Origin: Cyanomargarita calcarea GSE-NOS-MK-12-04C
GTDB lineage: Bacteria > Cyanobacteriota > Cyanobacteriia > Cyanobacteriales > Nostocaceae
Reading direction: 5' to 3'
Assembly: GCA_019359595.1 (NCBI GenBank)
Contig: JAHHGZ010000024.1
Location: 1-64,000 of the forward strand
DNA: 64,000 nt
Part shown: positions 1-64,000 of the stretch, one piece after another
Layout: each line of letters begins with the position of its first letter
Position numbering within the stretch: the first letter of the stretch is position 1
The notes under the pieces: model-generated
What the model was told of the DNA's origin: nothing
What the model saw: the letters and a program-made list of their open reading frames with translations, nothing else
Databases searched by the model: none
Program-made: the position numbers and the translations under genes

Positions 1-124
1 GTAAGTGAATACCATGCTTTTAATGTAGTGTTTTTAGTTACGTTAGAATTTGTCCACAATCGATACTAAAATTAAATCGGTTTTACCTGGTCGTTTGGGT
101 ATTTCTGCCAAAACTGGATGCTCC

Positions 125-295
125 CTACCTGTCATCGACTGGTGAACAAATTATTGCCGATTTCTTAACGACAGGCAAACTATCAATTAATTCTTCCAAT
201 ACTTGAGTTATTGTCTTATCTTTATCTACTGCATAAGCTCTTAATTTATTCATTCTGCGATCAGATAGTCTTATATCTACTCTACTATTTTTCAT
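125..295 (-). CDS. Small ribbon-helix-helix (RHH) protein next to tnpB
   Basis: A 56-residue basic protein, divergent from tnpB. It begins MKNSRVDIRLSDRRMNKLRAYA, which resembles the beta strand and first helix of CopG/Arc-type RHH DNA-binding proteins or antitoxins. The start at 295 is chosen over the longer start at 379 because the extra 28 residues look non-coding and overlap the tnpB start. The C-terminus may be altered. In the next frame, from about 148 down to 43, the minus strand reads GREHPVLAEIPKRPGKTDL and ends ISIVDKF-like before a stop, which looks coding and suggests a frameshift near 140-150. The function, possibly repression of the neighbouring element, is inferred from position only. 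Confidence 0.5.
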   Translation of the reverse strand: MKNSRVDIRLSDRRMNKLRAYAVDKDKTITQVLEELIDSLPVVKKSAIICSPVDDR

Positions 296-356
296 CCTTT
301 TTGTTGTACAAAATCCGTACTTATATACTATCATATTTACAAGGAGGTAAACACAT

Positions 357-1562
357 ATGCGAGTTTCATACCAGTTCAAACTTAAGCCAACTAAATATCA
401 ATCAACACTAATTGACAACACATTAGATATGTTGCGTTGCCAGTACAATTATCAGTTGGCACAGCGGTTCAACTGGTATGAGCAAAACAGATGTCAAGTA
501 GATAGATGTTCTTTGTTTGTTTGTCACCTTCCTGAATTGAGCGATAAACCTAACCGCTTTAACCAACAAGAGACACTTACTCAACTAAAAAAAGATAGAC
601 CGTGGTACAAAAAGATTCATTCTCAAGTACTACAGGAAGTCCCAAAACGAGTTGAGATTGCCTTTGATAAGTGGTTGGCTGGTGACTCAAACGGTAAGAA
701 ATCTGGTAGACCTAGGTTTAAAGCCGTGGGTCAATACAAGACTTTCACTTATCCACAATTCAAACAACACCACTTTGCAGATAGCAAAATCACGTTGTCC
801 AAGATTGGCGAGGTGAAAGTAATTGTTCATCGTCAAATGCCCGATGTCTTTGAGATCAAAACTGTCTCTGTCACCAAGAAAGCCGACGGCTATTATGTGA
901 CCCTAAGTCTTGATGACAAGACAGTGCCGACAATAAAACCTGATTTCAACCTTGATAATATAGTCGGGATTGACGTTGGCTTAATCGACTTTTACGTAGC
1001 TTCAGACAATAGCAAGATTGTCGCTCCTAAGTTTCTACGCAAAGCAGAACGTAAGCTCAAATCGGCTCAACGTAAAGTTTCCCGCAGAAAGAAAGGAAGC
1101 AACAGACGTAAAAAGGCTATTGCCAAATTAGGTAAGCAACACAAAAAAGTAGCTGATACCCGTAAAGACTTTCACTTCAAAACAGCGAATACACTGCTCA
1201 AAAAATATGATGTTGTTGCTGTTGAAAAATTGAATATCAAGGGGATGGTAAAATCACGATTAGGGAAGAGCATCAACGATGCCGGATGGGCACAATTCAT
1301 AACAATACTGACCAACAAAGCCGTGAATGCTGGTTTGAAAGTTATTGCTGTGAATCCCAATGGCACGTCTCAAGAATGCTCAAATTGTGGTCATAAAGTA
1401 AAAAAAACATTATCTCAAAGAACACATGATTGCCCAGAATGCAAAGTGAGTTTGTGTAGAGATTTGAATGCTTCAATAAACATAAAGAATCGTGGGGCAC
1501 ACGATCTGAAAGCTCAGTTAATGTCCTACGGAGGAGTCACTGAGAAGCCTACACCTGCCTGA
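357..1562 (+). CDS. tnpB: TnpB (IS200/IS605 OrfB) RNA-guided nuclease
   Basis: A 401-residue TnpB-family protein. The split RuvC nuclease is readable: Asp206 in VGIDVGL, Glu290 in VAVEKLNIKGM and Asp369 in CRDLNASIN. A zinc ribbon lies between the last two (Cys341, Cys344, Cys359, Cys362). A basic stretch of about residues 228-265 follows RuvC-I, as usual. A strong ribosome-binding site AAGGAGGT lies 8 bases before the ATG. Known TnpB proteins are RNA-guided DNA endonucleases that use an RNA from the element's 3' end. No tnpA transposase accompanies it here, so any movement would need TnpA from elsewhere. All catalytic residues are intact, so the nuclease may be functional. Confidence 0.93.
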   Translation: MRVSYQFKLKPTKYQSTLIDNTLDMLRCQYNYQLAQRFNWYEQNRCQVDRCSLFVCHLPELSDKPNRFNQQETLTQLKKDRPWYKKIHSQVLQEVPKRVEIAFDKWLAGDSNGKKSGRPRFKAVGQYKTFTYPQFKQHHFADSKITLSKIGEVKVIVHRQMPDVFEIKTVSVTKKADGYYVTLSLDDKTVPTIKPDFNLDNIVGIDVGLIDFYVASDNSKIVAPKFLRKAERKLKSAQRKVSRRKKGSNRRKKAIAKLGKQHKKVADTRKDFHFKTANTLLKKYDVVAVEKLNIKGMVKSRLGKSINDAGWAQFITILTNKAVNAGLKVIAVNPNGTSQECSNCGHKVKKTLSQRTHDCPECKVSLCRDLNASINIKNRGAHDLKAQLMSYGGVTEKPTPA

Positions 1563-1575
1563 AAGGAGGTGTAGG
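1548..1575 (+). other. Hairpin at the 3' end of tnpB (possible omega-RNA / right-end element)
   Basis: CCTACACCT at 1548-1556 pairs perfectly with AGGTGTAGG at 1567-1575. A further CCT/AGG can pair inside the loop around the tnpB stop codon. In IS200/IS605 elements the right end carries subterminal hairpins, and the guide (omega) RNA overlaps the end of tnpB. That this hairpin is part of it is inference. The exact element end is not determined. Confidence 0.5.
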
Positions 1576-1799
1576 TATGTCACTAGAGGTACTTTTGTCC
1601 TGCTTTGTCGGCAACGGATAATTTTGCCAACAAACAATTAACCGCAGATATAGACACGGAGTGGCTTCTTGCAGGGTACACGGATGGACGCAGATGAAAA
1701 AAAACTTTTAATGATAATTATCCGTTACATCCGTTTTATACCCGTTGGTGGAGCTGTTAAAATCCAGATACTTTTCCGTTAAACTATTGACCGACTGAT

Positions 1800-3854
1800 A
1801 TGAAAGAAACTGTCCTAGATGTTCGCAATCTGCAAGTTGAATTTTCCGGTGATGGAAATGCTGTAAAAGCTGTGGATGGTATTTCTTTTCAACTGCAGCG
1901 AGGTGAAACTCTGGGAATAGTAGGAGAGTCGGGAAGCGGAAAGTCAGTTACATCCCTAGCCCTAATGGGTTTGGTGCAGATTCCGGGAAGAGTCAGTGGT
2001 GGTGATATTTTGTTTCGTCCCCAGTCCAATAGCACCCCGCTGAATTTACGGGAGTTACCACAAAAGGAAATGCAGCTCTATCGGGGTGGGGATATTGCAA
2101 TGATTTTTCAAGAACCGATGACATCGCTTAATCCGGTTTTTACCATTGGTTTTCAGCTAACTGAAGCAATTCGGCGACATCAAGATATATCAAAGAGGGA
2201 AGCAAACAAACAAGCGATCGCCCGTCTTCAGGAGGTAAAGCTGCTCCCCAGTGATGAACAAATCAAGCAGCAATATCTTGAAACTCAGAAAGAAATGAGT
2301 GGTAATTCATCAAGCATCAACCAGGAAAAGCTTCTTTCTTTGGTGGAGCAACATAAAGATGCAATCCTGGAACGCTATCCACACGAGCTTTCTGGTGGGC
2401 AATTGCAACGGGTGATGATTGCGATGGCAATTTCTTGCAATCCATTGTTATTGATTGCTGACGAACCCACCACCGCTTTGGATGTGACGGTACAAGCAAC
2501 AATTTTGGAATTGCTGCGGGAGTTGCAAGTTAGCCGTCAGATGGCGATGATTTTTATCACCCACGACTTGGGTCTGATTTCGGAAATTGCGGATAAAGTC
2601 GCGGTGATGTATCGAGGTGAAATTGTCGAATATGGGGAATCTGGACAAATTTTTACCAATCCTCAACATCCATATACTAAAGGTTTGGTTGCTTGTCGCC
2701 CTTCACTCGACAGCCGTCCCCAGAAATTGCTCACCGTTTCTGACTACATGACTGTAGAAGAAGCACCTGGGGGAAAGGTGATAATTCATGCCAAACAACC
2801 GCAACATCCCCCAGAAATTACCCCTGAAGAAATTACCCGCAGGTTAGTAAACCTCAACGCTCAACAGTCGCTATTACAAGTCAGTGATTTAAAAGTAGGT
2901 TTCCCGATTCGTGGGGCGTTCGGCGGTACAAAACGCTACCAAATGGCGGTAAATGGAGTTTCCTTTGATGTGAAACCAGGGGAAACTCTCGGATTGGTGG
3001 GAGAATCAGGTTGCGGTAAAACTACACTTGGGAGAACTTTAATCAGATTAATCGAACCGATGAGCGGTAAGATTATTTTTGAAGGGAGAGATATCACCAA
3101 GCTGACAGGAGAACCGTTACAGAAACTGCGACGGGAAATGCAGATTGTCTTCCAGAACCCTTTTAGTGCCCTCGATCCGCGTTTGAAAGTGGGTGATGCG
3201 GTGATGGAACCGTTAGTGATTCACTCTATTGGGAAGACATCGCGAGAAAGACGCGATCGCGTGGTGAATCTTTTAGAAAGGGTGGGTTTGAGTGCAGATG
3301 CGATTACCCGCTATCCTCACCAATTTTCTGGGGGACAGAGGCAAAGAATTTGTATTGCACGGGCCTTGGCGTTAAATCCCAAGTTTATTATTTGTGATGA
3401 ATCAGTATCAGCACTGGATGTGTCAGTACAGGCACAGGTGCTGAATTTGTTGAAAGAATTACAACACGAGTTTGGACTAACTTATATCTTTATTTCCCAT
3501 GATTTGAGCGTAGTGAAATTTATGAGCGATCGCATTTTGGTAATGAATCGCGGTCAAATCGTCGAACAGGGAACAGCAGAAGAAATCTATTTGAATCCCA
3601 AAGAAGAATATACCAGAAAACTTATCGCTTCAATTCCCACAGGTAGTGCCGAGCGGGTAAAACAGCGGCACGATAAACCCAGTACTTACAAAACTAGGGA
3701 ACAGTTGGAAGATGAGTTGTTGGCGTTATTACGAGGAGATAATGCCAGAGCTTATAGTTTACTTATAGCGCAAACGGCGAAAACCCCAGACCAAACTCCC
3801 GAGTGGATTTTAAAGAAGGTGATTCAAGATTTAGACCGCGATTCTCACGAGTGA
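1800..3854 (+). CDS. Peptide/nickel-type ABC transporter, two ATPase domains fused (DppD-DppF-like)
   Basis: A 684-residue cytoplasmic ATPase that would power an oligopeptide/dipeptide-type importer. There are two complete ABC modules. The first has Walker A GESGSGKS at 42-49, Q-loop MIFQEP near 101, signature LSGGQ at 197 and Walker B LLIADEP near 217. The second has Walker A GESGCGKT at 401, FQNPFSALDP near 451, signature FSGGQ at 509 and Walker B FIICDES near 529. Each half ends with the oligopeptide-transporter C-terminal extension (NPQHPYTKGL near 287; LNPKEEYTRKL in the second half). The first half has an insert of about 30 residues (near 155-185) between Q-loop and signature. No permease or binding-protein genes are adjacent, which is common in cyanobacteria. 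The substrate cannot be read from the sequence. Confidence 0.93.
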   Translation: MKETVLDVRNLQVEFSGDGNAVKAVDGISFQLQRGETLGIVGESGSGKSVTSLALMGLVQIPGRVSGGDILFRPQSNSTPLNLRELPQKEMQLYRGGDIAMIFQEPMTSLNPVFTIGFQLTEAIRRHQDISKREANKQAIARLQEVKLLPSDEQIKQQYLETQKEMSGNSSSINQEKLLSLVEQHKDAILERYPHELSGGQLQRVMIAMAISCNPLLLIADEPTTALDVTVQATILELLRELQVSRQMAMIFITHDLGLISEIADKVAVMYRGEIVEYGESGQIFTNPQHPYTKGLVACRPSLDSRPQKLLTVSDYMTVEEAPGGKVIIHAKQPQHPPEITPEEITRRLVNLNAQQSLLQVSDLKVGFPIRGAFGGTKRYQMAVNGVSFDVKPGETLGLVGESGCGKTTLGRTLIRLIEPMSGKIIFEGRDITKLTGEPLQKLRREMQIVFQNPFSALDPRLKVGDAVMEPLVIHSIGKTSRERRDRVVNLLERVGLSADAITRYPHQFSGGQRQRICIARALALNPKFIICDESVSALDVSVQAQVLNLLKELQHEFGLTYIFISHDLSVVKFMSDRILVMNRGQIVEQGTAEEIYLNPKEEYTRKLIASIPTGSAERVKQRHDKPSTYKTREQLEDELLALLRGDNARAYSLLIAQTAKTPDQTPEWILKKVIQDLDRDSHE

Positions 3855-3873
3855 GCTTTCCTAAGACACCGTT

Positions 3874-4077
3874 TCAGCTTTTCTGATGATTAAAAAATAG
3901 CGATCTCCCTTCGGGACGCCGCGCGAACGCGCATTTCGTCAAATATGGCATAATCAGCGAATGTTGCTGTGAAATGGGGAGGGTTCTCCGTAGACAAGGT
4001 TTAGTGCAGCGGCACAGTTTGACATAATCACTAATTACCTGTTTGGCGATTTCTCTGCTTGTCGTGATGGTATCCAT
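3874..4077 (-). pseudogene. Decayed small gene, possibly XisI-like, interrupted by a palindromic repeat
   Basis: The minus strand opens MDTITTSREIAKQVISDYVKL, which resembles the N-terminus of the cyanobacterial XisI excision-factor family. The frame then degrades: a second frame reads FADYAIFDEMR and, beyond a GC-rich palindromic repeat, a third reads DRYFLIIRKAE. The order fits one gene broken by small indels and the repeat at 3901-3932. No intact product is expected. The XisI link rests on faint resemblance and is tentative; no xisH partner is visible. Confidence 0.3.
3901..3932. repeat. GC-rich palindromic interspersed repeat
   Basis: A short element containing CCCTTCGGGACGCCGCGCG and a GCGCGAACGCGC end. 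A second close copy lies at about 22121-22141. Compact palindromes of this type are scattered through Nostocales genomes. Here it lies inside a decayed reading frame. Confidence 0.6.
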
Positions 4078-4144
4078 TGGCTTATCTCCTTTTTATCCAG
4101 ATTTACAATATGATGTTTCTAGAGCCAGAAACTAGAAACTGAAA

Positions 4145-4528
4145 ATGACAGCATATGCCCTAAATTTACCTGACCAGTTGAAGCATGAAGTTGAGCAATT
4201 AGCCCAGAGTCAGGGTATTTCGCTTGACCAATTTATTCTGTGGGCTGTAACAGAAAAAGTAAGTACCCTCAAAGCATCTTTTCCACAAATTGCTTATCGC
4301 CAGGGGGCAAATGGACAACTTGTGCCAGTCATCAAAGGGACGGGAATTCGGGTGCAGACTGTGGCGATCGCTTCCCAAAAGTGGGGTATGAGTCCAAACC
4401 AGATTGCTAATGAGTATGAGCTTACTGAAGCACAGGTAAGAGAAGCTCTGAGTTTTTATGCAGTAAATAAGGGTCAGATTGACGCGGCGATCGCTTCTGA
4501 GCAATCCTTAGAAATAGCCAATGGTTAA
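4145..4528 (+). CDS. DUF433-family protein, probable antitoxin
   Basis: 127 residues. The first 45 (LPDQLKHEVEQLAQSQGISL) look like a ribbon-helix-helix/HicB-like segment. The rest matches the DUF433 layout, a small helix-turn-helix fold: GTGIRVQTVAIASQKWGMSP followed by EAQVREALSFY. Its last 8 bases overlap the start of the downstream DUF5615 gene, so the two are translationally coupled. In cyanobacteria this order is the usual toxin-antitoxin arrangement, and this protein would be the antitoxin and autorepressor by analogy. Confidence 0.75.
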   Translation: MTAYALNLPDQLKHEVEQLAQSQGISLDQFILWAVTEKVSTLKASFPQIAYRQGANGQLVPVIKGTGIRVQTVAIASQKWGMSPNQIANEYELTEAQVREALSFYAVNKGQIDAAIASEQSLEIANG

Positions 4529-4877
4529 ACTCAAGCTTCATCTGGATGCAGATACCTCCAGTAAATCGCTGCATTCAGCATTGGTGTCTAAAGGGTATGA
4601 TGTCACTCGTACACCAAATGACTGGATGCCCTTGGATGCTAGTGATGAAACTCAATTATTACGGTCAACAGCTCAGGGCAGAACTATCTTTACTTTCAAC
4701 GTGAGAGACTTTGTTGTTCTAGCGCAACAGTATCCTCAACATGGCGGTATTATCCTTGCTGCTCAGAATAGTTGGTCACTTTCAGATTTGATTGCGGCAT
4801 TAGATCGTCTATTGTCTGAGGCAGAAGCAACAGATTGGGTTGGTCAAGTAGATTGGCTCAATCGATGGGGAAAGTAG
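4521..4877 (+). CDS. DUF5615 PIN-like protein, probable toxin
   Basis: 118 residues. The N-terminus KLKLHLDADTSS carries the conserved acidic residues of the DUF5615 PIN-like nuclease fold. TIFTFNVRDFVVLAQQYPQH is the family's second conserved block, with its Asp. It overlaps the DUF433 gene by 8 bases and ends just before a clear terminator, so the pair is a self-contained two-gene operon. RNase activity is inferred from the PIN-like fold. Confidence 0.75.
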   Translation: MVKLKLHLDADTSSKSLHSALVSKGYDVTRTPNDWMPLDASDETQLLRSTAQGRTIFTFNVRDFVVLAQQYPQHGGIILAAQNSWSLSDLIAALDRLLSEAEATDWVGQVDWLNRWGK

Positions 4878-4921
4878 TCATTAAATCAGATTCTTTAGGA
4901 GTGTCAAAATCTCGCATACCT

Positions 4922-4960
4922 AGATTACCGACTTCTTTAAAAAGTCGGTAATCTTATTTT
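4922..4960 (+). terminator. Intrinsic terminator after the DUF433/DUF5615 pair
   Basis: AGATTACCGACTT at 4922-4934 pairs perfectly with AAGTCGGTAATCT at 4942-4954, followed by a T-rich stretch. It also faces the gene arriving from the other strand (ends at 4997), so it may serve both. Related hairpins occur at 15831, 17624 and 48849. Confidence 0.85.
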
Positions 4961-4996
4961 TCATGAATAATTTAAGATTGCTCACGTGACAAAATT

Positions 4997-6004
4997 TTAC
5001 ATAGCGTCTTTCATTTCTATTTGTGTATCAAAATCGTTATTGCGTAACATTTGAAAGCGTTGGTCGGCAGAGTTGCGATCGCTAAACTCTCCAGCCTTCA
5101 CATAATTCTGTCCTTTGAATGTAACAGGAACAGCTTCCGGTACTATTTTACGCACATCTTCAAGGGTATATCTGCTAGTTACTGCAACTAACACGACATA
5201 ACGATTTTGGGTTTTAGCAGCACAAACTCGCTCTAAAACAATCCAAGTTTGTCTATCGACAATACCTGTAGGTTTAAGTTCATTGGCTCGCTGAAATTTT
5301 TTCACCCCTTCTGTTGTATTAGAACCAAAATATCCAGTCGGAGCAAAGTTGATATATCCGGTTTTCTTTAAACACTGCTGTAGATACAACACATCCTGGT
5401 TCTGGTTTGTTTCTTTCAGAATCGGTCTTATTTTGGAAGCAAATTTTTCCACTAGCTTCCAGGTTCTTTCATCTACAATTCCATTTGGTGGGAGCTCATT
5501 ATCTTTTTTGAATCGAATTACAGCGTTCTCTGTTTCTTGACTAAAGGAGTCGCTGAATTGAAGTTTATAATAGCCTATTTTTTTTAAATTCTCTTGTAGC
5601 TGGATAACTGCCAAACCCTTACTTCCTTTTTTAAGAACACCTGGAAAAGCAGTTTTCGACTTTTGGCACCTGAATTTTAGTACTTGTTGAGTTGTATTAC
5701 CAGCAATTCCATCAGCATTAAGTCCGTTTGCTTGTTGAAATTTAATTACAGCACTTTCCGTTGCTGGGCCAAAATTGCCATTTACCTTTACGGAACTATT
5801 TAAATAACCTAACTGTTGCAAACACTTTTGGATATTCGCAACTTCAGGCCCATTATCTGTTTTTTTCAGAGTAACTGCTAAAACTTCACTAGCTAGACTG
5901 AGAATCGCTAAAGAAATTACTGCGGAGCTTAATAACTTTTTCGCATTCAGCCTTTGCAATAAAATGCGATTGGGAACGGCCTTAATATCACGGATGGTTT
6001 CCAT
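4997..6004 (-). CDS. Secreted protein with three peptidoglycan-binding domains and a SPOR-like tail
   Basis: 335 residues. A hydrophobic segment near 26-44 (SSAVISLAILSLASEVLAV) acts as signal or anchor. Three PG_binding_1 repeats follow at about 46-110, 125-185 and 200-258, each with the QxxLxxLGY...FG..T..AV..FQ..N.L...GI pattern. The last 70 residues (NRYVVLVAVTSRYTLEDV onward, then VKAGEFSDRNSADQ) resemble a SPOR fold. It should act in the cell wall and has no visible catalytic domain. It is a paralogue of the gene at 6176-7207 in the same orientation; the 171-base gap suggests separate promoters. Confidence 0.82.
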   Translation of the reverse strand: METIRDIKAVPNRILLQRLNAKKLLSSAVISLAILSLASEVLAVTLKKTDNGPEVANIQKCLQQLGYLNSSVKVNGNFGPATESAVIKFQQANGLNADGIAGNTTQQVLKFRCQKSKTAFPGVLKKGSKGLAVIQLQENLKKIGYYKLQFSDSFSQETENAVIRFKKDNELPPNGIVDERTWKLVEKFASKIRPILKETNQNQDVLYLQQCLKKTGYINFAPTGYFGSNTTEGVKKFQRANELKPTGIVDRQTWIVLERVCAAKTQNRYVVLVAVTSRYTLEDVRKIVPEAVPVTFKGQNYVKAGEFSDRNSADQRFQMLRNNDFDTQIEMKDAM

Positions 6005-6175
6005 ATTTTTTTACTTTTTTGGGTAGATTAATCCGAAAAATACACTATTTACTAGGCAAAGAAATTTCCCAAGTTTTTCACTCAAAATTTTTATCGAATT
6101 TCTGGCACCCAAAAACCCTGATGTACTATTTGTTTATTAACTACACACTGATTGAATCACTTTTCGGAACTGGAC

Positions 6176-7207
6176 TTAAAATCTACCAGTCTTGACGACT
6201 CTGGCATCGAAGCTACGCTCTCGCAACCATTTTGAAAGCTTTTCTGCGGAGTCGAGATCGCGATATTTGCCGGCTTCAATATAACGACCCAATCTAGAAT
6301 CTCTTACAACCGCTTGATTATTTAATCCGGCTTGACTTAGATATGATTGAACCTTGTAGAAAGTTTCATCCTTATCAAGCGGTATGACGACGACATAAGA
6401 CCTGTCATCACGACTTTCCCTGATCCCTAATCTTTGCCATGTTCGTTGGTCTACAATTCCATTACTTGGTAACCCAACAGATAACTGGAAATCACTTACA
6501 GCACGCTTTGTATATTCATCAAAATTACCATCTGCCTGCTCGTTTTTAGAAAAGAATCCTAGTTTTTGCAAAGCCTCCTGAAGCTGTCTGACACTCTCTC
6601 CTCTGGCACCAATCGAGATAGTGGCTCTATCCACAACTCCACCTCTACCGTCAAGTCTGAAGTTGATTTCTTGTAAGGTTCTGAAATCGGCAACACCAGT
6701 CACAGGTAATTGAATTGCTTGTTGAAATCGGATTACCGCTTGCCGAGTTATTGGACCAAAATAGCCTGTTATCCTGTTGGAGTAGTAGCCCAAACTCTGC
6801 AAATTCCGTTGGAGATTCTCAACACTGATACCTGTGCTACCAACTCTCAAGTCCCCACTACTGTAATTGCCACCAGGAATTACCGGAGGTCTTCTAGGGT
6901 TAGGAGGAGGACTAGGAATTCTACCTTGACGACATTTAGATTGCAGTAGTTGTTGAGTTCTTGGCCCCACAGACCCGATTGCGGGTAATCCATTAGCTTG
7001 TTGGAAGCGAGTTATGGCATTCTTGGTCAAAGGTCCCAAATAGCCTGTGACTGGTCCTTTAAAATAACCGAGCCTTTGTAGACATCTTTGAGTATTTCTG
7101 ACGGAACTACTGGTGGGTGCTGCCAAAGCTTGCCCAGGAATATTAACAACGCCAAATGTCAGCGCTATTAATAGAATTACTTTTGCTTGCGTATACATTT
7201 TTTTCAA
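6176..7207 (-). CDS. Secreted protein with three peptidoglycan-binding domains and a SPOR-like tail (paralogue)
   Basis: 343 residues. A classical signal peptide (about 1-29, ending GQALA) is followed by PG_binding_1 repeats at about 36-95, 125-180 and 195-255. A proline-rich linker (PSPPPNPRRPPVIPGG) separates the first two. The C-terminal module (YVVVIPLDKDETFYKVQSYL, then IEAGKYRDLDSAEKL) is SPOR-like. The domain order equals that of its neighbour at 4997-6004, so the two probably arose by tandem duplication. The likely role is non-enzymatic binding in the periplasm or cell wall. Confidence 0.82.
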   Translation of the reverse strand: MKKMYTQAKVILLIALTFGVVNIPGQALAAPTSSSVRNTQRCLQRLGYFKGPVTGYLGPLTKNAITRFQQANGLPAIGSVGPRTQQLLQSKCRQGRIPSPPPNPRRPPVIPGGNYSSGDLRVGSTGISVENLQRNLQSLGYYSNRITGYFGPITRQAVIRFQQAIQLPVTGVADFRTLQEINFRLDGRGGVVDRATISIGARGESVRQLQEALQKLGFFSKNEQADGNFDEYTKRAVSDFQLSVGLPSNGIVDQRTWQRLGIRESRDDRSYVVVIPLDKDETFYKVQSYLSQAGLNNQAVVRDSRLGRYIEAGKYRDLDSAEKLSKWLRERSFDARVVKTGRF

Positions 7208-7606
7208 TTTTCAAAAATTTAAAATCAACTCAGGAACTACTTTCAGGTATTGTAAAGGTAGTACGAACTATCGAAATCGCACAACTTGTACTACTCTCAC
7301 GAAGTCCACCTTCAAGAAGCAAGATATGAGGCGATCGCATAACAAACATTTGCCCTAAAAGTGAATGTTTGCGATTTTTTGAGTGGGCTATTGCTTGATT
7401 GACCGACAAACTTATTATCTAATCATCGGCATCCTAACCCTCTTCCACAGGGAAAGGGGTTGGGGGTGAGGGCAGAGAGAGTCAACTAAGGACTATTGCA
7501 CTTAATTGAAAATCTAATTAAATTACATTTTGATGTAATTATGCAAACCTTTTTGTTACAAATTTGCGTATTACTGCATAACTATTTTACATCCACTCCG
7601 CCAGCC

Positions 7607-7677
7607 AGGGATTAACAAGAGTGCCATTCGATTAGAAATCCCTGTTTCATAGCCAAAGTCCTCTGTCAAATTAGTCA
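7607..7677 (-). repeat. Dispersed repeat, copy A (inverted relative to 13147-13265)
   Basis: Contains AAATCCCTGTTTCATAGCC and CAAAGTCCTCTGTCAAATTA. The reverse complement matches 13147-13265, where AGAGTGACTAATT, GGACTTTGGCTATGA and AGGGATTT occur in the same order. Confidence 0.65.
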
Positions 7678-7728
7678 CTCTAAAACTTATTAGTGATTGA
7701 TACCTATAGAGCAAGATAAATTTATCAT

Positions 7729-7860
7729 CTCTTGCGACTTAAGTATAAACCACATATTTAGAATCTTATAAGTTATGAAAAATACGATGCAATCAAAGCA
7801 TTATTTTTAGTCCATTAAAATGGGCTTGTGCTATTAAACAGAGACTTATAGTCGAATGGC
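7729..7860 (+). repeat. Dispersed repeat, copy A of a ~130-bp family
   Basis: Shares an ordered series of blocks with 34510-34640: GTATAAACCA, ATATTTA, TTATAAGTT, AAAATAC, GCATTATTTTTAGTC, AATGG..CTTGTGC and GACTTATAGTC. It is non-coding in both places. Confidence 0.7.
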
Positions 7861-7885
7861 TATCAGAGGAAGGGATATTTTTTTT

Positions 7886-8027
7886 GGCGTTGCTGAATTG
7901 AGGTATGAATTGCCCTCACCCCCTCTCCCTAGGGAGAGGGGAGCTTTTAATTATTGTTCCCTCTCCCTAGGGGAGAGGGCTAGGGTGAGGGCGGATTTAG
8001 CGATTCATACCCGGAGTCAGCAACGCC
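7886..8027. mobile_element. 142-bp MITE with 11-bp terminal inverted repeats and an 8-T flank on each side
   Basis: The left end GGCGTTGCTGA (7886-7896) is the exact reverse complement of the right end TCAGCAACGCC (8017-8027). Inner repeats GGTATGAAT (7902-7910) and ATTCATACC (8003-8011) also pair, as do the CCCTCACCC/GGGTGAGGG arms. Eight T residues flank both ends in direct orientation (7878-7885 and 8028-8035), consistent with a target-site duplication. It has no coding capacity, so it would need a transposase from elsewhere. Confidence 0.75.
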
Positions 8028-8149
8028 TTTTTTTTAATTGGAATACTCTAAATCTACTCAAAGCTAGGTGAGCAGATGTCTCGATTCTGATAACCTAAGC
8101 CTAGTGGTGTAGTTTCCCTTCACACCCGCTGCGATTAGGAGAATAATTA

Positions 8150-9199
8150 ATGCCGGGACACGATATCATCGTTGTCGGAGCATCAGCTGGTGGAGTTGAA
8201 GCACTGACCAATTTAGCAAAAAAGTTACCTAAGGACATCAAAGCCGCAATATTCGTTGTCCTTCATGTTCCATCTCATGGGACGAGTGTTTTACCCCGTA
8301 TATTAACCCGCGCAGGAAATTTGCCAGCGTTACACCCCAGGAATGGCGAAGAAATTGTTCCTGGTAAAATATACATTGCCCCACCGAATTATCACTTACT
8401 CGTACAACCCGGATACATTCATTTGTCGCGGGGTGCAAGAGAAAACAGCCATCGTCCAGCTATTGACCCCCTGTTTAGGAGCGCGGCACGTGCTTACGGA
8501 CGCAGGGTGGTGGCAGTGGTATTGACGGGAGTGTTAGATGATGGGACGGCGGGGCTGATGGCGGTGAAAATCCGGAGTGGTATAGCGGTTGTTCAAGATC
8601 CGGAGGATGCCATGTATGTGGGGATGCCACAAAGCGCGATCGCCAATGTAGATAACATTGACTATATTCTACCACTAGCAGATATTCCAGATATTTTGGT
8701 CAATTTAGCGAATACACCTGTAGAAGGGGAAGCAGAAAATCCTGTATCTGAGGGGATGAAAATCGAAACGGATCTATTGGAATTGGATATGAAAACCTTA
8801 AATCAAGATAATAGGCCAGGTAAGCCCTCAACCTTCGCCTGTCCGTCCTGTGGTGGTACTCTATGGGAACACCAAGAAAGAGATTTGTTACGCTTTCGCT
8901 GCCGTACAGGTCATGCTTTTAGTGCGGAAAGTCTGATGGCAGAGCAATCTGAGGCCCTAGAGGATGCTTTGTGGATTGCGTTGAGAGCGTTGGAGGAAAA
9001 ATCTTCTTTGGCAAATCGGATTGCAAAGCGGATGCGCGATCGCAATCAACTTTTGTCAGCAGAAAAATTGGAAGAAGATGTCCGACATTCAAACGAACGT
9101 GCTGATATTATTCGGCAAGTACTTGCAAGAAACGAAGCCACTATAGAAAATAAAATGAACTTAAGTTCAGGAAACCAAGAAGCAACTGATGATAATTAA
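8150..9199 (+). CDS. cheB: CheB-type protein-glutamate methylesterase with C-terminal zinc-binding tail
   Basis: 349 residues. The CheB catalytic domain is complete: Ser12 in GASAGG, His39 in VVLHVPSHG and Asp131 in TGVLDDGTAG. There is no N-terminal receiver domain, so it is not regulated by phosphorylation like enteric CheB. After about residue 190 a linker leads to a zinc-ribbon-like motif (Cys231, Cys234, Cys251, His255) and a helical tail. AGGAG lies 9 bases before the ATG. The last 11 bases overlap the next cheB, which indicates an operon with the second cheB and cheR. The likely role is demethylation or deamidation of a receptor or of the partner proteins; no receptor gene is nearby. 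Confidence 0.9.
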   Translation: MPGHDIIVVGASAGGVEALTNLAKKLPKDIKAAIFVVLHVPSHGTSVLPRILTRAGNLPALHPRNGEEIVPGKIYIAPPNYHLLVQPGYIHLSRGARENSHRPAIDPLFRSAARAYGRRVVAVVLTGVLDDGTAGLMAVKIRSGIAVVQDPEDAMYVGMPQSAIANVDNIDYILPLADIPDILVNLANTPVEGEAENPVSEGMKIETDLLELDMKTLNQDNRPGKPSTFACPSCGGTLWEHQERDLLRFRCRTGHAFSAESLMAEQSEALEDALWIALRALEEKSSLANRIAKRMRDRNQLLSAEKLEEDVRHSNERADIIRQVLARNEATIENKMNLSSGNQEATDDN

Positions 9200-9761
9200 C
9201 TACTACATAGTAGTGTTGACAGCATCTGCCGGTGGACTGAAAGCTTTAAGTGAGATTTTGTCAAACTTGCCCAAGGACTTTCCAGCACCGATTGCTGTGG
9301 TGCAACATCTCAGTCCAGATTATCCGAGTTTGTTAGCAGAAATTCTCAGTCGGCGCACTCCCTTATTAGTCAAACAAGCAGAGGCAGGGGAGTTATTGCG
9401 TCCAGGTACAGTTTACATTGCTCCGCCCAACCAGCACTTGTTAGTTAATCCAGATGGTAGCCTGGAATTGTCAAATACTGAAAAAGTTCGCCATGTCCGT
9501 CCCGCTGCTGATGTATTATTTCAGTCGGTAGCGGATAGTTTTCAAGAAAAAGCGATCGCGGTAGTTTTAACAGGGATGGATGGAGATGGTGCAATGGGAA
9601 TACAAGCAATCAAAAAAATGGGCGGGATGGTAATTGCACAAGATGAAGCAACTTCACAATTTTTCAGTATGCCGAATGCTGCCATTAAGACTGGAGATGT
9701 AGATTTTATTTTACCTCTAGATGCGATCGCCTCTACATTATTAAATTTAGTTAATAGATAG
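9189..9761 (+). CDS. cheB: CheB-type methylesterase, catalytic domain only
   Basis: 190 residues, a bare CheB catalytic domain. The triad is Ser13 (TASAGG), His40 (VVQHLSPDY) and Asp133 (TGMDGDGAMG). The start overlaps the preceding cheB by 11 bases. It resembles that gene across the whole catalytic domain but lacks both receiver and zinc tail. Two adjacent CheB domains followed by a CheR-PAS protein is a known cyanobacterial arrangement for signalling outside classical chemotaxis. Confidence 0.9.
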   Translation: MIINYYIVVLTASAGGLKALSEILSNLPKDFPAPIAVVQHLSPDYPSLLAEILSRRTPLLVKQAEAGELLRPGTVYIAPPNQHLLVNPDGSLELSNTEKVRHVRPAADVLFQSVADSFQEKAIAVVLTGMDGDGAMGIQAIKKMGGMVIAQDEATSQFFSMPNAAIKTGDVDFILPLDAIASTLLNLVNR

Positions 9762-9821
9762 TTGTTGGTAGTTGGGTAAAGGCAATGCCCGATTCGCAAT
9801 CTTTTTCATATTTTAAGTTTT

Positions 9822-11678
9822 ATGAATAACACAGAATCAAGCCCCGAATTAGAAACCCTTTTACAATACATCAAACGTAACCGTGGTTTTGATTTTGGAG
9901 GTTACAAGCGTGCTAGTTTAAGTCGCCGGATTTCCAAGCGGATGCAAGTAGTTGGTGTTGAAAATTACGCAGATTATCTCGATTATCTAGAGGTACATCC
10001 CAATGAGTTCATTGATTTGTTCAACACAATTTTAATCAACGTTACCGCCTTCTTCCGGGAGCCGCAAGCTTGGGAATACATCGCTAATGAAGTTATTCCT
10101 AAAATCGTCGCAAGTAGACGCACCAATAAACCAATTCGGGTATGGAGTGCTGGATGTGCATCGGGTGAGGAAACTTATACATTGGCAATGTTACTCGCGG
10201 AAGCTGTTGGTGTAGAACAGTACGCAACCCGAGTTAAAATATTTGCTACAGATTTGGATGCAGATGCACTTAATTATTCCCGTCATGCAAGTTACAGCAT
10301 TAAAGATGTTCAAGGCATTCCCCCAGAACTGCTAGATAAGTATTTTGAACCAGTTAACGGTCGTTACGTGTTTCAAAAAGAACTGCGGCGCTGCGTGATT
10401 TTCGGTCACCATGATTTAGTTCAGGATGCGCCAATTTCTAGAATTGACTTGCTGGTGTGTCGCAACACCTTGATGTATTTCAACACGGAAGCCCAATCCA
10501 AAGTCCTCGATCGCTTTCACTTTGCGCTGAATGATGGCGGCTTTTTGTTTCTAGGTAAAGCAGAAATGTTATTTACCCGCAACCATTCTTTTACCCCTGT
10601 AGATTTACGGCGACGGGTATTTACCAAGGTTTCAAATGGCAATTTGCGCGATATGCTTTTGGGCATGGCTAGTTCTAGCAACCGACAAAGCACCCCAGAA
10701 ATGGTAGACCAAATTCGGATTCATGAGGCAGCATTTGAAATCGATCCGGTTGCTCAATTGGTAGTGGATTTAAATAATGCTGTCTTGCTTGCCAACTCCC
10801 AAGCCCGACATTTATTTCATCTCAATCTTAGGGATTTGGGTCGTCCCTTGCAAGATTTAGAGCTTTCTTATAAACCCGTAGAATTGCGATCGCTATTATC
10901 GCAGGTTCGCACAAGTCGTCGCGCTATGACATTAAAAGATATTGAATTTCCTACCCCAGAAAGGGAAATGCGATATATGGACGTACAACTCGCACCGTTG
11001 TTGGATGAAAACAGCGATGATTTGCTGGGTATAAAAATTATCTTCACTGACGTTACCCGTTTTAAGCAACTCCAAAACGAGTTATTACACTCCAATCAGG
11101 AGTTAGAAACAGCTTATGAGGAACTCCAATCTACTAATGAAGAGTTAGAAACAACTAACGAAGAACTTCAATCTACTGTAGAGGAACTAGAAACAACTAA
11201 CGAAGAACTCCAGTCTACTAATGAAGAACTGGAGACAATGAACGAAGAACTCCAATCTACTAATGAAGAATTGCAAACTATTAATGAAGAAGTTCGGCAC
11301 CGTAGCGAAGAACTTAACCGTGTTAACGGCTTTTTAGAGTCCATCCTCACCAGTCTCCAGGCTGGGGTGGTGGTTCTCAGTTCAGAATTGGAAATCTTGA
11401 TTTGGAACCGCAGGTCTGAAGATTTATGGGGTTTGCGTAGTGACGAAGTTCTTTTACGTCACTTCATGAGTTTAGATATTGGTTTACCCCTAGAGCCACT
11501 CAAACAGCCTATCCGGGCAATTCTCAACGGTGAATCAGCAAATCATGAACTTTTGTTAACCGCTCGGAACCGTCGGGGTAAAACGATTCAGTGTCAAGTC
11601 ATTTTTACCCCACTCATCCCCATTGGTTCTGATATCCAAGGAGTAATTTTATTAATGGAGGAGCAGGAGGGGGGTTAA
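9822..11678 (+). CDS. cheR: CheR-type methyltransferase fused to coiled coil and PAS domain
   Basis: 618 residues. A CheR N-terminal helical domain (about 10-80, with NVTAFFREPQ) is followed by the SAM-binding methyltransferase domain (VWSAGCASGEETYTLAML at about 107-124; LLVCRNTLMYF later). Next come a PAS-like segment (about 300-405), a long coiled coil at about 415-500 made of EELQSTN/EELETTN heptads, and a C-terminal PAS domain (about 503-618). The coiled-coil DNA is itself a run of near-identical 21-base units. It lies downstream of the two cheB genes, 60 bases apart. The original downstream partner is probably the kinase at 13458, now separated by an insertion sequence. Confidence 0.9.
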   Translation: MNNTESSPELETLLQYIKRNRGFDFGGYKRASLSRRISKRMQVVGVENYADYLDYLEVHPNEFIDLFNTILINVTAFFREPQAWEYIANEVIPKIVASRRTNKPIRVWSAGCASGEETYTLAMLLAEAVGVEQYATRVKIFATDLDADALNYSRHASYSIKDVQGIPPELLDKYFEPVNGRYVFQKELRRCVIFGHHDLVQDAPISRIDLLVCRNTLMYFNTEAQSKVLDRFHFALNDGGFLFLGKAEMLFTRNHSFTPVDLRRRVFTKVSNGNLRDMLLGMASSSNRQSTPEMVDQIRIHEAAFEIDPVAQLVVDLNNAVLLANSQARHLFHLNLRDLGRPLQDLELSYKPVELRSLLSQVRTSRRAMTLKDIEFPTPEREMRYMDVQLAPLLDENSDDLLGIKIIFTDVTRFKQLQNELLHSNQELETAYEELQSTNEELETTNEELQSTVEELETTNEELQSTNEELETMNEELQSTNEELQTINEEVRHRSEELNRVNGFLESILTSLQAGVVVLSSELEILIWNRRSEDLWGLRSDEVLLRHFMSLDIGLPLEPLKQPIRAILNGESANHELLLTARNRRGKTIQCQVIFTPLIPIGSDIQGVILLMEEQEGG

Positions 11679-11793
11679 GAGTTAGGAGTTAGGAGTTAGG
11701 AGTTAGGAGTTAGGAGTTAGGAGTTAGGAGTTAGGAGTTAGGAGTTAGGAGTTAGGAGTTAGGAGTTAGGAGTTAGGAGTTGGGAGTTGGGTT
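11676..11793 (+). repeat. Heptanucleotide tandem array (AGTTAGG)n
   Basis: About 16 head-to-tail copies of a 7-bp unit AGTTAGG, with GTTGGGA variants at the right end. It begins immediately after the cheR stop codon. The reverse-complement unit makes up the arrays at 13316 and 14821. Confidence 0.95.
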
Positions 11794-11819
11794 AGACGCA
11801 CTACTATACGTATCAAACA

Positions 11820-13126
11820 CAGGACTTACGCAAGTGTCACAGGCGATCGCGTCAAAAGAGCTAGACCAAAAACATGGGAAGGAGGGGACGTTTCAATTGT
11901 TGAATGAGATAATTTGAGAGTAATCCGTACTTTAATTGATAAATAGTTTGACCTGTTTTATACGCTAAGTCTTTAAGCCTAAGCCAGACCAACATGCAAG
12001 CGCCAATATGATTTCTCTGGATACGAGCTTTGCGGCACTGACAAGATTCAATGCCAGTTAATTGTTTTAATTCTCTGTGAAACTCTTCAATTTTCCAACG
12101 AATGCTACACACCTGTTGTACAACATCCGTAGAATCTTGAGGTAAATCATTGGTGACTATGAATTCCGTTTTGTCGGTAGAGACAATTACCCGGAACAGT
12201 TTCACTTTTTTATCCTTAGAAAAACTTTTTATCTTAATAATCTTACCTTTGTCAAGTTCTGTTTGACTCCAGTTTAGAGCTTCAATGGCTTGGTAATTTT
12301 TTTGACCTGCTGTATCGTCTACCAGACGATTTCTCTTTAAAGGGCAATAATAATACTTATCCAAATTATCAATATATTGCATCACTTTTGTGGTCGCATA
12401 CCAACTGTCCATCAAAACTGTGCTGAAAGGCAACATCTTATGATAGACAAGAGCTTGAAGCATCTCAATTACATGGTCTAATTTACTTTTTCCGTCTCCA
12501 TCTGGGTCATAAATGCGGTAATCAATTACCCAAAAATGACCAGTTTCTGGATTGACATAAACACAATTAACTAATCCAATACCCCTGAGAACACGGTGTT
12601 CGTTTCCACTATATTGTCTCCGGACTAATTCAATTTCCTGACTATACCTTTTATCTAAAACTGTGTCATCAAAAATGATATAAGCTTTTTCGTTAATTTG
12701 AATTATTTCTTTAATATTATCCCAAAGTAATCGAGGAGTTAACTTTTCTTTTCTCAAATAACTGTTAATTTTATCATGACTAATAGTTTCTAAATGGTCG
12801 GCCAAATTTGTCAGAGTGTAATTAATTTGACTGCTAATTAAATATTGGCAGTAGTCTAGTTTAGTAAATTTCATAATTTTAATTAATCATTTGACTCATT
12901 TAACCACACCGATGGATGCTCAAATGATGATCATTGTCAGAAATACCCAAAGTTATTTTCTCCTATGTGGGGTCTCTAATACTCCACTACGCGTGAGCGA
13001 TCGCCTGCGCTTGAGATACCCCATTCATTACCTCATATCCCTCACACGGAAACCACTACGCTACTGCTAGCCACCATTTCATACCCTTTCCCATTTGCTT
13101 TGGTTGTGACAGTTGCGTAAGTCCTG
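11820..13126 (-). mobile_element. Complete insertion sequence, 1307 bp, with 5-bp target duplication
   Basis: The left end CAGGACTTACGCAA and right end TTGCGTAAGTCCTG are perfect 14-bp inverted repeats. After one mismatch, a further TGTCACA/TGTGACA pairs. The element is flanked by the direct repeat AAACA (11815-11819 and 13127-13131). It carries one transposase gene on the minus strand and about 230 bp of non-coding DNA upstream of it (12875-13104). The intact gene, ends and duplication suggest a recent insertion. Confidence 0.93.
11861..12874 (-). CDS. DDE transposase of the insertion sequence (IS4/IS701-like)
   Basis: 337 residues. Acidic residues in YIIFDDTVLDK and LMDSWYATTK, and the conserved C-terminal block IRWKIEEFHRELKQLTGIE, give the D-D-E pattern with the YREK-like signature of the IS4 superfamily. 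The frame is intact from start to stop. The 5-bp target duplication is shorter than for classical IS4, so the exact IS family is left open. Confidence 0.85.
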   Translation of the reverse strand: MKFTKLDYCQYLISSQINYTLTNLADHLETISHDKINSYLRKEKLTPRLLWDNIKEIIQINEKAYIIFDDTVLDKRYSQEIELVRRQYSGNEHRVLRGIGLVNCVYVNPETGHFWVIDYRIYDPDGDGKSKLDHVIEMLQALVYHKMLPFSTVLMDSWYATTKVMQYIDNLDKYYYCPLKRNRLVDDTAGQKNYQAIEALNWSQTELDKGKIIKIKSFSKDKKVKLFRVIVSTDKTEFIVTNDLPQDSTDVVQQVCSIRWKIEEFHRELKQLTGIESCQCRKARIQRNHIGACMLVWLRLKDLAYKTGQTIYQLKYGLLSNYLIQQLKRPLLPMFLV

Positions 13127-13146
13127 AAACAGTAATTGCAATTTAT

Positions 13147-13265
13147 AGAGTGACTAATTAGACACCTAATTAGATTTTCTAATAGTCCTCTACCCTACGG
13201 GAATGCCAAGGGCGAAAAGAGGACTTTGGCTATGAGAAAGGGATTTGAAATCCCTAGCGGATAGC
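13147..13265 (+). repeat. Dispersed repeat, copy B (inverted relative to 7607-7677)
   Basis: Carries the blocks AGAGTGACTAATT, AGGACTTTGGCTATGA and AGGGATTTG also found, reverse-complemented, at 7607-7677. About 50 bases are inserted after the first block, and part of that insert can pair AGTCCTCT with AGAGGACT. It fills the gap between the IS and the kinase gene. Confidence 0.65.
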
Positions 13266-13315
13266 AGCGCAGTCGGAGAATCGATAAATATTTAGTTATT
13301 TTTCTGTTGAAGATA

Positions 13316-13433
13316 CTCCCAACTTCTCCCTCCCAACTCCTAACTCCCAACTCCTAACTCCCAACTCTTAACTCCCAACTCTTAACTCCTCACTGCCAAC
13401 TCCTAACTCCTCCCTCCTAACTTCTAACTTCTT
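13316..13433 (-). repeat. Heptanucleotide tandem array (CTAACTC/CCAACTC)n
   Basis: About 16 imperfect 7-bp units, the reverse complement of the array at 11676. It lies directly upstream of the histidine kinase start, so the kinase promoter or leader is built on repeat DNA or lies further upstream. Confidence 0.93.
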
Positions 13434-13457
13434 ACCAATAACCATAGATAGACGCTA

Positions 13458-14822
13458 GTGGCTAGCAACACTAGTAAAGTTATAGATAAAGGTGAGGGGA
13501 GATTTATAAATGTGGACAAGTTTAGTCGGCAAGTAGAGGCAGTAAAACAGCGAACAGAAACGCTAACCCGACAAGTTAGTCAATCCCGTGGGCAACAACC
13601 AAATTTGTTGTCTGAGGCTTTTGAGGAACTCAACACCGCTTTGGAAGAATTGCAAGTGGCTGAGGAAGAGTTGCGGGCACAGAATGAGGAGTTGGCTGTT
13701 GCTCACAATTTGATAGAATGTGAACGCCTGCGCTATCAGGAATTGTTTGAGTTTGCACCGGATGGCTATTTAGTTACCGATACTAACGGGAATATTCAAG
13801 AAGCCAACCGCGTTGCCACGATTATGCTTAACATTCCCAAACACTTTCTCCAAGGCAAACCCTTAGTTAACTTTATCCCAGAAGAAGACCGCCGCGTCTT
13901 TCGTTCACAATTGCTGCGTTTGCAGGAAATAGATCGCATCCCAGATTGGGAAATCGATATGCAACCACGCAAGAGGATGAAATTTCATGCCAGCCTCAGT
14001 GTAATGGCGGTGTACGATCATCAACAGAATTCCGTCGGCTGGCGCTGGCTGCTAAGGGATATCACCGCTCGCAAGCAAGCAGAGGAACAGTTACGCTTGA
14101 TGCAACTGCAAAATTTGCAACTACAAGAAACTTCGCGGGTGAAGTCGCATTTCTTGGCGCTGATGTCCCACGAACTGCGCACCCCAATGAATGCAATTCT
14201 AGGATTTGCTCAAATACTTTCGCGTCAACCCTGCCATCAAGTATCGTCTCAGTCAAAAACGATGGTGGAGCGCATCATCAACAATGGCAAAAACTTATTA
14301 ACGTTAATTGAAGATATACTTGATTTCTCCCGGCTAGAGGCGGGTAAGTTAAATATAACACCGGAGGAATTTAACTTAGAGGAATTAGTAACCGCAACTA
14401 CAGAAGACTTGCGTTCCTTAGCCCAGCAAAAACACTTATTTTTTGATGTTCATATAGAATTAGAGAATCCTATAATAATTAACGATCGCGATCGCATCCG
14501 CCAAATTTTAGTTAACCTAATTTCTAATGCCATCAAGTTTACTGATATTGGCAGTCTCACTGTCAAAGTCCAGGAAGTCGATCAAGACCGAATTGCGGTG
14601 ATCGTCAGCGATACTGGAATTGGCATCGCTGAAACTGATTTAAAAAACATTTTCAAAGAATTTCGCCAAGTGAACGAATCCATCACCCGCAAATATGGTG
14701 GTACAGGTTTAGGATTAGCCATAGTAGACCAGTTGCTTGGATTAATGAAAGGAACCATCAGCGTCAAGAGCGAAATCGGTTGCGGTTCGACATTCCGCGT
14801 AGAATTGCCAAGAAAGTGCTAA
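13458..14822 (+). CDS. PAS-domain hybrid-less histidine kinase
   Basis: 454 residues, GTG start; no ATG alternative precedes the conserved region. A coiled coil occupies about 20-85 (EELNTALEELQVAEEELRAQ), a PAS domain about 90-205, and HisKA has His238 in SHELRTPMN. The HATPase carries its N-box (LVNLISNAIKFT), G1 (VSDTGIGI) and G2 (YGGTGLGLAIV). There are no transmembrane segments and no receiver domain. The coiled coil resembles that of the upstream CheR-PAS protein. This suggests that cheB-cheB-cheR-kinase was one signalling unit before the IS inserted at 11820. No ribosome-binding site is evident. The cognate response regulator is not in the window. Confidence 0.9.
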   Translation: MASNTSKVIDKGEGRFINVDKFSRQVEAVKQRTETLTRQVSQSRGQQPNLLSEAFEELNTALEELQVAEEELRAQNEELAVAHNLIECERLRYQELFEFAPDGYLVTDTNGNIQEANRVATIMLNIPKHFLQGKPLVNFIPEEDRRVFRSQLLRLQEIDRIPDWEIDMQPRKRMKFHASLSVMAVYDHQQNSVGWRWLLRDITARKQAEEQLRLMQLQNLQLQETSRVKSHFLALMSHELRTPMNAILGFAQILSRQPCHQVSSQSKTMVERIINNGKNLLTLIEDILDFSRLEAGKLNITPEEFNLEELVTATTEDLRSLAQQKHLFFDVHIELENPIIINDRDRIRQILVNLISNAIKFTDIGSLTVKVQEVDQDRIAVIVSDTGIGIAETDLKNIFKEFRQVNESITRKYGGTGLGLAIVDQLLGLMKGTISVKSEIGCGSTFRVELPRKC

Positions 14823-14908
14823 CTCCTAACTCCCAATCCCCAACTCCTAACTCCTAACTCCTAACTCCTAACTCCTAACTCCCAACTCCTAACTCCAAAC
14901 TCCTAACT
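14821..14908 (-). repeat. Heptanucleotide tandem array (CTAACTC)n between kinase and rsmH
   Basis: About 12 units of CTAACTC/CCAACTC filling the whole space between the convergent kinase and rsmH stop codons, and running up to the rsmH stop. The unit is the same as in the arrays at 11676 and 13316. Confidence 0.93.
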
Positions 14909-15802
14909 CTCCCTCCTCTCGGCAATTCTCAACTTCGCCGAACGCGATCGCACATTGCCAGCAATTTCTTCTTCTGATGCAACAATTGGCTTTTTTGTCA
15001 ATACTTTTAACAAACTGGATTCTCGCAAAGTATGTTTGACTATGCGGTCTTCCAAACTGTGGAAGCTGATAATCGCAATTTTGCCACCTGGAACAAGGGC
15101 TATTGGAGAAGAAGCAAGGAAGGTTTCCAAAACGCCTAATTCATCGTTGACGACAATTCTGAGGGCTTGAAAAACGCGGGTAGCTGGGTGAATTCTGCCG
15201 TAGCGGTATTGACGGGGGACACAAGAGGCGATCGCTTCTGCCAATTGTGTGGTTGTTTGAAATGGGCGTTTCTCAACAATCCGTCTAGCAATGCGTCGGG
15301 AAAGGCGTTCCTCACCGTATTTAAAGAAAATATCAGCTAATTCCTTCTCATCCCAATCGTTAATAATATCAGCCGCAGTTAACGATTGTCGCCGATCCAT
15401 CCGCATATCCAAACTCGCTGGATTGCGAAAACTAAAACCCCGATCCGCTGTATCCAAATGATGGGAACTGACACCCAGATCGGCGAGAATCCCATCGTAG
15501 GTATTTGGTGTAAACTCGTAAGAAGCAAAGTTTGTAGAGATAAAAGTTACTTTGTCACCATACTCACTCAACTCTTTCTTTGCTGCCACCAAAGCATCCT
15601 CATCCTGGTCAATAGCCGTAACTCGCACATCCGCAGCAGCAGCCAATATTAACCGACTGTGACCCCCACCGCCTACTGTAGCATCAAGATAATGTCCACC
15701 CGGACGAATCGTTAGACCTGCAACAACTTCTTGAGGTAAAACAGGGATGTGAGAAAATATCGGTTCTTCGATATCTAGCGGTTTTGCAGAATCAGAATTC
15801 AT
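14903..15802 (-). CDS. rsmH: 16S rRNA (cytosine-1402-N4)-methyltransferase RsmH
   Basis: 299 residues, the normal length. The [10 protein letters not shown] opening and the SAM-binding motif [10 protein letters not shown] near 40-50 are diagnostic. [13 protein letters not shown] and [16 protein letters not shown] follow, and [14 protein letters not shown] and the [12 protein letters not shown] ending complete the family signature. It N4-methylates C1402 in the ribosomal P site. In cyanobacteria it commonly sits beside ndhH, as here, where the two genes diverge. Confidence 0.96.
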
Positions 15803-15804
15803 GT

Positions 15805-15948
15805 TTAGTCAGCGCAAAAATATGCAGGCAGAAACCCGACTTCGTGAAAGTTGTCGGGTTTTTTGTATCTTAAGCTATGAGGTTGTTTGCTTTTCAAAAT
15901 TTCTAATTTCTGAATAAGTGCATTAAATTGCTCTTGACTTAAAGTCAT
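15805..15948 (-). pseudogene. Possible N-terminal remnant of an M48-type peptidase gene
   Basis: A 47-codon frame starting MTLSQEQFNALIQKLEILK, which resembles the first 20 residues of cyanobacterial M48-family membrane peptidases. It then runs into the hairpin at 15831-15864 and stops 3 bases before the rsmH start. No peptidase domain follows. It could equally be a chance frame. Confidence 0.25.
15831..15864 (+). terminator. Hairpin with T-tract upstream of rsmH
   Basis: AACCCGAC (15833-15840) pairs with GTCGGGTT (15853-15860), followed by six T. It belongs to the same CCGACTT-type hairpin family as 4922 and 17624. Its orientation suits a transcript on the + strand, yet no + gene ends here, so it may be a leftover or act as a barrier upstream of rsmH. 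Confidence 0.6.
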
Positions 15949-16376
15949 ATGTATGCGGCAAAAGTAAGGCAACTGATGCACTAGTACAACACAGAAGAAA
16001 GTAAAAAGTAAAAAGTAAAAGAAAGAAATATGATTTTATAAGCTCTTCAGGCATTTTAGATGGTAGCTTTATTTAAGCTGCTGTGTACTAGTGTTCCACA
16101 CATTAATTTCGCTCTTGCCCCCTGCCCCTTGCTCCCTGCCCCCAAAAAAAGTTCGTAGCTCAATCCCCCTTATTCCAAGCTCCATATAATAATTGAAGAA
16201 GTGCAACAAAAATCAACAAGGCAATTTGCTTTATTTGGGCAACCAAAGCAGGCGATCGCCCTACTCCACCCCTCTATGAAAGATAAATAGCTGTAAAGGT
16301 GAACGATATGCCTCTTGTTAGGCATCTGCGCTCTTGGTAGGTTTCAAATTTTTACAAACGGGAGAACACTAAATCT
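15949..16376. other. Intergenic region upstream of ndhH
   Basis: No gene seen. It holds a short heptamer run (GTAAAAA, about 15999-16020), a CCCTGCCCC-rich stretch near 16120-16140 and the ndhH promoter/leader. GGGAGAA lies 12 bases before the ndhH ATG. Confidence 0.6.
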
Positions 16377-17561
16377 ATGGCAAGAATAGAAACCCGCACT
16401 GAACCAATGGTGCTGAACATGGGACCTCACCATCCCTCAATGCACGGGGTTATGCGGTTAATTGTCACCTTAGATGGCGAGGATGTAATTGATTGCGAAC
16501 CGGTAATTGGTTACCTGCACCGGGGAATGGAAAAAATTGCGGAAAACCGGACGACGATTATGTACGTCCCCTACGTAAGTCGGTGGGATTACGCAGCCGG
16601 GATGTTCAATGAAGCCGTCACCGTTAATGCTCCCGAAAAGTTAGCAGGTATTGTTGTTCCCAAACGCGCCAGCTACATTCGCGTCATCATGTTGGAGTTG
16701 AACCGCATCGCCAACCATTTGCTGTGGTTCGGTCCCTTCCTGGCAGACGTAGGCGCTCAAACTCCCTTTTTCTACCAGTTCCGCGAACGTGAGATGATTT
16801 ACGATTTGTGGGAAGCTGCGACAGGTTACCGGATGGTGAATAATAACTACTTCCGCGTCGGTGGGGTCGCAGCTGATTTACCCTACGGCTGGGTAGATAA
16901 ATGTTTGGATTTCATCGACTATTTTATACCGAAAGTTGATGAATATGAGCGCCTAGTCACAGATAACCCCATCTTCCGCCGTCGGATTGAAGGAATTGGC
17001 ACCATTACCCGCTCTGAAGCGATTAACTGGGGACTTTCCGGACCAATGTTACGCGCTTCTGGCGTTCAGTGGGATTTGCGCAAAGTAGACCACTACGAAT
17101 GTTACGATGATTTTGACTGGGATGTACATTGGGAAACCGCTGGTGACTGCTTCGCCCGCTATGTGGTGCGGATGCGAGAAATGCGCGAATCAGTGAAGAT
17201 TATCAGACAAGCCATCCAAGGACTTCCCGGCGGCCCTTATGAAAATCTCGAAGCCAAGCGTATCGCTGCAGGGAAAAAATCTGAGTGGGACGAATATGAT
17301 TATCAGTACATTGGTAAGAAAGTTTCTCCCAGTTTTAAGATTCCTAAAGGTGAAATTTACTCACGTGTAGAAAGCGGTAAAGGCGAATTAGGAATTTATC
17401 TAGTTGGTGATGATAACGTCTTTCCTTGGCGGTGGAAAATTCGCGCTGCTGATTTCAACAATGTCCAAATTCTCCCTCATTTACTGCGTGGAATGAAGGT
17501 AGCAGATGTTGTGGTAATTCTCGGTAGTATTGACATCATCATGGGTTCGGTAGATAGATAG
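16377..17561 (+). CDS. ndhH: NAD(P)H-quinone oxidoreductase subunit H (NDH-1, 49-kDa type)
   Basis: 394 residues, full length. Typical motifs: [15 protein letters not shown] at 11-25, [14 protein letters not shown] near 46-59, [13 protein letters not shown], and the C-terminal DIIMGSVDR with the usual Asp-Arg end. It is a peripheral-arm subunit of the thylakoid NDH-1 complex lining the quinone site, used in respiration and cyclic electron flow. A terminator follows. Arg49 in the LHRG motif corresponds in position to the arginine region methylated by NDUFAF7 in mitochondrial NDUFS2. An NDUFAF7-like gene lies 1 kb downstream. Confidence 0.98.
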
Positions 17562-17623
17562 GAAATATCTGTCCTATGTGTTTTGAAAAATCAGTGGTTG
17601 CACTAAAGATGTAATTACTATCT

Positions 17624-17657
17624 AGATTCCCGACTTCGTAAAAGTTGTCGGGAATCT
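17624..17657 (+). terminator. Terminator after ndhH
   Basis: AGATTCCCGAC (17624-17634) pairs perfectly with GTCGGGAATCT (17647-17657), followed by TATTTTTC. It is a strong Rho-independent terminator 60 bases past the ndhH stop. Confidence 0.88.
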
Positions 17658-17927
17658 TATTTTTCAATTATTTCGGAACGCCATAATACCAATTCTATGT
17701 AAAGCTGCGCGAAATAAATATAGTCTGGCTGAGGCTATAAACCTTGTAGACAAATTCAATGCTCGTCTAATTAGTAATCTGAATTTAGTATAAGTATCGA
17801 ACTACCTAGAAGTCTGATAAGTTAGGATAAAAATCTGACAAACTTTGTCTGGGAGTTGGCGGTTTAATACCCCAACCTCTAAAGTTTGTCGGTTTTGAGT
17901 TGGGATACCAATCCACATATATAAACC

Positions 17928-17966
17928 TCTTCCTTCTTCCTTCTTCCTTCTTCCTTCTTCCTTCAT
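17928..17966 (+). repeat. Heptanucleotide tandem array (CTTCTTC)n upstream of the GAF gene
   Basis: Five to six copies of a 7-bp CTTCTTC unit immediately before the GTG start of the GAF protein. The unit differs from the AGTTAGG arrays but has the same 7-bp period. The 418 bp between ndhH and the GAF gene otherwise hold the terminator and a GACAAACTTT/AAAGTTTGTC inverted pair (about 17837-17890). Confidence 0.85.
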
Positions 17967-17979
17967 TCAATTTAAGCTT

Positions 17980-18519
17980 GTGCAAATTCATTTCAACCCA
18001 GAATCTAGCAAAAGTCCAAATGGGCATTATGACCAAGGTTTGAAAAGAGTACTCGATCGCCTTACTAAAACTATAGAAAGAGATGCACTAGTGCGAGAAA
18101 CAACAACCGAACTAAGAACATTTCTCCAGGTTGACCGCGTGGTGTTATATTACTTTTATAGTCAGTGGGACGGACAAGTTACTTTTGAATCTTTGAGTTC
18201 TAAAGAGTTCTCAATTCTCGGTTCCACAGGACCGGATGATTGTTTTAAAGATGAGTATGCCGCTTTGTATCTAGCAGGGAGAGCAAAGGCGATCGCGGAT
18301 ATAGAATTGGAGGATATCCAGCCATGTCACCGCGATTTTTTGCGTCGGTTGCAAGTACGAGCTAACCTCGTGGTACCAGTTTTGATACCTCGGGGATTGT
18401 GGGGATTGCTGGTTGCCCATCACTGCCAACAACCTCGCTCTTGGTCATCATCAGATATTGAAATGATGCGAAAAGGGGCACAGACTCTAGCAACAGCACC
18501 TTGTATTTTAGAGAGTTAA
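17980..18519 (+). CDS. Stand-alone GAF protein with cyanobacteriochrome (DXCF) features
   Basis: 179 residues, GTG start, one GAF domain and little else. It carries a DXCF-type motif (Asp86-Asp87-Cys88-Phe89) and a canonical chromophore Cys116-His117 in IQPCHRDFL. The flanking blocks are those of bilin-binding GAF domains (YLAGRAKAIADI; VRANLVVPV; LWGLLVAHHC). DXCF cyanobacteriochromes attach phycocyanobilin at the canonical Cys and a second reversible link at the DXCF Cys, giving blue/green or similar photocycles. No output domain is fused, so any signal must pass to a partner protein. Chromophore binding is inferred, not shown. The gene follows ndhH on the same strand but behind a terminator. 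Confidence 0.8.
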   Translation: MQIHFNPESSKSPNGHYDQGLKRVLDRLTKTIERDALVRETTTELRTFLQVDRVVLYYFYSQWDGQVTFESLSSKEFSILGSTGPDDCFKDEYAALYLAGRAKAIADIELEDIQPCHRDFLRRLQVRANLVVPVLIPRGLWGLLVAHHCQQPRSWSSSDIEMMRKGAQTLATAPCILES

Positions 18520-18562
18520 TTGCTGGTTGCCCATTCATCAATCCAAAATCTGAAATTTTTTT

Positions 18563-19789
18563 ATGAATTCAACAAGAGCGTTATGTGAGGCTCTAGTCCA
18601 TAGCATTAGTACAAGCCCCCTTCATCGAATTACTTTCGCTCAATACATGAGCATCGTACTATATCATACAAAGTACGGTTACTATTCTACTGCCGCAGTT
18701 AACCTGGGTAAAAAAGGTGATTTTTTCACATCCGTTCACCTCGGGGCTGATTTTGGTGAATTGCTGACGGAGCAATTTGTTCAAATGTGGGAGATATTAG
18801 GGCGACCCAAACCATTTACACTCGTAGAAATGGGAGCCGGTCAAGGGCTTTTAGCCTTAGATACCCTCAAGTATATGAAGCAGGAGTATCCCGATTTTTT
18901 TGACTGCTTAGATTGCATTATTGTTGAAAAATCGCCAGGTTTAAGAGAAGTACAACAGCAATACCTGCAAGAATTTCCCGTGCGTTGGTGCAATTTGGAA
19001 GATATTCAAACTAACTCAATTACTGGTTGCTTTTTTTCTAACGAATTAGTCGATGCTTTTCCGGTGCATCAATGTATCATAGAAAACGGTCAATTGCAAG
19101 AGATATATGTCACAACCGAGAAAAACCCAACCCAAAGACCTCATACTGGGTCGGGGGAAAGTTTACATCAGACTGTGCTAGAAAAGGTAAATTATGAATT
19201 CACAGAAGTAACTGGTGAACCTTCCACTTTCGAGCTTGCGAAATACTTTGATTTAGTTGGGATTAAAATTACAGAAAGTGTTTATCCAGAAGGCTATCGC
19301 AGCGAAGTTAATCTAGCAGCGCTACAGTGGTTAAGTATACTATCAGACAAATTGCAGCGTGGGTATGTGCTGACAATAGATTATGGCTATCCGGCGAGTC
19401 GTTACTACAACCCCAGGCGATCGCAAGGAACTCTACAGTGCTACTACCAGCATCATCGCCACAGTAATCCCTACATAAACATCGGGCAACAAGATATCAC
19501 AACCCATGTTGACTTTACCGCTTTAGAAAAATGGGGCAAGCAGTGTGGATTGGATAAAGTTGGTTTTACGCAGCAGGCATTGTTTTTGATGTCTTTGGGA
19601 TTAGGAGCAAGAATTGCCTCACTGTCCCATCAACAGCAACCAATTTCCCAATTATTGCAGCGCCGGGATGCACTACACCAGCTTCACGATCCTATGGGAT
19701 TGGGCAGTTTTGGAGTCCTTGCCCAAACTAAAGGTTTGACAGAAGCAGAGAATTTGAATCAACTCAAGGGATTTGCCGTGCCAGAATAA
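18563..19789 (+). CDS. NDUFAF7/MidA-family SAM-dependent methyltransferase
   Basis: 408 residues. The N-terminal block (ITFAQYMSIVLYHTKYGYYS), the SAM motif TLVEMGAGQGLLALD near 87-101, FFSNELVDAFPVH near 156, and the later TIDYGYP block match COG1565/NDUFAF7 proteins. In mitochondria NDUFAF7 dimethylates an arginine of NDUFS2 during complex I assembly. NdhH, the NDUFS2 homologue, is encoded 1 kb upstream on the same strand, which fits a role in NDH-1 maturation. That role is inference. It starts 43 bases after the GAF gene, so the two may be co-transcribed. Confidence 0.88.
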   Translation: MNSTRALCEALVHSISTSPLHRITFAQYMSIVLYHTKYGYYSTAAVNLGKKGDFFTSVHLGADFGELLTEQFVQMWEILGRPKPFTLVEMGAGQGLLALDTLKYMKQEYPDFFDCLDCIIVEKSPGLREVQQQYLQEFPVRWCNLEDIQTNSITGCFFSNELVDAFPVHQCIIENGQLQEIYVTTEKNPTQRPHTGSGESLHQTVLEKVNYEFTEVTGEPSTFELAKYFDLVGIKITESVYPEGYRSEVNLAALQWLSILSDKLQRGYVLTIDYGYPASRYYNPRRSQGTLQCYYQHHRHSNPYINIGQQDITTHVDFTALEKWGKQCGLDKVGFTQQALFLMSLGLGARIASLSHQQQPISQLLQRRDALHQLHDPMGLGSFGVLAQTKGLTEAENLNQLKGFAVPE

Positions 19790-20058
19790 ATAAAGTAGCG
19801 GGTTAGGGAATTGGGCATTGATTGAATACGCTCCCACCAACAAATAGGAAAAGTTAAAATTATGTTAATGATGATTCAGCGAGCGTTATACCAATTCTGT
19901 ATGAGGTTGCGCTTTATTCACCCACAGGCTCAAGCCTGGGGCTATACAAACAAAGCCCACCTGCGTGGGCTAATTAGGCGCATCTTTATAAAGAAACGGT
20001 ATTAGTGTAAAATTACAGCGATCGAAGTGAAAATAAACACAAGAAAAAGGTAATATTT
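19790..20058. repeat. Intergenic region with palindromic interspersed repeat
   Basis: Holds CACCCACAGGCTCAAGCCTG and AAGCCCACCTGCGTGGGCTAA (about 19918-19980), inverted-repeat-rich. Related copies occur at about 21480-21565. No gene before the small frame at 20059. Confidence 0.6.
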
Positions 20059-20154
20059 ATGACATCTCATGACTTATTAATGTTAGTTACATTACTCACT
20101 CCTGGCATTTTACTTTCAGTGATGATTATGGCTACTTTTGCTGCAGGTGGCTGA
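20059..20154 (+). CDS. 31-residue single-span membrane peptide
   Basis: MTSHDLLMLVTLLTPGILLS, then a hydrophobic end MIMATFAAGG and TGA. A clear ribosome-binding site AAGG lies 8 bases upstream. The composition is that of one transmembrane helix (about 6-28). Its size and form are like the small thylakoid subunits of photosystem, cytochrome b6f or NDH complexes, but I do not recognise it as any named one. It stands alone between the methyltransferase and a dehydrogenase gene. The good start context and lack of repeats within it support a real gene. Confidence 0.65.
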   Translation: MTSHDLLMLVTLLTPGILLSVMIMATFAAGG

Positions 20155-20221
20155 AAATTATAAAAGAGTTTTTGAGTTAGGAGGCCCAAAGTTATCAGTT
20201 ATATGTTTATTCAAAGAAGTT

Positions 20222-20266
20222 TTTTCCCTCTGCCAATATTGGGAGAGGGTAGGGGTGAGGGTTCCT
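20222..20266. repeat. CCCTCTCCC/GGGTGAGGG-type interspersed repeat fragment
   Basis: CCCTCTGCCAATATTGGGAG followed by AGGGTAGGGGTGAGGG. It is related to the core of the MITE at 7886 and to a stretch at 7433-7478. Confidence 0.5.
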
Positions 20267-20310
20267 AACTCAAAGACTCAATATCCGGACTATCAAAGGA
20301 AAGGTGAAAA

Positions 20311-21168
20311 ATGAAAGTGGCATTTCTGGGGACTGGATTGATGGGATTGCCGATGGCGCAGATGTTAGCAGCAAATATGCCGATAGTTGCTTACAACCGC
20401 ACCCCAGGAAAACTGGCGCTACTACAAGCATCTGGGGCTGAAATTGCAGCAACCCCCCATGATGCAATTCGCGCTTCTGAGTGCGTCATTCTCATGCTTT
20501 CTAATGCAGTGGCGATCCGTTGCGTGCTGCTTAACGATCAAGTGTTGCATTCGCTCAAAGGCAGAACCGTCATTCAAATGGGGACAATTACTCCCACGGA
20601 AAGTAAAGCAATTAGAGATGAAGTGGTTGCTGTTGGCGCTAAGTATCTAGAGGCACCAGTACTTGGCAGCATTCCAGAAGCAAAAGCGGGTGAATTGATT
20701 GTAATGGTGGGTGCAGAGCCAGAAGATTTTCGCCACAACTCAGATTTATTGCAACACTTTGGCTCCGAACCTTTACTGATAGGGCCAGTAGGAACGGCCG
20801 CAGCTTTAAAATTGGCATTAAATCAGCTAATTGCTTCCATGACTACAGGTTTCGCTCTGAGCCTCGGTTTCATTCAGCGTCAAGGTGTGGATGTGGATTT
20901 GTTTATGCAAGTCTTGCGAGAGAGTGCCCTTTACGCTCCAACATTTGATAAAAAGCTGAAGCGGATGGTTGAGGGCGATTATGCCAATCCGAATTTTCCC
21001 ACAAAACATTTACTCAAAGACACAGATTTGTTTCTTGCGGAAGCGAAATCATCCGGTTTAAATCTCAGCAGTATTGAGAGCGTGCGGCATATTTTGCAAA
21101 AGGCAATTAGAATGTCGCTTTCTGAGGAGGATTACTCTTCAATATTTGCTGCAATTAATGAGGATTAA
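20311..21168 (+). CDS. NAD(P)-dependent 3-hydroxyisobutyrate/glyoxylate-type reductase
   Basis: 285 residues of the beta-hydroxyacid dehydrogenase family. The Rossmann motif FLGTGLMGLPMA is at 5-16, followed by AYNRTPGKL. The substrate-binding APVLGSIPEAKAGELIVMVG block is at about 136-155, and the catalytic Lys lies in ALKLALNQL near 179. Family members reduce tartronate semialdehyde, succinic semialdehyde or glyoxylate, or oxidise 3-hydroxyisobutyrate. The closest-looking type is glyoxylate/succinic-semialdehyde reductase. The substrate cannot be decided here. AAAGG precedes the ATG. Monocistronic by context. Confidence 0.88.
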   Translation: MKVAFLGTGLMGLPMAQMLAANMPIVAYNRTPGKLALLQASGAEIAATPHDAIRASECVILMLSNAVAIRCVLLNDQVLHSLKGRTVIQMGTITPTESKAIRDEVVAVGAKYLEAPVLGSIPEAKAGELIVMVGAEPEDFRHNSDLLQHFGSEPLLIGPVGTAAALKLALNQLIASMTTGFALSLGFIQRQGVDVDLFMQVLRESALYAPTFDKKLKRMVEGDYANPNFPTKHLLKDTDLFLAEAKSSGLNLSSIESVRHILQKAIRMSLSEEDYSSIFAAINED

Positions 21169-22247
21169 TCAGAGTTAGGGCAACGGTACCGTAAGAGATG
21201 TAGGGGATGAATGGTTGGTAGAACGATAATTATCCATTACATCTGTGAAGAAACACATTTCCAAACCCTTACAGAACAAGGCTTTTAGGCAATCTAAAAA
21301 ATGTGTTTCTTCAGAAGGTTACTTGCGGTGCTTTAGCCGCTAGTCAGAGGCTGAACGGAATGCATCAATGTCAGAAAGCCCTAAACTAAAGTTTGGGCTT
21401 AAAGCTAAAACCCATTAAAATGGGTTAAAAATGTGACTCAGTAACCTTTTTTTAGCAAAATTTAGCTTCTCGCTGCGCTTTATTCACCCACAGGCTTGTT
21501 GTGCGTACATTCCCCCTTAGTGTTCCGCAGGTAGCCCACGCAGATGGGCTAATTAGACACATCTTCAGAATACTGCGTAACAGTAACTAAGTGTAGTAAT
21601 TATAGGCGGTGTCGAGGCGGTAAAAGCCACTATATGCCGTTGGACTTCCGAGCGACTGTGGTTTGCGGTGCTGCTGTTGGAGAAGATTGCTGAAAGCAAG
21701 ACACGGCTTGTGTAGCAAATAGTACCTTTAATTTGCGCGTGGTTGAGTTGATCTGCCAGGGTTCTTTCTGTTACTCTAGAACAGAAAAAATGCTTAAATT
21801 TTCAACTCGGTTAGTAATACATTATTTTAAATATGGTTCTGGGGCACTCCGCATGCTATGCACTCTCAAGCTTGAGGCGATCGCGTGGCACTAGATAACA
21901 GTTTTCTTGTTCAAACTTTACCATTCTCTACTAACTGAATAAACTTTTTAACCCATTTTAACTCCTAACTAACACATTCCACAATCCATATATAGCAAGG
22001 GTTACAAAAAAATGTGTTATTTTCATATTTTACGCTCCGCGATGGCCGCGCCCGTTAGAGGCTGACCGGAATGCACCATTCTCAATAAGCCCAAAATCCG
22101 CCCGGAAATAAATTATCCCTTCGGGACGCTGCGCGAACGGGCTAATAGCTTAAGTAAGCGGTCATCTTACTAAATCAGGTTTTTAACCCATTTTAATGGG
22201 TTTAAGCTTTAAGCTGTGAAATTTATTTCTGGGCTTTCCAACTCTAC
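21169..22247. other. 1.08-kb gene-free region full of palindromic repeats
   Basis: No reading frame of note. In order it holds a GATAATTATCC motif (21225-21235), a 68-bp element with 15-bp inverted ends (21246-21313), and hairpins AAGCCC..GGGCTT and AACCCATT..AATGGGTT (about 21380-21425). A GCCCACGCAGATGGGC repeat lies near 21532-21550. A second set of the same families runs at about 22060-22200, including the CCTTCGGGACGC palindrome. It looks like a landing zone for small non-autonomous elements. Confidence 0.65.
21246..21313. repeat. 68-bp element with perfect 15-bp terminal inverted repeats
   Basis: TGAAGAAACACATTT (21246-21260) and AAATGTGTTTCTTCA (21299-21313) are exact reverse complements with 38 bp between. 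Non-coding. Could be a very small MITE or a long stem-loop. Confidence 0.6.
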
Positions 22248-24485
22248 TTACAACTTTGACAAAATTTCTGGCAACAACTGACCGGGAACTTTCGACAAAG
22301 CAATATTTTGTCCCTGTATCCCTAATTCATTGTGGAAAGCACGGACTGTTTTAACCACATAATTAAAGGTACTTGAGTATGCTTCTGGTTGCTTGCTCAA
22401 TCCATTTAAAGCTTGTAAATGGTTGTCTAATGCTGCTTCTAAATGTTGAGAGCGTGAAGATTTATCAACAGTAAAATATTGTTCTGTCCCCAACTGATAA
22501 TGTGCCAATCCTAAGTTATTATGAGTAGCAAATACATCAAAGCTCAAAGGTACCCCACTGAGTGAATGAGCTAGGGCTAGAGCTTCTTCGTAAGCGATGA
22601 CGCACATTTCTAAAAGCTGTTGTCGCGCCTCCCTTGGTGTTTGAGATTGGTTTGCTAGGTGCCAGTAAGCAGTACCTAAATTGTTTTGTGTAGCGGCACA
22701 GGCTGCAGGTACAACTGCTGCTGTGCGATATTTTAAGGCTTCTGAGTAGGCCGCGATCGCTAACTCTAAATTATCTGGAGGACGTTCGTATTGTGCTAAA
22801 TTCCAATAAGCGGTACCGATGTTATTTTGAATCATCCCATACTTGAGCGGTTCTTCTTCCGGTTTGTAATGTCCCAGTGCTTCTGAATAAGAAGCGATCG
22901 CTTTGACTAAATGCACCATTGGTTGATTGTATTGCGCTAAATGCCAGAAAGCTGTACCCAAATTATTCTGGCAAGCCGCATACTTTAATGGTTCCATATC
23001 CGCTGTCCGGAAATGCAATGCTTCACTATAAGCTAAAACCGCTTGCTGCCAATTTTCTGGAGGGTTGGAAAAACGCGCTAAATCGCCATAAGCTGTCCCC
23101 AGATTATTTTGCACACGGGCATAAGTTTCTTGATGTGTCTGTGGGGAAATCAGCTTTAATGCCAACTGATAAAATTCAATCCCTTGTTCTATATAAGCTT
23201 GTCCCTCTTCTGAATTGGGTGGCGTCCGGTATAACATCCAGTAAAGTGTACCCAAATCATTCAAAATATCTGGTACTTGCGGCGAGGCTTCATCATATGT
23301 AATCGCCTCCTGATATGCGAGAATTGCCACCATCAGGTTTTCCAGATTGGAATGCCCTTGCTCAATTCGCAGTCGATAGAAGTTACCCAAGCGATGATAA
23401 GCTGCTGCTAACGTCTCTAAGGAAGCTCCTTGCCCGTGTAATTCCTCAATTTCTTGCAGAATTTGCTGCGGCTGCCATGAATGCTGTTCATCTTGGACAA
23501 TCTCTGTATTAATCGTTGCCAGTACTAGCTCTGTTAACTCTTTGCTAATGTGAGATAAACTTGGCAGCGGGGAGATATTTCTCGGACTTTCTTTATTGTT
23601 CGAGTCCGGAGGCTGGGATTTATTTGTAACTAGTTCCGATTTGATTTGGAAATTTTCCTGCGGTTTATGCCCGCGATTTACAGACTTGTCTGTCTGAAAA
23701 TCGTAATCATCCGCAAAATTGATAATCGACTCTAAATCCGAACGCTTCAAACCACCATTCAAATCAGTTACGGAAGCTGCAGCCCTGAGTTCTCCTGGTG
23801 TGACTGATTCGTCAATAAAAGACTGCTCAAGATTATTTAAATCTACACTTCTAGGACTAGAAAAACGCTGTGGTGTAGTTTTATTCCGAATTGGCGGTGT
23901 CGGTTCACCAGCAAATGCAAAGACACCTGTTCGACAACGCCAAAACTGTGGTGCTGACTGCTGGATAGCGTACAACCAAGGGCGCGGTACCCACAACAAC
24001 AAGCTAGATTCAACTGTCTTCATCTGCTGCTCGCTTAAGCGCAGATAATGTAAAAATAAACGTTGTACCGCTACTGGTTGCCTGGTTAACTGTTCCACAC
24101 CCACAATTTGAAATGCCGGAATTGGTAAGTAACGCCCGGTTGCATCTTTTGATGTTTCTAGAATTGGTGGTGGATAGTTAGTTAACCATTGGTTAATCTG
24201 AACGATCGGATTTGGATCGCTTAAATTCAACCGTAGGGTGACTAATCGCGGGTAGGCTGGGGTACTCGCAGGTGGGGAATTTGATGGCTGATACAGCACT
24301 TGCCCAACCGGGTAAGCCAAAGTTGAATGCAAACGTGCTGCTACCTGATTTCTCAGGTTCAAATCATCACATACTCCGACAAAGATTTGTCGCCGCAAGC
24401 CAAGACTGAGGGCAAGTTTCAGGCGGTGATATACTTGCCGATTCCAAGCAACATTATCCGAGTGTGCAGTATCATTTACGCTCAT
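22248..24485 (-). CDS. Tetratricopeptide-repeat protein
   Basis: 745 residues. The first ~210 (LSLGLRRQIFVGVCDDLNLR, then WVPRPWLYAIQQ) resemble the N-terminal domain often placed before TPRs in cyanobacterial proteins of unknown role. A low-complexity linker spans about 210-350. From about 385 to 700 there are at least seven TPR-like units, with near-identical cores NNLGTAYGDLA, NNLGTAFWHLAQYNQP, NNIGTAYWNLAQYERP and NNLGTAYWHLA. The strong repeat identity points to internal duplication. There is no signal peptide. A scaffolding or protein-binding role is inferred from the fold. Confidence 0.85.
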   Translation of the reverse strand: MSVNDTAHSDNVAWNRQVYHRLKLALSLGLRRQIFVGVCDDLNLRNQVAARLHSTLAYPVGQVLYQPSNSPPASTPAYPRLVTLRLNLSDPNPIVQINQWLTNYPPPILETSKDATGRYLPIPAFQIVGVEQLTRQPVAVQRLFLHYLRLSEQQMKTVESSLLLWVPRPWLYAIQQSAPQFWRCRTGVFAFAGEPTPPIRNKTTPQRFSSPRSVDLNNLEQSFIDESVTPGELRAAASVTDLNGGLKRSDLESIINFADDYDFQTDKSVNRGHKPQENFQIKSELVTNKSQPPDSNNKESPRNISPLPSLSHISKELTELVLATINTEIVQDEQHSWQPQQILQEIEELHGQGASLETLAAAYHRLGNFYRLRIEQGHSNLENLMVAILAYQEAITYDEASPQVPDILNDLGTLYWMLYRTPPNSEEGQAYIEQGIEFYQLALKLISPQTHQETYARVQNNLGTAYGDLARFSNPPENWQQAVLAYSEALHFRTADMEPLKYAACQNNLGTAFWHLAQYNQPMVHLVKAIASYSEALGHYKPEEEPLKYGMIQNNIGTAYWNLAQYERPPDNLELAIAAYSEALKYRTAAVVPAACAATQNNLGTAYWHLANQSQTPREARQQLLEMCVIAYEEALALAHSLSGVPLSFDVFATHNNLGLAHYQLGTEQYFTVDKSSRSQHLEAALDNHLQALNGLSKQPEAYSSTFNYVVKTVRAFHNELGIQGQNIALSKVPGQLLPEILSKL

Positions 24486-24760
24486 GGCGTCATAGCCAAA
24501 ACACAGTATACATCCAGGGGTGAAACTTGAAATCCAACAGGGGTTTCAAGCAAACAACCGATAATTCCAACTATGACTATGATTTTCAAGTAATTGTCGC
24601 TCTGCTCAGGATAAATCGAGCCTTTCAATTTTTAAGGAATAGTCAGTATATTCTTATACTAAATCCTCATGATGATTTTAACAAACAAAAAACCAGGCTC
24701 CTAATACAATTTGGAACCTGCAAGAAAAGAACAATTTAGTTTTCTTAAAAGATTTTACCT
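24486..24760. other. Intergenic region between psb34-like and TPR genes
   Basis: 275 bp without a supported gene. It holds the TPR gene promoter (reading leftward) and the 3' side of the psb34-like gene. An AAGAAAACTAAATTG stretch with short inverted arms (CAGGCTCC..GGAACCTG near 24692-24720) could terminate the psb34-like transcript. Confidence 0.4.
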
Positions 24761-24940
24761 TCAACCCATGTTAGAAACAGAGAATGTGACAGCAATTAAG
24801 CCACCAACCAAAATGACAGCGGCAATTCCCAAGAAAATATAATTTCTTATTTGCCCACCAGAGGGAGGTTCTGCTTGATAAACCTTGGGTTCCTTGGCGA
24901 AATTATTGAGACGACCGCCTTCTTCAGTTGTATAGGGCAT
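24761..24940 (-). CDS. psb34: Psb34-like small membrane protein (ssl1498 family), photosystem II assembly
   Basis: 59 residues. The N-terminal cytoplasmic part (EEGGRLNNFAKEPKVYQAEP) is the hallmark of the cyanobacterial ssl1498/Psb34 family, and a single transmembrane helix spans about 34-55. Psb34 is known to bind the CP47 side of photosystem II assembly intermediates, where it competes with Hlips. The motif EGGRLNNFAKEP and the length make the family assignment firm. The gene is shorter than 100 codons and lies alone between the TPR and thiO-thiG genes on the same strand. Confidence 0.88.
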   Translation of the reverse strand: MPYTTEEGGRLNNFAKEPKVYQAEPPSGGQIRNYIFLGIAAVILVGGLIAVTFSVSNMG

Positions 24941-25036
24941 GAATTAATTCCTTATCCGACTCGTTTGTATCATATTACAACAATTGGTGTAGGGTGGACA
25001 CACCTGAGTAACCGAATCATCTCCCCTGCCCCCTGC

Positions 25037-27001
25037 CTAATTAATCGTGCCAGTCAATGGTGAAGAGGCACTGGCGTAAGATTTAATCGGCATTCTCCCG
25101 GCAAGATATGCCAAACGACCAGCAACTGCGGCGAGATTCATGGCGCGTGCCATTGCTGGTGGATTTTGGCTCATAGCGATCGCGCTATTAATTAATAAGG
25201 CATCTGCACCCATTTCCATTGCCTGTGCGGCTTCTGACGGTGAGCCAATACCGGCATCGACGACCACGGGGATCTTGGCATTCTCAATGATAATTTCGAT
25301 GTTGGCAGCGGTTTTTAAGCCTTGTCCGGAACCAATGGGAGAGGCTAAAGGCATCACTGTTGCACAACCGACTTCTTCCAAGCGTTTCGCCAACATCGGG
25401 TCAGCGTTGATGTAAGGTAAGACTGCAAAGCCTTCTTTTACCAGTTGTTCTGCTGCTTGCAATGTCCCGATTGGGTCTGGAAGTAAATACTTAGCATCTG
25501 GTATCACTTCTAGTTTGATAAAGTTATTATCTTCCTGTCCTAGAAGTTTTGCCATTTCTCGCCCCAAACGTGCCACGCGAATTGCTTCTTCAGCAGTTTG
25601 GCAGCCGGCTGTGTTGGGCAACATCCAAATTTTTGACCAATCTATAGCTTCGGCTAAACCTTCGTGCCCTGGTGCTTGAGTTTGAACTCTTCTGACGGCG
25701 ACAGTAACTATTTGACAATTACTTTCAATAACGCTTTGTTGCATTTCTTCAATGCTGCGGTATTTACCAGTACCTGTCATCAAGCGAGAGGTGAAAGTTT
25801 TGCCAGCGATGATTAGGGCTGAGGAATCATATTGGGGGAGTACAGGGGTAGAAACGCTACTAGAGAAGGTCTGCACAGGAGCCGATGATGGTTTTTGAGT
25901 AAGCATGGGGGTAGATGGCTGGCGATGAAACCTGGTGTGATGGAATTGAGTTAGTAAAGGATCGGATTTTTGCTCCCAAACCAAATCAGCTATTACTGCT
26001 GCAGTGATGGGCGTAAGGAGAATACCATTGCGATAATGACCGGTAGCAAAGGTTAAGTTTTTACAGGGGCTAGTGCCGAGAATTGGTAATTCGTCAGAAG
26101 TGGCAGGACGAAATCCCCACCAAAATTCTTCGATGGGATAATGTTGTAGTTGGGGATATAGCCGGATGGCTTCTTTTAGTAAAGTTTGAATACCTGCTGG
26201 GGTGTTGTGGGGTGTAAAGCCAACATCAGCGCTGGTAGCACCGATGATAATTCGCCGATCGCGCCTCGGTACTATATAAATATTTTCCCCATATAAAACC
26301 CGATTTAAAGGTAATTCCGGCACAGATTCTGGGACTCGCACGCTTAACATTTCCCCTTTCAAAGGACGTACGGGCAGCGGAAATAATTGATTTGACCAAG
26401 CACCTGCTGCTAAAATATAATGTTGGGCGTAAAGTACTCCTGCATTGGTTTGGATGCCAATAACTTCTCCCCGTTGCTGTGGAATAGATAAAGCTGTAAT
26501 CCCTTCTTTAATCTCAACGCCTAAGATTTGCGCTGCTGTTAATAGTGTTTGCGCTAACTTCCTATTATCTACTTGTGCGTCTTCAAGATGCCACCAGCCA
26601 CCAACTACTTCTTCTCCTAAACCGGGCTGATATTGATGTATCGCGGCTTTATCTAACCAGTAAGAGGAGTGGGGGGTGGAGGGATTGGGGAGCATCTCCC
26701 CCTTGTGTTCATAGACTGGTGCTAAAATGCCACAAGACCAATAATCGGTATTTAATCCGGTAATTTCTTCGAGTTTGCCCGTCCATTCAGGATATAAATA
26801 GAGCGATCGCCTGCATAATTCCTGCATTGCCCCATCTGGGATTTGTTCGGCACTTGGTGCTAACATTCCAGCAGCAGCATGGGTGGCGGCAGATTGAAAG
26901 TCACGGCTGATGATGGTAACTGATGCACCTCGTAATTTCAGTTCAACGGCGATCGCTAAACCAATAACGCCACCACCAATAATTAAAATGTCACTAGTCA
27001 T
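25037..27001 (-). CDS. thiO-thiG: Bifunctional glycine oxidase ThiO / thiazole synthase ThiG
   Basis: 654 residues. The N-terminal half (about 1-365) is a DAO-type FAD oxidase with dinucleotide motif [15 protein letters not shown] at 6-20 and [11 protein letters not shown] near 343. After a Ser/Pro-rich linker, ThiG runs from about 390 ([18 protein letters not shown]) with the Schiff-base Lys in [10 protein letters not shown] and the phosphate-binding [12 protein letters not shown]. ThiO makes dehydroglycine, which ThiG condenses with DXP and ThiS thiocarboxylate to form the thiazole of thiamin. The fusion is a known cyanobacterial feature. I found no TPP riboswitch in the upstream DNA. Confidence 0.96.
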
Positions 27002-27014
27002 TAGTCAGTCTTGA

Positions 27015-27053
27015 ATTAGGAGTTAGGAGTTAGGAGTTAGGAGTTAGGAGTTA
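27015..27053 (+). repeat. Heptanucleotide array (AGTTAGG)n upstream of thiO-thiG
   Basis: Five to six copies just 5' of the thiO start. A reverse-complement stretch, CCCCTAACTCCTAACTCC, is at 27186-27206, so a transcript of this interval could fold back on itself. Confidence 0.9.
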
Positions 27054-27208
27054 TGGATTCTACGACGATAATTATCGTTCGTTTATCATCCATGATTTTT
27101 TGCCCCTAATACCAAGTGGCGGTAAAATACTAATGTACTATCGCAAGCAACAGGTTTGCACTCTTTCCCTAGACACAACATATAACCCCTAACTCCTAAC
27201 TCCTAACA

Positions 27209-27598
27209 TTACCAAAGGGCGCGAATTGGACCGTTGTTCTGATTGTTGCCTGACTGAGTTGGAGTTGTATCAGTTGATGGAGTATCTGAAGTCGCGCTAC
27301 CGTCTTGAGTAATATCCTGAGTGTTCCCTGTGGTGTCACTGGGAGTAGTGGCATTATTTTGTGCCACCTGGTTTCTGTTGTTATTTGCAGTACCAGATGT
27401 GAAACCAGCCCCATTGCCAGCAGCAGTGCTATTAACGTTAATATTAGCCGGGAGAACTTCCGAGCGTTGTTGTCGATTATTTCCCGGTACGCTAGCGGTA
27501 TTTCGTCCACCCAGGGGAGACAAAATGCCTACCAAAGTACCTAGCAAAACTGCTAAACCGCCAGCCATTAGAACAAGTGGTGTCCATCTACCCATCAT
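27209..27598 (-). CDS. Membrane-anchored low-complexity protein of unknown function
   Basis: 129 residues. There is one hydrophobic segment at about 6-27 (PLVLMAGGLAVLLGTLVGIL), then an Asn/Thr/Ser/Gln-rich tail with no recognisable domain. It probably points out of the cytoplasm. The start has AAGGAGA just upstream (27601-27607 on the opposite strand), which supports this frame. The overlapping frame at 27196-27510 is considered a shadow. Small anchored proteins of this kind are common in cyanobacteria and uncharacterised. Confidence 0.6.
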   Translation of the reverse strand: MMGRWTPLVLMAGGLAVLLGTLVGILSPLGGRNTASVPGNNRQQRSEVLPANINVNSTAAGNGAGFTSGTANNNRNQVAQNNATTPSDTTGNTQDITQDGSATSDTPSTDTTPTQSGNNQNNGPIRALW

Positions 27599-27641
27599 TT
27601 TTCTCCTTATATCTCCAATTAACCTTCTTCTTTTCTAACCT

Positions 27642-27982
27642 CTAACCTTCAGCCGTCCAAGCTTTTTGAGAACCCTGTCCCCAAAAACCATCAAATTTTG
27701 TGACTTTCACATCGCCTAACACCTGTGTTTGACTTTTCTTAACGCAGGTTTTGTGTAGGAGAATGAGGAGGTAAAGATCGCCTTTGTTCGATCGCGCCAA
27801 TTTACCTGTGACACTTCGCCTTCGATTTGGACTGCACAGGTACCACAACTCCCAATTTCCCGACAGTTTATTACCTTAGCGTTAACGTTGTACAAGTCAA
27901 TGCCATTTTGTACCAAAGTTTGCCGCAAGCTTTTTTTGTCAAAGCACTCAATGGTTTTACCTTGAGCTAGGACCTTAGGCAT
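27642..27982 (-). pseudogene. Frameshifted [2Fe-2S] ferredoxin-like gene
   Basis: The start MPKVLAQGKTIEC and the cluster motif INCREIGSCGTCAVQIEGEVS are those of a cyanobacterial plant-type ferredoxin-like protein. After NWRDRTK the reading continues in another frame as SLPPHSPTQNLR, then in a third as SQTQVLGDVKVTKFDGFWGQ to a stop at 27642. Together the three frames give the expected full-length protein, so at least two indels have broken it. The fourth cluster cysteine, expected just before QTQVLGDV, is Ser. A working ferredoxin is unlikely. Confidence 0.82.
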
Positions 27983-28059
27983 TTTAGATTTCCAAACTGG
28001 CTGTTTGTTTTTGTATATTTACACATTGGATTAAAATCGTTTAGCTAGTTAAGAGTTCT

Positions 28060-29697
28060 ATGACCTCAAATTCTTCACCCGACATTTGGATATATGACAC
28101 TACACTCAGGGATGGCACTCAGCGCGAAGGCTTGTCGCTGTCGATGGAAGATAAACTACGCATCGCTCAAAGACTGGATCAACTAGGGGTTCCATTTATT
28201 GAAGGCGGTTGGCCTGGAGCAAATCCTAAAGATGTACAATTTTTTTGGCAACTGCAAGAAGAACCCCTAAAACAAGCAGAAATCGTAGCTTTTTGCTCAA
28301 CTCGCCGCCCCAATACGTCTGCGGCTGACGAGCCAATGCTACAAGCTATTCTGGCAGCGGGCACTCGTTGGGTAACAATTTTTGGCAAGTCTTGGGATTT
28401 ACACGTTACGGAAAGTCTTAAGACTACTTTAGCAGAAAATTTAGCGATGATCCGCGATACGATTGAGTATCTTCGCGCTCAAGGTCGTCGCGTGATTTAC
28501 GATGCGGAACACTGGTTTGATGGCTACAAGCAGAATCGGGATTATGCGCTCCAAACCTTGCAAGCAGCACACATTGCCGGTGCGGAATGGCTCGTCTTGT
28601 GTGACACCAACGGCGGTACTTTACCCCACGAAATCTCCCAAATTGTCGAATCTGTCAATATTTATTTCTCATCATCCACAATGACAATTCCTCAATTAGG
28701 CATCCATACTCATAACGATTGTGATACCGCTGTAGCGAATACGATCGCCTCTGTGATGGCAGGGGTAAAAATGGTACAGGGAACGATGAACGGCTACGGC
28801 GAACGTTGTGGTAATGCCAATCTGTGTTCTTTAATTCCCAATTTGCAATTAAAACTGGGCTATGACTGTATCGCCCTTCACGAGCTATCCCAGCTAACGG
28901 AAACCAGCCGCTTTATTAGTGAAGTCGTAAATCTTGCCCCTGACGAACACGCGCCTTTTGTGGGACGTTCAGCGTTTGCTCACAAAGGTGGTATTCATGT
29001 ATCAGCTGTGGAACGCAATCCCCTAACATACGAACACATCCACCCAGAACAAATCGGAAATAGTCGGCGGATTGTGATTTCCGAACAAGCTGGAGTCAGC
29101 AACGTTTTGGCAAAAGCCCGCACTTTTGGGATTGAACTCGATAAGCAAAATCCACAAGTCCGGGAAATTCTTCAGCGTCTGAAAGATTTGGAAAGTGAAG
29201 GCTATCAATTTGAAGCGGCAGAAGCTAGCTTTGAATTGTTGATGCGTCAGGCTTTGGGAAAACGCCCTTCATTCTTTGAAATTAAAGGTTTTCAAGTCCA
29301 CTGCGACTTAGTTGAGCCAAAAGAAGCTGCCAACGCCCTAGCGACAGTAAAGCTGACTGTTAACGGTAAAAATATTCTAGAAGCAGCAGAAGGAAATGGC
29401 CCAGTTGCCGCTTTGGATGCAGCGTTACGCAAAGCATTAGTTAATTTTTACCCGCAAATAGCAGCTTTTGAGCTATCAGATTACAAAGTCCGGATTCTCA
29501 ACGGACATATGGGAACTGCTGCGAAAACCCGCGTTTTAGTAGAATCTCGTAATGGTCAACAACGCTGGATGACTGTGGGAGTTTCCACAAATATTTTAGA
29601 AGCTTCTTATCAAGCAGTAGTAGAAGGGTTGGAATACGGCTTATTATTGCACTCTTCTGTTGAAGCTTTATTGAGTGTTTCAAGAGATAGTGCATAA
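28060..29697 (+). CDS. cimA: (R)-citramalate synthase
   Basis: 545 residues. The HMGL-like TIM barrel has the opening IYDTTLRDGTQREGLSLS at 11-28, IEGGWPGANPKD near 48, and the metal-binding HTHND (near 216). GTMNGYGERCGNANL near 242 and a C-terminal LeuA-type regulatory domain (about 400-535) complete the protein. GGWPGANPKD distinguishes the citramalate-synthase branch from isopropylmalate synthase. It condenses pyruvate and acetyl-CoA, giving threonine-independent 2-oxobutyrate for isoleucine. It stands alone, divergent from the ferredoxin relic. Confidence 0.94.
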   Translation: MTSNSSPDIWIYDTTLRDGTQREGLSLSMEDKLRIAQRLDQLGVPFIEGGWPGANPKDVQFFWQLQEEPLKQAEIVAFCSTRRPNTSAADEPMLQAILAAGTRWVTIFGKSWDLHVTESLKTTLAENLAMIRDTIEYLRAQGRRVIYDAEHWFDGYKQNRDYALQTLQAAHIAGAEWLVLCDTNGGTLPHEISQIVESVNIYFSSSTMTIPQLGIHTHNDCDTAVANTIASVMAGVKMVQGTMNGYGERCGNANLCSLIPNLQLKLGYDCIALHELSQLTETSRFISEVVNLAPDEHAPFVGRSAFAHKGGIHVSAVERNPLTYEHIHPEQIGNSRRIVISEQAGVSNVLAKARTFGIELDKQNPQVREILQRLKDLESEGYQFEAAEASFELLMRQALGKRPSFFEIKGFQVHCDLVEPKEAANALATVKLTVNGKNILEAAEGNGPVAALDAALRKALVNFYPQIAAFELSDYKVRILNGHMGTAAKTRVLVESRNGQQRWMTVGVSTNILEASYQAVVEGLEYGLLLHSSVEALLSVSRDSA

Positions 29698-29766
29698 GCA
29701 GGGCGCACCGGGCGCTTCTTTGCTATTTTGCGTCTCTAGAAAGAAATAGGCTTTTTCTTTGTATTT

Positions 29767-29780
29767 TTGCGTAAGTCCTG
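29767..29780. repeat. Solitary IS end TTGCGTAAGTCCTG
   Basis: Identical to the 14-bp right end of the IS at 11820-13126, but no transposase or partner end is nearby. Other solitary copies: 49939-49952, 50639-50650 (partial) and 61068-61079 (partial). Confidence 0.7.
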
Positions 29781-29953
29781 TTCCACTATCGAAACCTTAA
29801 CCCATAATCAAAAATTTAGACTTTTGCCAAACTGTCAATCCCATACAGACAATTCTTCAAACTCCCACACCCAGAACGCAATCGCCAATTTGAGCAAAAA
29901 TCTAACAATGTGTTAAATGTTGGTTATTGTCCATTAACCTACTAACAAATTCT

Positions 29954-30187
29954 TTATGAGAAATTTTTCCAAGCTTGTGCTACTACTTGACTGAGCCAGC
30001 GACGTTGTTGCTTATCCAACAAGCTATCATCAGCTAGCACCTGAGCAGTTAATTCATCTAAAGATTGACCTTGAGCACTCACAATTTTAATTACACCAGC
30101 GATCGCTGCTGCAACCAATTCTTCATCAACTCGGTTTTGTCTGAGGTCAACGATTTGTTGGGGGCTGTCTGGGATGGGATAATTCAT
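29954..30187 (-). CDS. Conserved small cyanobacterial protein of unknown function
   Basis: 77 residues, acidic and mostly helical (VDEELVAAAIAGVIKIVSAQ; LDKQQRRWLSQVVAQAWKNF). No known domain is recognised and there is no membrane segment. The regular amphipathic composition, good codon character and isolation between cimA and the lycopene cyclase gene support a real gene. It diverges from the cruA-like gene at 30347. Confidence 0.65.
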   Translation of the reverse strand: MNYPIPDSPQQIVDLRQNRVDEELVAAAIAGVIKIVSAQGQSLDELTAQVLADDSLLDKQQRRWLSQVVAQAWKNFS

Positions 30188-30346
30188 GGCGTGGGTTTAC
30201 GTAAATAGAGAATGAACAATAAATTTGACAGACTCTTAAAACTTCTTTACTGAATCTTCATTCAAGCGATAGGGCGGAGTTTACCGCAAATTACCCCTTT
30301 GTTAAATCTGTCTTAATGAGTAGATTTATCGGAGTTATCAAAAATA

Positions 30347-32452
30347 ATGAGAGAAATCCTGTACTTAGAAATTCCGACTCCTGATACGGCGACTGTCCTT
30401 TGTTGGTTGCAAAACAAGTTCCAACCAGGAACTGGGGAAAAAGTGCTGACCCCATCCGGCTTTCGCTTGAGAACGTCCGATCCGACTACAACAGTTTCGG
30501 CAAGTTTTCCCGAAAAGTTAGCTTCTGAGCTTTCTGTATTTGTGTGGAGCGTGCAGCGGACTACTTATCTAAAAGCATTCCGTTGGGCAGATAGACCATT
30601 TTCAGACGAAGGACAAATCCTGAAACGTCTGACTACAGGTATTAGAAGCCGCTTTCCCCACGAATACCCAAAACCAAAAGCAATTGATTTATCTTCATCG
30701 ACAATATTTGAGGCTTTAGCCCCTTATTATCCTCTGACCGCCAAATATTTTCAGAAAATGCCCAACGGCGAATCTGATTTGAAGCGCGTGTACTGGTGGG
30801 AACAACGCTGGCGTGAAGGGGTGCGAAATCCCCAGCAGCCTTTTCAAGTGATATTTTCTCAGGGGCAAGGGGAAAATTTCACCACGTCCCCTTTTCCCCA
30901 ATACGACCTCATCTACATCGGTGGCGCACTCGGTGTGATCCATGCGGCGGTGATGGCAAGGTTAGGATATAAAGTTCTGTTGGTGGAACGGTTGCAATTT
31001 GGACGGATGAATCGGGAATGGAATATTTCTCGCGATGAAATCCAAAGTTTGATAAATCTGGGTTTGCTGACTCCTGCTGAGGTGGAAACCATAATTGCAC
31101 GGGAGTACAAAGACGGATTTAATAAATTCTTTGATGCCAATAATCCACCTAAGCTCAAAGCCCCGATTTTGCACACTCCAACAGTGTTAAACGTTGCTTT
31201 AGATTCCGAAAAATGGCTGCGACTATGTGGCGAAAAATTGCGAGCAGCAGGCGGTGAAATCTGGGAACAAACGGAGTTTCTCCGCGCTGATCTGGACAAT
31301 TCACAAGTTGTTGTTTCTGTCAAGGACTTGGTTGGTGGAATATGTAAGCAAGTGAGCGGACGCTTGTTGGTGGATGCGATGGGAACTGCTTCCCCGATCG
31401 CATGGCAATTAAACGGTGTTCGGGCATTTGATAGCGTATGTCCGACAGTGGGAGCGGCAGTAGAAAGTGGATTTGAGCCGGGAGTGTGGGATTCTCAGTA
31501 TGGGGACGTTCTTTACAGTCACGGGGATATTTCCCGAGGACGGCAGTTAATTTGGGAATTATTTCCTGGTGCTGGTGAGGAACTGACGATTTATTTATTC
31601 CATTACCACCAGGTCAAGCCTGAAAATCCCGGTTCCTTGCTGGAAATGTATGAAGACTTTTTCGCAATTTTGCCAGAGTATCGACGCTGCGATGTGGACA
31701 AGCTAGTGTGGAAAAAGCCGACATTTGGCTATATACCGGGGCACTTTAGTACAAGCAGTCGCGATCGCACTGTAGCGTTCGATAGATTGGTAGCAATTGG
31801 GGATGCGGCATCACTGCAATCTCCCTTAGTGTTCACTGGTTTTGGTTCCTTAGTTCGCAACCTCGACCGTCTGACAGCGCTTTTGGATGTTGCCCTCAAA
31901 CATGACCTTTTGAGTTTCCGACACTTAAACCAAATTCGTGCATACCAAAGCAATATATCCGTCACTTGGATGTTTTCTAAAGGCATGATGGTTCCGACTG
32001 GGAAATTTTTACCACCCCAGCGAATTAATACGATGCTGAATAACTTCTTTGGGTTATTGGCAGACGAACCCCCAGAAGTAGCGGAAAACTTCATCAAAGA
32101 TAGATTTGATTGGTTAACCTTTAATCGGCTAGCACTCAAAGCCGCTCGAAAAAACCCCGCATTGCTGCTGTGGATTTGGGAACTTGCGGGAGCAAAGGAT
32201 TTAATTCGGTGGACTGGCAACTACGTTAACTTCGGTCGCCATGCCCTTGCAGTAGCCTTGCTGGGTGGATGGTTGCCGCGTTTTCTCAAACGTATTCAAT
32301 CTTGGCTAGAGCCCCGCTATCCCGCATTGTGGTTGCAACTGTTGACGATTAACTACGCGATCGCCACTGGTAGACCGCGCTCTCAAGCTCAGTTACTCAA
32401 AAGTCAAGAGTCAATAGTCATTCATTCAAGAGTCCATAGTCCAGAGTCCTGA
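30347..32452 (+). CDS. cruA: CruA-family lycopene cyclase (FAD-dependent)
   Basis: 701 residues. A family-specific N-terminal part of about 185 residues precedes an FAD-binding fold: YDLIYIGGALGVIHAAVMAR near 187, then VERLQFGRMNREWNISRDE. Later motifs are LLVDAMGTASPIAWQL and RLVAIGDAASLQSPLVFTGF. CruA and its paralogue CruP share this layout. The GRMNREWNISR block and length favour CruA, which cyclises lycopene to gamma- or beta-carotene. CruP cannot be excluded. The last ~20 residues (LLKSQESIVIHSRVHSPES) are encoded by AGTCAAT/AGTCCAT-type 7-bp repeats, so the true family C-terminus is probably shorter. Confidence 0.8.
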   Translation: MREILYLEIPTPDTATVLCWLQNKFQPGTGEKVLTPSGFRLRTSDPTTTVSASFPEKLASELSVFVWSVQRTTYLKAFRWADRPFSDEGQILKRLTTGIRSRFPHEYPKPKAIDLSSSTIFEALAPYYPLTAKYFQKMPNGESDLKRVYWWEQRWREGVRNPQQPFQVIFSQGQGENFTTSPFPQYDLIYIGGALGVIHAAVMARLGYKVLLVERLQFGRMNREWNISRDEIQSLINLGLLTPAEVETIIAREYKDGFNKFFDANNPPKLKAPILHTPTVLNVALDSEKWLRLCGEKLRAAGGEIWEQTEFLRADLDNSQVVVSVKDLVGGICKQVSGRLLVDAMGTASPIAWQLNGVRAFDSVCPTVGAAVESGFEPGVWDSQYGDVLYSHGDISRGRQLIWELFPGAGEELTIYLFHYHQVKPENPGSLLEMYEDFFAILPEYRRCDVDKLVWKKPTFGYIPGHFSTSSRDRTVAFDRLVAIGDAASLQSPLVFTGFGSLVRNLDRLTALLDVALKHDLLSFRHLNQIRAYQSNISVTWMFSKGMMVPTGKFLPPQRINTMLNNFFGLLADEPPEVAENFIKDRFDWLTFNRLALKAARKNPALLLWIWELAGAKDLIRWTGNYVNFGRHALAVALLGGWLPRFLKRIQSWLEPRYPALWLQLLTINYAIATGRPRSQAQLLKSQESIVIHSRVHSPES

Positions 32453-32467
32453 GTTTTGATCTGTGAG

Positions 32468-33958
32468 TCACAAATCACTCACGACTGTGGGCTTTTGAAA
32501 ATTCGGCAGTTCAACGGATGACAGCGACTTTCGCCCCTTAGGTGGACGGTTTGGATAAATTAACGGTGAGGGAGAGATGGCGTTGGCATCGTCGTCACCG
32601 GGTGCAGCATCAGCATCGGCAGGTGTAAACTCAAATGGTGGCACTTGTGGCACATCTGACCAATAATCAACAGTTTCCGTTTGACTTGATTGATTTGTTT
32701 GAGTTTCAATATGGGGTGAGGTGGGAATCACTGGTTCCCCGTCATCCACAAAAGATGTGGCGACAGTTTCCCAAGTGTCGCTTTTATTATCTTTTTGAGT
32801 GGGAAGTTCTGCCAAAGGTGATGTTTGGGAAGCAAAAAACATCTGAATAACGCTATCCAATTGCTCTTCTATGTTTGGCAATGGGGGTGAAGTTGCTTCT
32901 TCTGGTGCTGTGTTTTCCACAGCTTCCAAATCTGGTTGAGATGATTGAGAGGCTCCTGAGTCGTCTGATGTAGATTCCAATGGGGGTGCCTCGTCAAAAA
33001 ATTGCCAATCCCGCAGAGGGTTATCAGCGACTTCTGAGGGTTGTCCAGTGTGATGTAAATCATCATTTTCTGTTGACCAAGGTTGAATTGGTTGGGCAGT
33101 AAATAAAGACTTGCTCGATCCTAGCTGCGAGAAAGTGTCAGCTTGGCAATTTAGACTGTCATCAAGACAATCTCCCTTGGGGACTGGCGTCTCCAAACAC
33201 TTTTCTAGAGCGGATTTAAATTGCAACGTCTGACGTTGTTGTCGCATTAACCGAGTTCTTAACTCTCGACATGCATTTTCTGATTGAAATACTTGATTTG
33301 CTTGTTCGTTGTAGCTAGTTTGAATCAGAGTACATTCACGCTCTAACTGAGCAAGACGTTGTTGGCTATGTTCGAGTTGCGCTCTATAGCTTTCGATTAA
33401 AGTTTCCTGACGTTGAACAGTTTGGACAGATGTATCTAGCTGTTGGAATAAGGTTTTTATCTGCTCTCCAGCGGCTGCAAGTTCCTGATTTTGTTGGTGA
33501 AGCATCGACTCTGTGACGCTTGAGCGTTTTTTCTGCCACTGCAAAGACTTTTCAGACTCGATTAGAGCTTGTTTGAGATTCTCTACCTGCTCGTACAAAT
33601 TATCATTGGCAAAGCGCAATTCTTCATTTAATGTCAGCAACTGCTGAAATTCCGCGTTAATAATTGCTTGTTTTTGGCGGTCAGGTTCTGCAACCCAGTC
33701 TTTATGAGGCGGATCTTCTTCCCTGAACTGCTCGTTTTCCTCAGAATCAATAAACGCTTCTGCTTCGATGTCAGGTTCAAAAACCCAGTCCTGCCGCACT
33801 ACATCCTCTATTGAGCGTGCTGGTGGCAATTGTCGAATTGGCTTATTTTGATCGGGCAAGACAGAATAAAACGGACAACTCGCCTGCAGTTGTGGCGAGT
33901 TAGCAGAATCTGTGGGTTCAATAAAAGCCTCGTTGTTTGGATTGTCGGATTCATTCAT
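32468..33958 (-). CDS. Coiled-coil protein of unknown function
   Basis: 496 residues. An acidic N-terminal part (about 1-90) contains two similar short blocks, RQDWVFEPD and HKDWVAEPD. A strong coiled coil spans about 95-260 (LTLNEELRFANDNLYEQVEN; QRLAQLERECTLIQ). A long Ser/Thr/Pro/Asp-rich tail follows and is probably disordered. No enzyme motif or membrane span. It is convergent with the cruA-like gene (15-bp gap). A cytoskeletal or scaffolding role is possible but not shown. Confidence 0.7.
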   Translation of the reverse strand: MNESDNPNNEAFIEPTDSANSPQLQASCPFYSVLPDQNKPIRQLPPARSIEDVVRQDWVFEPDIEAEAFIDSEENEQFREEDPPHKDWVAEPDRQKQAIINAEFQQLLTLNEELRFANDNLYEQVENLKQALIESEKSLQWQKKRSSVTESMLHQQNQELAAAGEQIKTLFQQLDTSVQTVQRQETLIESYRAQLEHSQQRLAQLERECTLIQTSYNEQANQVFQSENACRELRTRLMRQQRQTLQFKSALEKCLETPVPKGDCLDDSLNCQADTFSQLGSSKSLFTAQPIQPWSTENDDLHHTGQPSEVADNPLRDWQFFDEAPPLESTSDDSGASQSSQPDLEAVENTAPEEATSPPLPNIEEQLDSVIQMFFASQTSPLAELPTQKDNKSDTWETVATSFVDDGEPVIPTSPHIETQTNQSSQTETVDYWSDVPQVPPFEFTPADADAAPGDDDANAISPSPLIYPNRPPKGRKSLSSVELPNFQKPTVVSDL

Positions 33959-34833
33959 TACTCTTCACCACCAGCTTCCAAATTAATTGCACAGACTGCG
34001 CTAAAATTGCCTGTAAATGCTGCCTTCTTAAAATTTAGTCTGCTAGACAAGATGACCTCTCCCAAGTATGAGTCATTAGTCATTAATAAATGTTTCCTAT
34101 TTTGTAGCACCCAGATCCGCACCTAATTACCTCAACTTTTTGATAATCCAACTTTTGCTCGACCAAAACCCTGATTTTGGGTTAAGCGTTAGGAACTAAT
34201 CCAAAAGAAAATAAAATTTTGCATTTTGTAGATGTCCCGTTCAGATGTTGGACAGATTTCTAGAGATACTGCCTACCATTTTGACGTTTTGGTTGTTCTT
34301 CCAATGAAAGGCACTATCCTGTTTAGTTATGGCATACAAAAAGTTGATAATAATTTGCCATTGAGAATCTACTCCCCCAGAGTTACCTAAGGAATGTATC
34401 TAATTTAGCAAACACCTCTAGCTCAAGCAAAGGTAAGTCGCTGGGTATATAAATTACCAGTATAGGAGTTAGGAGTTGGCAGTTGGAGTTGGGAGTTGGG
34501 AGTTCTCATATCTTGCGTCTTGCGTATAAACCATATATTTATAATTTTATAAGTTTTAAAAATACAATAAAAATCCAGCATTATTTTTAGTCAATTTTAA
34601 TGGACTTGTGCGACTCGTCAGGGACTTATAGTCCCTGGCTGGCTGGCGAGTAGGGACATTAATCGATTTTTTCAGGTAATAGCAGTGATGATTTTGACAT
34701 TGATGTAAAAGATATCAGGAGTTGGGAGGAGCAAAGGGGCAGGGATGTGCCAAAAAGCGTCCGTACGGGAGTGAGGGGTTGGGAATTAATTTATAACTCG
34801 AAACTCCAAACTCAAAACTCTTTTTTCTTACGT
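33959..34833. other. 875-bp intergenic region
   Basis: No convincing gene. Holds heptamer repeats (about 34463-34504), a copy of a dispersed repeat (34510-34640) with AGGGACTTATAGTCCCTGG palindrome at 34619-34637, and heptamer-like AACTC runs near 34795-34820. The left part (33970-34450) shows nothing recognisable. Confidence 0.6.
34510..34640 (+). repeat. Dispersed repeat, copy B of the ~130-bp family at 7729
   Basis: The same ordered blocks as 7729-7860 (GTATAAACCA, TTATAAGTT, GCATTATTTTTAGTC, GACTTGTGC-like, GGGACTTATAGTC). This copy retains a terminal palindrome AGGGACTTATAGTCCCT that is degraded in the other. Confidence 0.7.
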
Positions 34834-36333
34834 TCAGGGTAGCCAGCGGGGATGAAATCCAGATAGGGGAAGTTGTTCTGGCTTGATGTCGGCTGTTGCA
34901 GCAGCGTCGGCGATGGGCAATAAAGGCATTAACCACAGGCTACTGGAGGCGATGGGTTGTCCATCATCAGTTGTCAGAGTCCTAGGGGATGGTATGCCGT
35001 TTATCAGGGGTACTACTTGGTCAAATAACAACCCTAAACCGTCGGGAGCTAAACTGATTTGCACGTTCCGCTGTTCTGGTGGCAGCACTAGTAGCGGTTT
35101 CTGTTGCCCGGTTTTGATGTCTATTGCGACTACATAGGGCTGTTCGATGAATTGTCCGCCAGGAATCAGTTGTGTTAGCAAGCAGTAGAGGGTAGGTGAG
35201 GCGGGGTCAAATTGACAGTTGACAATTGAGCCGTTGGGAGTAGTCCGTAACAGTAATTTCTGGCTGCCTTGGTTTGTCACCAAAAACAAATCTCGCGTAT
35301 AGTCTGTATTAAACTTAACCATTGCGGCTTGCGAACCGTCCTTGGCAAAAGCTTGGACTACACCAAACTGGGGCAGAAAATCAAGGGGTTTAGTACCATC
35401 TGGCTGTAGGGGTAAAATTGCTGCTCCCTGTCCTTGGGAAACGGCTACGGCTTTACTGTCAGGGGTAATGCTAAAGTCACCCACCTGGTCGCTTTTGATC
35501 CGTTGAGCTTTCGAGACTTCTCCAGAATCGCTCTTAACAGCCGACATAAACCACAGCCCAAAGTCGGAGGGATTTTTTCTGTTTCCCCGCTGGAGGACAA
35601 TTGTTTGCCCGTCTGGTGACAAATCAAATTTGAGGACTTGATATTCTTTATTGTCTATAACTAAGTCAACTTTCCCCGCTGGTTCTACTGGTTTCCCTGA
35701 TTCTGTGGAAATCCCGGTTGTGGTTGTGTAGAGTTGTCCGGAAAGTAAGTCTTGGGTTTGGGTTGTCCGAGCTGAGAATAATATTTTTTCCCCATCTGGA
35801 TAGGGATGAAAATCCATGACAACTAAGTCTTTAGGGGTAAGTAATTTTTTTTGCTCTTGGGTTAAGTTGTAAAGTACCAAGCGTCCTAATTCTTCTTTGT
35901 CAGCACCGATATAAATCATGACGCGATCGCGGGTGCGAAATGTACCTGTAAAAGCTTCGATTGTCTTCTTTTTACCTTCTTTTTCTGAAAATTTATCGCG
36001 AGCGCCTTGCAATTGCACTTTATAAGGTGTACCGTAGGGTGCCGGCGTGACGAGGGTATACACCATCCGCCGCCCTGCCCAACTGACTTTTCCTGCCAGG
36101 GGTGGGTCGATTTTTAAGTTATCTTCTGCGCTTTTGGTGTCCATCGGGCGGCTAAAAGTGAGGCTAAATGAGGTATCATCTGCGCCAATTTGTTGGTTCT
36201 GCCAGCTGAAATTCCGGACGCTAGGCTTTACTGCATCACCTTGTAAGATAACCAGTCCGATTGCCAAACTCAACAGAAGTATCAGTCCGATCGCTATCCG
36301 ATCTAAAGGTTGAATAAATGTTTTATTAGTCAT
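34834..36333 (-). CDS. Membrane-anchored Ig-like / beta-propeller protein
   Basis: 499 residues. There is one transmembrane segment near 13-30 (IAIGLILLLSLAIGLVIL). An SbsA-type Ig-like domain spans about 38-135 (FSLTFSRPMDTKSAEDNLKI), and a WD40-like/PD40 propeller covers about 140-480 with repeats such as DFHPYPDGEKILFSAR, KFDLSPDGQTIVLQRG and SLAPDGLGLLFDQ. It should face the periplasm. The function is unknown; such proteins usually bind other proteins or glycans. It is upstream-isolated by a heptamer array. Confidence 0.75.
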   Translation of the reverse strand: MTNKTFIQPLDRIAIGLILLLSLAIGLVILQGDAVKPSVRNFSWQNQQIGADDTSFSLTFSRPMDTKSAEDNLKIDPPLAGKVSWAGRRMVYTLVTPAPYGTPYKVQLQGARDKFSEKEGKKKTIEAFTGTFRTRDRVMIYIGADKEELGRLVLYNLTQEQKKLLTPKDLVVMDFHPYPDGEKILFSARTTQTQDLLSGQLYTTTTGISTESGKPVEPAGKVDLVIDNKEYQVLKFDLSPDGQTIVLQRGNRKNPSDFGLWFMSAVKSDSGEVSKAQRIKSDQVGDFSITPDSKAVAVSQGQGAAILPLQPDGTKPLDFLPQFGVVQAFAKDGSQAAMVKFNTDYTRDLFLVTNQGSQKLLLRTTPNGSIVNCQFDPASPTLYCLLTQLIPGGQFIEQPYVVAIDIKTGQQKPLLVLPPEQRNVQISLAPDGLGLLFDQVVPLINGIPSPRTLTTDDGQPIASSSLWLMPLLPIADAAATADIKPEQLPLSGFHPRWLP

Positions 36334-36420
36334 TTGTTATTTGTTATTTGTTATTTGTTATTTGTTATTTGTTATTTGTTATTTGTTAGTTGTTGGTTGT
36401 TGGTTGTTGGTTGTTGATTG
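36332..36420. repeat. Heptanucleotide arrays (ATTTGTT)n and (GGTTGTT)n
   Basis: About eight ATTTGTT units followed by four GGTTGTT units, abutting the start codon of the gene at 34834-36333. Its ribosome-binding region is therefore repeat DNA. Confidence 0.92.
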
Positions 36421-36452
36421 TTAACTCCTAACCAATAACCAGTAACAACTAA

Positions 36453-37274
36453 CTAATAGCTATAAGGATTTTTCGGTTGGGGAATTTTCTTAATGGTGTT
36501 AGCTGCGATGGTGAGTTGGCGTTTGCCTGCGAGGGTTTCTGTTACCATTTGTCCTTCTATTTCCAACCAGCTATCAGGTGGAAAGGAGTCGCGATTTTCT
36601 TGGAGTTTGACTGGCAATCCTAAAGGATAAGCGTCTGCAGCACAGCAGGTAAGCACAAATTTCGCCAAAAATAAATATTCTTTGCCTGTATCTGGTGGGT
36701 GGATGACAAATCCTTGCACCTTGACTTTTTGACCTGTGTATGAATCTGGTTCGGGATAGACACTGATTGTACGGGCCCAATCGACGAGGTTTCGTTCTTC
36801 TGGACGAATAGAAGTACGAAATGATTGGGGTTTGGCACGGGTTGAACCCAATAACTCAGTAACACCTCTCTGTAGTGCTTTATCACTGGCAAAGACTTGG
36901 GGTGTAAAGATAAAGCCCAAAATTGCCGCTGTTAACAATAAGCTACTGCCCCAACCAGGGGGAAATAAAGTGATATGCTGCACGTTGGAAGTTTCATCAG
37001 CGCGACGTCGCTGCAAAAGTTGTCTTCCTTTGGCAAGACCGACGATTACTAAGCCAATTCCACCAGAGATAGCCAACCAAAAATAATTAGGGTGAATTAA
37101 TAAATTTAGCTCGCCTGTGACCCAATACTTTAACATTAAGATGCCCCAAGCTGTAATCGCGAAAACATCCAGCCAAGGCATTAATAAATTTTTTAGTTTG
37201 CGTTCATTGGGCGGTGTCGTCTTGCGTCCCATCCAACTTTTCAAGAAGGATTTGCGATTTTGGTTATTACTCAT
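36453..37274 (-). CDS. TIGR03943-family membrane protein (YcgQ-like)
   Basis: 273 residues. Predicted spans lie near 30-50, 62-80 and 108-128, with a C-terminal soluble part containing KVKVQGFVIHPPDTGKEYLF and the LTCCAADAYPLGLPV block typical of the TIGR03943/DUF1980 family. The partner permease gene lies 100 bases upstream on the same strand, the usual pair (YcgR/YcgQ in Bacillus). The transported compound is unknown; metal-related roles have been proposed for the family. The Cys-Cys pair could bind metal. Confidence 0.85.
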   Translation of the reverse strand: MSNNQNRKSFLKSWMGRKTTPPNERKLKNLLMPWLDVFAITAWGILMLKYWVTGELNLLIHPNYFWLAISGGIGLVIVGLAKGRQLLQRRRADETSNVQHITLFPPGWGSSLLLTAAILGFIFTPQVFASDKALQRGVTELLGSTRAKPQSFRTSIRPEERNLVDWARTISVYPEPDSYTGQKVKVQGFVIHPPDTGKEYLFLAKFVLTCCAADAYPLGLPVKLQENRDSFPPDSWLEIEGQMVTETLAGKRQLTIAANTIKKIPQPKNPYSY

Positions 37275-37374
37275 TAGCTAAGAGACAATGATTAGTGGTT
37301 ATTGGATAGTAGTTATTGGATAGTGAGGTTGTTTGACAACTAACAACTAACAACCAACTATCAATGGACACAAA

Positions 37375-38427
37375 TTAAAGGAAGTGTAAGTTAACAATTA
37401 GAGTTAACAAAAACGTTAACAATCCTGATAAAGCAAATAGGTAAAATATTGCTTTAGGTTTGAAAATTGATAGCATCAAACCGACTCCTTTTATGTCTAT
37501 CATTGGTCCATAAATCAAAAATGCTAGCAAGGAACCACTGGTAAAGGTGGAGGCAAAAGACAGAGCAAAGAATGAATCGACTGTTGAACAAATTGATACG
37601 ACTGCGGCTAATACCAGCATGGCAGCGATTGAACTGATGGGACCTGAACCCAAACTGAGAATTAAGTCACGGGGTGCCAGTACTTGAATTGCCGCAGCGA
37701 TCGCACTACCTAAAACCATCACTGCCCCCAATTCCCGCAATTCTTGGACTGTATTCTCTAGCATTAGCTGGAGTTTATCAGACAGGGTCTTAGTGGCGGT
37801 AGAGGCTGCCATTGTTGCGGAGCTAAAGTTAGCATCAATGACTTTGGGTGAACCTGCTTTCCCTCCCAAAAAATAAGTCCCTGACTGCAATAAAGTGGAT
37901 GCCCCAGTTTCTTGCCTTAATCCAGAACGCGACGGACGGCGTTTATCTTGTTTTGCGGGTGGGTTAAACTTCAGATAACGGGCTATCGTTGGTTGAACGA
38001 TGGGAGTTAAGTCCTTTTGAACCCCGAAGACAATGCCGATAATTGTGGCGATTAAGAGCGAAAATACTACTCGTAACACGACTATTTCTGGCTGATCGCG
38101 AAATGCGGTCCAAGTAGACCAAATTACAATTGGGTTTATTGTCGGTGCTGCGAGTAAAAACCCTATTGCTACTGGTGTCGGGACTCCCTGCATCAACAAC
38201 CGTCTCGCTACTGGTACGTTACCGCATTCACACACCGGAAAGAAAACGCCCATTAGACTGCCGACTAAAGCACCCAAAACCGGATTTTTGGGCATTATCC
38301 GCACTAGCTTGCCTTCGTCAACGAAAAATAGCAGCAAACTGGAGAATAAAACCCCTAGCAGCAAAAAAGGCATAGCTTCGACTAGCAGACTCAGAAATAT
38401 TGTGAAACCGTTGTTCAATTGATTCAT
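37375..38427 (-). CDS. Permease of the DUF318/ArsP-like family (YcgR-like)
   Basis: 350 residues with about eight hydrophobic segments in two groups, separated by a hydrophilic loop at about 155-225. The diagnostic FPVCECGNVPVARRLL block and LLAAPTINPIVIWST are present, as is CSTVDSFFALSFAS in the second half, so both conserved Cys motifs remain. It heads a two-gene operon with the TIGR03943 protein. Relatives export methylated arsenic or are linked to metal homeostasis, but the substrate here is open. Confidence 0.88.
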   Translation of the reverse strand: MNQLNNGFTIFLSLLVEAMPFLLLGVLFSSLLLFFVDEGKLVRIMPKNPVLGALVGSLMGVFFPVCECGNVPVARRLLMQGVPTPVAIGFLLAAPTINPIVIWSTWTAFRDQPEIVVLRVVFSLLIATIIGIVFGVQKDLTPIVQPTIARYLKFNPPAKQDKRRPSRSGLRQETGASTLLQSGTYFLGGKAGSPKVIDANFSSATMAASTATKTLSDKLQLMLENTVQELRELGAVMVLGSAIAAAIQVLAPRDLILSLGSGPISSIAAMLVLAAVVSICSTVDSFFALSFASTFTSGSLLAFLIYGPMIDIKGVGLMLSIFKPKAIFYLFALSGLLTFLLTLIVNLHFL

Positions 38428-39061
38428 GGGTGTCGCTGTCGCTTATCGGTGTTGAGATTTAATAGTTATCAGTTATCAGTTCCATGCACGCGATCGTTTA
38501 AGTCTCTCACTGTACTTGTGAGAGGAAGGTGACCTACAGACACGACTGTTCGCTGGAAAGCTAGCTGATTTTATGGTTATGTCAAGTTACTCTATCTAAT
38601 TGGGGATCGCATCATAGGTAAGGATATTTAAACATAATTAGAGCTATAACGATATCGAAAGCGCTAAATTTTTTACTGCCTAATGCCTTACCTTACCCAT
38701 TCCTGCTTTGATATAGTTATTTATACCTGAGTACATTTCTGCCGCAATAAATTATATTCCTAGATTGTTCTGTACCACAAATGGTTCCTATTGAAGATTG
38801 GGCTTAAGCGCTGATGGCTGACAAGGAGTCAGGTCGCTGTTTTAAGGGTACGGAGTAATGAGTGGTTGGTCTAGAACACTTACTAAGGCTTCATATTTGT
38901 TACAACTAATTTCGATTTTATCGAAATTAAAGAACTTAAGCTTTGTTGTTTGGTTAGAACTGCATCTGTGAGTGTGGCACAACAGGATAATTTAAAACAC
39001 TGAAATTATTGCTGTATAAAGGTTTAAGCATCAAATGAGGGCATTAATGAGAATAGGGGTT
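38428..39061. other. Intergenic region upstream of the permease operon
   Basis: 634 bp with no supported gene. Starts with TTATCAG 7-mers (38465-38480) and the permease promoter. The rest is AT-rich with no recognisable element. Confidence 0.5.
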
Positions 39062-39373
39062 TTAAAGCCTCTGTTCGAGTAAGGGAAGAGGTTTACGAAA
39101 ATTGGAAAGTAAATTTTGCAACGCATACTTGCACCCTCCTAGTACGATGCTGTGTATGTCTACCACTTTGTGGTATGGCGAAATCGCCTGTGGTTGATTT
39201 ATACTATAAAAATTCAAAAACTGCAAGATAAAAGTTGACAAATGTAGAGCGAAATAATAATTATTATTTCGTTCCAATCCCTCCTTAAGTTTAGTTAGTA
39301 TTGAATTATCCTCTAATAAGTCACACGAACGATGCCTAAACTCATCAGTTATATTGTAACTGTAACCCAGCAT
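39062..39373 (-). CDS. Small protein of unknown function, doubtful
   Basis: 103 codons, MLGYSYNITDEFRHRSCDLL onward, with a helical middle (NNYYFALHLSTFILQFLNFY). No family is recognised. The composition is plausible, but nothing in the context supports it and there is no clear ribosome-binding site. It may be a gene fragment. Confidence 0.3.
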   Translation of the reverse strand: MLGYSYNITDEFRHRSCDLLEDNSILTKLKEGLERNNNYYFALHLSTFILQFLNFYSINQPQAISPYHKVVDIHSIVLGGCKYALQNLLSNFRKPLPLLEQRL

Positions 39374-39622
39374 ACTAATTACCTTATAAAAAGAAATTTT
39401 AATCCTCTTGAGAGATAATTAATCAAAATAAAAATACTCAGATGTTAAACTTTTATATTTAACATTTGCTATCTCTATAACGTGATGAGTATAAACTCAT
39501 TCCCGTAATCTGTTTTTTACTTTGTCATAACCAAGGACAGAATTGATTCGTTAAGATATTTATTGGCATAGTTTTTTGAGATTTTGCTTGCCATAAAGAA
39601 TAATCAATATTAATGGAGACTT

Positions 39623-40948
39623 ATGGTAAGAAATTCTTGTTGCGATCCATCCGGCAAACCTTCATTGGATGCTGAAAGCCACAATTTTAATTTAGAATCA
39701 ACCCTGCAAGAATTGCCGCTGTGTGATATCTCGTTTGAAATCTCTTGTTTGGCTTTTGAGTTAGCAGAACAATTTCAAACAAATCCCTTAATACCGGGGG
39801 TGTTATTGGTAGAAAAGGGTAAGTTTGTCGGAATGATTTCCCGGCGGCGCTTCTTAGAATATATAAGCCTTCCTAACGGAGTAGATAATATTAGCAATAG
39901 CCCGTTGCAAACTCTCCCCAAACTTCTACCATCAGATATTTTAATTTTATCAGGTGATATTTTAATTTTAGCGGCAACGCGGCAATCCTTAGAACGGAAC
40001 GCTGAATCAATTTTTGAACCGATTGTTGTTAGAATCAGCTGCCAAGATTATCGCATTTTGGATGTTCATCAATTACTGGTGGCGCAATCTTTAATACATG
40101 AATTGACGAATAAATTATTGCGGGAACAAACCCAAGCAGAATTATTCAAGACAGAAAAACTGGTAAGTTTGGGGCGGATGGTAGCTGGAGTTGCCCATGA
40201 AATTAGAAATCCTGTGAACTGCATTCACGGTAACTCACCACATTTATTAAATTACTTCCAAGACTTAATGGAGTTATTGTCAGTTTATGAATCAGAACAT
40301 TCGGAATCATCTGCAACAATTCAGCAAGTAAAGGACAAAATTGAATTTAATTTTTTAGTGGAAGATTTACCACGGCTTTTGGCAAGTATCGATATTAGTT
40401 CTGAGAGATTAACACAGATAGTCGGGAGTTTACATAGCTTTTCTCATAATTCGCAAGATAAACCCCTTCCATCTGATATAAATGAATGTATAGACAGTAC
40501 TTTGCTGATTCTCAACAACCAAATTAACTCTAGTATTAAAATCATTAAAAATTATGGTGAATTGCCCTTAGTTAATTGTTATTCGGGGGAACTCAGTCAG
40601 GTATTTATGAATTTAATTGGGAATGCAATTGATACTTTAATGGAGAAGGCAGAGACATCAAATGATTGGCAACCCCACATTGAAATTACTACAGAAATTT
40701 TGAAAAAAGAAAATTCTGAAGAATTGCTGATTGCGATCGCTGATAATGGTGTCGGGATGCCCCCGGAAATTCAAAATCAGATTTTTGAAGACTTTTTTAC
40801 TACCAAACCAGCAGGCAAAGGTACGGGGTTGGGTTTAGCAATTAGCCATGCAATTGTCACACAAAAGCACGGGGGGCAGTTGGAAGTGACATCTCAACCC
40901 GGCGTTGGTACGAAATTCGAGATCCTGCTACCTTTAGTCAAAGGCTAA
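39623..40948 (+). CDS. Histidine kinase with CBS-like N-terminal sensor region
   Basis: 441 residues, soluble. The first ~160 residues (LIPGVLLVEKGKFVGMISRR, then PIVVRISCQDYRILDVHQLL) resemble a pair of CBS-like motifs found before some cyanobacterial kinases. HisKA has His192 in GVAHEIRNPVN. The ATPase is intact: Asn334 in LIGNAIDTL, Asp374-Gly376-Gly378 in DNGVGM and the G2 loop GKGTGLGLAIS near 399-408. GGAG lies 6 bases before the ATG. It is followed 72 bases later by a paralogue that has lost the ATP-binding residues, so this may be the active partner of a kinase/pseudokinase pair. No response regulator is adjacent. Confidence 0.9.
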   Translation: MVRNSCCDPSGKPSLDAESHNFNLESTLQELPLCDISFEISCLAFELAEQFQTNPLIPGVLLVEKGKFVGMISRRRFLEYISLPNGVDNISNSPLQTLPKLLPSDILILSGDILILAATRQSLERNAESIFEPIVVRISCQDYRILDVHQLLVAQSLIHELTNKLLREQTQAELFKTEKLVSLGRMVAGVAHEIRNPVNCIHGNSPHLLNYFQDLMELLSVYESEHSESSATIQQVKDKIEFNFLVEDLPRLLASIDISSERLTQIVGSLHSFSHNSQDKPLPSDINECIDSTLLILNNQINSSIKIIKNYGELPLVNCYSGELSQVFMNLIGNAIDTLMEKAETSNDWQPHIEITTEILKKENSEELLIAIADNGVGMPPEIQNQIFEDFFTTKPAGKGTGLGLAISHAIVTQKHGGQLEVTSQPGVGTKFEILLPLVKG

Positions 40949-41020
40949 AAGCTAAAATGGCATGGGATCGGACTGTTAGATAGAGACTTTCAAAGGCTAA
41001 AATGTTAGCTTGGTGTTTGC

Positions 41021-42430
41021 TTGTCTTTGTATAAATTAGGGTGTCCAGTGCCTAAGGAATTAAGTTCACATATATCACCACCATTTTTGTCTGAAGTTAA
41101 CAATGGCTGCACCAATGCCTCTAGCATCCGCGATCTTAGTTTGGAGTCAACTCTCCAAGAACTACCCCTGTACACATTCCAAGTAGAAAGTAGCTGCTTT
41201 GCTGTATCGCTGTCAAAATTTTTTGAAAAATATCCTTTGCTGCCAGGAGCTATCTTAATAGAAGAGGGTCAGTATGTTGGGATGATTTCACGACGGCGAC
41301 TCTTGGAATTTTTGATTCGTCCTTATGGGCAAGAATTGTTTTTTAAGGAACATCTAAGTGTTCTCTACAGCCATGCTCGTACAGAAATTCTCGTGCTGCG
41401 GGAGAGTACGCCAATTTTGTCAGCAATGCAATTAGCATTGAGGCGATCGCCTGAACTTTTGGGGGAACCTGTGGTAGTGCAGACAGAACTCGGCACTTAC
41501 AAATTATTAGATATCAACGAATTAAATATCGCATCTTGGCAAATTCGGGGAATAGAAACTCAGGTACGCTATGAACGCAGCCAAGCACAAATGATTCAAA
41601 ATGATAAGATGGCGAGTTTGGGACGTTTGGTAGATGGGGTAGCACACGAAATTTTAGACCCCGTAAATTTTATTTGGGGTAACTTAACTTATGTATCAAA
41701 CTACAGTCAAGAATTACTAAAAATCATTGCTACTTATGACACAATTTTATCTAATCCACCAGAAGAAATAACCTCTTTGAAAGAAAATATTGAATTTGAT
41801 TTTTTAGAAAAAGATTTATCACGGACACTTGCTAGTATTCGGACTGGGGCAGAAAGATTAAAAAAACTAGTTATTAGCTTACAAAACTTTTGTCATATCG
41901 ATGAACTATATCCTAAGCCAGCAGATTTACATGCATGTATAGACAGTGTTGTGTTGCTAATCAATAGTCGTCTTAAGGGAGAAATTCAAATAGTCAAAGA
42001 TTACGGCTATCTTCCTCCTGTGTATTGCTTTGCTGGGCAATTAAATCAGGTATTTATGAATGTTTTAAGTCATTCTGTAGATATGTTACTCAATGAAGCA
42101 ATCAGACAACAATTAAATCCGGAGCTTACACGAACTATTCCCAAACCACAAATTGAAATCACAACAAAAGTTATTTCAAGAGAGGCTATTATTTCCGGAA
42201 CATCGAATTCTCGCTGGGTTTCTATTCGTATTAGCGACAATAGTTATGGTATGTCTTCCGAAATGCAACAACAAATTACTGAATCTTTTTCTGTGGAAAA
42301 ACGAGCCGATAAAGAAACAAGTTTAGCTGTCAGTTATCGAATAATAACTGCAAGACACGGTGGAAAAATGATTTTGCGTCCAAAAGATGAGATAGGTACT
42401 GAATTTGAAATTATATTGCCTTTGGTTTAG
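41021..42430 (+). CDS. Histidine-kinase paralogue with degenerate ATPase (pseudokinase)
   Basis: 469 residues if the TTG at 41021 is used; a GTG at 41048 is an alternative. It aligns end to end with the preceding kinase: SLESTLQELPL, QYVGMISRRR, then GVAHEILDPVN with phospho-acceptor-type His209. The ATP-binding half has decayed in a patterned way. The N-box Asn is His351 (VLSHSVD), G1 reads DNSYG instead of DNGVG, and all the glycines of G2 are replaced (DKETSLAVSY). The frame is otherwise open over 1.4 kb. It probably cannot bind ATP itself but might still be phosphorylated on His209 or dimerise with its neighbour. Confidence 0.85.
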   Translation: MSLYKLGCPVPKELSSHISPPFLSEVNNGCTNASSIRDLSLESTLQELPLYTFQVESSCFAVSLSKFFEKYPLLPGAILIEEGQYVGMISRRRLLEFLIRPYGQELFFKEHLSVLYSHARTEILVLRESTPILSAMQLALRRSPELLGEPVVVQTELGTYKLLDINELNIASWQIRGIETQVRYERSQAQMIQNDKMASLGRLVDGVAHEILDPVNFIWGNLTYVSNYSQELLKIIATYDTILSNPPEEITSLKENIEFDFLEKDLSRTLASIRTGAERLKKLVISLQNFCHIDELYPKPADLHACIDSVVLLINSRLKGEIQIVKDYGYLPPVYCFAGQLNQVFMNVLSHSVDMLLNEAIRQQLNPELTRTIPKPQIEITTKVISREAIISGTSNSRWVSIRISDNSYGMSSEMQQQITESFSVEKRADKETSLAVSYRIITARHGGKMILRPKDEIGTEFEIILPLV

Positions 42431-42632
42431 GTGTTATATCAAGTTCGGCAAATCATATCAGGTTCGTCTAAATACTTACGATAAAATAAACGCTGAGATT
42501 TTTAAACATAAAGTCCCACACGACTAGGGTAGGCATGCGCTTCATAGGGCTAGGGGTGGGGTTCTTGCCTTGATCGTCGGCTCCCTCCGGGTACGGGGTC
42601 TCAACCACCAACCACCAACCACTAACTATTAA

Positions 42633-44126
42633 CTACTTTTCATTAACTAATAACTGTTCGCCACGCTGGTAAATTTCCCGCGCATAGTCAGTCCAAGCAC
42701 CTTGTCCCCAGTAACGAAAGCAGCTTGTTTGCAACAGAAGATTATATAGCAATGCTTGGCGATAACGAGATTCCTGAGTGAGGCTAGTATTAATCTTTTG
42801 GTGAAATAAACTGCTGAGTTGATTCATCGGTGTCAAAACATTTTCATATCCTTTTACCCAACTGATATGATTCGTCCAAGAAGCTCCATCAACATGAAAA
42901 TTGGGGTTTGTTTTTGAACATTCTTGAATGATTTTTTCTACTGTATCGGGTTGAATATTCTCTAGTGAAACTTTCTCCCAAATATAATGCTGTCCAATCG
43001 GCTGACAAGTAGGAAAATCTTCAGCTTTGCAACCTTTCTCTTCTATTAATTCTAAATATTCTGTTCCGCAAATTCCCACAACGCCGGATTTACCTCCTCC
43101 TTGATCCGCCATTTTGTGCCAAGCTTGCTTAAAAGCGCTAGGAAATTCATTCATCATTACGCCGCCATTTTCGCCATCACCAATTTGTGACACTATTGGC
43201 GGAATAGTGACAGCAGAACCCCCCTCAATCAAGGGAAGTTTTTGTGGAGATAGAGTTTTAGCTTCATAGTAAGGTTGCATTTGAGCGACTAATTTAGTAT
43301 CAGAACCTTGAGTTTTAATCAAAGCTGTGATACTAATTGTTTCGCCTTGAGAATTGCGAGCAACAAGACGGTGTGGTAAATGTTTATTTTGGATAGCTTG
43401 ACCGTTTAATGTTTCGATTGAATGTTCTTGAACTAACAGCCAACGGTAGCCGCATTCTTTCAACGCTTTCACAAATTCAAATAGCGTATCAGGATGATTT
43501 GGGAGGTGCATTTCTGGGGGAGAAAACCCTTTTACTCGTGCCAATGCTTCCCAACCAAAAATGGCGGCAAAATGATGTTGCCATGCTAATATATGCAGTT
43601 TAATATCTGGAATTGGGGTGGAAGGTACTACACTATGGCTCCACATAGTACCCAACCATTCCACATAAGGCTGATAGGTAGGATCGATAGTGATGCGCTT
43701 AAGATTATCAAGAATATCATCCCGTCCCATTTGTCTGAGTCCCCACAAAAGATTACCAGAGTAATCCAACATGATGCGAGGATTACAACCTTGACTCACA
43801 AGTTCGGGAATAAAATCCCCCATGCGGCTGTAACAATAAGCGAAGGGTGCAGCGTTGTGGTTGTCGCCTTCTTGGGGATGTTCAAACATATGTTGCAGGT
43901 TGCTAATCAGCGTACCACCTGCACAGGAAGGAATGGTAGGCTGGTGCATATGTAAAGCGATCGCAAATGTCGCTGTCACATTCTCCAGCTTGATATTCGT
44001 TGTTGGTAAAAATACTGGGGTATTACGGTTGACTACCTCTAACAGTTGTGATTCCAAGCCGCAAATATTCGGCAAGCCATCAATAATTTCAGGCAAAATA
44101 GGGAGGGTAGCTGTTGGAGAAAGCAT
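42633..44126 (-). CDS. Glycoside hydrolase family 57 protein
   Basis: 497 residues. The GH57 barrel is recognised from IALHMHQPTIP near 55, MGDFIPELV, the nucleophile region GFSPPEMHLPNHPD (Glu in PEMHL) and CGYRWLLVQEHS. GVMMNEFPSAFKQAW carries a further conserved block. GH57 enzymes are alpha-amylase, 4-alpha-glucanotransferase or branching enzymes acting on alpha-glucans such as glycogen. This one's exact activity is not decidable. There is no signal peptide, so it is cytoplasmic. Confidence 0.88.
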   Translation of the reverse strand: MLSPTATLPILPEIIDGLPNICGLESQLLEVVNRNTPVFLPTTNIKLENVTATFAIALHMHQPTIPSCAGGTLISNLQHMFEHPQEGDNHNAAPFAYCYSRMGDFIPELVSQGCNPRIMLDYSGNLLWGLRQMGRDDILDNLKRITIDPTYQPYVEWLGTMWSHSVVPSTPIPDIKLHILAWQHHFAAIFGWEALARVKGFSPPEMHLPNHPDTLFEFVKALKECGYRWLLVQEHSIETLNGQAIQNKHLPHRLVARNSQGETISITALIKTQGSDTKLVAQMQPYYEAKTLSPQKLPLIEGGSAVTIPPIVSQIGDGENGGVMMNEFPSAFKQAWHKMADQGGGKSGVVGICGTEYLELIEEKGCKAEDFPTCQPIGQHYIWEKVSLENIQPDTVEKIIQECSKTNPNFHVDGASWTNHISWVKGYENVLTPMNQLSSLFHQKINTSLTQESRYRQALLYNLLLQTSCFRYWGQGAWTDYAREIYQRGEQLLVNEK

Positions 44127-44430
44127 TTTTAGTTGCCGTTGGATTGGATATATTTAAGTATCCTCGTTTACCCTTGGCATTATTGTTAAGTAAATCTTAA
44201 ATAAAATAAACCCGTTAAAAGTAAAAAGTAAAAAGAGAATCCCCATAAATAAGTATAGGGGATTTGTAGCGGGCGCATTTTTTCTTGGGCTGTGCATCTG
44301 GGAGAAAATATTTTTACTCTTTTCATAAATAAAATTTACTTCCTCTAAACCCTTTTTATTTATTCTTTCTTTTGCCTTTTAACTTTTTACTTTTTCCTTG
44401 TTTGGTAATTACGAAAGCGGGTTTCAATTT
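44127..44430. other. Intergenic region between GH57 and DUF2382 genes
   Basis: 304 bp. Holds GTAAAAA heptamer runs (about 44218-44236) and their reverse complement ACTTTTTACTTTTTCC (about 44382-44398), which can form a long foldback. Nothing else seen. Confidence 0.5.
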
Positions 44431-45411
44431 CTAATGTTCTGCTGATTCTTTGTTAGCTGTAGTGCGTTGAAACCAATCTTGATATTTTTTCTGATGCTCT
44501 TCGTCTTCGACAACAATTGTAACTCGCACTTGCTTGCATTTATTGTTGCGCTCAAGAGCGATCGCATTTAAAAGTAAACTAGCAATTTTTGGTGAGTGAA
44601 AGTCACCGCTCACAGTTAAACCACTTTCAAGGTTGGTAATTTCTGTTGTTTCTACAAGTGTTTGTCCATCAATAAATTCAAAACCAGAGATATCTCCATG
44701 TCCTAAATCAATTTCTGCGAGTTGTTTGTGTTCTGGACTAACTTGTTCAACAATTAGCTTTTCACAACGGACGGGAACTTGCACCATCCGGATTTCAATT
44801 TCTTTTCTAACAATTACCTCTCCGATTTTGCGCTTCCGGCTATTTACGACCACTCGCTCTTCTAACAAACGGATAATTTCTTCATAGTCTTCAAATGCTT
44901 CCACATGACTATTTGTGTGGTCATTTTTTTGCAAATTAACATCTTGATAATTACTCTTTATTTCCCGAGCAGCATAATGTTCTGAATTATCCACTAACAT
45001 TTCTGCCTCTCTATTTAAATTAAGATTTGCTTCGCTCGGAGCAGGATTTTCTGGACTTTGTTCAATCATTTCTGCTTCTCTATCTAAATATTCAGGCATA
45101 TAATTTATCTCTGATTTATCTAAATCTATAGAAACAGATTTAGTAGGTGCGTCTATTTTTTTGATTAAATTACTCAATAATAAGAAAAAAGAATTTCTTT
45201 CGACACCCTGATCGTCTGCTAACTTGGATATAACAAAACTTAACTGCCGATTAGCACCCACTACTAAATCTTTAACTTGACCTACTAGCTCACCTTGCCT
45301 ATCCAATACAGAAAAATTCTGAACTTTTCTTCTTAACTTTTCTAACAAACTATTAACGCGGGTGTTATAACCTTCTTTATCAGGATTTTCGGTTAACATT
45401 TTGGTATTCAT
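44431..45411 (-). CDS. DUF2382 (YsnF/AvaK-like) protein, diverged copy
   Basis: 326 residues. The N-terminal part (VQNFSVLDRQGELVGQVKDL) is a PRC-barrel-like segment, and the middle is acidic. The DUF2382 region begins near 185 (IRLLEERVVVNSRKRKIGEV), with IRMVQVPVRCEKLIVEQVSP instead of the usual ETARVAVPVEKERVVIERV. It ends with an extra tail (VTIVVEDEEHQKKYQDWF). It is the most diverged of three consecutive paralogues. Related proteins are stress- or akinete-associated in Nostocales; the biochemical role is unknown. Confidence 0.75.
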   Translation of the reverse strand: MNTKMLTENPDKEGYNTRVNSLLEKLRRKVQNFSVLDRQGELVGQVKDLVVGANRQLSFVISKLADDQGVERNSFFLLLSNLIKKIDAPTKSVSIDLDKSEINYMPEYLDREAEMIEQSPENPAPSEANLNLNREAEMLVDNSEHYAAREIKSNYQDVNLQKNDHTNSHVEAFEDYEEIIRLLEERVVVNSRKRKIGEVIVRKEIEIRMVQVPVRCEKLIVEQVSPEHKQLAEIDLGHGDISGFEFIDGQTLVETTEITNLESGLTVSGDFHSPKIASLLLNAIALERNNKCKQVRVTIVVEDEEHQKKYQDWFQRTTANKESAEH

Positions 45412-45720
45412 AAAAAATATTAATAATTTTCAAAAGACTAAATTCTAATGTCTTACTATAGAGATTCTGAAAAGCAGGAGATAAAAACGCAGGGAATTTA
45501 TTTCCCTTTAGCCTTTTTGTAATCTATGAATATTAACTTTCTTAACTTCTCTGAATGCAGGCACAATTTGACAACAAAATTAAGATTATTTTTTCCCTAA
45601 CTAACCGGAATGCACTAATGGCATAAACCGAGCTTTTCGCAAAAATCGTAACTTTAAACGCTATATTTTCGTTAGAAAACTCGGTTTATATGATGCATTC
45701 TCTTGTTTTGCTAATCTATA
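45412..45720. other. Intergenic region with long-loop inverted repeat
   Basis: 309 bp. ATAAACCGAGCTTTTC (about 45624) pairs with GAAAACTCGGTTTAT (about 45677-45690) around a ~38-base loop. This may be the terminator of the DUF2382 gene at 45721 or an interspersed repeat; CCGGAATGCA nearby also occurs at about 21356 and 22070. Confidence 0.5.
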
Positions 45721-46650
45721 TTAGCGTTCGTCAATAGGAAGACCTGGAGCATTTACATCCAATTCTTCACGACGAATTGTTTCTTTTGCTTCTACAGTTT
45801 CTTGGTCTACTACTTTCGTGACTTTAACTTCTTCACGAACAAAAGCTTCTTTGCGAACATCAGCAGTTTCTTCGTAAATTTCCATGCGTGCAACTTCACC
45901 TTCGCGGAAAGTTGCTTGACTTGCATCTACAGTTTGACCAGCATTTTCTGGGGTTACCCGCTCAATTACAACTCGCTCTTTTTCTACAGGAACGGCTACT
46001 CGTGCAGTTTCGGTTTCAACGTGTTTACCAACAGTCACTTCACCAGTTTTGCGACGTTGCTTGTTGGCGATCAAGCGTTCTTCGTACAGTTTTAAAGTTT
46101 GGTGATCCTGCTCGTTCATCTCATACAAAGATGGTTCTTCGCGGTAGCTGTAAGTATCGCGGTTGTAGATAGGAGTCGATGCAAGCGATGCTGATGTAGT
46201 TGCGGGTTGCTGATATGCTGCTGCATCTGCATCCAGAGCAGCGGAAGATTCCAAAGGTGCTGAGGCTTCTAGGCTTGCTGTGCCGGAAGTTGTTGAATTG
46301 CGATATACACCGCGCACATTTTCTTCGTAATCGTAGTCCAAAGCTAGGCGATCGCTAAATTCAGGTAGACTTTCAGCTTGCTCTCTGGTCATACCAATAG
46401 CGTAAACGCGATCAGTACCATAATCGATCCGACTACGACCAACTGGTAACAATACTTTTTTACCAAAAATCCAAAAACCCAAGTCTACAATAAAATAGCG
46501 CAGGTGACCTTCGTCGTCTACCAATACATCATTAACAGAACCAATTTTTTCATCAGTTCCTTGTGCGTAGACACTCATTCCCTTAATGTCATTACCTTGA
46601 AAACTATCGCGGTAATCTGCATCAAAATCGGATATCTTGTGAAGAGCCAT
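45721..46650 (-). CDS. PRC-barrel + DUF2382 protein (AvaK-like)
   Basis: 309 residues. A PRC-barrel occupies about 1-100 (GTDEKIGSVNDVLVDDEGHLRY is split by the length limit here but is clear: IGSVNDVLVDDEGHLRYFIV). An Ala/Ser-rich linker follows. The DUF2382 part (about 185-300) has two YsnF-type blocks, EERLIANKQRRKTGEVTVGK and EKERVVIERVTPENAGQ, and ends REELDVNAPG. It is highly similar to 46873-47697 over the whole length, a tandem duplication. Soluble; the likely role is in stress or cell envelope but is not established. Confidence 0.85.
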   Translation of the reverse strand: MALHKISDFDADYRDSFQGNDIKGMSVYAQGTDEKIGSVNDVLVDDEGHLRYFIVDLGFWIFGKKVLLPVGRSRIDYGTDRVYAIGMTREQAESLPEFSDRLALDYDYEENVRGVYRNSTTSGTASLEASAPLESSAALDADAAAYQQPATTSASLASTPIYNRDTYSYREEPSLYEMNEQDHQTLKLYEERLIANKQRRKTGEVTVGKHVETETARVAVPVEKERVVIERVTPENAGQTVDASQATFREGEVARMEIYEETADVRKEAFVREEVKVTKVVDQETVEAKETIRREELDVNAPGLPIDER

Positions 46651-46872
46651 GTTATTTCCCCTATATATGTATGCTTTCTTGCCCTACATTTAAATAATAA
46701 AAAATTATTTCCTTGTATCCCTCTGTCTCTCGACTGAATTCAAATACTGAATTAATTTTTAAAGAGGTATGTGAGATTTGAATTAAAACAAGTTAAACTT
46801 TAAAGTAGGGGTAATTGATGTAGGCCCTCTACACCTCCGTAATTATTACCCCTAAAATAAATTAAGATTATA

Positions 46873-47697
46873 TTACATACCTGTTCTATCCACAGGCAAA
46901 TTACCTTCAGTAGTCACATCTAACTCTTCACGACGAATTGTTTCTTGTGCTTCAAAAGTTTCGTGGTCTACAACCTTCGTGACTCGCACTTCCTCGCGGA
47001 CAAAAGCTTCCTTAGAAATTTCAGGAGTTTCTTCGTATATTTCTATCCGTGCTACTTCACCTTCTTGGAAATTAGCTTCGCTTGCAGATACTACTCTTCC
47101 TGCATTTGTAGGAGTGACTCGCTCAATTACAACTCGTTCTTTTTCAATCGGTACTGAAACTCGTGCGGTTTCAGTTTCAATGTGTTTGCCAACTGTTACT
47201 TCTCCGGTTTTGACGCGGTTTTTGTTAGCAACCAAGCGTTCTTCATACAGTCTCAAGGTTTTGTTTTTTTGCTCGTCTAAATTGTAAAGAGACGAGTCTT
47301 GTTGGTAGTTGTAAGTATCCCGGTTATAAGCTACATTGCTAGTTTCTGGGCGGTAAACTTTACGTACTTCTTCTTCATAGTCGTAATCAACAGTCATGCT
47401 GTCTTTGTACTCAGGCAAACGTTGCACTTGCTCTTTGCTCAATCCATCGACGAATACGCGATTGACATTATAGTCGATATGAGAAAGACCAATAGGGAAT
47501 AATATTTTCTTATTTAAAGCATTTCCACTTGCTTGAATAACTAAATACCGAAAACGACCGTCTGGGTCAACTAACGCATCTGCGACTGAGCCTATTTTCT
47601 CTCCGCCTTGGGTATAAAGGTCTAAAGCTTTTACATCATGACCATCAAATGTTTCCCGATATTGAGGGTCAAACTCTTCTAATTTATAAAGTGGCAT
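46873..47697 (-). CDS. PRC-barrel + DUF2382 protein (AvaK-like), paralogue
   Basis: 274 residues. The PRC-barrel (IGSVADALVDPDGRFRYLVI) and the DUF2382 blocks (EERLVANKNRVKTGEVTVGK; EKERVVIERVTPTNAG; ending IRREELDVTTEG) match the gene at 45721 closely, but the alanine-rich linker is shorter. The three DUF2382 genes share strand and have gaps of 220-310 bp, so each probably has its own promoter. Confidence 0.85.
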   Translation of the reverse strand: MPLYKLEEFDPQYRETFDGHDVKALDLYTQGGEKIGSVADALVDPDGRFRYLVIQASGNALNKKILFPIGLSHIDYNVNRVFVDGLSKEQVQRLPEYKDSMTVDYDYEEEVRKVYRPETSNVAYNRDTYNYQQDSSLYNLDEQKNKTLRLYEERLVANKNRVKTGEVTVGKHIETETARVSVPIEKERVVIERVTPTNAGRVVSASEANFQEGEVARIEIYEETPEISKEAFVREEVRVTKVVDHETFEAQETIRREELDVTTEGNLPVDRTGM

Positions 47698-47999
47698 AGT
47701 GTTATTACCAGTTGTGTAAAATTTCTATACGTCGATAGTAAAAAATAATCTCCAATTTTCCATCTGGCTAGCGACTGAATTCAAGGAAGATTTATTGATA
47801 AGGAATATTAGAAATTCCGAGTCAATAGTTATTACTAATGATTTAAATTTAATATGCCTAACGGTAGATGCTTAACGGAGAATGTCCGTCTGGCTTGCCT
47901 ACACATAGCGAATCTTCCTTATCAGTTAATTGTGCCTAAAATTGATTATTTTGCGTAACTCCTATAATATTATTCCCCGTTTCTTTACTCCTTACTCTC
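47698..47999. other. Intergenic region between divergent DUF2382 and eda genes
   Basis: 302 bp carrying the promoters of both genes. No element recognised. Confidence 0.4.
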
Positions 48000-48626
48000 A
48001 TGTCCGATTGGTTGACGCTACTGAAAAAACATCGTGTGATCGCGGTAATTCGCGCTCCAGAATTTGAAGTGGGACGAAAAATGGCTTTGGCGATCGCCGA
48101 AGGAGGAATGCAGCTAATTGAAATTACTTGGAATAGCGATCGCGGGGCAGAATTAATTTCTCAACTACGTTCGGAACTACCACAGTGTATTATTGGCACT
48201 GGCACGCTGTTAAATTCGCAGCATTTGTCAGGAGCGATCGCCTGTGGTTCGCAATTCCTCTTTACACCCCATGCGGACATCAGCATGATTCAAGCGGCAG
48301 TGAAGAAAAATATACCAATTATTCCAGGAGCCCTCACTCCCACGGAAATTGTCACCGCTTGGACTCAAGGTGCTAGCTGCGTGAAAGTATTTCCTGTGCA
48401 AGCAGTCGGAGGAGCTAGCTATATCAAAAGTTTACAAGGTCCATTGGGACAGATACCTTTAATTCCCACCGGTGGCGTAACGATCGAAAATACCAGAGAA
48501 TTTTTAGAAGCAGGAGCGATCGCAGTTGGTTTGAGTAGCGAATTATTCCCCAAACCGCTAGTCATGAGTGGAAATTGGGATGCGATCGCTCAACTCGCAC
48601 AAAATTTAATCCAGAAAATTAGTTAG
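48000..48626 (+). CDS. eda: KDPG / 4-hydroxy-2-oxoglutarate aldolase
   Basis: 208 residues, normal length. It has IAVIRAPEFEVG near 14, the catalytic Glu in IEITW (Glu41), IGTGTLLNSQHL, and QFLFTPHADISMIQ. The Schiff-base Lys129 lies in CVKVFPVQAVGG, and PTGGVTIENTREFL binds phosphate. It cleaves KDPG in the Entner-Doudoroff pathway, which operates in cyanobacteria, or hydroxyoxoglutarate. No edd or glucokinase gene is adjacent. Confidence 0.93.
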   Translation: MSDWLTLLKKHRVIAVIRAPEFEVGRKMALAIAEGGMQLIEITWNSDRGAELISQLRSELPQCIIGTGTLLNSQHLSGAIACGSQFLFTPHADISMIQAAVKKNIPIIPGALTPTEIVTAWTQGASCVKVFPVQAVGGASYIKSLQGPLGQIPLIPTGGVTIENTREFLEAGAIAVGLSSELFPKPLVMSGNWDAIAQLAQNLIQKIS

Positions 48627-48677
48627 CAATTCGGGGGAGATTCGCAAGCCCCCCTGCCTCCAATTCAAAGTCCCTGA

Positions 48678-48735
48678 CCCTATTCGTGTAGGGCGTTGTG
48701 TGGGCTTTGTTAGTGTAGCCCCACACAAATAGGGT
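48678..48735. repeat. Inverted interspersed repeat after eda
   Basis: ACCCTATTCGTGT..GTGTGGGCT pairs with AGCCCCACAC..AATAGGGT across a short loop. This family is related to the AGCCCACC/GGTGGGCT repeats at 19920 and 21532. The rest of 48736-49210 shows only the hairpin at 48849 and the transpeptidase promoter. Confidence 0.6.
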
Positions 48736-48848
48736 GAGGGCGATAGGATTTGTGTGTACACTGTAGATTCAAAGGGGAGAAGAATGTCTTTACCCATCAA
48801 AATTAATGTGGCTTGCGCTCCCGCAGGGTATTGTAACTACTGAGGGTC

Positions 48849-48882
48849 AGATCCCCGAATTCTTAAAGAATTCGGGGATCTT
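48849..48882. terminator. Perfect 14-16-bp hairpin
   Basis: AGATCCCCGAATTC (48849-48862) and GAATTCGGGGATCT (48868-48881) are exact complements with a TTAAA loop. No T-tract follows. It could end the eda transcript (220 bases downstream of eda). Confidence 0.6.
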
Positions 48883-49210
48883 GCTTACAGGCGTTAATTT
48901 TAGGCGGAATTCGGGAAATATAAATCAGTTAGTACAAACAAGTTGATTGCAGTGTATTTCATCACGATAGTTAAGGGGCATTTACGCTCGATATTTACCG
49001 CCAACAGCCTGAAAAGCAAACTACAGCCAAAATCTCTATGTTTAATTTTCTACTTTGAAGCTAAAAACATAACATGAAAATCTATGTAACCGTTCAGCCT
49101 AGCTGCTACGATAAAATCAACGAAAAGTGATGTTAGCAACAGCTATTGGCGATTAACGACATTAAAAATTTAAATACTTTCTAGAAATTTGCTATTTGAG
49201 TGTATCTACG

Positions 49211-49723
49211 ATGAAAAACCTAATTTCCTCCGACTGGGTGCGACGTTTCAAATTCTTGGTTGTTGGCGCAGCAATTTCCTTGAGTGTAATAAGTGCAGGT
49301 TCAGACAAAGTTTGGGCGCAATCCAAGGGACAAGCGATTAGACAAACAATCCAAACCTTAAGGCAATCCGAACGCCGTTGGATTCAAATAAACGTTTCAC
49401 AACAACGCCTTATCGCTTGGGAAGGTAAAATACAAGTCTATGCAGTCAATATTTCGACAGGTAAAAAAAAGACTCCTACTCTCACTGGTATATTTAATAT
49501 TCAATCGAAGCACAAGAAAACCAGGATGCGGGGCACAGATTACGACGTTCCCAATGTGCCATATGCAATGTTTTATGACGGAAATTATGCCATTCACGGA
49601 GCATACTGGCATCGTAGCTTTGGCACTCCAGTTAGCCGTGGTTGCGTGAATGTAGCACCCAATCACGCTAAATGGTTATTTAACTGGGCAACTGTAGGCA
49701 CACCTGTAATTGTGCAGAAATAA
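49211..49723 (+). CDS. L,D-transpeptidase (YkuD domain)
   Basis: 170 residues from the ATG; a TTG 15 bases earlier is less likely. A signal or anchor segment lies near 14-36 (ending KVWAQ). The YkuD domain is about 57-170, with catalytic His129 in AIHGAYWH and Cys145 in SRGCVNV. Arg143 replaces the His of the SHGC form, a variation allowed in the family. It makes 3-3 cross-links in, or attaches proteins to, peptidoglycan in the periplasm. It is paralogous to the gene at 50120. Confidence 0.9.
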   Translation: MKNLISSDWVRRFKFLVVGAAISLSVISAGSDKVWAQSKGQAIRQTIQTLRQSERRWIQINVSQQRLIAWEGKIQVYAVNISTGKKKTPTLTGIFNIQSKHKKTRMRGTDYDVPNVPYAMFYDGNYAIHGAYWHRSFGTPVSRGCVNVAPNHAKWLFNWATVGTPVIVQK

Positions 49724-50119
49724 CAATGTGTTATTAACGGTTAACTGTTTACTGTTAACAGAAGATAATAACCATTGAGCTAAATTAAAGTAAAATATAG
49801 ATAAGAGGTCTTACACGGTGCGCTATTTAATAGGTGAAAGGATAACCTCGGGGCAACTTAGCATTTACTAAAAGTTAAAACTAATTAATAGCTATTCCCA
49901 AAACAAGAGGTATTAACCCGGATTGAGCCATCTTTTTTTTGCGTAAGTCCTGTGTAATTATCCCTTGAAGATGGGTTTGTTTTGTGTAACTATACACGAA
50001 TAGGGTATTGCGATATTCAGTACATGGTTACAAATAATCGGTATTGGAAACTAGAGTAAAATTCCGAAAAATCAAGATTGGTAGTTCAATATCTTCACAT
50101 AACTAGAAGGTGATGCGTG
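49724..50119. other. Intergenic region between the two transpeptidase genes
   Basis: 396 bp. A TTAACTGTT/AACAGTTAA-type foldback follows the first gene (about 49738-49760), and a solitary IS end TTGCGTAAGTCCTG is at 49939-49952. No gene seen. Confidence 0.55.
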
Positions 50120-50635
50120 ATGCGAACCAATATTAGCTACGGTTTGATGCGTCGCTCGGGTAATCTTTGTTTAGGTGTGGGACTGATGCTGGTAGGTTTA
50201 TTCTCTTGGTCACCGCCAATTTTGGGGGAAACCAATGCCAACAACCGCAAAATTATGATAGCTCAGGTTGAGCCGAAATCTCAAGTACGCCGGATTGAAA
50301 TTGACCTATCCAAGCAACGATTGTATGCGTGGGAAGGCAAAACACTTGTTTATTCATTCAGAGTTTCCACTGGTAAGCGCTCAACTCCCACACCTACTGG
50401 TGAATTTTTTATTGATTCTAAGTATCGAACTAACCGAATGCGTGGTAGAAATTACGACATACCAGATGTGCCTTACGCAATGTATTTTTATCGAGGCTAT
50501 GCCATTCATGGTGCTTATTGGCATAACAGTTTTGGGACACCAATCAGCCACGGTTGTGTAAATTTGCCAGTCCAACAGGCTCGTAAGCTATATAACTGGA
50601 CAAAACTTGGGATGATGGTGCAGGTGCATAAATAG
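50120..50635 (+). CDS. L,D-transpeptidase (YkuD domain), paralogue
   Basis: 171 residues. The ATG at 50120 has AGAAGG about 8 bases upstream; a GTG one codon earlier is possible. The N-terminal hydrophobic signal is about 15-36. The catalytic motif is complete: His130 (AIHGAYWH) and Cys146 in SHGCVNL. It is about as long as its paralogue at 49211 and similar along the whole YkuD domain (SKQRLYAWEGK; PDVPYAM). It is the last intact gene before the BREX relic. Confidence 0.9.
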   Translation: MRTNISYGLMRRSGNLCLGVGLMLVGLFSWSPPILGETNANNRKIMIAQVEPKSQVRRIEIDLSKQRLYAWEGKTLVYSFRVSTGKRSTPTPTGEFFIDSKYRTNRMRGRNYDIPDVPYAMYFYRGYAIHGAYWHNSFGTPISHGCVNLPVQQARKLYNWTKLGMMVQVHK

Positions 50636-50638
50636 GGA

Positions 50639-50733
50639 CAGGACTTACGCTCGGCGTAATTAAATATAAAATGGGTGGACGCTTAAGCCCACTCCACAAG
50701 AGTTTTATATATCTTGTGGGGGTGGGCTTAAGC
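50639..50733. repeat. IS-end fragment plus long hairpin at the BREX relic border
   Basis: CAGGACTTACGC (50639-50650) matches the IS end. GCTTAAGCCCACTCCACAAG (50681-50700) then pairs, with one extra base, with CTTGTGG..GTGGGCTTAAGC (50713-50733). The hairpin ends 25 bases before the brxB-like start. Confidence 0.7.
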
Positions 50734-50757
50734 TAACAAAATCTTGTGACGTAACTT

Positions 50758-51112
50758 ATGCCCCAATTGACAATTCATCAACGTCTGGATGCAATACTAC
50801 CGAAATTACAAGACCCGCGTTTGCTGAGTAACCGTGGTATCGGTAATGAAATCGGGTTCTATATTTTCGATTATTGGCAAAAAAACAGCTACAAAACGCT
50901 TGAAAGAATTGCAAGACCAACAATTAGAATTACGGGACTATCAAGCCAAGCTGCAACATCTAGCTGATGCCAGAATTCAACTTGATTTAGATGACGGAGT
51001 TGCTTACAACTACACTCAATTTAAAGGTTTAGTATATGAAGGTGCAGATTTAAAAATGGCGGATTTAGAGAAAGCATCGCAGTGGAAAAGAGATTTGTTG
51101 AAGGGAAAATAG
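50758..51112 (+). pseudogene. BREX relic: brxB head joined to pglX (brxX) tail
   Basis: The first ~40 codons read LTIHQRLDAILPKLQDPRLL and then GNEIGFYIFDY, which is the N-terminus of BrxB (DUF1788). About 120 bases in, the coding signal jumps to the next frame: RLKELQDQQLELRDYQAKLQ, HLADARIQLDLDDGVAYNY, ending WKRDLLKGK. This is the C-terminal end of the BREX methyltransferase PglX. A deletion has therefore removed most of brxB, all of brxC and most of pglX. No functional product is expected. Family assignment is by motif recall and strengthened by the pglZ- and brxL-like pieces that follow in the BREX type I order. Confidence 0.8.
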
Positions 51113-51156
51113 ACGCGATTTCTAAATTTCCCTTGTTCCCCATCGAACTTTGGCAA

Positions 51157-51417
51157 TTATAATTGATTAAACCAAGTATCCAAATCAGCCATACTGGTAA
51201 AATCAAGCAATGCTTCCCCCAGATTTTCCAACTGTTCGAGCGAGAGAGATTCGACTTGTTGACGCACCTGTTGCGGTAATTCCCCCACCCGTCTAGGTAA
51301 TTGACGCAGAACAAGGGATTTTTCTCCTTCCTCTCGTCCTTCTTCCCGTCCTTCTTCCCGTCCTTCTTCCTTGATTTCTCGATAAACCCGTGTTTCTCTA
51401 AGTGTAATTCCTAACAT
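51157..51417 (-). CDS. DUF4351-containing fragment, tandem copy 1
   Basis: 86 codons: MLGITLRETRVYREIKEEG, an EEGR tetrapeptide repeat, then the DUF4351 block LPRRVGELPQQVRQQVESLS and LEQLENLGEALLDF. In full-length relatives (Rpn/YhgA-like PD-(D/E)XK nucleases) this is only the C-terminal third. The nuclease domain is absent, so this is a gene tail that happens to start with Met. It is first of three copies at a 303-bp spacing. Confidence 0.7.
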   Translation of the reverse strand: MLGITLRETRVYREIKEEGREEGREEGREEGEKSLVLRQLPRRVGELPQQVRQQVESLSLEQLENLGEALLDFTSMADLDTWFNQL

Positions 51418-51441
51418 TTGTTCTACCTCCCGTTGGCTCTT

Positions 51442-51720
51442 TTAAGCTTTAAGTGCTGCCAACCAAGCATCCAAATCAGTCATACTGGTAAAATCAAGCA
51501 ATGCTTCCCCCAGATTTTCTAACTGTTCGAGGGAGAGACATTCAACCTGCTGACGCACTTCTTGGGGTAATTCCCCCACCCGTCTAGCTAATAAACGCAG
51601 AACGAGCGATTTCTCTCCTTCCTCCCGTCCTTCCTCCCGTCCTTCCTCTCGTCCCTCTTCTCGTCCCTCTTCCTTAATTTCTCGATAAACCCGTGTTTCT
51701 CTGAGTGTAATTCCTAACAT
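51442..51720 (-). CDS. DUF4351-containing fragment, tandem copy 2
   Basis: 92 codons, nearly identical to copy 1 with one extra EEGR unit and a few substitutions (LLARRVGELPQEV; ending LDAWLAALKA). It too lacks the nuclease domain. A GAGG-type site (in CGGGAGGTAGAA on the minus strand) precedes each copy, so translation of the short proteins is conceivable. Confidence 0.7.
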   Translation of the reverse strand: MLGITLRETRVYREIKEEGREEGREEGREEGREEGEKSLVLRLLARRVGELPQEVRQQVECLSLEQLENLGEALLDFTSMTDLDAWLAALKA

Positions 51721-51745
51721 TTCTTCTACCTCCCGTTGGCTCTTT

Positions 51746-51900
51746 TAAGCTTTAAGTGCTGCCAACCAAGCATCCAAATCAGTCATACTGGTAAAATCAA
51801 GCAATGCTTCCCCCAGATTTTCTAACTGTTCGAGGGAGAGACATTCAACCTGCTGACGAACTTCTTGGGGTAATTCCCCCACCCGTCTAGCTAATAAACT
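51746..51900 (-). pseudogene. DUF4351 tandem copy 3, truncated
   Basis: The DNA of copy 2 is repeated almost exactly from its stop codon up to the codons for LLARRVGELP, then stops abruptly at about 51899, where pglZ-like sequence of the opposite strand begins. The boundary marks a recombination junction. Confidence 0.8.
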
Positions 51901-51915
51901 GTTCAATACTGCGAG

Positions 51916-52768
51916 ATGGATAAATTATTACCGCTTGCCACAGATATATTATGCGAAGTTGCTAGTTTTGAGGATGTTGATAAAGTCTTAATCCGTGCTT
52001 GTGTGAAAATACTTCGTTCGCAAATGGGAGAACAAATTCAAGATTTAACACCTTGGAAAACTTGGTTACAAGCCCGTCGGACTTTAATTTGGTTCCCTAC
52101 CTACGAAGCAATTTATCAAGCGCTTTTGTCAGCGATAACTCTACTCGAACTTAAACAGCAGTATCGGGAAGGTTTTTATCATCCCGCACCCGTCTTATTT
52201 AAAGCTTACACCAGCGAATTATACCAATTTGACCTTGCTTACCGTCATTTCATCGTTGCTAGCGACGCGGCTCAAGGTGATATACTCAAACGCGAGTTAA
52301 TCGATGATATTGAAAATCTCTACACCCAATGGTTTCTCGATGGTTTAGGTGGTGCTTGGTCAGATTCTCTTGGTGAAAAATGGGAATTAGCAGGTGTGTC
52401 ATGCCAAACTAGATTTTATCGGGAATGTCCAAGTTAGCGCTAGAGAAAGAAGAGTAACGAATAATCGCTTTAGCTTGACATTGGTACAAACAGATGCAGT
52501 TGAAGGAAGATGGCGATCGCGTCAAATAACAGTGGCTCCATATCATACCGACAGCAATACACCCATCACCGATGTCAAGAAAATCGAGTTAAGCAGCAGC
52601 AGTCCCCACCTTAGTGAAAGAGAAAATATTGTCCGTCTAACGATAGCGACTTCCAACCCGGATACCCGTGCTTTCTTGATTATCCGCGATGCTGATGATG
52701 ATAGCGAATTGGTACGAGAAGATTGGACTATTAGCTTGAGTATAGCTAACGATTTTGGCGATTTTTGA
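51916..52768 (+). pseudogene. BREX relic: pglZ without its catalytic core
   Basis: Two overlapping frames. The first (to 52437) reads LLPLATDILCEVASFEDVDK and YQFDLAYRHFIVASD up to WELAGVSCQTRFY, part of the N-terminal half of type I PglZ. The second (about 52420-52768) reads NRFSLTLVQTDAVEGRWRSR and ends SIANDFGDF, like the PglZ C-terminal domain. The alkaline-phosphatase-type core that should lie between (several hundred residues) is missing and the frame is shifted. The 5' end is cut by the DUF4351 repeat. Confidence 0.7.
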
Positions 52769-52842
52769 TAAATATTTTTGATAATTATAGTCTCGATTTA
52801 AGAGAACATCTTTGTAGCTCTCATAGTTGAAGAACAAGTACG

Positions 52843-53142
52843 ATGCACGTAATTAGCCGCAAAATATTGCGAGAGTTCTGTGAAGCACATGCAGACGTTA
52901 GTGATACGCTTTATGATTGGTATAGGGTCGCAACCAAAGCTGAATGGAAAAACCTTGTTGATGTTCAGACAGTTTACCCAAAAGCAGAAGCTGTTGGCAA
53001 CTTTACTGTATTTAATATTAAAGGGAATCACTACCGCCTAATTGTTGATATTGTTTACTCAAGCCAGAGGATTTATATTAAATACGTTCTAACTCATAGC
53101 GAATACGATAAGGACAAGTGGAAAGATGACCCGTACTTTTAA
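52843..53142 (+). CDS. higB: HigB-type mRNA interferase toxin
   Basis: 99 residues, full length for the HigB_toxin family: MHVISRKILREFCEAHADV, WYRVATKAEWKNLVDVQTVY, then NFTVFNIKGNHYRLIVDIVY and the ending VLTHSEYDKDKWKDD. These are RelE-fold ribosome-dependent RNases. It overlaps the HigA-like gene by 17 bases; toxin first is the usual HigBA order. The frame is intact although everything around it is broken. Confidence 0.9.
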   Translation: MHVISRKILREFCEAHADVSDTLYDWYRVATKAEWKNLVDVQTVYPKAEAVGNFTVFNIKGNHYRLIVDIVYSSQRIYIKYVLTHSEYDKDKWKDDPYF

Positions 53143-53524
53143 TCCCGAATCCTATGGTCAATTATTAGCTAGGTATCAGCCAAAAACGATTACTACAGAA
53201 TCAGAAAACGACCAAGCTATTGCTATTGCCCAAGATTTAGAGCATCGTGCTAATCGAACTTTGGAAGAGGACACTCTCTTAGAATTATTAGTGATGCTGA
53301 TTGAGAAATTTGAAGAAACTCATTATCCAATACCCCAAAGTACCCCTCATTCAATGCTACTACATTTGATGGAAGCACAGGATAGGTCAGCAGAAGCATT
53401 AGTTGGAGTTATTGGTTCTAAGGAAGTTGTCTTGAAAATAATTAACGGTGAAAGTGAGATCAGTAAATCTCAGGCTAAAGCGATCGCTGAATTATTTAAA
53501 GTGGATGAAAGTTTATTTAGCTAG
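53126..53524 (+). CDS. higA: HigA-type antitoxin (helix-turn-helix)
   Basis: 132 residues. The N-terminal half (DLEHRANRTLEEDTLLELLV) matches the COG5499 antitoxin layout. The C-terminal XRE-type HTH covers about 80-130 (LVGVIGSKEVVLKIINGESE, then SKSQAKAIAELFKV). It should neutralise HigB and repress the operon. It ends only a few bases before the brxL remnant, so the pair sits exactly at the brxL truncation point. Confidence 0.88.
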   Translation: MTRTFNPESYGQLLARYQPKTITTESENDQAIAIAQDLEHRANRTLEEDTLLELLVMLIEKFEETHYPIPQSTPHSMLLHLMEAQDRSAEALVGVIGSKEVVLKIINGESEISKSQAKAIAELFKVDESLFS

Positions 53525-53527
53525 TAG

Positions 53528-54844
53528 TCCAAGATTAAATGGCATCTACTCGCCCGCTTAGTGCCCCTGTGCGAAAATAATTACAATTGCTGCGAACTTG
53601 GTCCCCGTTCCACAGGAAAATCTCACGTTTACAAAGAGGTTTCCCCGAATTCGATTTTGGTTTCTGGTGGTAAAACCACAGTCGCTAACCTTTTTTACAA
53701 TATGTCTACTCGTCGTATTGGACTGGTGGGTTTATTTGATGTAGTTGCTTTCGATGAAGTTGCTGGTATCAGCTTCCACGATAACGACGGTGTGCAAATA
53801 ATGAAAGACTACATGGCTTCTGGTTCCTTTGCACGGGGAAAAGCAGAAATTACTGCCACCGCTTCAATGGTTTTTGTCGGAAACATTAACCAAAGCGTCG
53901 AATCTTTGGTGAGAACTTCCCACCTGCTTGCACCCTTCCCGGAAACAATGATAGATACGGCATTTTTTGACCGCTTCCACGCATATATTCCCGGTTGGGA
54001 AATTCCGAAATTCAGCCCAGAAAACTTTACTAACCAGTACGGTTTTATTGTTGATTATTTAGCCGAGTGGTTGCGGGAAATGCGTAAACGTAGCTTTGCT
54101 GATGCCATTGATAGTTACTTCCGATTGGGCAACAACTTAAAGCAAAGAGATGTACAAGCAGTCCGTAAAACTGTATCTGGGTTACTAAAGTTACTTTTTC
54201 CCGATGGTTCCTATACTAAAGAAGATGTTCGAGAAGCTTTAGTTTATGCCTTGCGAGTGCGACGACGAGTAAAGGAACAACTCAAAAAAATTGGTGGGAT
54301 GGAATTTTACGATGTGTATTTTAGCTACATTGACTTAGAGACAATGGACGAACATTTTGTCTCTGTTCCCGAACAAGGTGGTTCTAGTTTAATTAGTCAG
54401 GAAATATTAACTCCCGGTCATTTACACTTTTACTTTAAGGCGATCGCTCAACGAATTAGTAGCAGCATTTACCCAAACAATTATGACTTTTTATTGCAAT
54501 TACTTGACTTACAGGGGGTAAGAACACCCGAAGAAAGTGGACTCGCTTTGTTTATATCCTTATGTTCGGTAACTCTCAAACGCAGCGTCCAAACCCAACT
54601 TACAATCTTCGGTGAAATGACTTTAGGAGGTACAATTACCCCTGTGAGTAATTTGGCTGGTAGCTTACAAGTTGCATTTGACGCAGGTGCAAAACGCATT
54701 CTCTTACCAATGTCCAATGCTGTTGATTTAGTAAGTGTCCCACCAGAATTATTTGCTAAATTCCAAACTTCATTTTATGCTGACCCCGTAGACAAAGTCA
54801 GAGGTAATTGTAATGTTAAAGCTGTCATAATTAATCACCATTAA
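53528..54844 (+). pseudogene. brxL: BREX relic: 5'-truncated brxL (Lon-like AAA ATPase)
   Basis: The frame opens just after a TAG at 53525 and reads WHLLARLVPLCENNYNCCEL without a natural start; the first possible one is GTG at 53561. It continues with Walker A GPRSTGKS, FDVVAFDEVAG, QIMKDYMASGSFARG, SMVFVGNINQ and the Lon-like C-terminal part EMTLGGTITPVSNLAGSLQV and DAGAKRILLP. This is BrxL lacking about its first 200 residues. The extreme C-terminus (DKVRGNCNVKAVIINHH) also looks altered. The ATPase and protease-like parts are otherwise open and could still be translated. Confidence 0.85.
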
Positions 54845-54878
54845 AAATTATATTTTACCTCTCTCCACTCCATAGTTT

Positions 54879-56477
54879 CTAACTCAACTGCGCCACCAAT
54901 TGATTCTCCAATAAAGTTTGATTGGTTAACAAATCCTCTACAGTGATTCGTAAAAAGCGTTGTTCGTCAACCAGAAAGAAGATTTTAACCCGATCGCTTC
55001 CTGGATACCCTGTTGGCATAAGTTGGGCAATTGTCCTAGCACCATCTTTGTCATTAAGGGGTTTCACTCTAGTTTCGCCATTATTGAGACGGCGAGTTAT
55101 TAGGCGATCGCCATCAAAATAAACTTCTGTGGTGCCTGTATCTGCCCCCAATTCTCCCATAATTAATTCAATACTGGGTTGATTTTCTGACGAAGCACCT
55201 AGAACTAATTCCGCCGATTGACTCATCGGATAAGCTTGCCCAGCTTTAATAATCGGATGCCAATTATGCCGATTGTGACGCTTATCCCAATAACGGACAC
55301 CGTAGCTGTGGTACAAAAAGTCTTTGATTTCTATACCTTGAGCTAATTGTAAAGCCCCTTGAGCAATGGCTTCAAAAGGGCGATCGCAACGAATTTTATC
55401 TTCTGCAAAATATTGTTTTATCCATGTCTGCACGGCGGGGAGTTGGGATGTCCCGCCAACTAACAAGACGGCATTAATGTCTGCAATCTCTATACCTTGG
55501 CGACGTGCTTGCTGCAACAAACTCGTCATCGAATCATCAAGTAACTCAAAAAACGAGTGTTCTTTGAGGATATTTTCAAAACTATCACGGTTTAATTCCA
55601 ATTCGTAACTTTCAAACGTCTCATCATTAAAATAAACCTCGCTTCCTTGAGTTTGAGTTGATAGTTGAATTTTCACCCGTTCCGCCAATCTTGTTGTCAG
55701 GGGACTGACCGCCAATCCTTGAGTTGTGCCAAAATAATCAACTAACCAATTATCAATATCAGAACCGCCCAAGTTTTGCCCAGCTTTCGCCAATACGCGA
55801 GCAATTTTTGGCTTCTGTCTGGAATCTTCAGAATAACTTTTATTCCCCCACTTTAAAATAAATCCCAGTGGCTTTGCTTTTGCTTGTGCAGCTTTATCCA
55901 ATTGCACCAGCGATAAATCTAAAGTTCCGCCACCAAAGTCTATTACCAACAAAATTTCTTGTTCAGCCAAACCATAGCCCAAAGCTGCTGCTGTGGGTTC
56001 ATCCAGCATCCGCACTTGTTCCACAGGAAGTGCTTGACAAACTGTCCCCAACCAGTGACGATATGCTTCAAAACTATCGACAGGTACAGTTAATACCAAA
56101 GAATCTAACCCGCCTTCTTGGGGTATTAATTCTTCAATTATTTGCGTGAGAAACCATTGCCCTACCTGCTCAAAAGTGATAATTTTTCCATCCAGTTCCG
56201 GTAAGAAGCCTTGGATATCCGCACCAATACCTCGCTTGAAAGTGCGGAAAAATCGCGGTTCATTCCTCAAATCTAAACCGCGATCGCGTACTTGTTGCCC
56301 TACTAAAACCTTACTTGCCGATGCGTCTTCAACATAAACCAAACTAGGTATCAACGGCGGGTTGAGACTCTGTTTAATTGATAAACCAGGGATATTAAGG
56401 GTTTCTGGCTGCTGAGTGACAGGGTTCCAACGAGCAATAACTGTGTTACTTGTACCAAAATCTATTGCGATCGCCAT
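54879..56477 (-). CDS. Hsp70-family ATPase (DnaK-like)
   Basis: 532 residues. Actin-fold ATPase motifs: IAIDFGTSNTVIARW at 3-17, RMLDEPTAAALGYG near 156, VIDFGGGTLDLSLV near 180 and VLLVGGTSQLPAVQ near 330. The C-terminal part (about 385-532) is short and unlike the DnaK substrate-binding domain. It belongs to the Hsp70-like proteins common in cyanobacteria beside true DnaK; its clients are unknown. It is convergent with the brxL remnant. Confidence 0.88.
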   Translation of the reverse strand: MAIAIDFGTSNTVIARWNPVTQQPETLNIPGLSIKQSLNPPLIPSLVYVEDASASKVLVGQQVRDRGLDLRNEPRFFRTFKRGIGADIQGFLPELDGKIITFEQVGQWFLTQIIEELIPQEGGLDSLVLTVPVDSFEAYRHWLGTVCQALPVEQVRMLDEPTAAALGYGLAEQEILLVIDFGGGTLDLSLVQLDKAAQAKAKPLGFILKWGNKSYSEDSRQKPKIARVLAKAGQNLGGSDIDNWLVDYFGTTQGLAVSPLTTRLAERVKIQLSTQTQGSEVYFNDETFESYELELNRDSFENILKEHSFFELLDDSMTSLLQQARRQGIEIADINAVLLVGGTSQLPAVQTWIKQYFAEDKIRCDRPFEAIAQGALQLAQGIEIKDFLYHSYGVRYWDKRHNRHNWHPIIKAGQAYPMSQSAELVLGASSENQPSIELIMGELGADTGTTEVYFDGDRLITRRLNNGETRVKPLNDKDGARTIAQLMPTGYPGSDRVKIFFLVDEQRFLRITVEDLLTNQTLLENQLVAQLS

Positions 56478-56699
56478 ATTTTTAGATTATTTCACGCATT
56501 AAGCAAAGCCAATCCAACGATTGGCACGCTATAAGCAAAGCTATATTTCCATAATCCACCAAAAGGGCACATGAAGATTCGCTTCTTCTTTGCCTTCTGC
56601 TTCCACTTGTATCGAAATTGTTAATTTTTATTAAATATCTGTTACATTGATTTACGTGCAGTGGAAATCATTGCGATTCAATACTCTGGAGTTATACGT

Positions 56700-56864
56700 A
56701 TGTCAAATACCAACAAGAATACCGATCCTAATGCTTTTCGCTGGGGATTTACTCTACAGAGCGAAAATTGGAACGGGCGCTTTGCAATGGTTGGTTTTCT
56801 AACTGTTGTCCTAATTGAAGTATTTTCAAAGCAAGGCTTCCTCCATTTTTGGGGCATTTTGTAG
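56700..56864 (+). CDS. hli: High-light-inducible protein (Hlip/Scp)
   Basis: 54 residues from the ATG; a GTG at 56661 would add 13 residues and is less likely. It has a single chlorophyll-binding helix with the motif ENWNGRFAMVGFLTVVLIEV, where Glu, Asn and Arg form the Hlip/LHC signature, then a short GFLHFWGIL end. Hlips bind chlorophyll and carotenoid in thylakoids under high light and during photosystem II assembly. Monocistronic. Confidence 0.92.
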   Translation: MSNTNKNTDPNAFRWGFTLQSENWNGRFAMVGFLTVVLIEVFSKQGFLHFWGIL

Positions 56865-57178
56865 ATTAATGTAAGCTTATATGCTGATACATTTTCGTTT
56901 ACTTTCCCAGCATCTGTTAACAAATACATAGGCTGAGATTTTCTCACGAACCTTGCCTTGTATCGCACTATTTAAATCTCTGTCCATTGTTTGACCAGTG
57001 GACGGGGATTTATTGGTATAAATATAAGTTTTTTTGAAGCGATCGCCCCACATCTCAGCCGAGACAATGATTACTCTATCGATTGGAAGATGATATTTAT
57101 ACTCTAAGCCGTGATGCTGTGAGGGGAATGGCTTAATGGGTGTTTAAGGCATCTTAATACATTGGTTGGTATAGTATC
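56865..57178. other. Intergenic region after hli
   Basis: 314 bp without a recognisable element beyond a HIP1-like GCGATCGC at 57039-57046. Confidence 0.4.
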
Positions 57179-57574
57179 ATGAAAACTCGACAATTAGGCA
57201 AAAACGGACTCACCGTTTCCGCAATCGGCTTAGGTTGCATGGGTATGTCAGACTTTTATGGCACTCCTGATGACACTGAAGCGATCGCAACTATTCATCA
57301 AGCCCTAGATTTAGGCATAAATTTCTTTGACATCGCTGATATGTACGGACCCTTCACCAACGAGGAATTGGTCGGACGGGCAATTCGCCCTCGCCGGGAG
57401 GAAGTTATTCTTGCCACCAAATTTGGTATTGTTCGCACATCTGACCCCAAGGCTCGCGGGATAAATGGCAAACCAGAATACGTCCGCTCTGCCTGCGAAG
57501 CCAGCCTGCGGCGTTTGGGTGTGGATACAATCGATTTATACATGGTGCATTGGAAATTGACCTGCCCGCACTGA
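57179..57574 (+). pseudogene. 3'-truncated aldo/keto reductase
   Basis: 131 codons corresponding to the first 40% of an AKR of the YakC/AKR13 type: [40 protein letters not shown] (catalytic Asp and Tyr), [10 protein letters not shown] (Lys) and [15 protein letters not shown]. The frame then diverges at KLTCPH and stops. The remaining ~200 residues with the NADPH-binding strands are missing and I see no trace of them downstream. No working enzyme is expected. Confidence 0.85.
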
Positions 57575-57964
57575 TAGGGGAATTTGTCCCTATTTGCTTA
57601 GGATTTGAGAATGTTAAATATTATTTAGTTATTTGTCATTTTTGCAACAAAATGCATTTGACTAACTGGATAGAATTTTAAGACTCAAAGCATTTTTTAG
57701 ATGCGGTTATGTAGTTCCCTTTAGAAGATATTCGGAGGGGCTAGAAACTGGTGCAAAATATCTATCAGTTTTTCTACTCAAAAATTCTTATAAGATTAAT
57801 GAGATGTACTTTTTGGCAATTATGTCAATATCACGAAATATTTATTAATATAGATAGATAACGTCAGGAGCCAAGGGTTAAGTTTTTCTAGGCATTTTTT
57901 ATACTAAGTGTGACATTTCGTGTTGTTTCAAGGCTCGGATAATTCTCCAAGGGAGTAGAAAATA
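57575..57964. other. Intergenic region after the AKR fragment
   Basis: 390 bp, AT-rich, no recognisable element. Contains the presumed promoter of the small gene at 57965. Confidence 0.4.
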
Positions 57965-58180
57965 ATGGATAACCAGCAATCGTCAGATAGTAAGGAATTT
58001 GTAGGTAATCTCAAGAATGGGATTTGGTTATTTGGCGTCTCATCTTGGGTATTTGGGATTGCTGACAGAAGTATTGCAACCTTTGCGGATGGCTACTTAT
58101 CTGCATTAGATTTGGCACAACTATTTACAGCTGCGACTTTCTTTGTAGCTTGGTTATTTTTGAAACCGACAAGAGCATAA
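57965..58180 (+). CDS. Small membrane protein of unknown function
   Basis: 71 residues with one or two hydrophobic segments (GIWLFGVSSWVFGIA near 19-33; LFTAATFFVAWLFL near 53-66). GGGAG lies 9 bases before the ATG. No family is recognised. The start site, the following terminator and the regular composition support a real gene. Confidence 0.65.
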   Translation: MDNQQSSDSKEFVGNLKNGIWLFGVSSWVFGIADRSIATFADGYLSALDLAQLFTAATFFVAWLFLKPTRA

Positions 58181-58273
58181 AATTTAGGTCGGGGTTAGTT
58201 TTGTAACGTTTGTAATGCTTAAAGCTGCATCGGGTGCATCAAAGATTGCATCAATTTTGTTTATAGTAAAAAA

Positions 58274-58312
58274 ACAGGGTTGTTCTGCGTAATCGGAACA
58301 ACCCCGTTTTTG
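58274..58312. terminator. Bidirectional intrinsic terminator
   Basis: GGGTTGTTC (58278-58286) pairs with GAACAACCC (58296-58304), with an A-run before and a T-run after. It serves the small gene at 57965 (+) and can act on the GH5 gene's transcript (ends 58448, -). Confidence 0.85.
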
Positions 58313-58447
58313 ATTGTTAGCTCCTGTTTCGATAGAACCGAAAAGTTCTGCGATTGCACTTCCTTGTAGATGACTGTCGGGCTATGATCTAGATATAAGA
58401 ATTTCCATTCAGCCCTATGCAAACCTTTACCGCACCCAATAACAAAT

Positions 58448-60082
58448 CTACAAATTGGTAACAGTAATTGCCGAAGGTTTGAAATTAGCTCCTAATTTAT
58501 TGGCACAATATCCCACATCTTTGAATGTTTGCCCTGGTTGGAGAACCTTGCCCCAACCTGGAGGTGAGACTATGTACTTTGAGCCTTGGGAAACAAAATT
58601 TCCATTCCAACTATTGCTAATACTTGCTTGATTTATTTCCAAGGTTAATTGCCAGTTTTTACTACTTGTATTACCTTGATTGACAACTACTAAATCCACA
58701 CAGAAACCATTTCCCCAATCTGACTTAACAACTGCTGAGGCGACTAAGTTAGGGTTAGTATTACTAGGTGCGGGTGTCGGAGGTGGAGAAGCAGGTGTAA
58801 TATTTCCTGAAAGAAGTGTGTCAAGTAATTGTTGCTTGGCTGTGTCTACATTTACCCAATCATCTAACAAAATACCGCCTGTATCACCACTATTTGGATT
58901 CCAACTCCAATAGGTGAAAGAAAGATTCTTTTGTTTAATGAAATCTACAAACTGCCGCTGCCAAATACCCTCTTTTGAACTAGAATCTACCTGACGACCG
59001 CCAAATTCGCCAATCAAAACTGGAGCAATTCCTTGCTCTGCAATGTAATAAAATCCTTTCTGCCAACGGTCATACAGGTTTTGAGGAAACGAGGATTCGT
59101 TAAACCAATTCTGCAGGTAAACTCCAGCCCCATATTCATGAGGAGAATAAACTAATTTCTTGGCGACATTTAAACGTACGGGGGAATTTTTCACTCCCTC
59201 TAAATTACCTCCCCACCAATGCCCGGATAATTGTTGACCGGGAACATTTTGTAATACACCTTCTACCACAATCAACCAGTTAGGATTGACTGCTAAAACT
59301 TCATTACCACAACGTTCAGCCGCTAATCGCCAGTCAGTAGCTAAGTTATTTGTACCCCAGCTAGCTTGTCCGTGGGGTTCATTTTTCAAATCCGCTCCAA
59401 TCACATTCGATTGATTTTTGTAGCGGGTTGCTAACATTTTCCACGTATCAATCCAGTCAGCTTCAGTAAATCCATCACCGTACCATAGTTCTGGAATGGT
59501 GGCATCATTTAGCCGATGACTATCCAGGAGAATCAACAACCCTTGTTGTGCGGCTTCTTCAATGACAATATCCATAACCTGTAAAGGTGTTTTACCTTGT
59601 AGGTTATTATTACTGCCAATACTAAAATCAATCCCACTAATATTCGGAGAACGTAAAGCCTGCACTGAAAAAGGTAGCCGAATGACGTTATATCCCAGCC
59701 TTTTTATCTGGGCAAGCATATCCTTATAATCTCTTGTCCACAATCCATGAGGGACGTGCAGTTCAGTTTCCATTCCGAACCAGTTGACTCCCCTTAGTAA
59801 TATGGTTTTGCCACTGGCATCAACTATTTCCGAACCTTTGGTAGAAAGTGGAGTTTGAATCGTCATAGCAGCATTGACTGGACTTATTAGGTCGTAAGGA
59901 TGCTGGAATAATATGATTAGTAGCGATAACCCAGCGACAACCCAATAGAATCCTCCAAATCTTTTGAAACCTCGAATACCGGGAACGGTTTGATGCTGCT
60001 GTTTTTTTGTTAAAATTGGCAGTAGCATCCGATGCTTGACAGCACGAAAAGTCCGAGCAATTAGCCGGAAAATATGGGTCAT
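58448..60082 (-). CDS. GH5 family endoglucanase with CBM2-type cellulose-binding domain
   Basis: 544 residues. There is an N-terminal anchor or signal segment near 44-60 (FYWVVAGLSLLIILFQH). The GH5 barrel covers about 75-425 with ILLRGVNWFG, acid/base Glu235 in DLKNEPHG, HEYG and nucleophile Glu359 in LIGEFGG. After a Pro/Ser/Thr linker (PASPPPTPAPSNTNP) comes a C-terminal module (about 443-544), VKSDWGNGFCVDLVVVNQG to SPPGWGKVLQPGQTF, matching family 2 carbohydrate-binding modules. It should be exported and act on beta-1,4-glucan, possibly the cell's own cellulose-like sheath. The 60-bp-plus N-terminal basic stretch is unusually long for a signal peptide. Confidence 0.92.
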   Translation of the reverse strand: MTHIFRLIARTFRAVKHRMLLPILTKKQQHQTVPGIRGFKRFGGFYWVVAGLSLLIILFQHPYDLISPVNAAMTIQTPLSTKGSEIVDASGKTILLRGVNWFGMETELHVPHGLWTRDYKDMLAQIKRLGYNVIRLPFSVQALRSPNISGIDFSIGSNNNLQGKTPLQVMDIVIEEAAQQGLLILLDSHRLNDATIPELWYGDGFTEADWIDTWKMLATRYKNQSNVIGADLKNEPHGQASWGTNNLATDWRLAAERCGNEVLAVNPNWLIVVEGVLQNVPGQQLSGHWWGGNLEGVKNSPVRLNVAKKLVYSPHEYGAGVYLQNWFNESSFPQNLYDRWQKGFYYIAEQGIAPVLIGEFGGRQVDSSSKEGIWQRQFVDFIKQKNLSFTYWSWNPNSGDTGGILLDDWVNVDTAKQQLLDTLLSGNITPASPPPTPAPSNTNPNLVASAVVKSDWGNGFCVDLVVVNQGNTSSKNWQLTLEINQASISNSWNGNFVSQGSKYIVSPPGWGKVLQPGQTFKDVGYCANKLGANFKPSAITVTNL

Positions 60083-61274
60083 AAGATATAATCATCAAAT
60101 GGTTTGCATTCATCCGCCCTTAACATTTGGGCAGCAACCCAAATGGGGCGGTATTCCTTTATCTGACTACAGCCAGTAAAAGAGCTTCGCGAATAAGCGA
60201 AAGTATTTTCAAAATCTTGTCAAAAAAACCGCAGAAATTTCAGCTTTCTTTTTAGGAAAGCTACATGGTTGCAGTCATTAATAACGCCTTGGTTTAGATA
60301 TCGGTCGGCAAATTGTACTTCTAGAGAGTCTGTAGGTTGTACGGGTTTTTAATGGTTGCAGTCGCAAGCTAATAAAAGCGAAAAATGCGGACAAGTTTTT
60401 GCAAGATAATAGGCTAGAAACTTAGTACTACTTCTTAGATACAGACAGTTTGGATAAAGCCATTGATTACCTTCTGTTAGATACGTTTCAACTATTTAAA
60501 AATCTAACGCTAGTTCTGTTGTATATCCAACAGAATTTTTACTGAAAAATTAGCGTTGCTTCATATTTCTGCCAAGTTGACTAAGTGTCCTTTTAAAAGG
60601 ATAGCTTAAAAAACACACAAGTGTCAGCAATGAGTTAGTATTTTAAAATACTTTCTTCAGAGGAATAGCTAGTATGCTTGAGGGGAGCAAAGTCTAGCGA
60701 ATTAAAAATTTTTCTTGTTCTCAGTTTAAAGAGTACAACTACGTAAAAAAAAGCTCTATATTACTTAATATTCTAATTTGCGATCGCTTTGTAGACACTT
60801 CATGAAGTGTACACGAATCTAACTAAAAAATTACGTAAGCAAATAAGCTAGGTTTTTCTAAATCTGCGTTTTCTTAAATATCTTTCACCAGCGTAAAAAA
60901 CGGGTTTCTGGTGATACTGACCGCAATACAGCAATATCAGAAACTTAACATAATCATAGGTGAGATTTGAAACGTTTTTCTCAACAAAAAAGCGTTTTTA
61001 CAGATTTAATTTTTATATTCAATATCTCATTCTTGCCCCCATGTACATATTTTCCTGACCTGTCAATACGTAAGTCCTGGTAACATATAAATCTCTACAT
61101 TTGCGGGAATAGCCAAAAATCGTTCAATGATGGGTAATACCCCTGAACCGCCAAAAATATCCTTGTAGGGTGGGCCGGTAGAACAAGCACTCTTGATAAA
61201 AAAAAGAGTCAAAGGTGAGACTTTGCCGACTGTTCTGTAGTATTTTTTTGGAAGTCCATCTTAAGATTTATGCA
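60083..61274. other. 1.19-kb gene-free region
   Basis: No reading frame or RNA gene recognised on either strand. Features: a partial solitary IS end ACGTAAGTCCTG (61068-61079) and a short repeated ATGGTTGCAGTC (about 60265 and 60352). AT-rich, with divergent promoters expected at both edges. Confidence 0.5.
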
Positions 61275-62015
61275 ATGAAACAACTCCTCAACCACATATT
61301 TAATTTCAAAAAACAGCAAAGAAGCCTTATTCTGGCCTTGCTCATGGTAATCGCTTGTTTGCTGTTTGCTGCTACACCTGCACTAGCTACAGGGGTGTAT
61401 CAGATACCAAATCTTGCCCTGGGCGATCGCCGCATCTGGGTATTAGATCAAGCCGAAGTTATCAGCCGGATCAGCGAAAGTAAAATTAGCAGTGCCTTAG
61501 AGGATTTGGCAAAACAAACGGGCAATGAAGTCAGAATTGTTGCCGTTCACCGCTTAGACTACGGGGAAACACCAGAGAGCTTCACCAAAGCCTTGTTTGA
61601 AAAATGGTTCCCCACAAAAGAAGCGCAAGCAAATCAAGCTTTATTGATGATTGATACCGTTACTAACGGTACTGCAATTATTACTGGCGATAAAGTCAAA
61701 TCTGTAATATCTGATGAAATTGCCCAGAGTGTAGCCAATGAGACTATCATGGCACCACTACGGGATAGTAACAAATACAATCAAGCATTATTAGATGCAA
61801 GCGATCGCCTAGTCGCTGTCCTGTCCGGTCAACCCGATCCGGGACCACCGCAAATCGTCGATAAAGTGAAAGTAGAAGGCACCTTCAAAAAGGCAGAAGA
61901 AACCGATCAAGGGAACGCTACTGCTTGGGTAATCGGGCTGTTAATTGCCGCTACCGTCATCCCAATGGCAACCTACTACATATACCAGGTGAATCAACCA
62001 TCTTCTAATGGGTAG
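61275..62015 (+). CDS. psb32: Psb32-like TPM-domain protein, photosystem II repair
   Basis: 246 residues from the ATG at 61275; an upstream in-frame start at 61215 is less likely because the signal peptide fits this one. The signal peptide is about 16-40 (LALLMVIACLLFAATPALA). The TPM domain is about 50-190 (VLDQAEVISRISESKISSAL; EVRIVAVHRLDYGETPESF), and a C-terminal transmembrane helix near 218-238 (AWVIGLLIAATVIPMATYY) anchors it facing the lumen. Psb32 is a known protective factor for photosystem II repair and high light tolerance. Confidence 0.87.
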   Translation: MKQLLNHIFNFKKQQRSLILALLMVIACLLFAATPALATGVYQIPNLALGDRRIWVLDQAEVISRISESKISSALEDLAKQTGNEVRIVAVHRLDYGETPESFTKALFEKWFPTKEAQANQALLMIDTVTNGTAIITGDKVKSVISDEIAQSVANETIMAPLRDSNKYNQALLDASDRLVAVLSGQPDPGPPQIVDKVKVEGTFKKAEETDQGNATAWVIGLLIAATVIPMATYYIYQVNQPSSNG

Positions 62016-62018
62016 TAG

Positions 62019-62082
62019 GGAGAGTTAGGAGTTAGGGATTAGGAGTTAGAAGTCTTGAATTAATAACTCATCACTCCTAACT
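62019..62082. repeat. Inverted heptamer repeats between psb32-like and DUF4346 genes
   Basis: AGTTAGGAGTTAGGGATTAGG and, further on, ACTCCTAACT. The two arms are complementary, so the stretch can fold into a hairpin between the convergent genes. Confidence 0.75.
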
Positions 62083-62472
62083 TTAATCCTGTACATAATC
62101 TTGCCCTGTCACCAAAGCAAACTCAGCACGGACAAATTCCCGACCAAGATAAGCTGCATGGTCAAACATACTCACAGGACAGGGCTGAGTTTCTTCAAAA
62201 ATTTTGATACACAGTTCTTTTGCTGTCCTCGCACTAAAAACAGTTGTGTGAGTTCTTTCCACCTTTCCCCGTGCGGGAATTACCTTACCTGTTTGAGGAT
62301 CGACAGCTAAACCCCGTTCATCAATTACATTAGTGAAATGCTTGGCATTAATTAACCCCGCTTCCCGATCCAAGTAAATAATGAAATATCCACTTGCGTC
62401 AAGGTCAATATGACGCTGGGAAAGTTTATCATCAATTGCTGCCAAGTTTTCAACCGTCAATTCCATAATCAT
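62083..62472 (-). CDS. DUF4346-family protein
   Basis: 129 residues. GYFIIYLDREAGLINAKHFT and the C-terminal SMFDHAAYLGREFVRAEFAL match the DUF4346 domain, found alone or fused to dihydropteroate-synthase-like proteins in cyanobacteria and archaea. The biochemical function is unknown. ATG at 62472; a second Met two codons later is possible. Confidence 0.75.
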   Translation of the reverse strand: MIMELTVENLAAIDDKLSQRHIDLDASGYFIIYLDREAGLINAKHFTNVIDERGLAVDPQTGKVIPARGKVERTHTTVFSARTAKELCIKIFEETQPCPVSMFDHAAYLGREFVRAEFALVTGQDYVQD

Positions 62473-62573
62473 TCTTCAAATTAACTTCGATCGGGGTTTT
62501 TACACTGCTTCTTAAGTGTAAATCTAACATTGTTATTAGTTAATTCATTAAGTAGCCAACTCTTTACTCGGGA

Positions 62574-63773
62574 CTATTTTTCTTTTGTGAATGGCAATTC
62601 GGCATTGATCGCGTCAATTTCTTGCTGTTCTAATTCATTCACTTCGCTAATGTAGGAACGCAAAATTTGATCTAAACGAAGATTATAGAAGCGGTGCAGA
62701 CTGTGGTTGGGGGTGGCTGGAAAACCGCGACGTTTTTTGTGGCGTCCACCGGCACCGGGGTCAAAAAGTTTAATCCCGTTAGCTATACCCCACTCAATCG
62801 GTGAATAATAACAAGCGTCAAAATGCAAACAATCTATTTCCTGGAAACTACCCCAATAACGCCCGTATAATTTGTCTTCCTTAAACAAACAAAACGACAT
62901 TCCTAGGGGTTGGCGGTTATCTTGTTCGCTGTATGCGGCAACAAATAACACTCGATGCCGATAATGGCTGTGTAATTGCTCAAAGAATCGTTTTGTCAGA
63001 TATTTACTACCCCACCAGCCAAATTTATCGCAGGTGTCTGCATAAAAATCGTACATTAACGGAAACAGCGAGTGGGGAATAGAGTCCCCTGTGAGGGTCT
63101 GGAGTTGCAAACCTGCTTTTTCTACTGCTTTGCGTTCTCGCTTGATATTGCGGCGTTGGTTGGCGTTGAATAGTGTTAAATAATCATCAAAAGTATTAAA
63201 TCCGAGATTTTCCCAAACGAAGCTATGATGCTGCCAAGTTGCGAACCCATGACGTTCCAAAACAGGACGCCATTCGGGATCGACATAAAGAAAATGACAG
63301 CCAGAAATCCGGTTTTTGTTACAGAAAGCGTCAATTTCATGCAGCATCATCGCCGTGATTTCATCTTCATCTTCCCCTGGAGCGATTAAAAACCGATAAC
63401 CTTCTGCCGGGGTAAATGGAGTCATTCCCAATAATTTTGGGTAATAACGTACTCCAAGGCGATCGCTTAATTCTGCCCATTGATGATCGAAGACAAATTC
63501 ACCATAACTATGTCCTTTGAGGTAAAGTGGAGCAGCAGCAATCAGGTTTCTGTCTCGCCATATTGTCAAGTGATTTGGCAACCAGCCATTTTTACCTGTA
63601 GCACTACCAGATGTTTCTAGATTATTCAACCACTCCCACTCCAGAAATGGCGTTTTCAGTGGCATTGCTAAAGCATCCCAAGATAATTGAGGGATTTCAG
63701 CGAGTTTACTTATCCAATTGACTGAATAACGGGGCTTTAATTGTTCGACCATCGGAAGCTTATTAAGATACAA
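62574..63773 (-). CDS. FemAB-like acyltransferase (DUF482)
   Basis: 399 residues of the GNAT-superfamily FemAB-like group (COG3146): WDALAMPLKTPFLEWEWLNN, GYRFLIAPGEDEDE, NANQRRNIKRERKAVEKAGL near 215 and the C-terminal FDPGAGGRHKKRRGFPATPN block. The family is proposed to add amino acids to peptidoglycan or other precursors; the acceptor is unknown. Start at 63773; a Met at residue 8 is an alternative. Likely its own operon, 101 bases from the DUF4346 gene. Confidence 0.85.
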   Translation of the reverse strand: MYLNKLPMVEQLKPRYSVNWISKLAEIPQLSWDALAMPLKTPFLEWEWLNNLETSGSATGKNGWLPNHLTIWRDRNLIAAAPLYLKGHSYGEFVFDHQWAELSDRLGVRYYPKLLGMTPFTPAEGYRFLIAPGEDEDEITAMMLHEIDAFCNKNRISGCHFLYVDPEWRPVLERHGFATWQHHSFVWENLGFNTFDDYLTLFNANQRRNIKRERKAVEKAGLQLQTLTGDSIPHSLFPLMYDFYADTCDKFGWWGSKYLTKRFFEQLHSHYRHRVLFVAAYSEQDNRQPLGMSFCLFKEDKLYGRYWGSFQEIDCLHFDACYYSPIEWGIANGIKLFDPGAGGRHKKRRGFPATPNHSLHRFYNLRLDQILRSYISEVNELEQQEIDAINAELPFTKEK

Positions 63774-64000
63774 AACTTAGTCAAAGCTATATTCAGCCTA
63801 ATCTAATATAGCGATTGTTGCTTTCGTTAGTGATTATTACGCGATCGCCTGCTGCACCAAACCTTGACAACCGTGGACAGGCTTGTTTTGCAGATGCAAG
63901 CCCTAGATACGACTTCTCTTACAAACTTGGGCAAGACAGAAGCTGACATTGCCACGCCGGGTCACACAACGCGGGTAACCCGCGCAAGTGACTGGCTCCA
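63774..64000. other. Right edge of the window
   Basis: 227 bp without a supported gene. Ends in an inverted repeat CGCGGGTAACCCGCG (about 63971-63985), another common cyanobacterial palindrome. Confidence 0.5.

Follow-up and report, generated by a model that had tools for sequence, protein, structure and literature searches.

What does a photoreceptor domain do when it is encoded on its own, between a gene for a subunit of NDH-1 and a gene for a methyltransferase? This question is raised by an open reading frame at 17980..18519 (+ strand) of the window, the whole 64,000-nucleotide stretch of DNA analysed here, which starts with GTG and encodes a stand-alone DXCF cyanobacteriochrome GAF protein of 179 aa. 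Its upstream neighbour is ndhH (16377..17561, +; NF005649, 841 bits), the gene for NDH-1 subunit H, and its downstream neighbour encodes a Methyltransf_28 protein (18563..19789, +; PF02636, 1.6e-75). An earlier, sequence-only reading of the window had named both neighbours and had described a single-domain protein of 179 residues carrying DDCF (Cys88) and Cys116-His117; the neighbours, the reading frame and the residue numbers all proved correct.

The GAF domain and its class

GAF was the sole Pfam domain above the cut-off (residues 34–173 of 179, E = 1.1e-18), and no kinase, chemotaxis or cyclic-di-GMP output domain is attached to it. Such an attached domain is typical of cyanobacteriochromes and lies outside their definition. 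The protein has four cysteines, at positions 88, 116, 149 and 175. The first of these, the second cysteine of the DXCF type, has its codon at 18241–18243 (+), inside a DDCF motif (residues 86–89; 18235..18246, +) that aligned to the DPCF of TePixJ, while Cys116 forms the canonical pair with His117 (18325..18330, +). In the phmmer alignment with TePixJ (E = 3.4e-23), Cys88 and Cys116 fell on the two TePixJ cysteines with zero gaps between them. The features of a DXCF cyanobacteriochrome are therefore present, namely a phytochrome-type GAF domain, a Cys-His at the bilin-pocket position and a cysteine within D-X-C-F; the class needs no PHY or PAS domain and is cyanobacterial, and orthologues were found in named cyanobacteria.

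A sequence search of solved structures returned miRFP670nano (2.4e-27), the sensor kinase 6oap (6.3e-27) and TePixJ 3vv4 (3.4e-23) as the best matches. We also built an AlphaFold2 model on an alignment of 36 family members. This chromophore-free model had a mean pLDDT of 77.8, with values below 50 at residues 1–13, 63–68 and 79–86, the last stretch directly preceding Cys88, and when it was used in a Foldseek search, cyanobacteriochrome GAF structures ranked first, including the blue-light forms of TePixJ (4glq/4fof). The GAF domain of TePixJ (PDB 3vv4, 4fof, 4glq) shares with the window protein the DXCF and Cys-His motifs, their identical spacing and the fold family, but TePixJ is named a methyl-accepting chemotaxis protein and so has an output, whereas the window GAF stands alone. 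By contrast, miRFP670nano and the dual-sensor histidine kinase 6oap, which head the list by sequence and rank among the top by fold, are without the DXCF cysteine, and 6oap is the sensor of a histidine kinase. The earlier proposal of a DXCF-type bilin-binding GAF is supported by the Pfam match, the TePixJ alignment and the predicted fold, from which we infer bilin binding itself. As a DXCF domain the window gene is ordinary; what makes it interesting is the lone-domain family to which it belongs.

Distribution and conservation of the family

At least 491 of 576 pattern stretches in named genomes encoded a relative, and the named loci referred to hereafter are the best 80 of these at least 491. 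Orthologues were present in 115 of 243 genomes (47%) and 59 of 110 genera of the window's order (E <= 1e-45), and in 100 of 291 genomes (34%) and 48 of 131 genera of the class (E <= 1e-42), the two genome lists sharing 17 genomes; the best paralogue within the window's genome, at 7.6e-38, lies just outside both orthologue cut-offs. The gene was nearly always single-copy, with two matches per genome in only 2/115 (order) and 2/100 (class) cases, and the second match in one genome (G459) sits in an open frame of 669 codons, which makes it a multidomain relative rather than an orthologue. Lone DXCF GAFs had been called uncommon, and this held within the window's genome, where 26 of the 27 matching stretches lie in open frames of 517–2316 codons and the window gene alone occupies a short one; it did not hold across cyanobacteria, given the 34% and 47% of genomes above.

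Both chromophore-pocket positions are strongly conserved. In an alignment of the window protein with L021–L129, Cys88 was kept in 108/110 sequences and Cys116 and His117 in 110/110, and a second, overlapping alignment, consisting of L080–L100 again plus 80 fetched loci, gave 99/101 for Cys88 and 101/101 for both Cys116 and His117. Pooling the two (some genes having been fetched twice) yields 188/190 for Cys88 and 190/190 for Cys116, the sole Cys88 exceptions being two loci with Ser88, both from Mastigocoleus testarum BC008. The end of the protein is equally stable, with the C-terminus no more than 6 residues past position 179 in 110/110 sequences and no more than 11 residues past it in 101/101 of the second set. 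Long open frames inspected among the orthologues extend upstream only; the longest of the order-wide search, 341 codons in G104, falls outside the inspected set. As for the start, 65 of 109 related loci carry an aligned N-terminal motif (the other 44 being without the motif). Of these 65, 60 have GTG at the start position, 2 have ATG and 3 have a different codon, which supports the predicted GTG start of the window gene. Across 78 close pairs among 13 Nostoc loci the median dN/dS was 0.22 (range 0.10–0.51), and the family is under purifying selection.

We placed 36 family members in a tree with 20 rows from the window's own genome and two solved domains (58 rows, 55 of them different). All family members grouped on a single long-stemmed branch (support 100/100), to the exclusion of the multidomain paralogues encoded in the window's genome. 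This branch includes row L001, the window gene labelled as an outside group, and it is this labelling that makes the tree count two group changes; several of the remaining own-genome rows are repeats of a single domain. Which cyanobacteriochrome is the sister of the family is unsure, because long branches meet at that point.

These data bear on whether the window gene might be a remnant of a larger cyanobacteriochrome, or else a gene in decay. Of the 27 own-genome stretches, all but this one lie in long open frames, and three of 117 order-wide rows, all distant orthologues (G106, G164 and G170), contain in-frame stops and may be broken copies. However, the protein ends at the same place in distant lineages, relatives share its start codon, dN/dS is 0.22 and the members form a single clade, so that this explanation is refuted for the family and retains a negligible probability for the gene. 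The window gene is a real, well-conserved photoreceptor, one member of an old, mostly single-copy cyanobacterial family.

The neighbourhood of the GAF gene

The position of the gene had invited the suggestion of a light-linked role in NDH-1 regulation. NDUFAF7, a member of the Methyltransf_28 family, methylates the complex I subunit homologous to NdhH, and a GAF protein encoded between ndhH and a Methyltransf_28 protein could be pictured as a light-dependent regulator of NDH-1. We examined linkage in 80 genomes picked for contiguity, to which we added every one of the 18 genomes sampled from the window's own family (taken, from its named relatives, to be Nostocaceae). Of these, 78 contained ndhH and 71 the methyltransferase. 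For each of the three genes we compared the single best place in a genome; contig ends can hide some neighbours in the counts, and extra ndhH copies, judged by eye, leave these unchanged. The GAF gene lay within 10 kb of ndhH in 8/13 own-family genomes versus 2/61 others; for the methyltransferase the corresponding figures were 9/13 and 0/54. ndhH and the methyltransferase, for their part, were no more than 10 kb apart in 6/17 own-family genomes and 15/53 others, and outside the family this pair stands without the GAF gene (15/53). From these counts it follows that the ndhH–methyltransferase pair is the wider linkage and that, within this sample, it is only in the window's own family that the GAF gene falls between the two.

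Some observations do favour an NDH-1 regulator: in two non-family genomes the GAF gene is near ndhH, namely in G450 and in G384, where the start points are 651 bases apart, and of the best 80 named loci, 22 have ndhH upstream, 37 have the methyltransferase downstream and 16 have both. Against it, the linkage is largely confined to one family, the methyltransferase is never close elsewhere (0/54), the pair occurs without the GAF gene, and the GAF gene has its own conserved block upstream of its start codon (see below). We consider the regulator very unlikely, and the 2/61 and 0/54 outside the family do not bear out the suggestion drawn from the neighbourhood; the place of the GAF gene beside ndhH looks accidental. 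The ndhH–methyltransferase linkage suggests that the cyanobacterial methyltransferase has NDH-1 as its target, much as mitochondrial complex I is that of NDUFAF7, a role that the wider pairing fits and for which a photoreceptor is unnecessary. As for an NDH-1 accessory factor more generally, the linkage expected of one was not conserved across lineages for ndhH or the methyltransferase. A tempting but unsupported link to NDH-1 is thereby removed. The window's genome also contains a second copy of ndhH, 78% identical (G000:C2:26078-27259), and second copies occur in some other genomes too.

No other neighbour qualified as a recurrent operon partner. In a survey of 101 loci (L080–L100 plus 80 fetched loci, some contigs appearing twice, such as L091/L178 and L097/L192, and L084 and L089 coming from the window's family), no neighbour cluster occurred in more than 7; cluster 6, for instance, contributed one upstream same-strand member in 5 loci (L097, L170, L185, L192 and L224). 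A glyoxalase-like gene (PF00903) lies directly downstream on the same strand in 29 of the best 80 named loci (for example L021 6144-6569, L024 5615-6004 and L079 5553-5963); in three of these, the stretch examined shows no ndhH on the upstream side and no methyltransferase on the downstream side. Among the 101 survey loci only L089, a Nostoc, has it downstream, while L220 shows, by eye, a different glyoxalase-like protein between ndhH and the GAF gene, and a search of the window's genome, run without a positive control, gave no match at E <= 0.001. We took this neighbour to be limited to certain lineages.

DndD-like and DndC-like genes, the latter named from their sequence, stand beside the GAF gene in L091, L092, L164, L178 and L179. 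The DndD-like protein (in L179, 2874-4880 on the - strand) scores PbeC first and DndD second; of 80 genomes searched, 66 have its gene, and in 4 of these (G065, G118, G122 and G147), compared by eye, it lies no more than 1 kb from the GAF gene. We judged this to be residual synteny of two families rather than function, and a DndC/DndD-like functional partner was rejected. The GAF gene had no match among 72,556 plasmid records at 1e-35 or among 50,697 phage records at 1e-10; locus L048 is titled as a Nostoc carneum plasmid. Elsewhere in the window (25037-27001, -), ThiO-like and ThiG domains are fused in one protein of 654 aa.

Upstream region, Alr3356 and a possible mode of action

A block of approximately 57 nt upstream of the start is common to most of the 65 orthologues shown, and its left 27 nt were matched at 20 or more positions in 48/64 upstream regions, the motif having been derived from these same sequences. 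In the window, an AT-rich, FurA-box-like remnant of the block lies at 17812..17838 (+), with 22/27 matches compared with 19 for the best of 1000 mononucleotide shuffles. It is followed by a short repeat with CTTCCTT heptamers at its end (17848..17975, +, approximate limits). This repeat is dispersed, with 45 matching places in the genome including this one; it measures roughly 110–130 bp and has inverted-repeat arms at 17831-17846/17881-17896. Because the repeat intervenes between the block and the GTG, expression of the GAF gene is uncertain in the window strain, and the repeat may have changed it. A promoter and terminator scan of 17540-18700 gave nothing above shuffles. Using the FurA consensus of Anabaena as given in the available text of PMC4005646, with one extra spacer base allowed and a threshold of at least 15 of 19, we found hits in 15/65 upstream regions versus 39/1300 (3%) dinucleotide shuffles, the regions being related and not independent; this putative enrichment of FurA boxes upstream of the orthologues is suggestive.

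The comparison with Anabaena sp. PCC 7120 adds to this picture. According to the accessible passages of PMC4788461, alr3356, annotated as 'similar to phytochrome', was up 3.94-fold on FurA depletion, its promoter was shifted by FurA in gel shifts, and FurA-repressed targets were slightly up under iron restriction; the same passages, citing Ma et al. 2012, call Alr3356 a cyanobacteriochrome and a phytochrome-like sensory photoreceptor. Alr3356 as a FurA-repressed cyanobacteriochrome is already in print. Two papers identify alr3355, in the parts available, as ndhH, and alr3356 therefore occupies the syntenic place by locus numbering. Alr3356 resembles the window protein, by its description in that portion of PMC4788461, as a GAF-domain cyanobacteriochrome with a locus number next to ndhH, whereas the window strain is set apart by the dispersed repeat that separates the block from the GTG. 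From the locus numbering and the description, the window gene is likely the orthologue of Alr3356, and its own position agrees, as it adjoins ndhH, like the 8/13 own-family genomes with the GAF gene within 10 kb. Spectra of Alr3356 are reportedly contained in the article of Ma et al. (2012, FEBS J). PMC4788461 was the sole match for alr3356 in the open full-text literature, and the main texts of PMC4005646 and PMC12282138, as far as available, leave it unmentioned. A conserved output-less cyanobacteriochrome family was undescribed in the titles and opening abstracts of the papers that searches of the open literature listed, a coverage outside which most subscription papers fall.

We favour, with a probability of roughly three in four, a free-standing DXCF cyanobacteriochrome, likely orthologous to Alr3356, that would act as a blue-absorbing bilin photoswitch signalling in trans and made under iron stress; the bilin, the photocycle and the partner are what we infer. 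For the DXCF group, the available part of PMC11284453 describes TePixJ as a phycoviolobilin-carrying protein that undergoes blue/green conversion, its second cysteine forming a reversible bond. On the favoured reading, Cys116 would covalently hold phycocyanobilin or its isomer phycoviolobilin, and Cys88 would form a second, light-labile thioether at bilin C10, giving a blue-absorbing dark state. Light would then isomerise the 15,16 double bond and Cys88 would be released, yielding a longer-wavelength (green/teal or orange) form. The simplest way for the signal to exit, given that the protein has no output domain and that its C-terminus has stayed constant in evolution, would be light-dependent binding to another protein. 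Repression by FurA, published for alr3356, makes iron shortage the probable condition under which the cell produces the switch.

A different explanation of the missing output is that the protein binds bilin without signalling, as a sink, carrier, light-screening or antioxidant biliprotein when iron starvation dismantles the phycobilisomes. The absence of an output domain and of a widely recurring neighbour (101 loci) agrees with this, as does the presence of alr3356 in the same FurA table as nblA, a phycobilisome degradation gene, in the accessible portion of PMC4788461. However, 188/190 sequences retain the second cysteine, which is light-labile in DXCF relatives and for which a mere carrier would have no use, and the gene is nearly always single-copy, which is why we regard a non-signalling role as unlikely. 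FurA control, and with it the iron/redox context of those passages, could also point to a thiol redox or non-bilin ligand sensor reusing both cysteines. This is highly improbable, as the Cys-His and DXCF positions and their spacing are exactly those of TePixJ and the best solved matches are, by name, phytochrome-type bilin proteins.

Returning to the photoswitch acting in trans, we suggest tentatively, at somewhat less than even odds, that the whole output-less class, usually one per genome, might be a diffusible, iron-responsive blue-light switch binding another protein, with the conserved loop and the fixed C-terminal helix as the interface. If true, this would be a mode of cyanobacteriochrome signalling without a fused kinase, cyclase or chemotaxis domain. 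Cyanobacteriochromes are normally read via fused outputs, and the conservation of the lone domain makes the question of its partner and light state a testable one; a protein working in trans would, moreover, offer an interaction module of 179 residues, controlled by blue light and ready for use. The family consensus of the loop is GSTGPD-x-CFN-x-EYAALY, and the window protein has Lys90 where the consensus has Asn.
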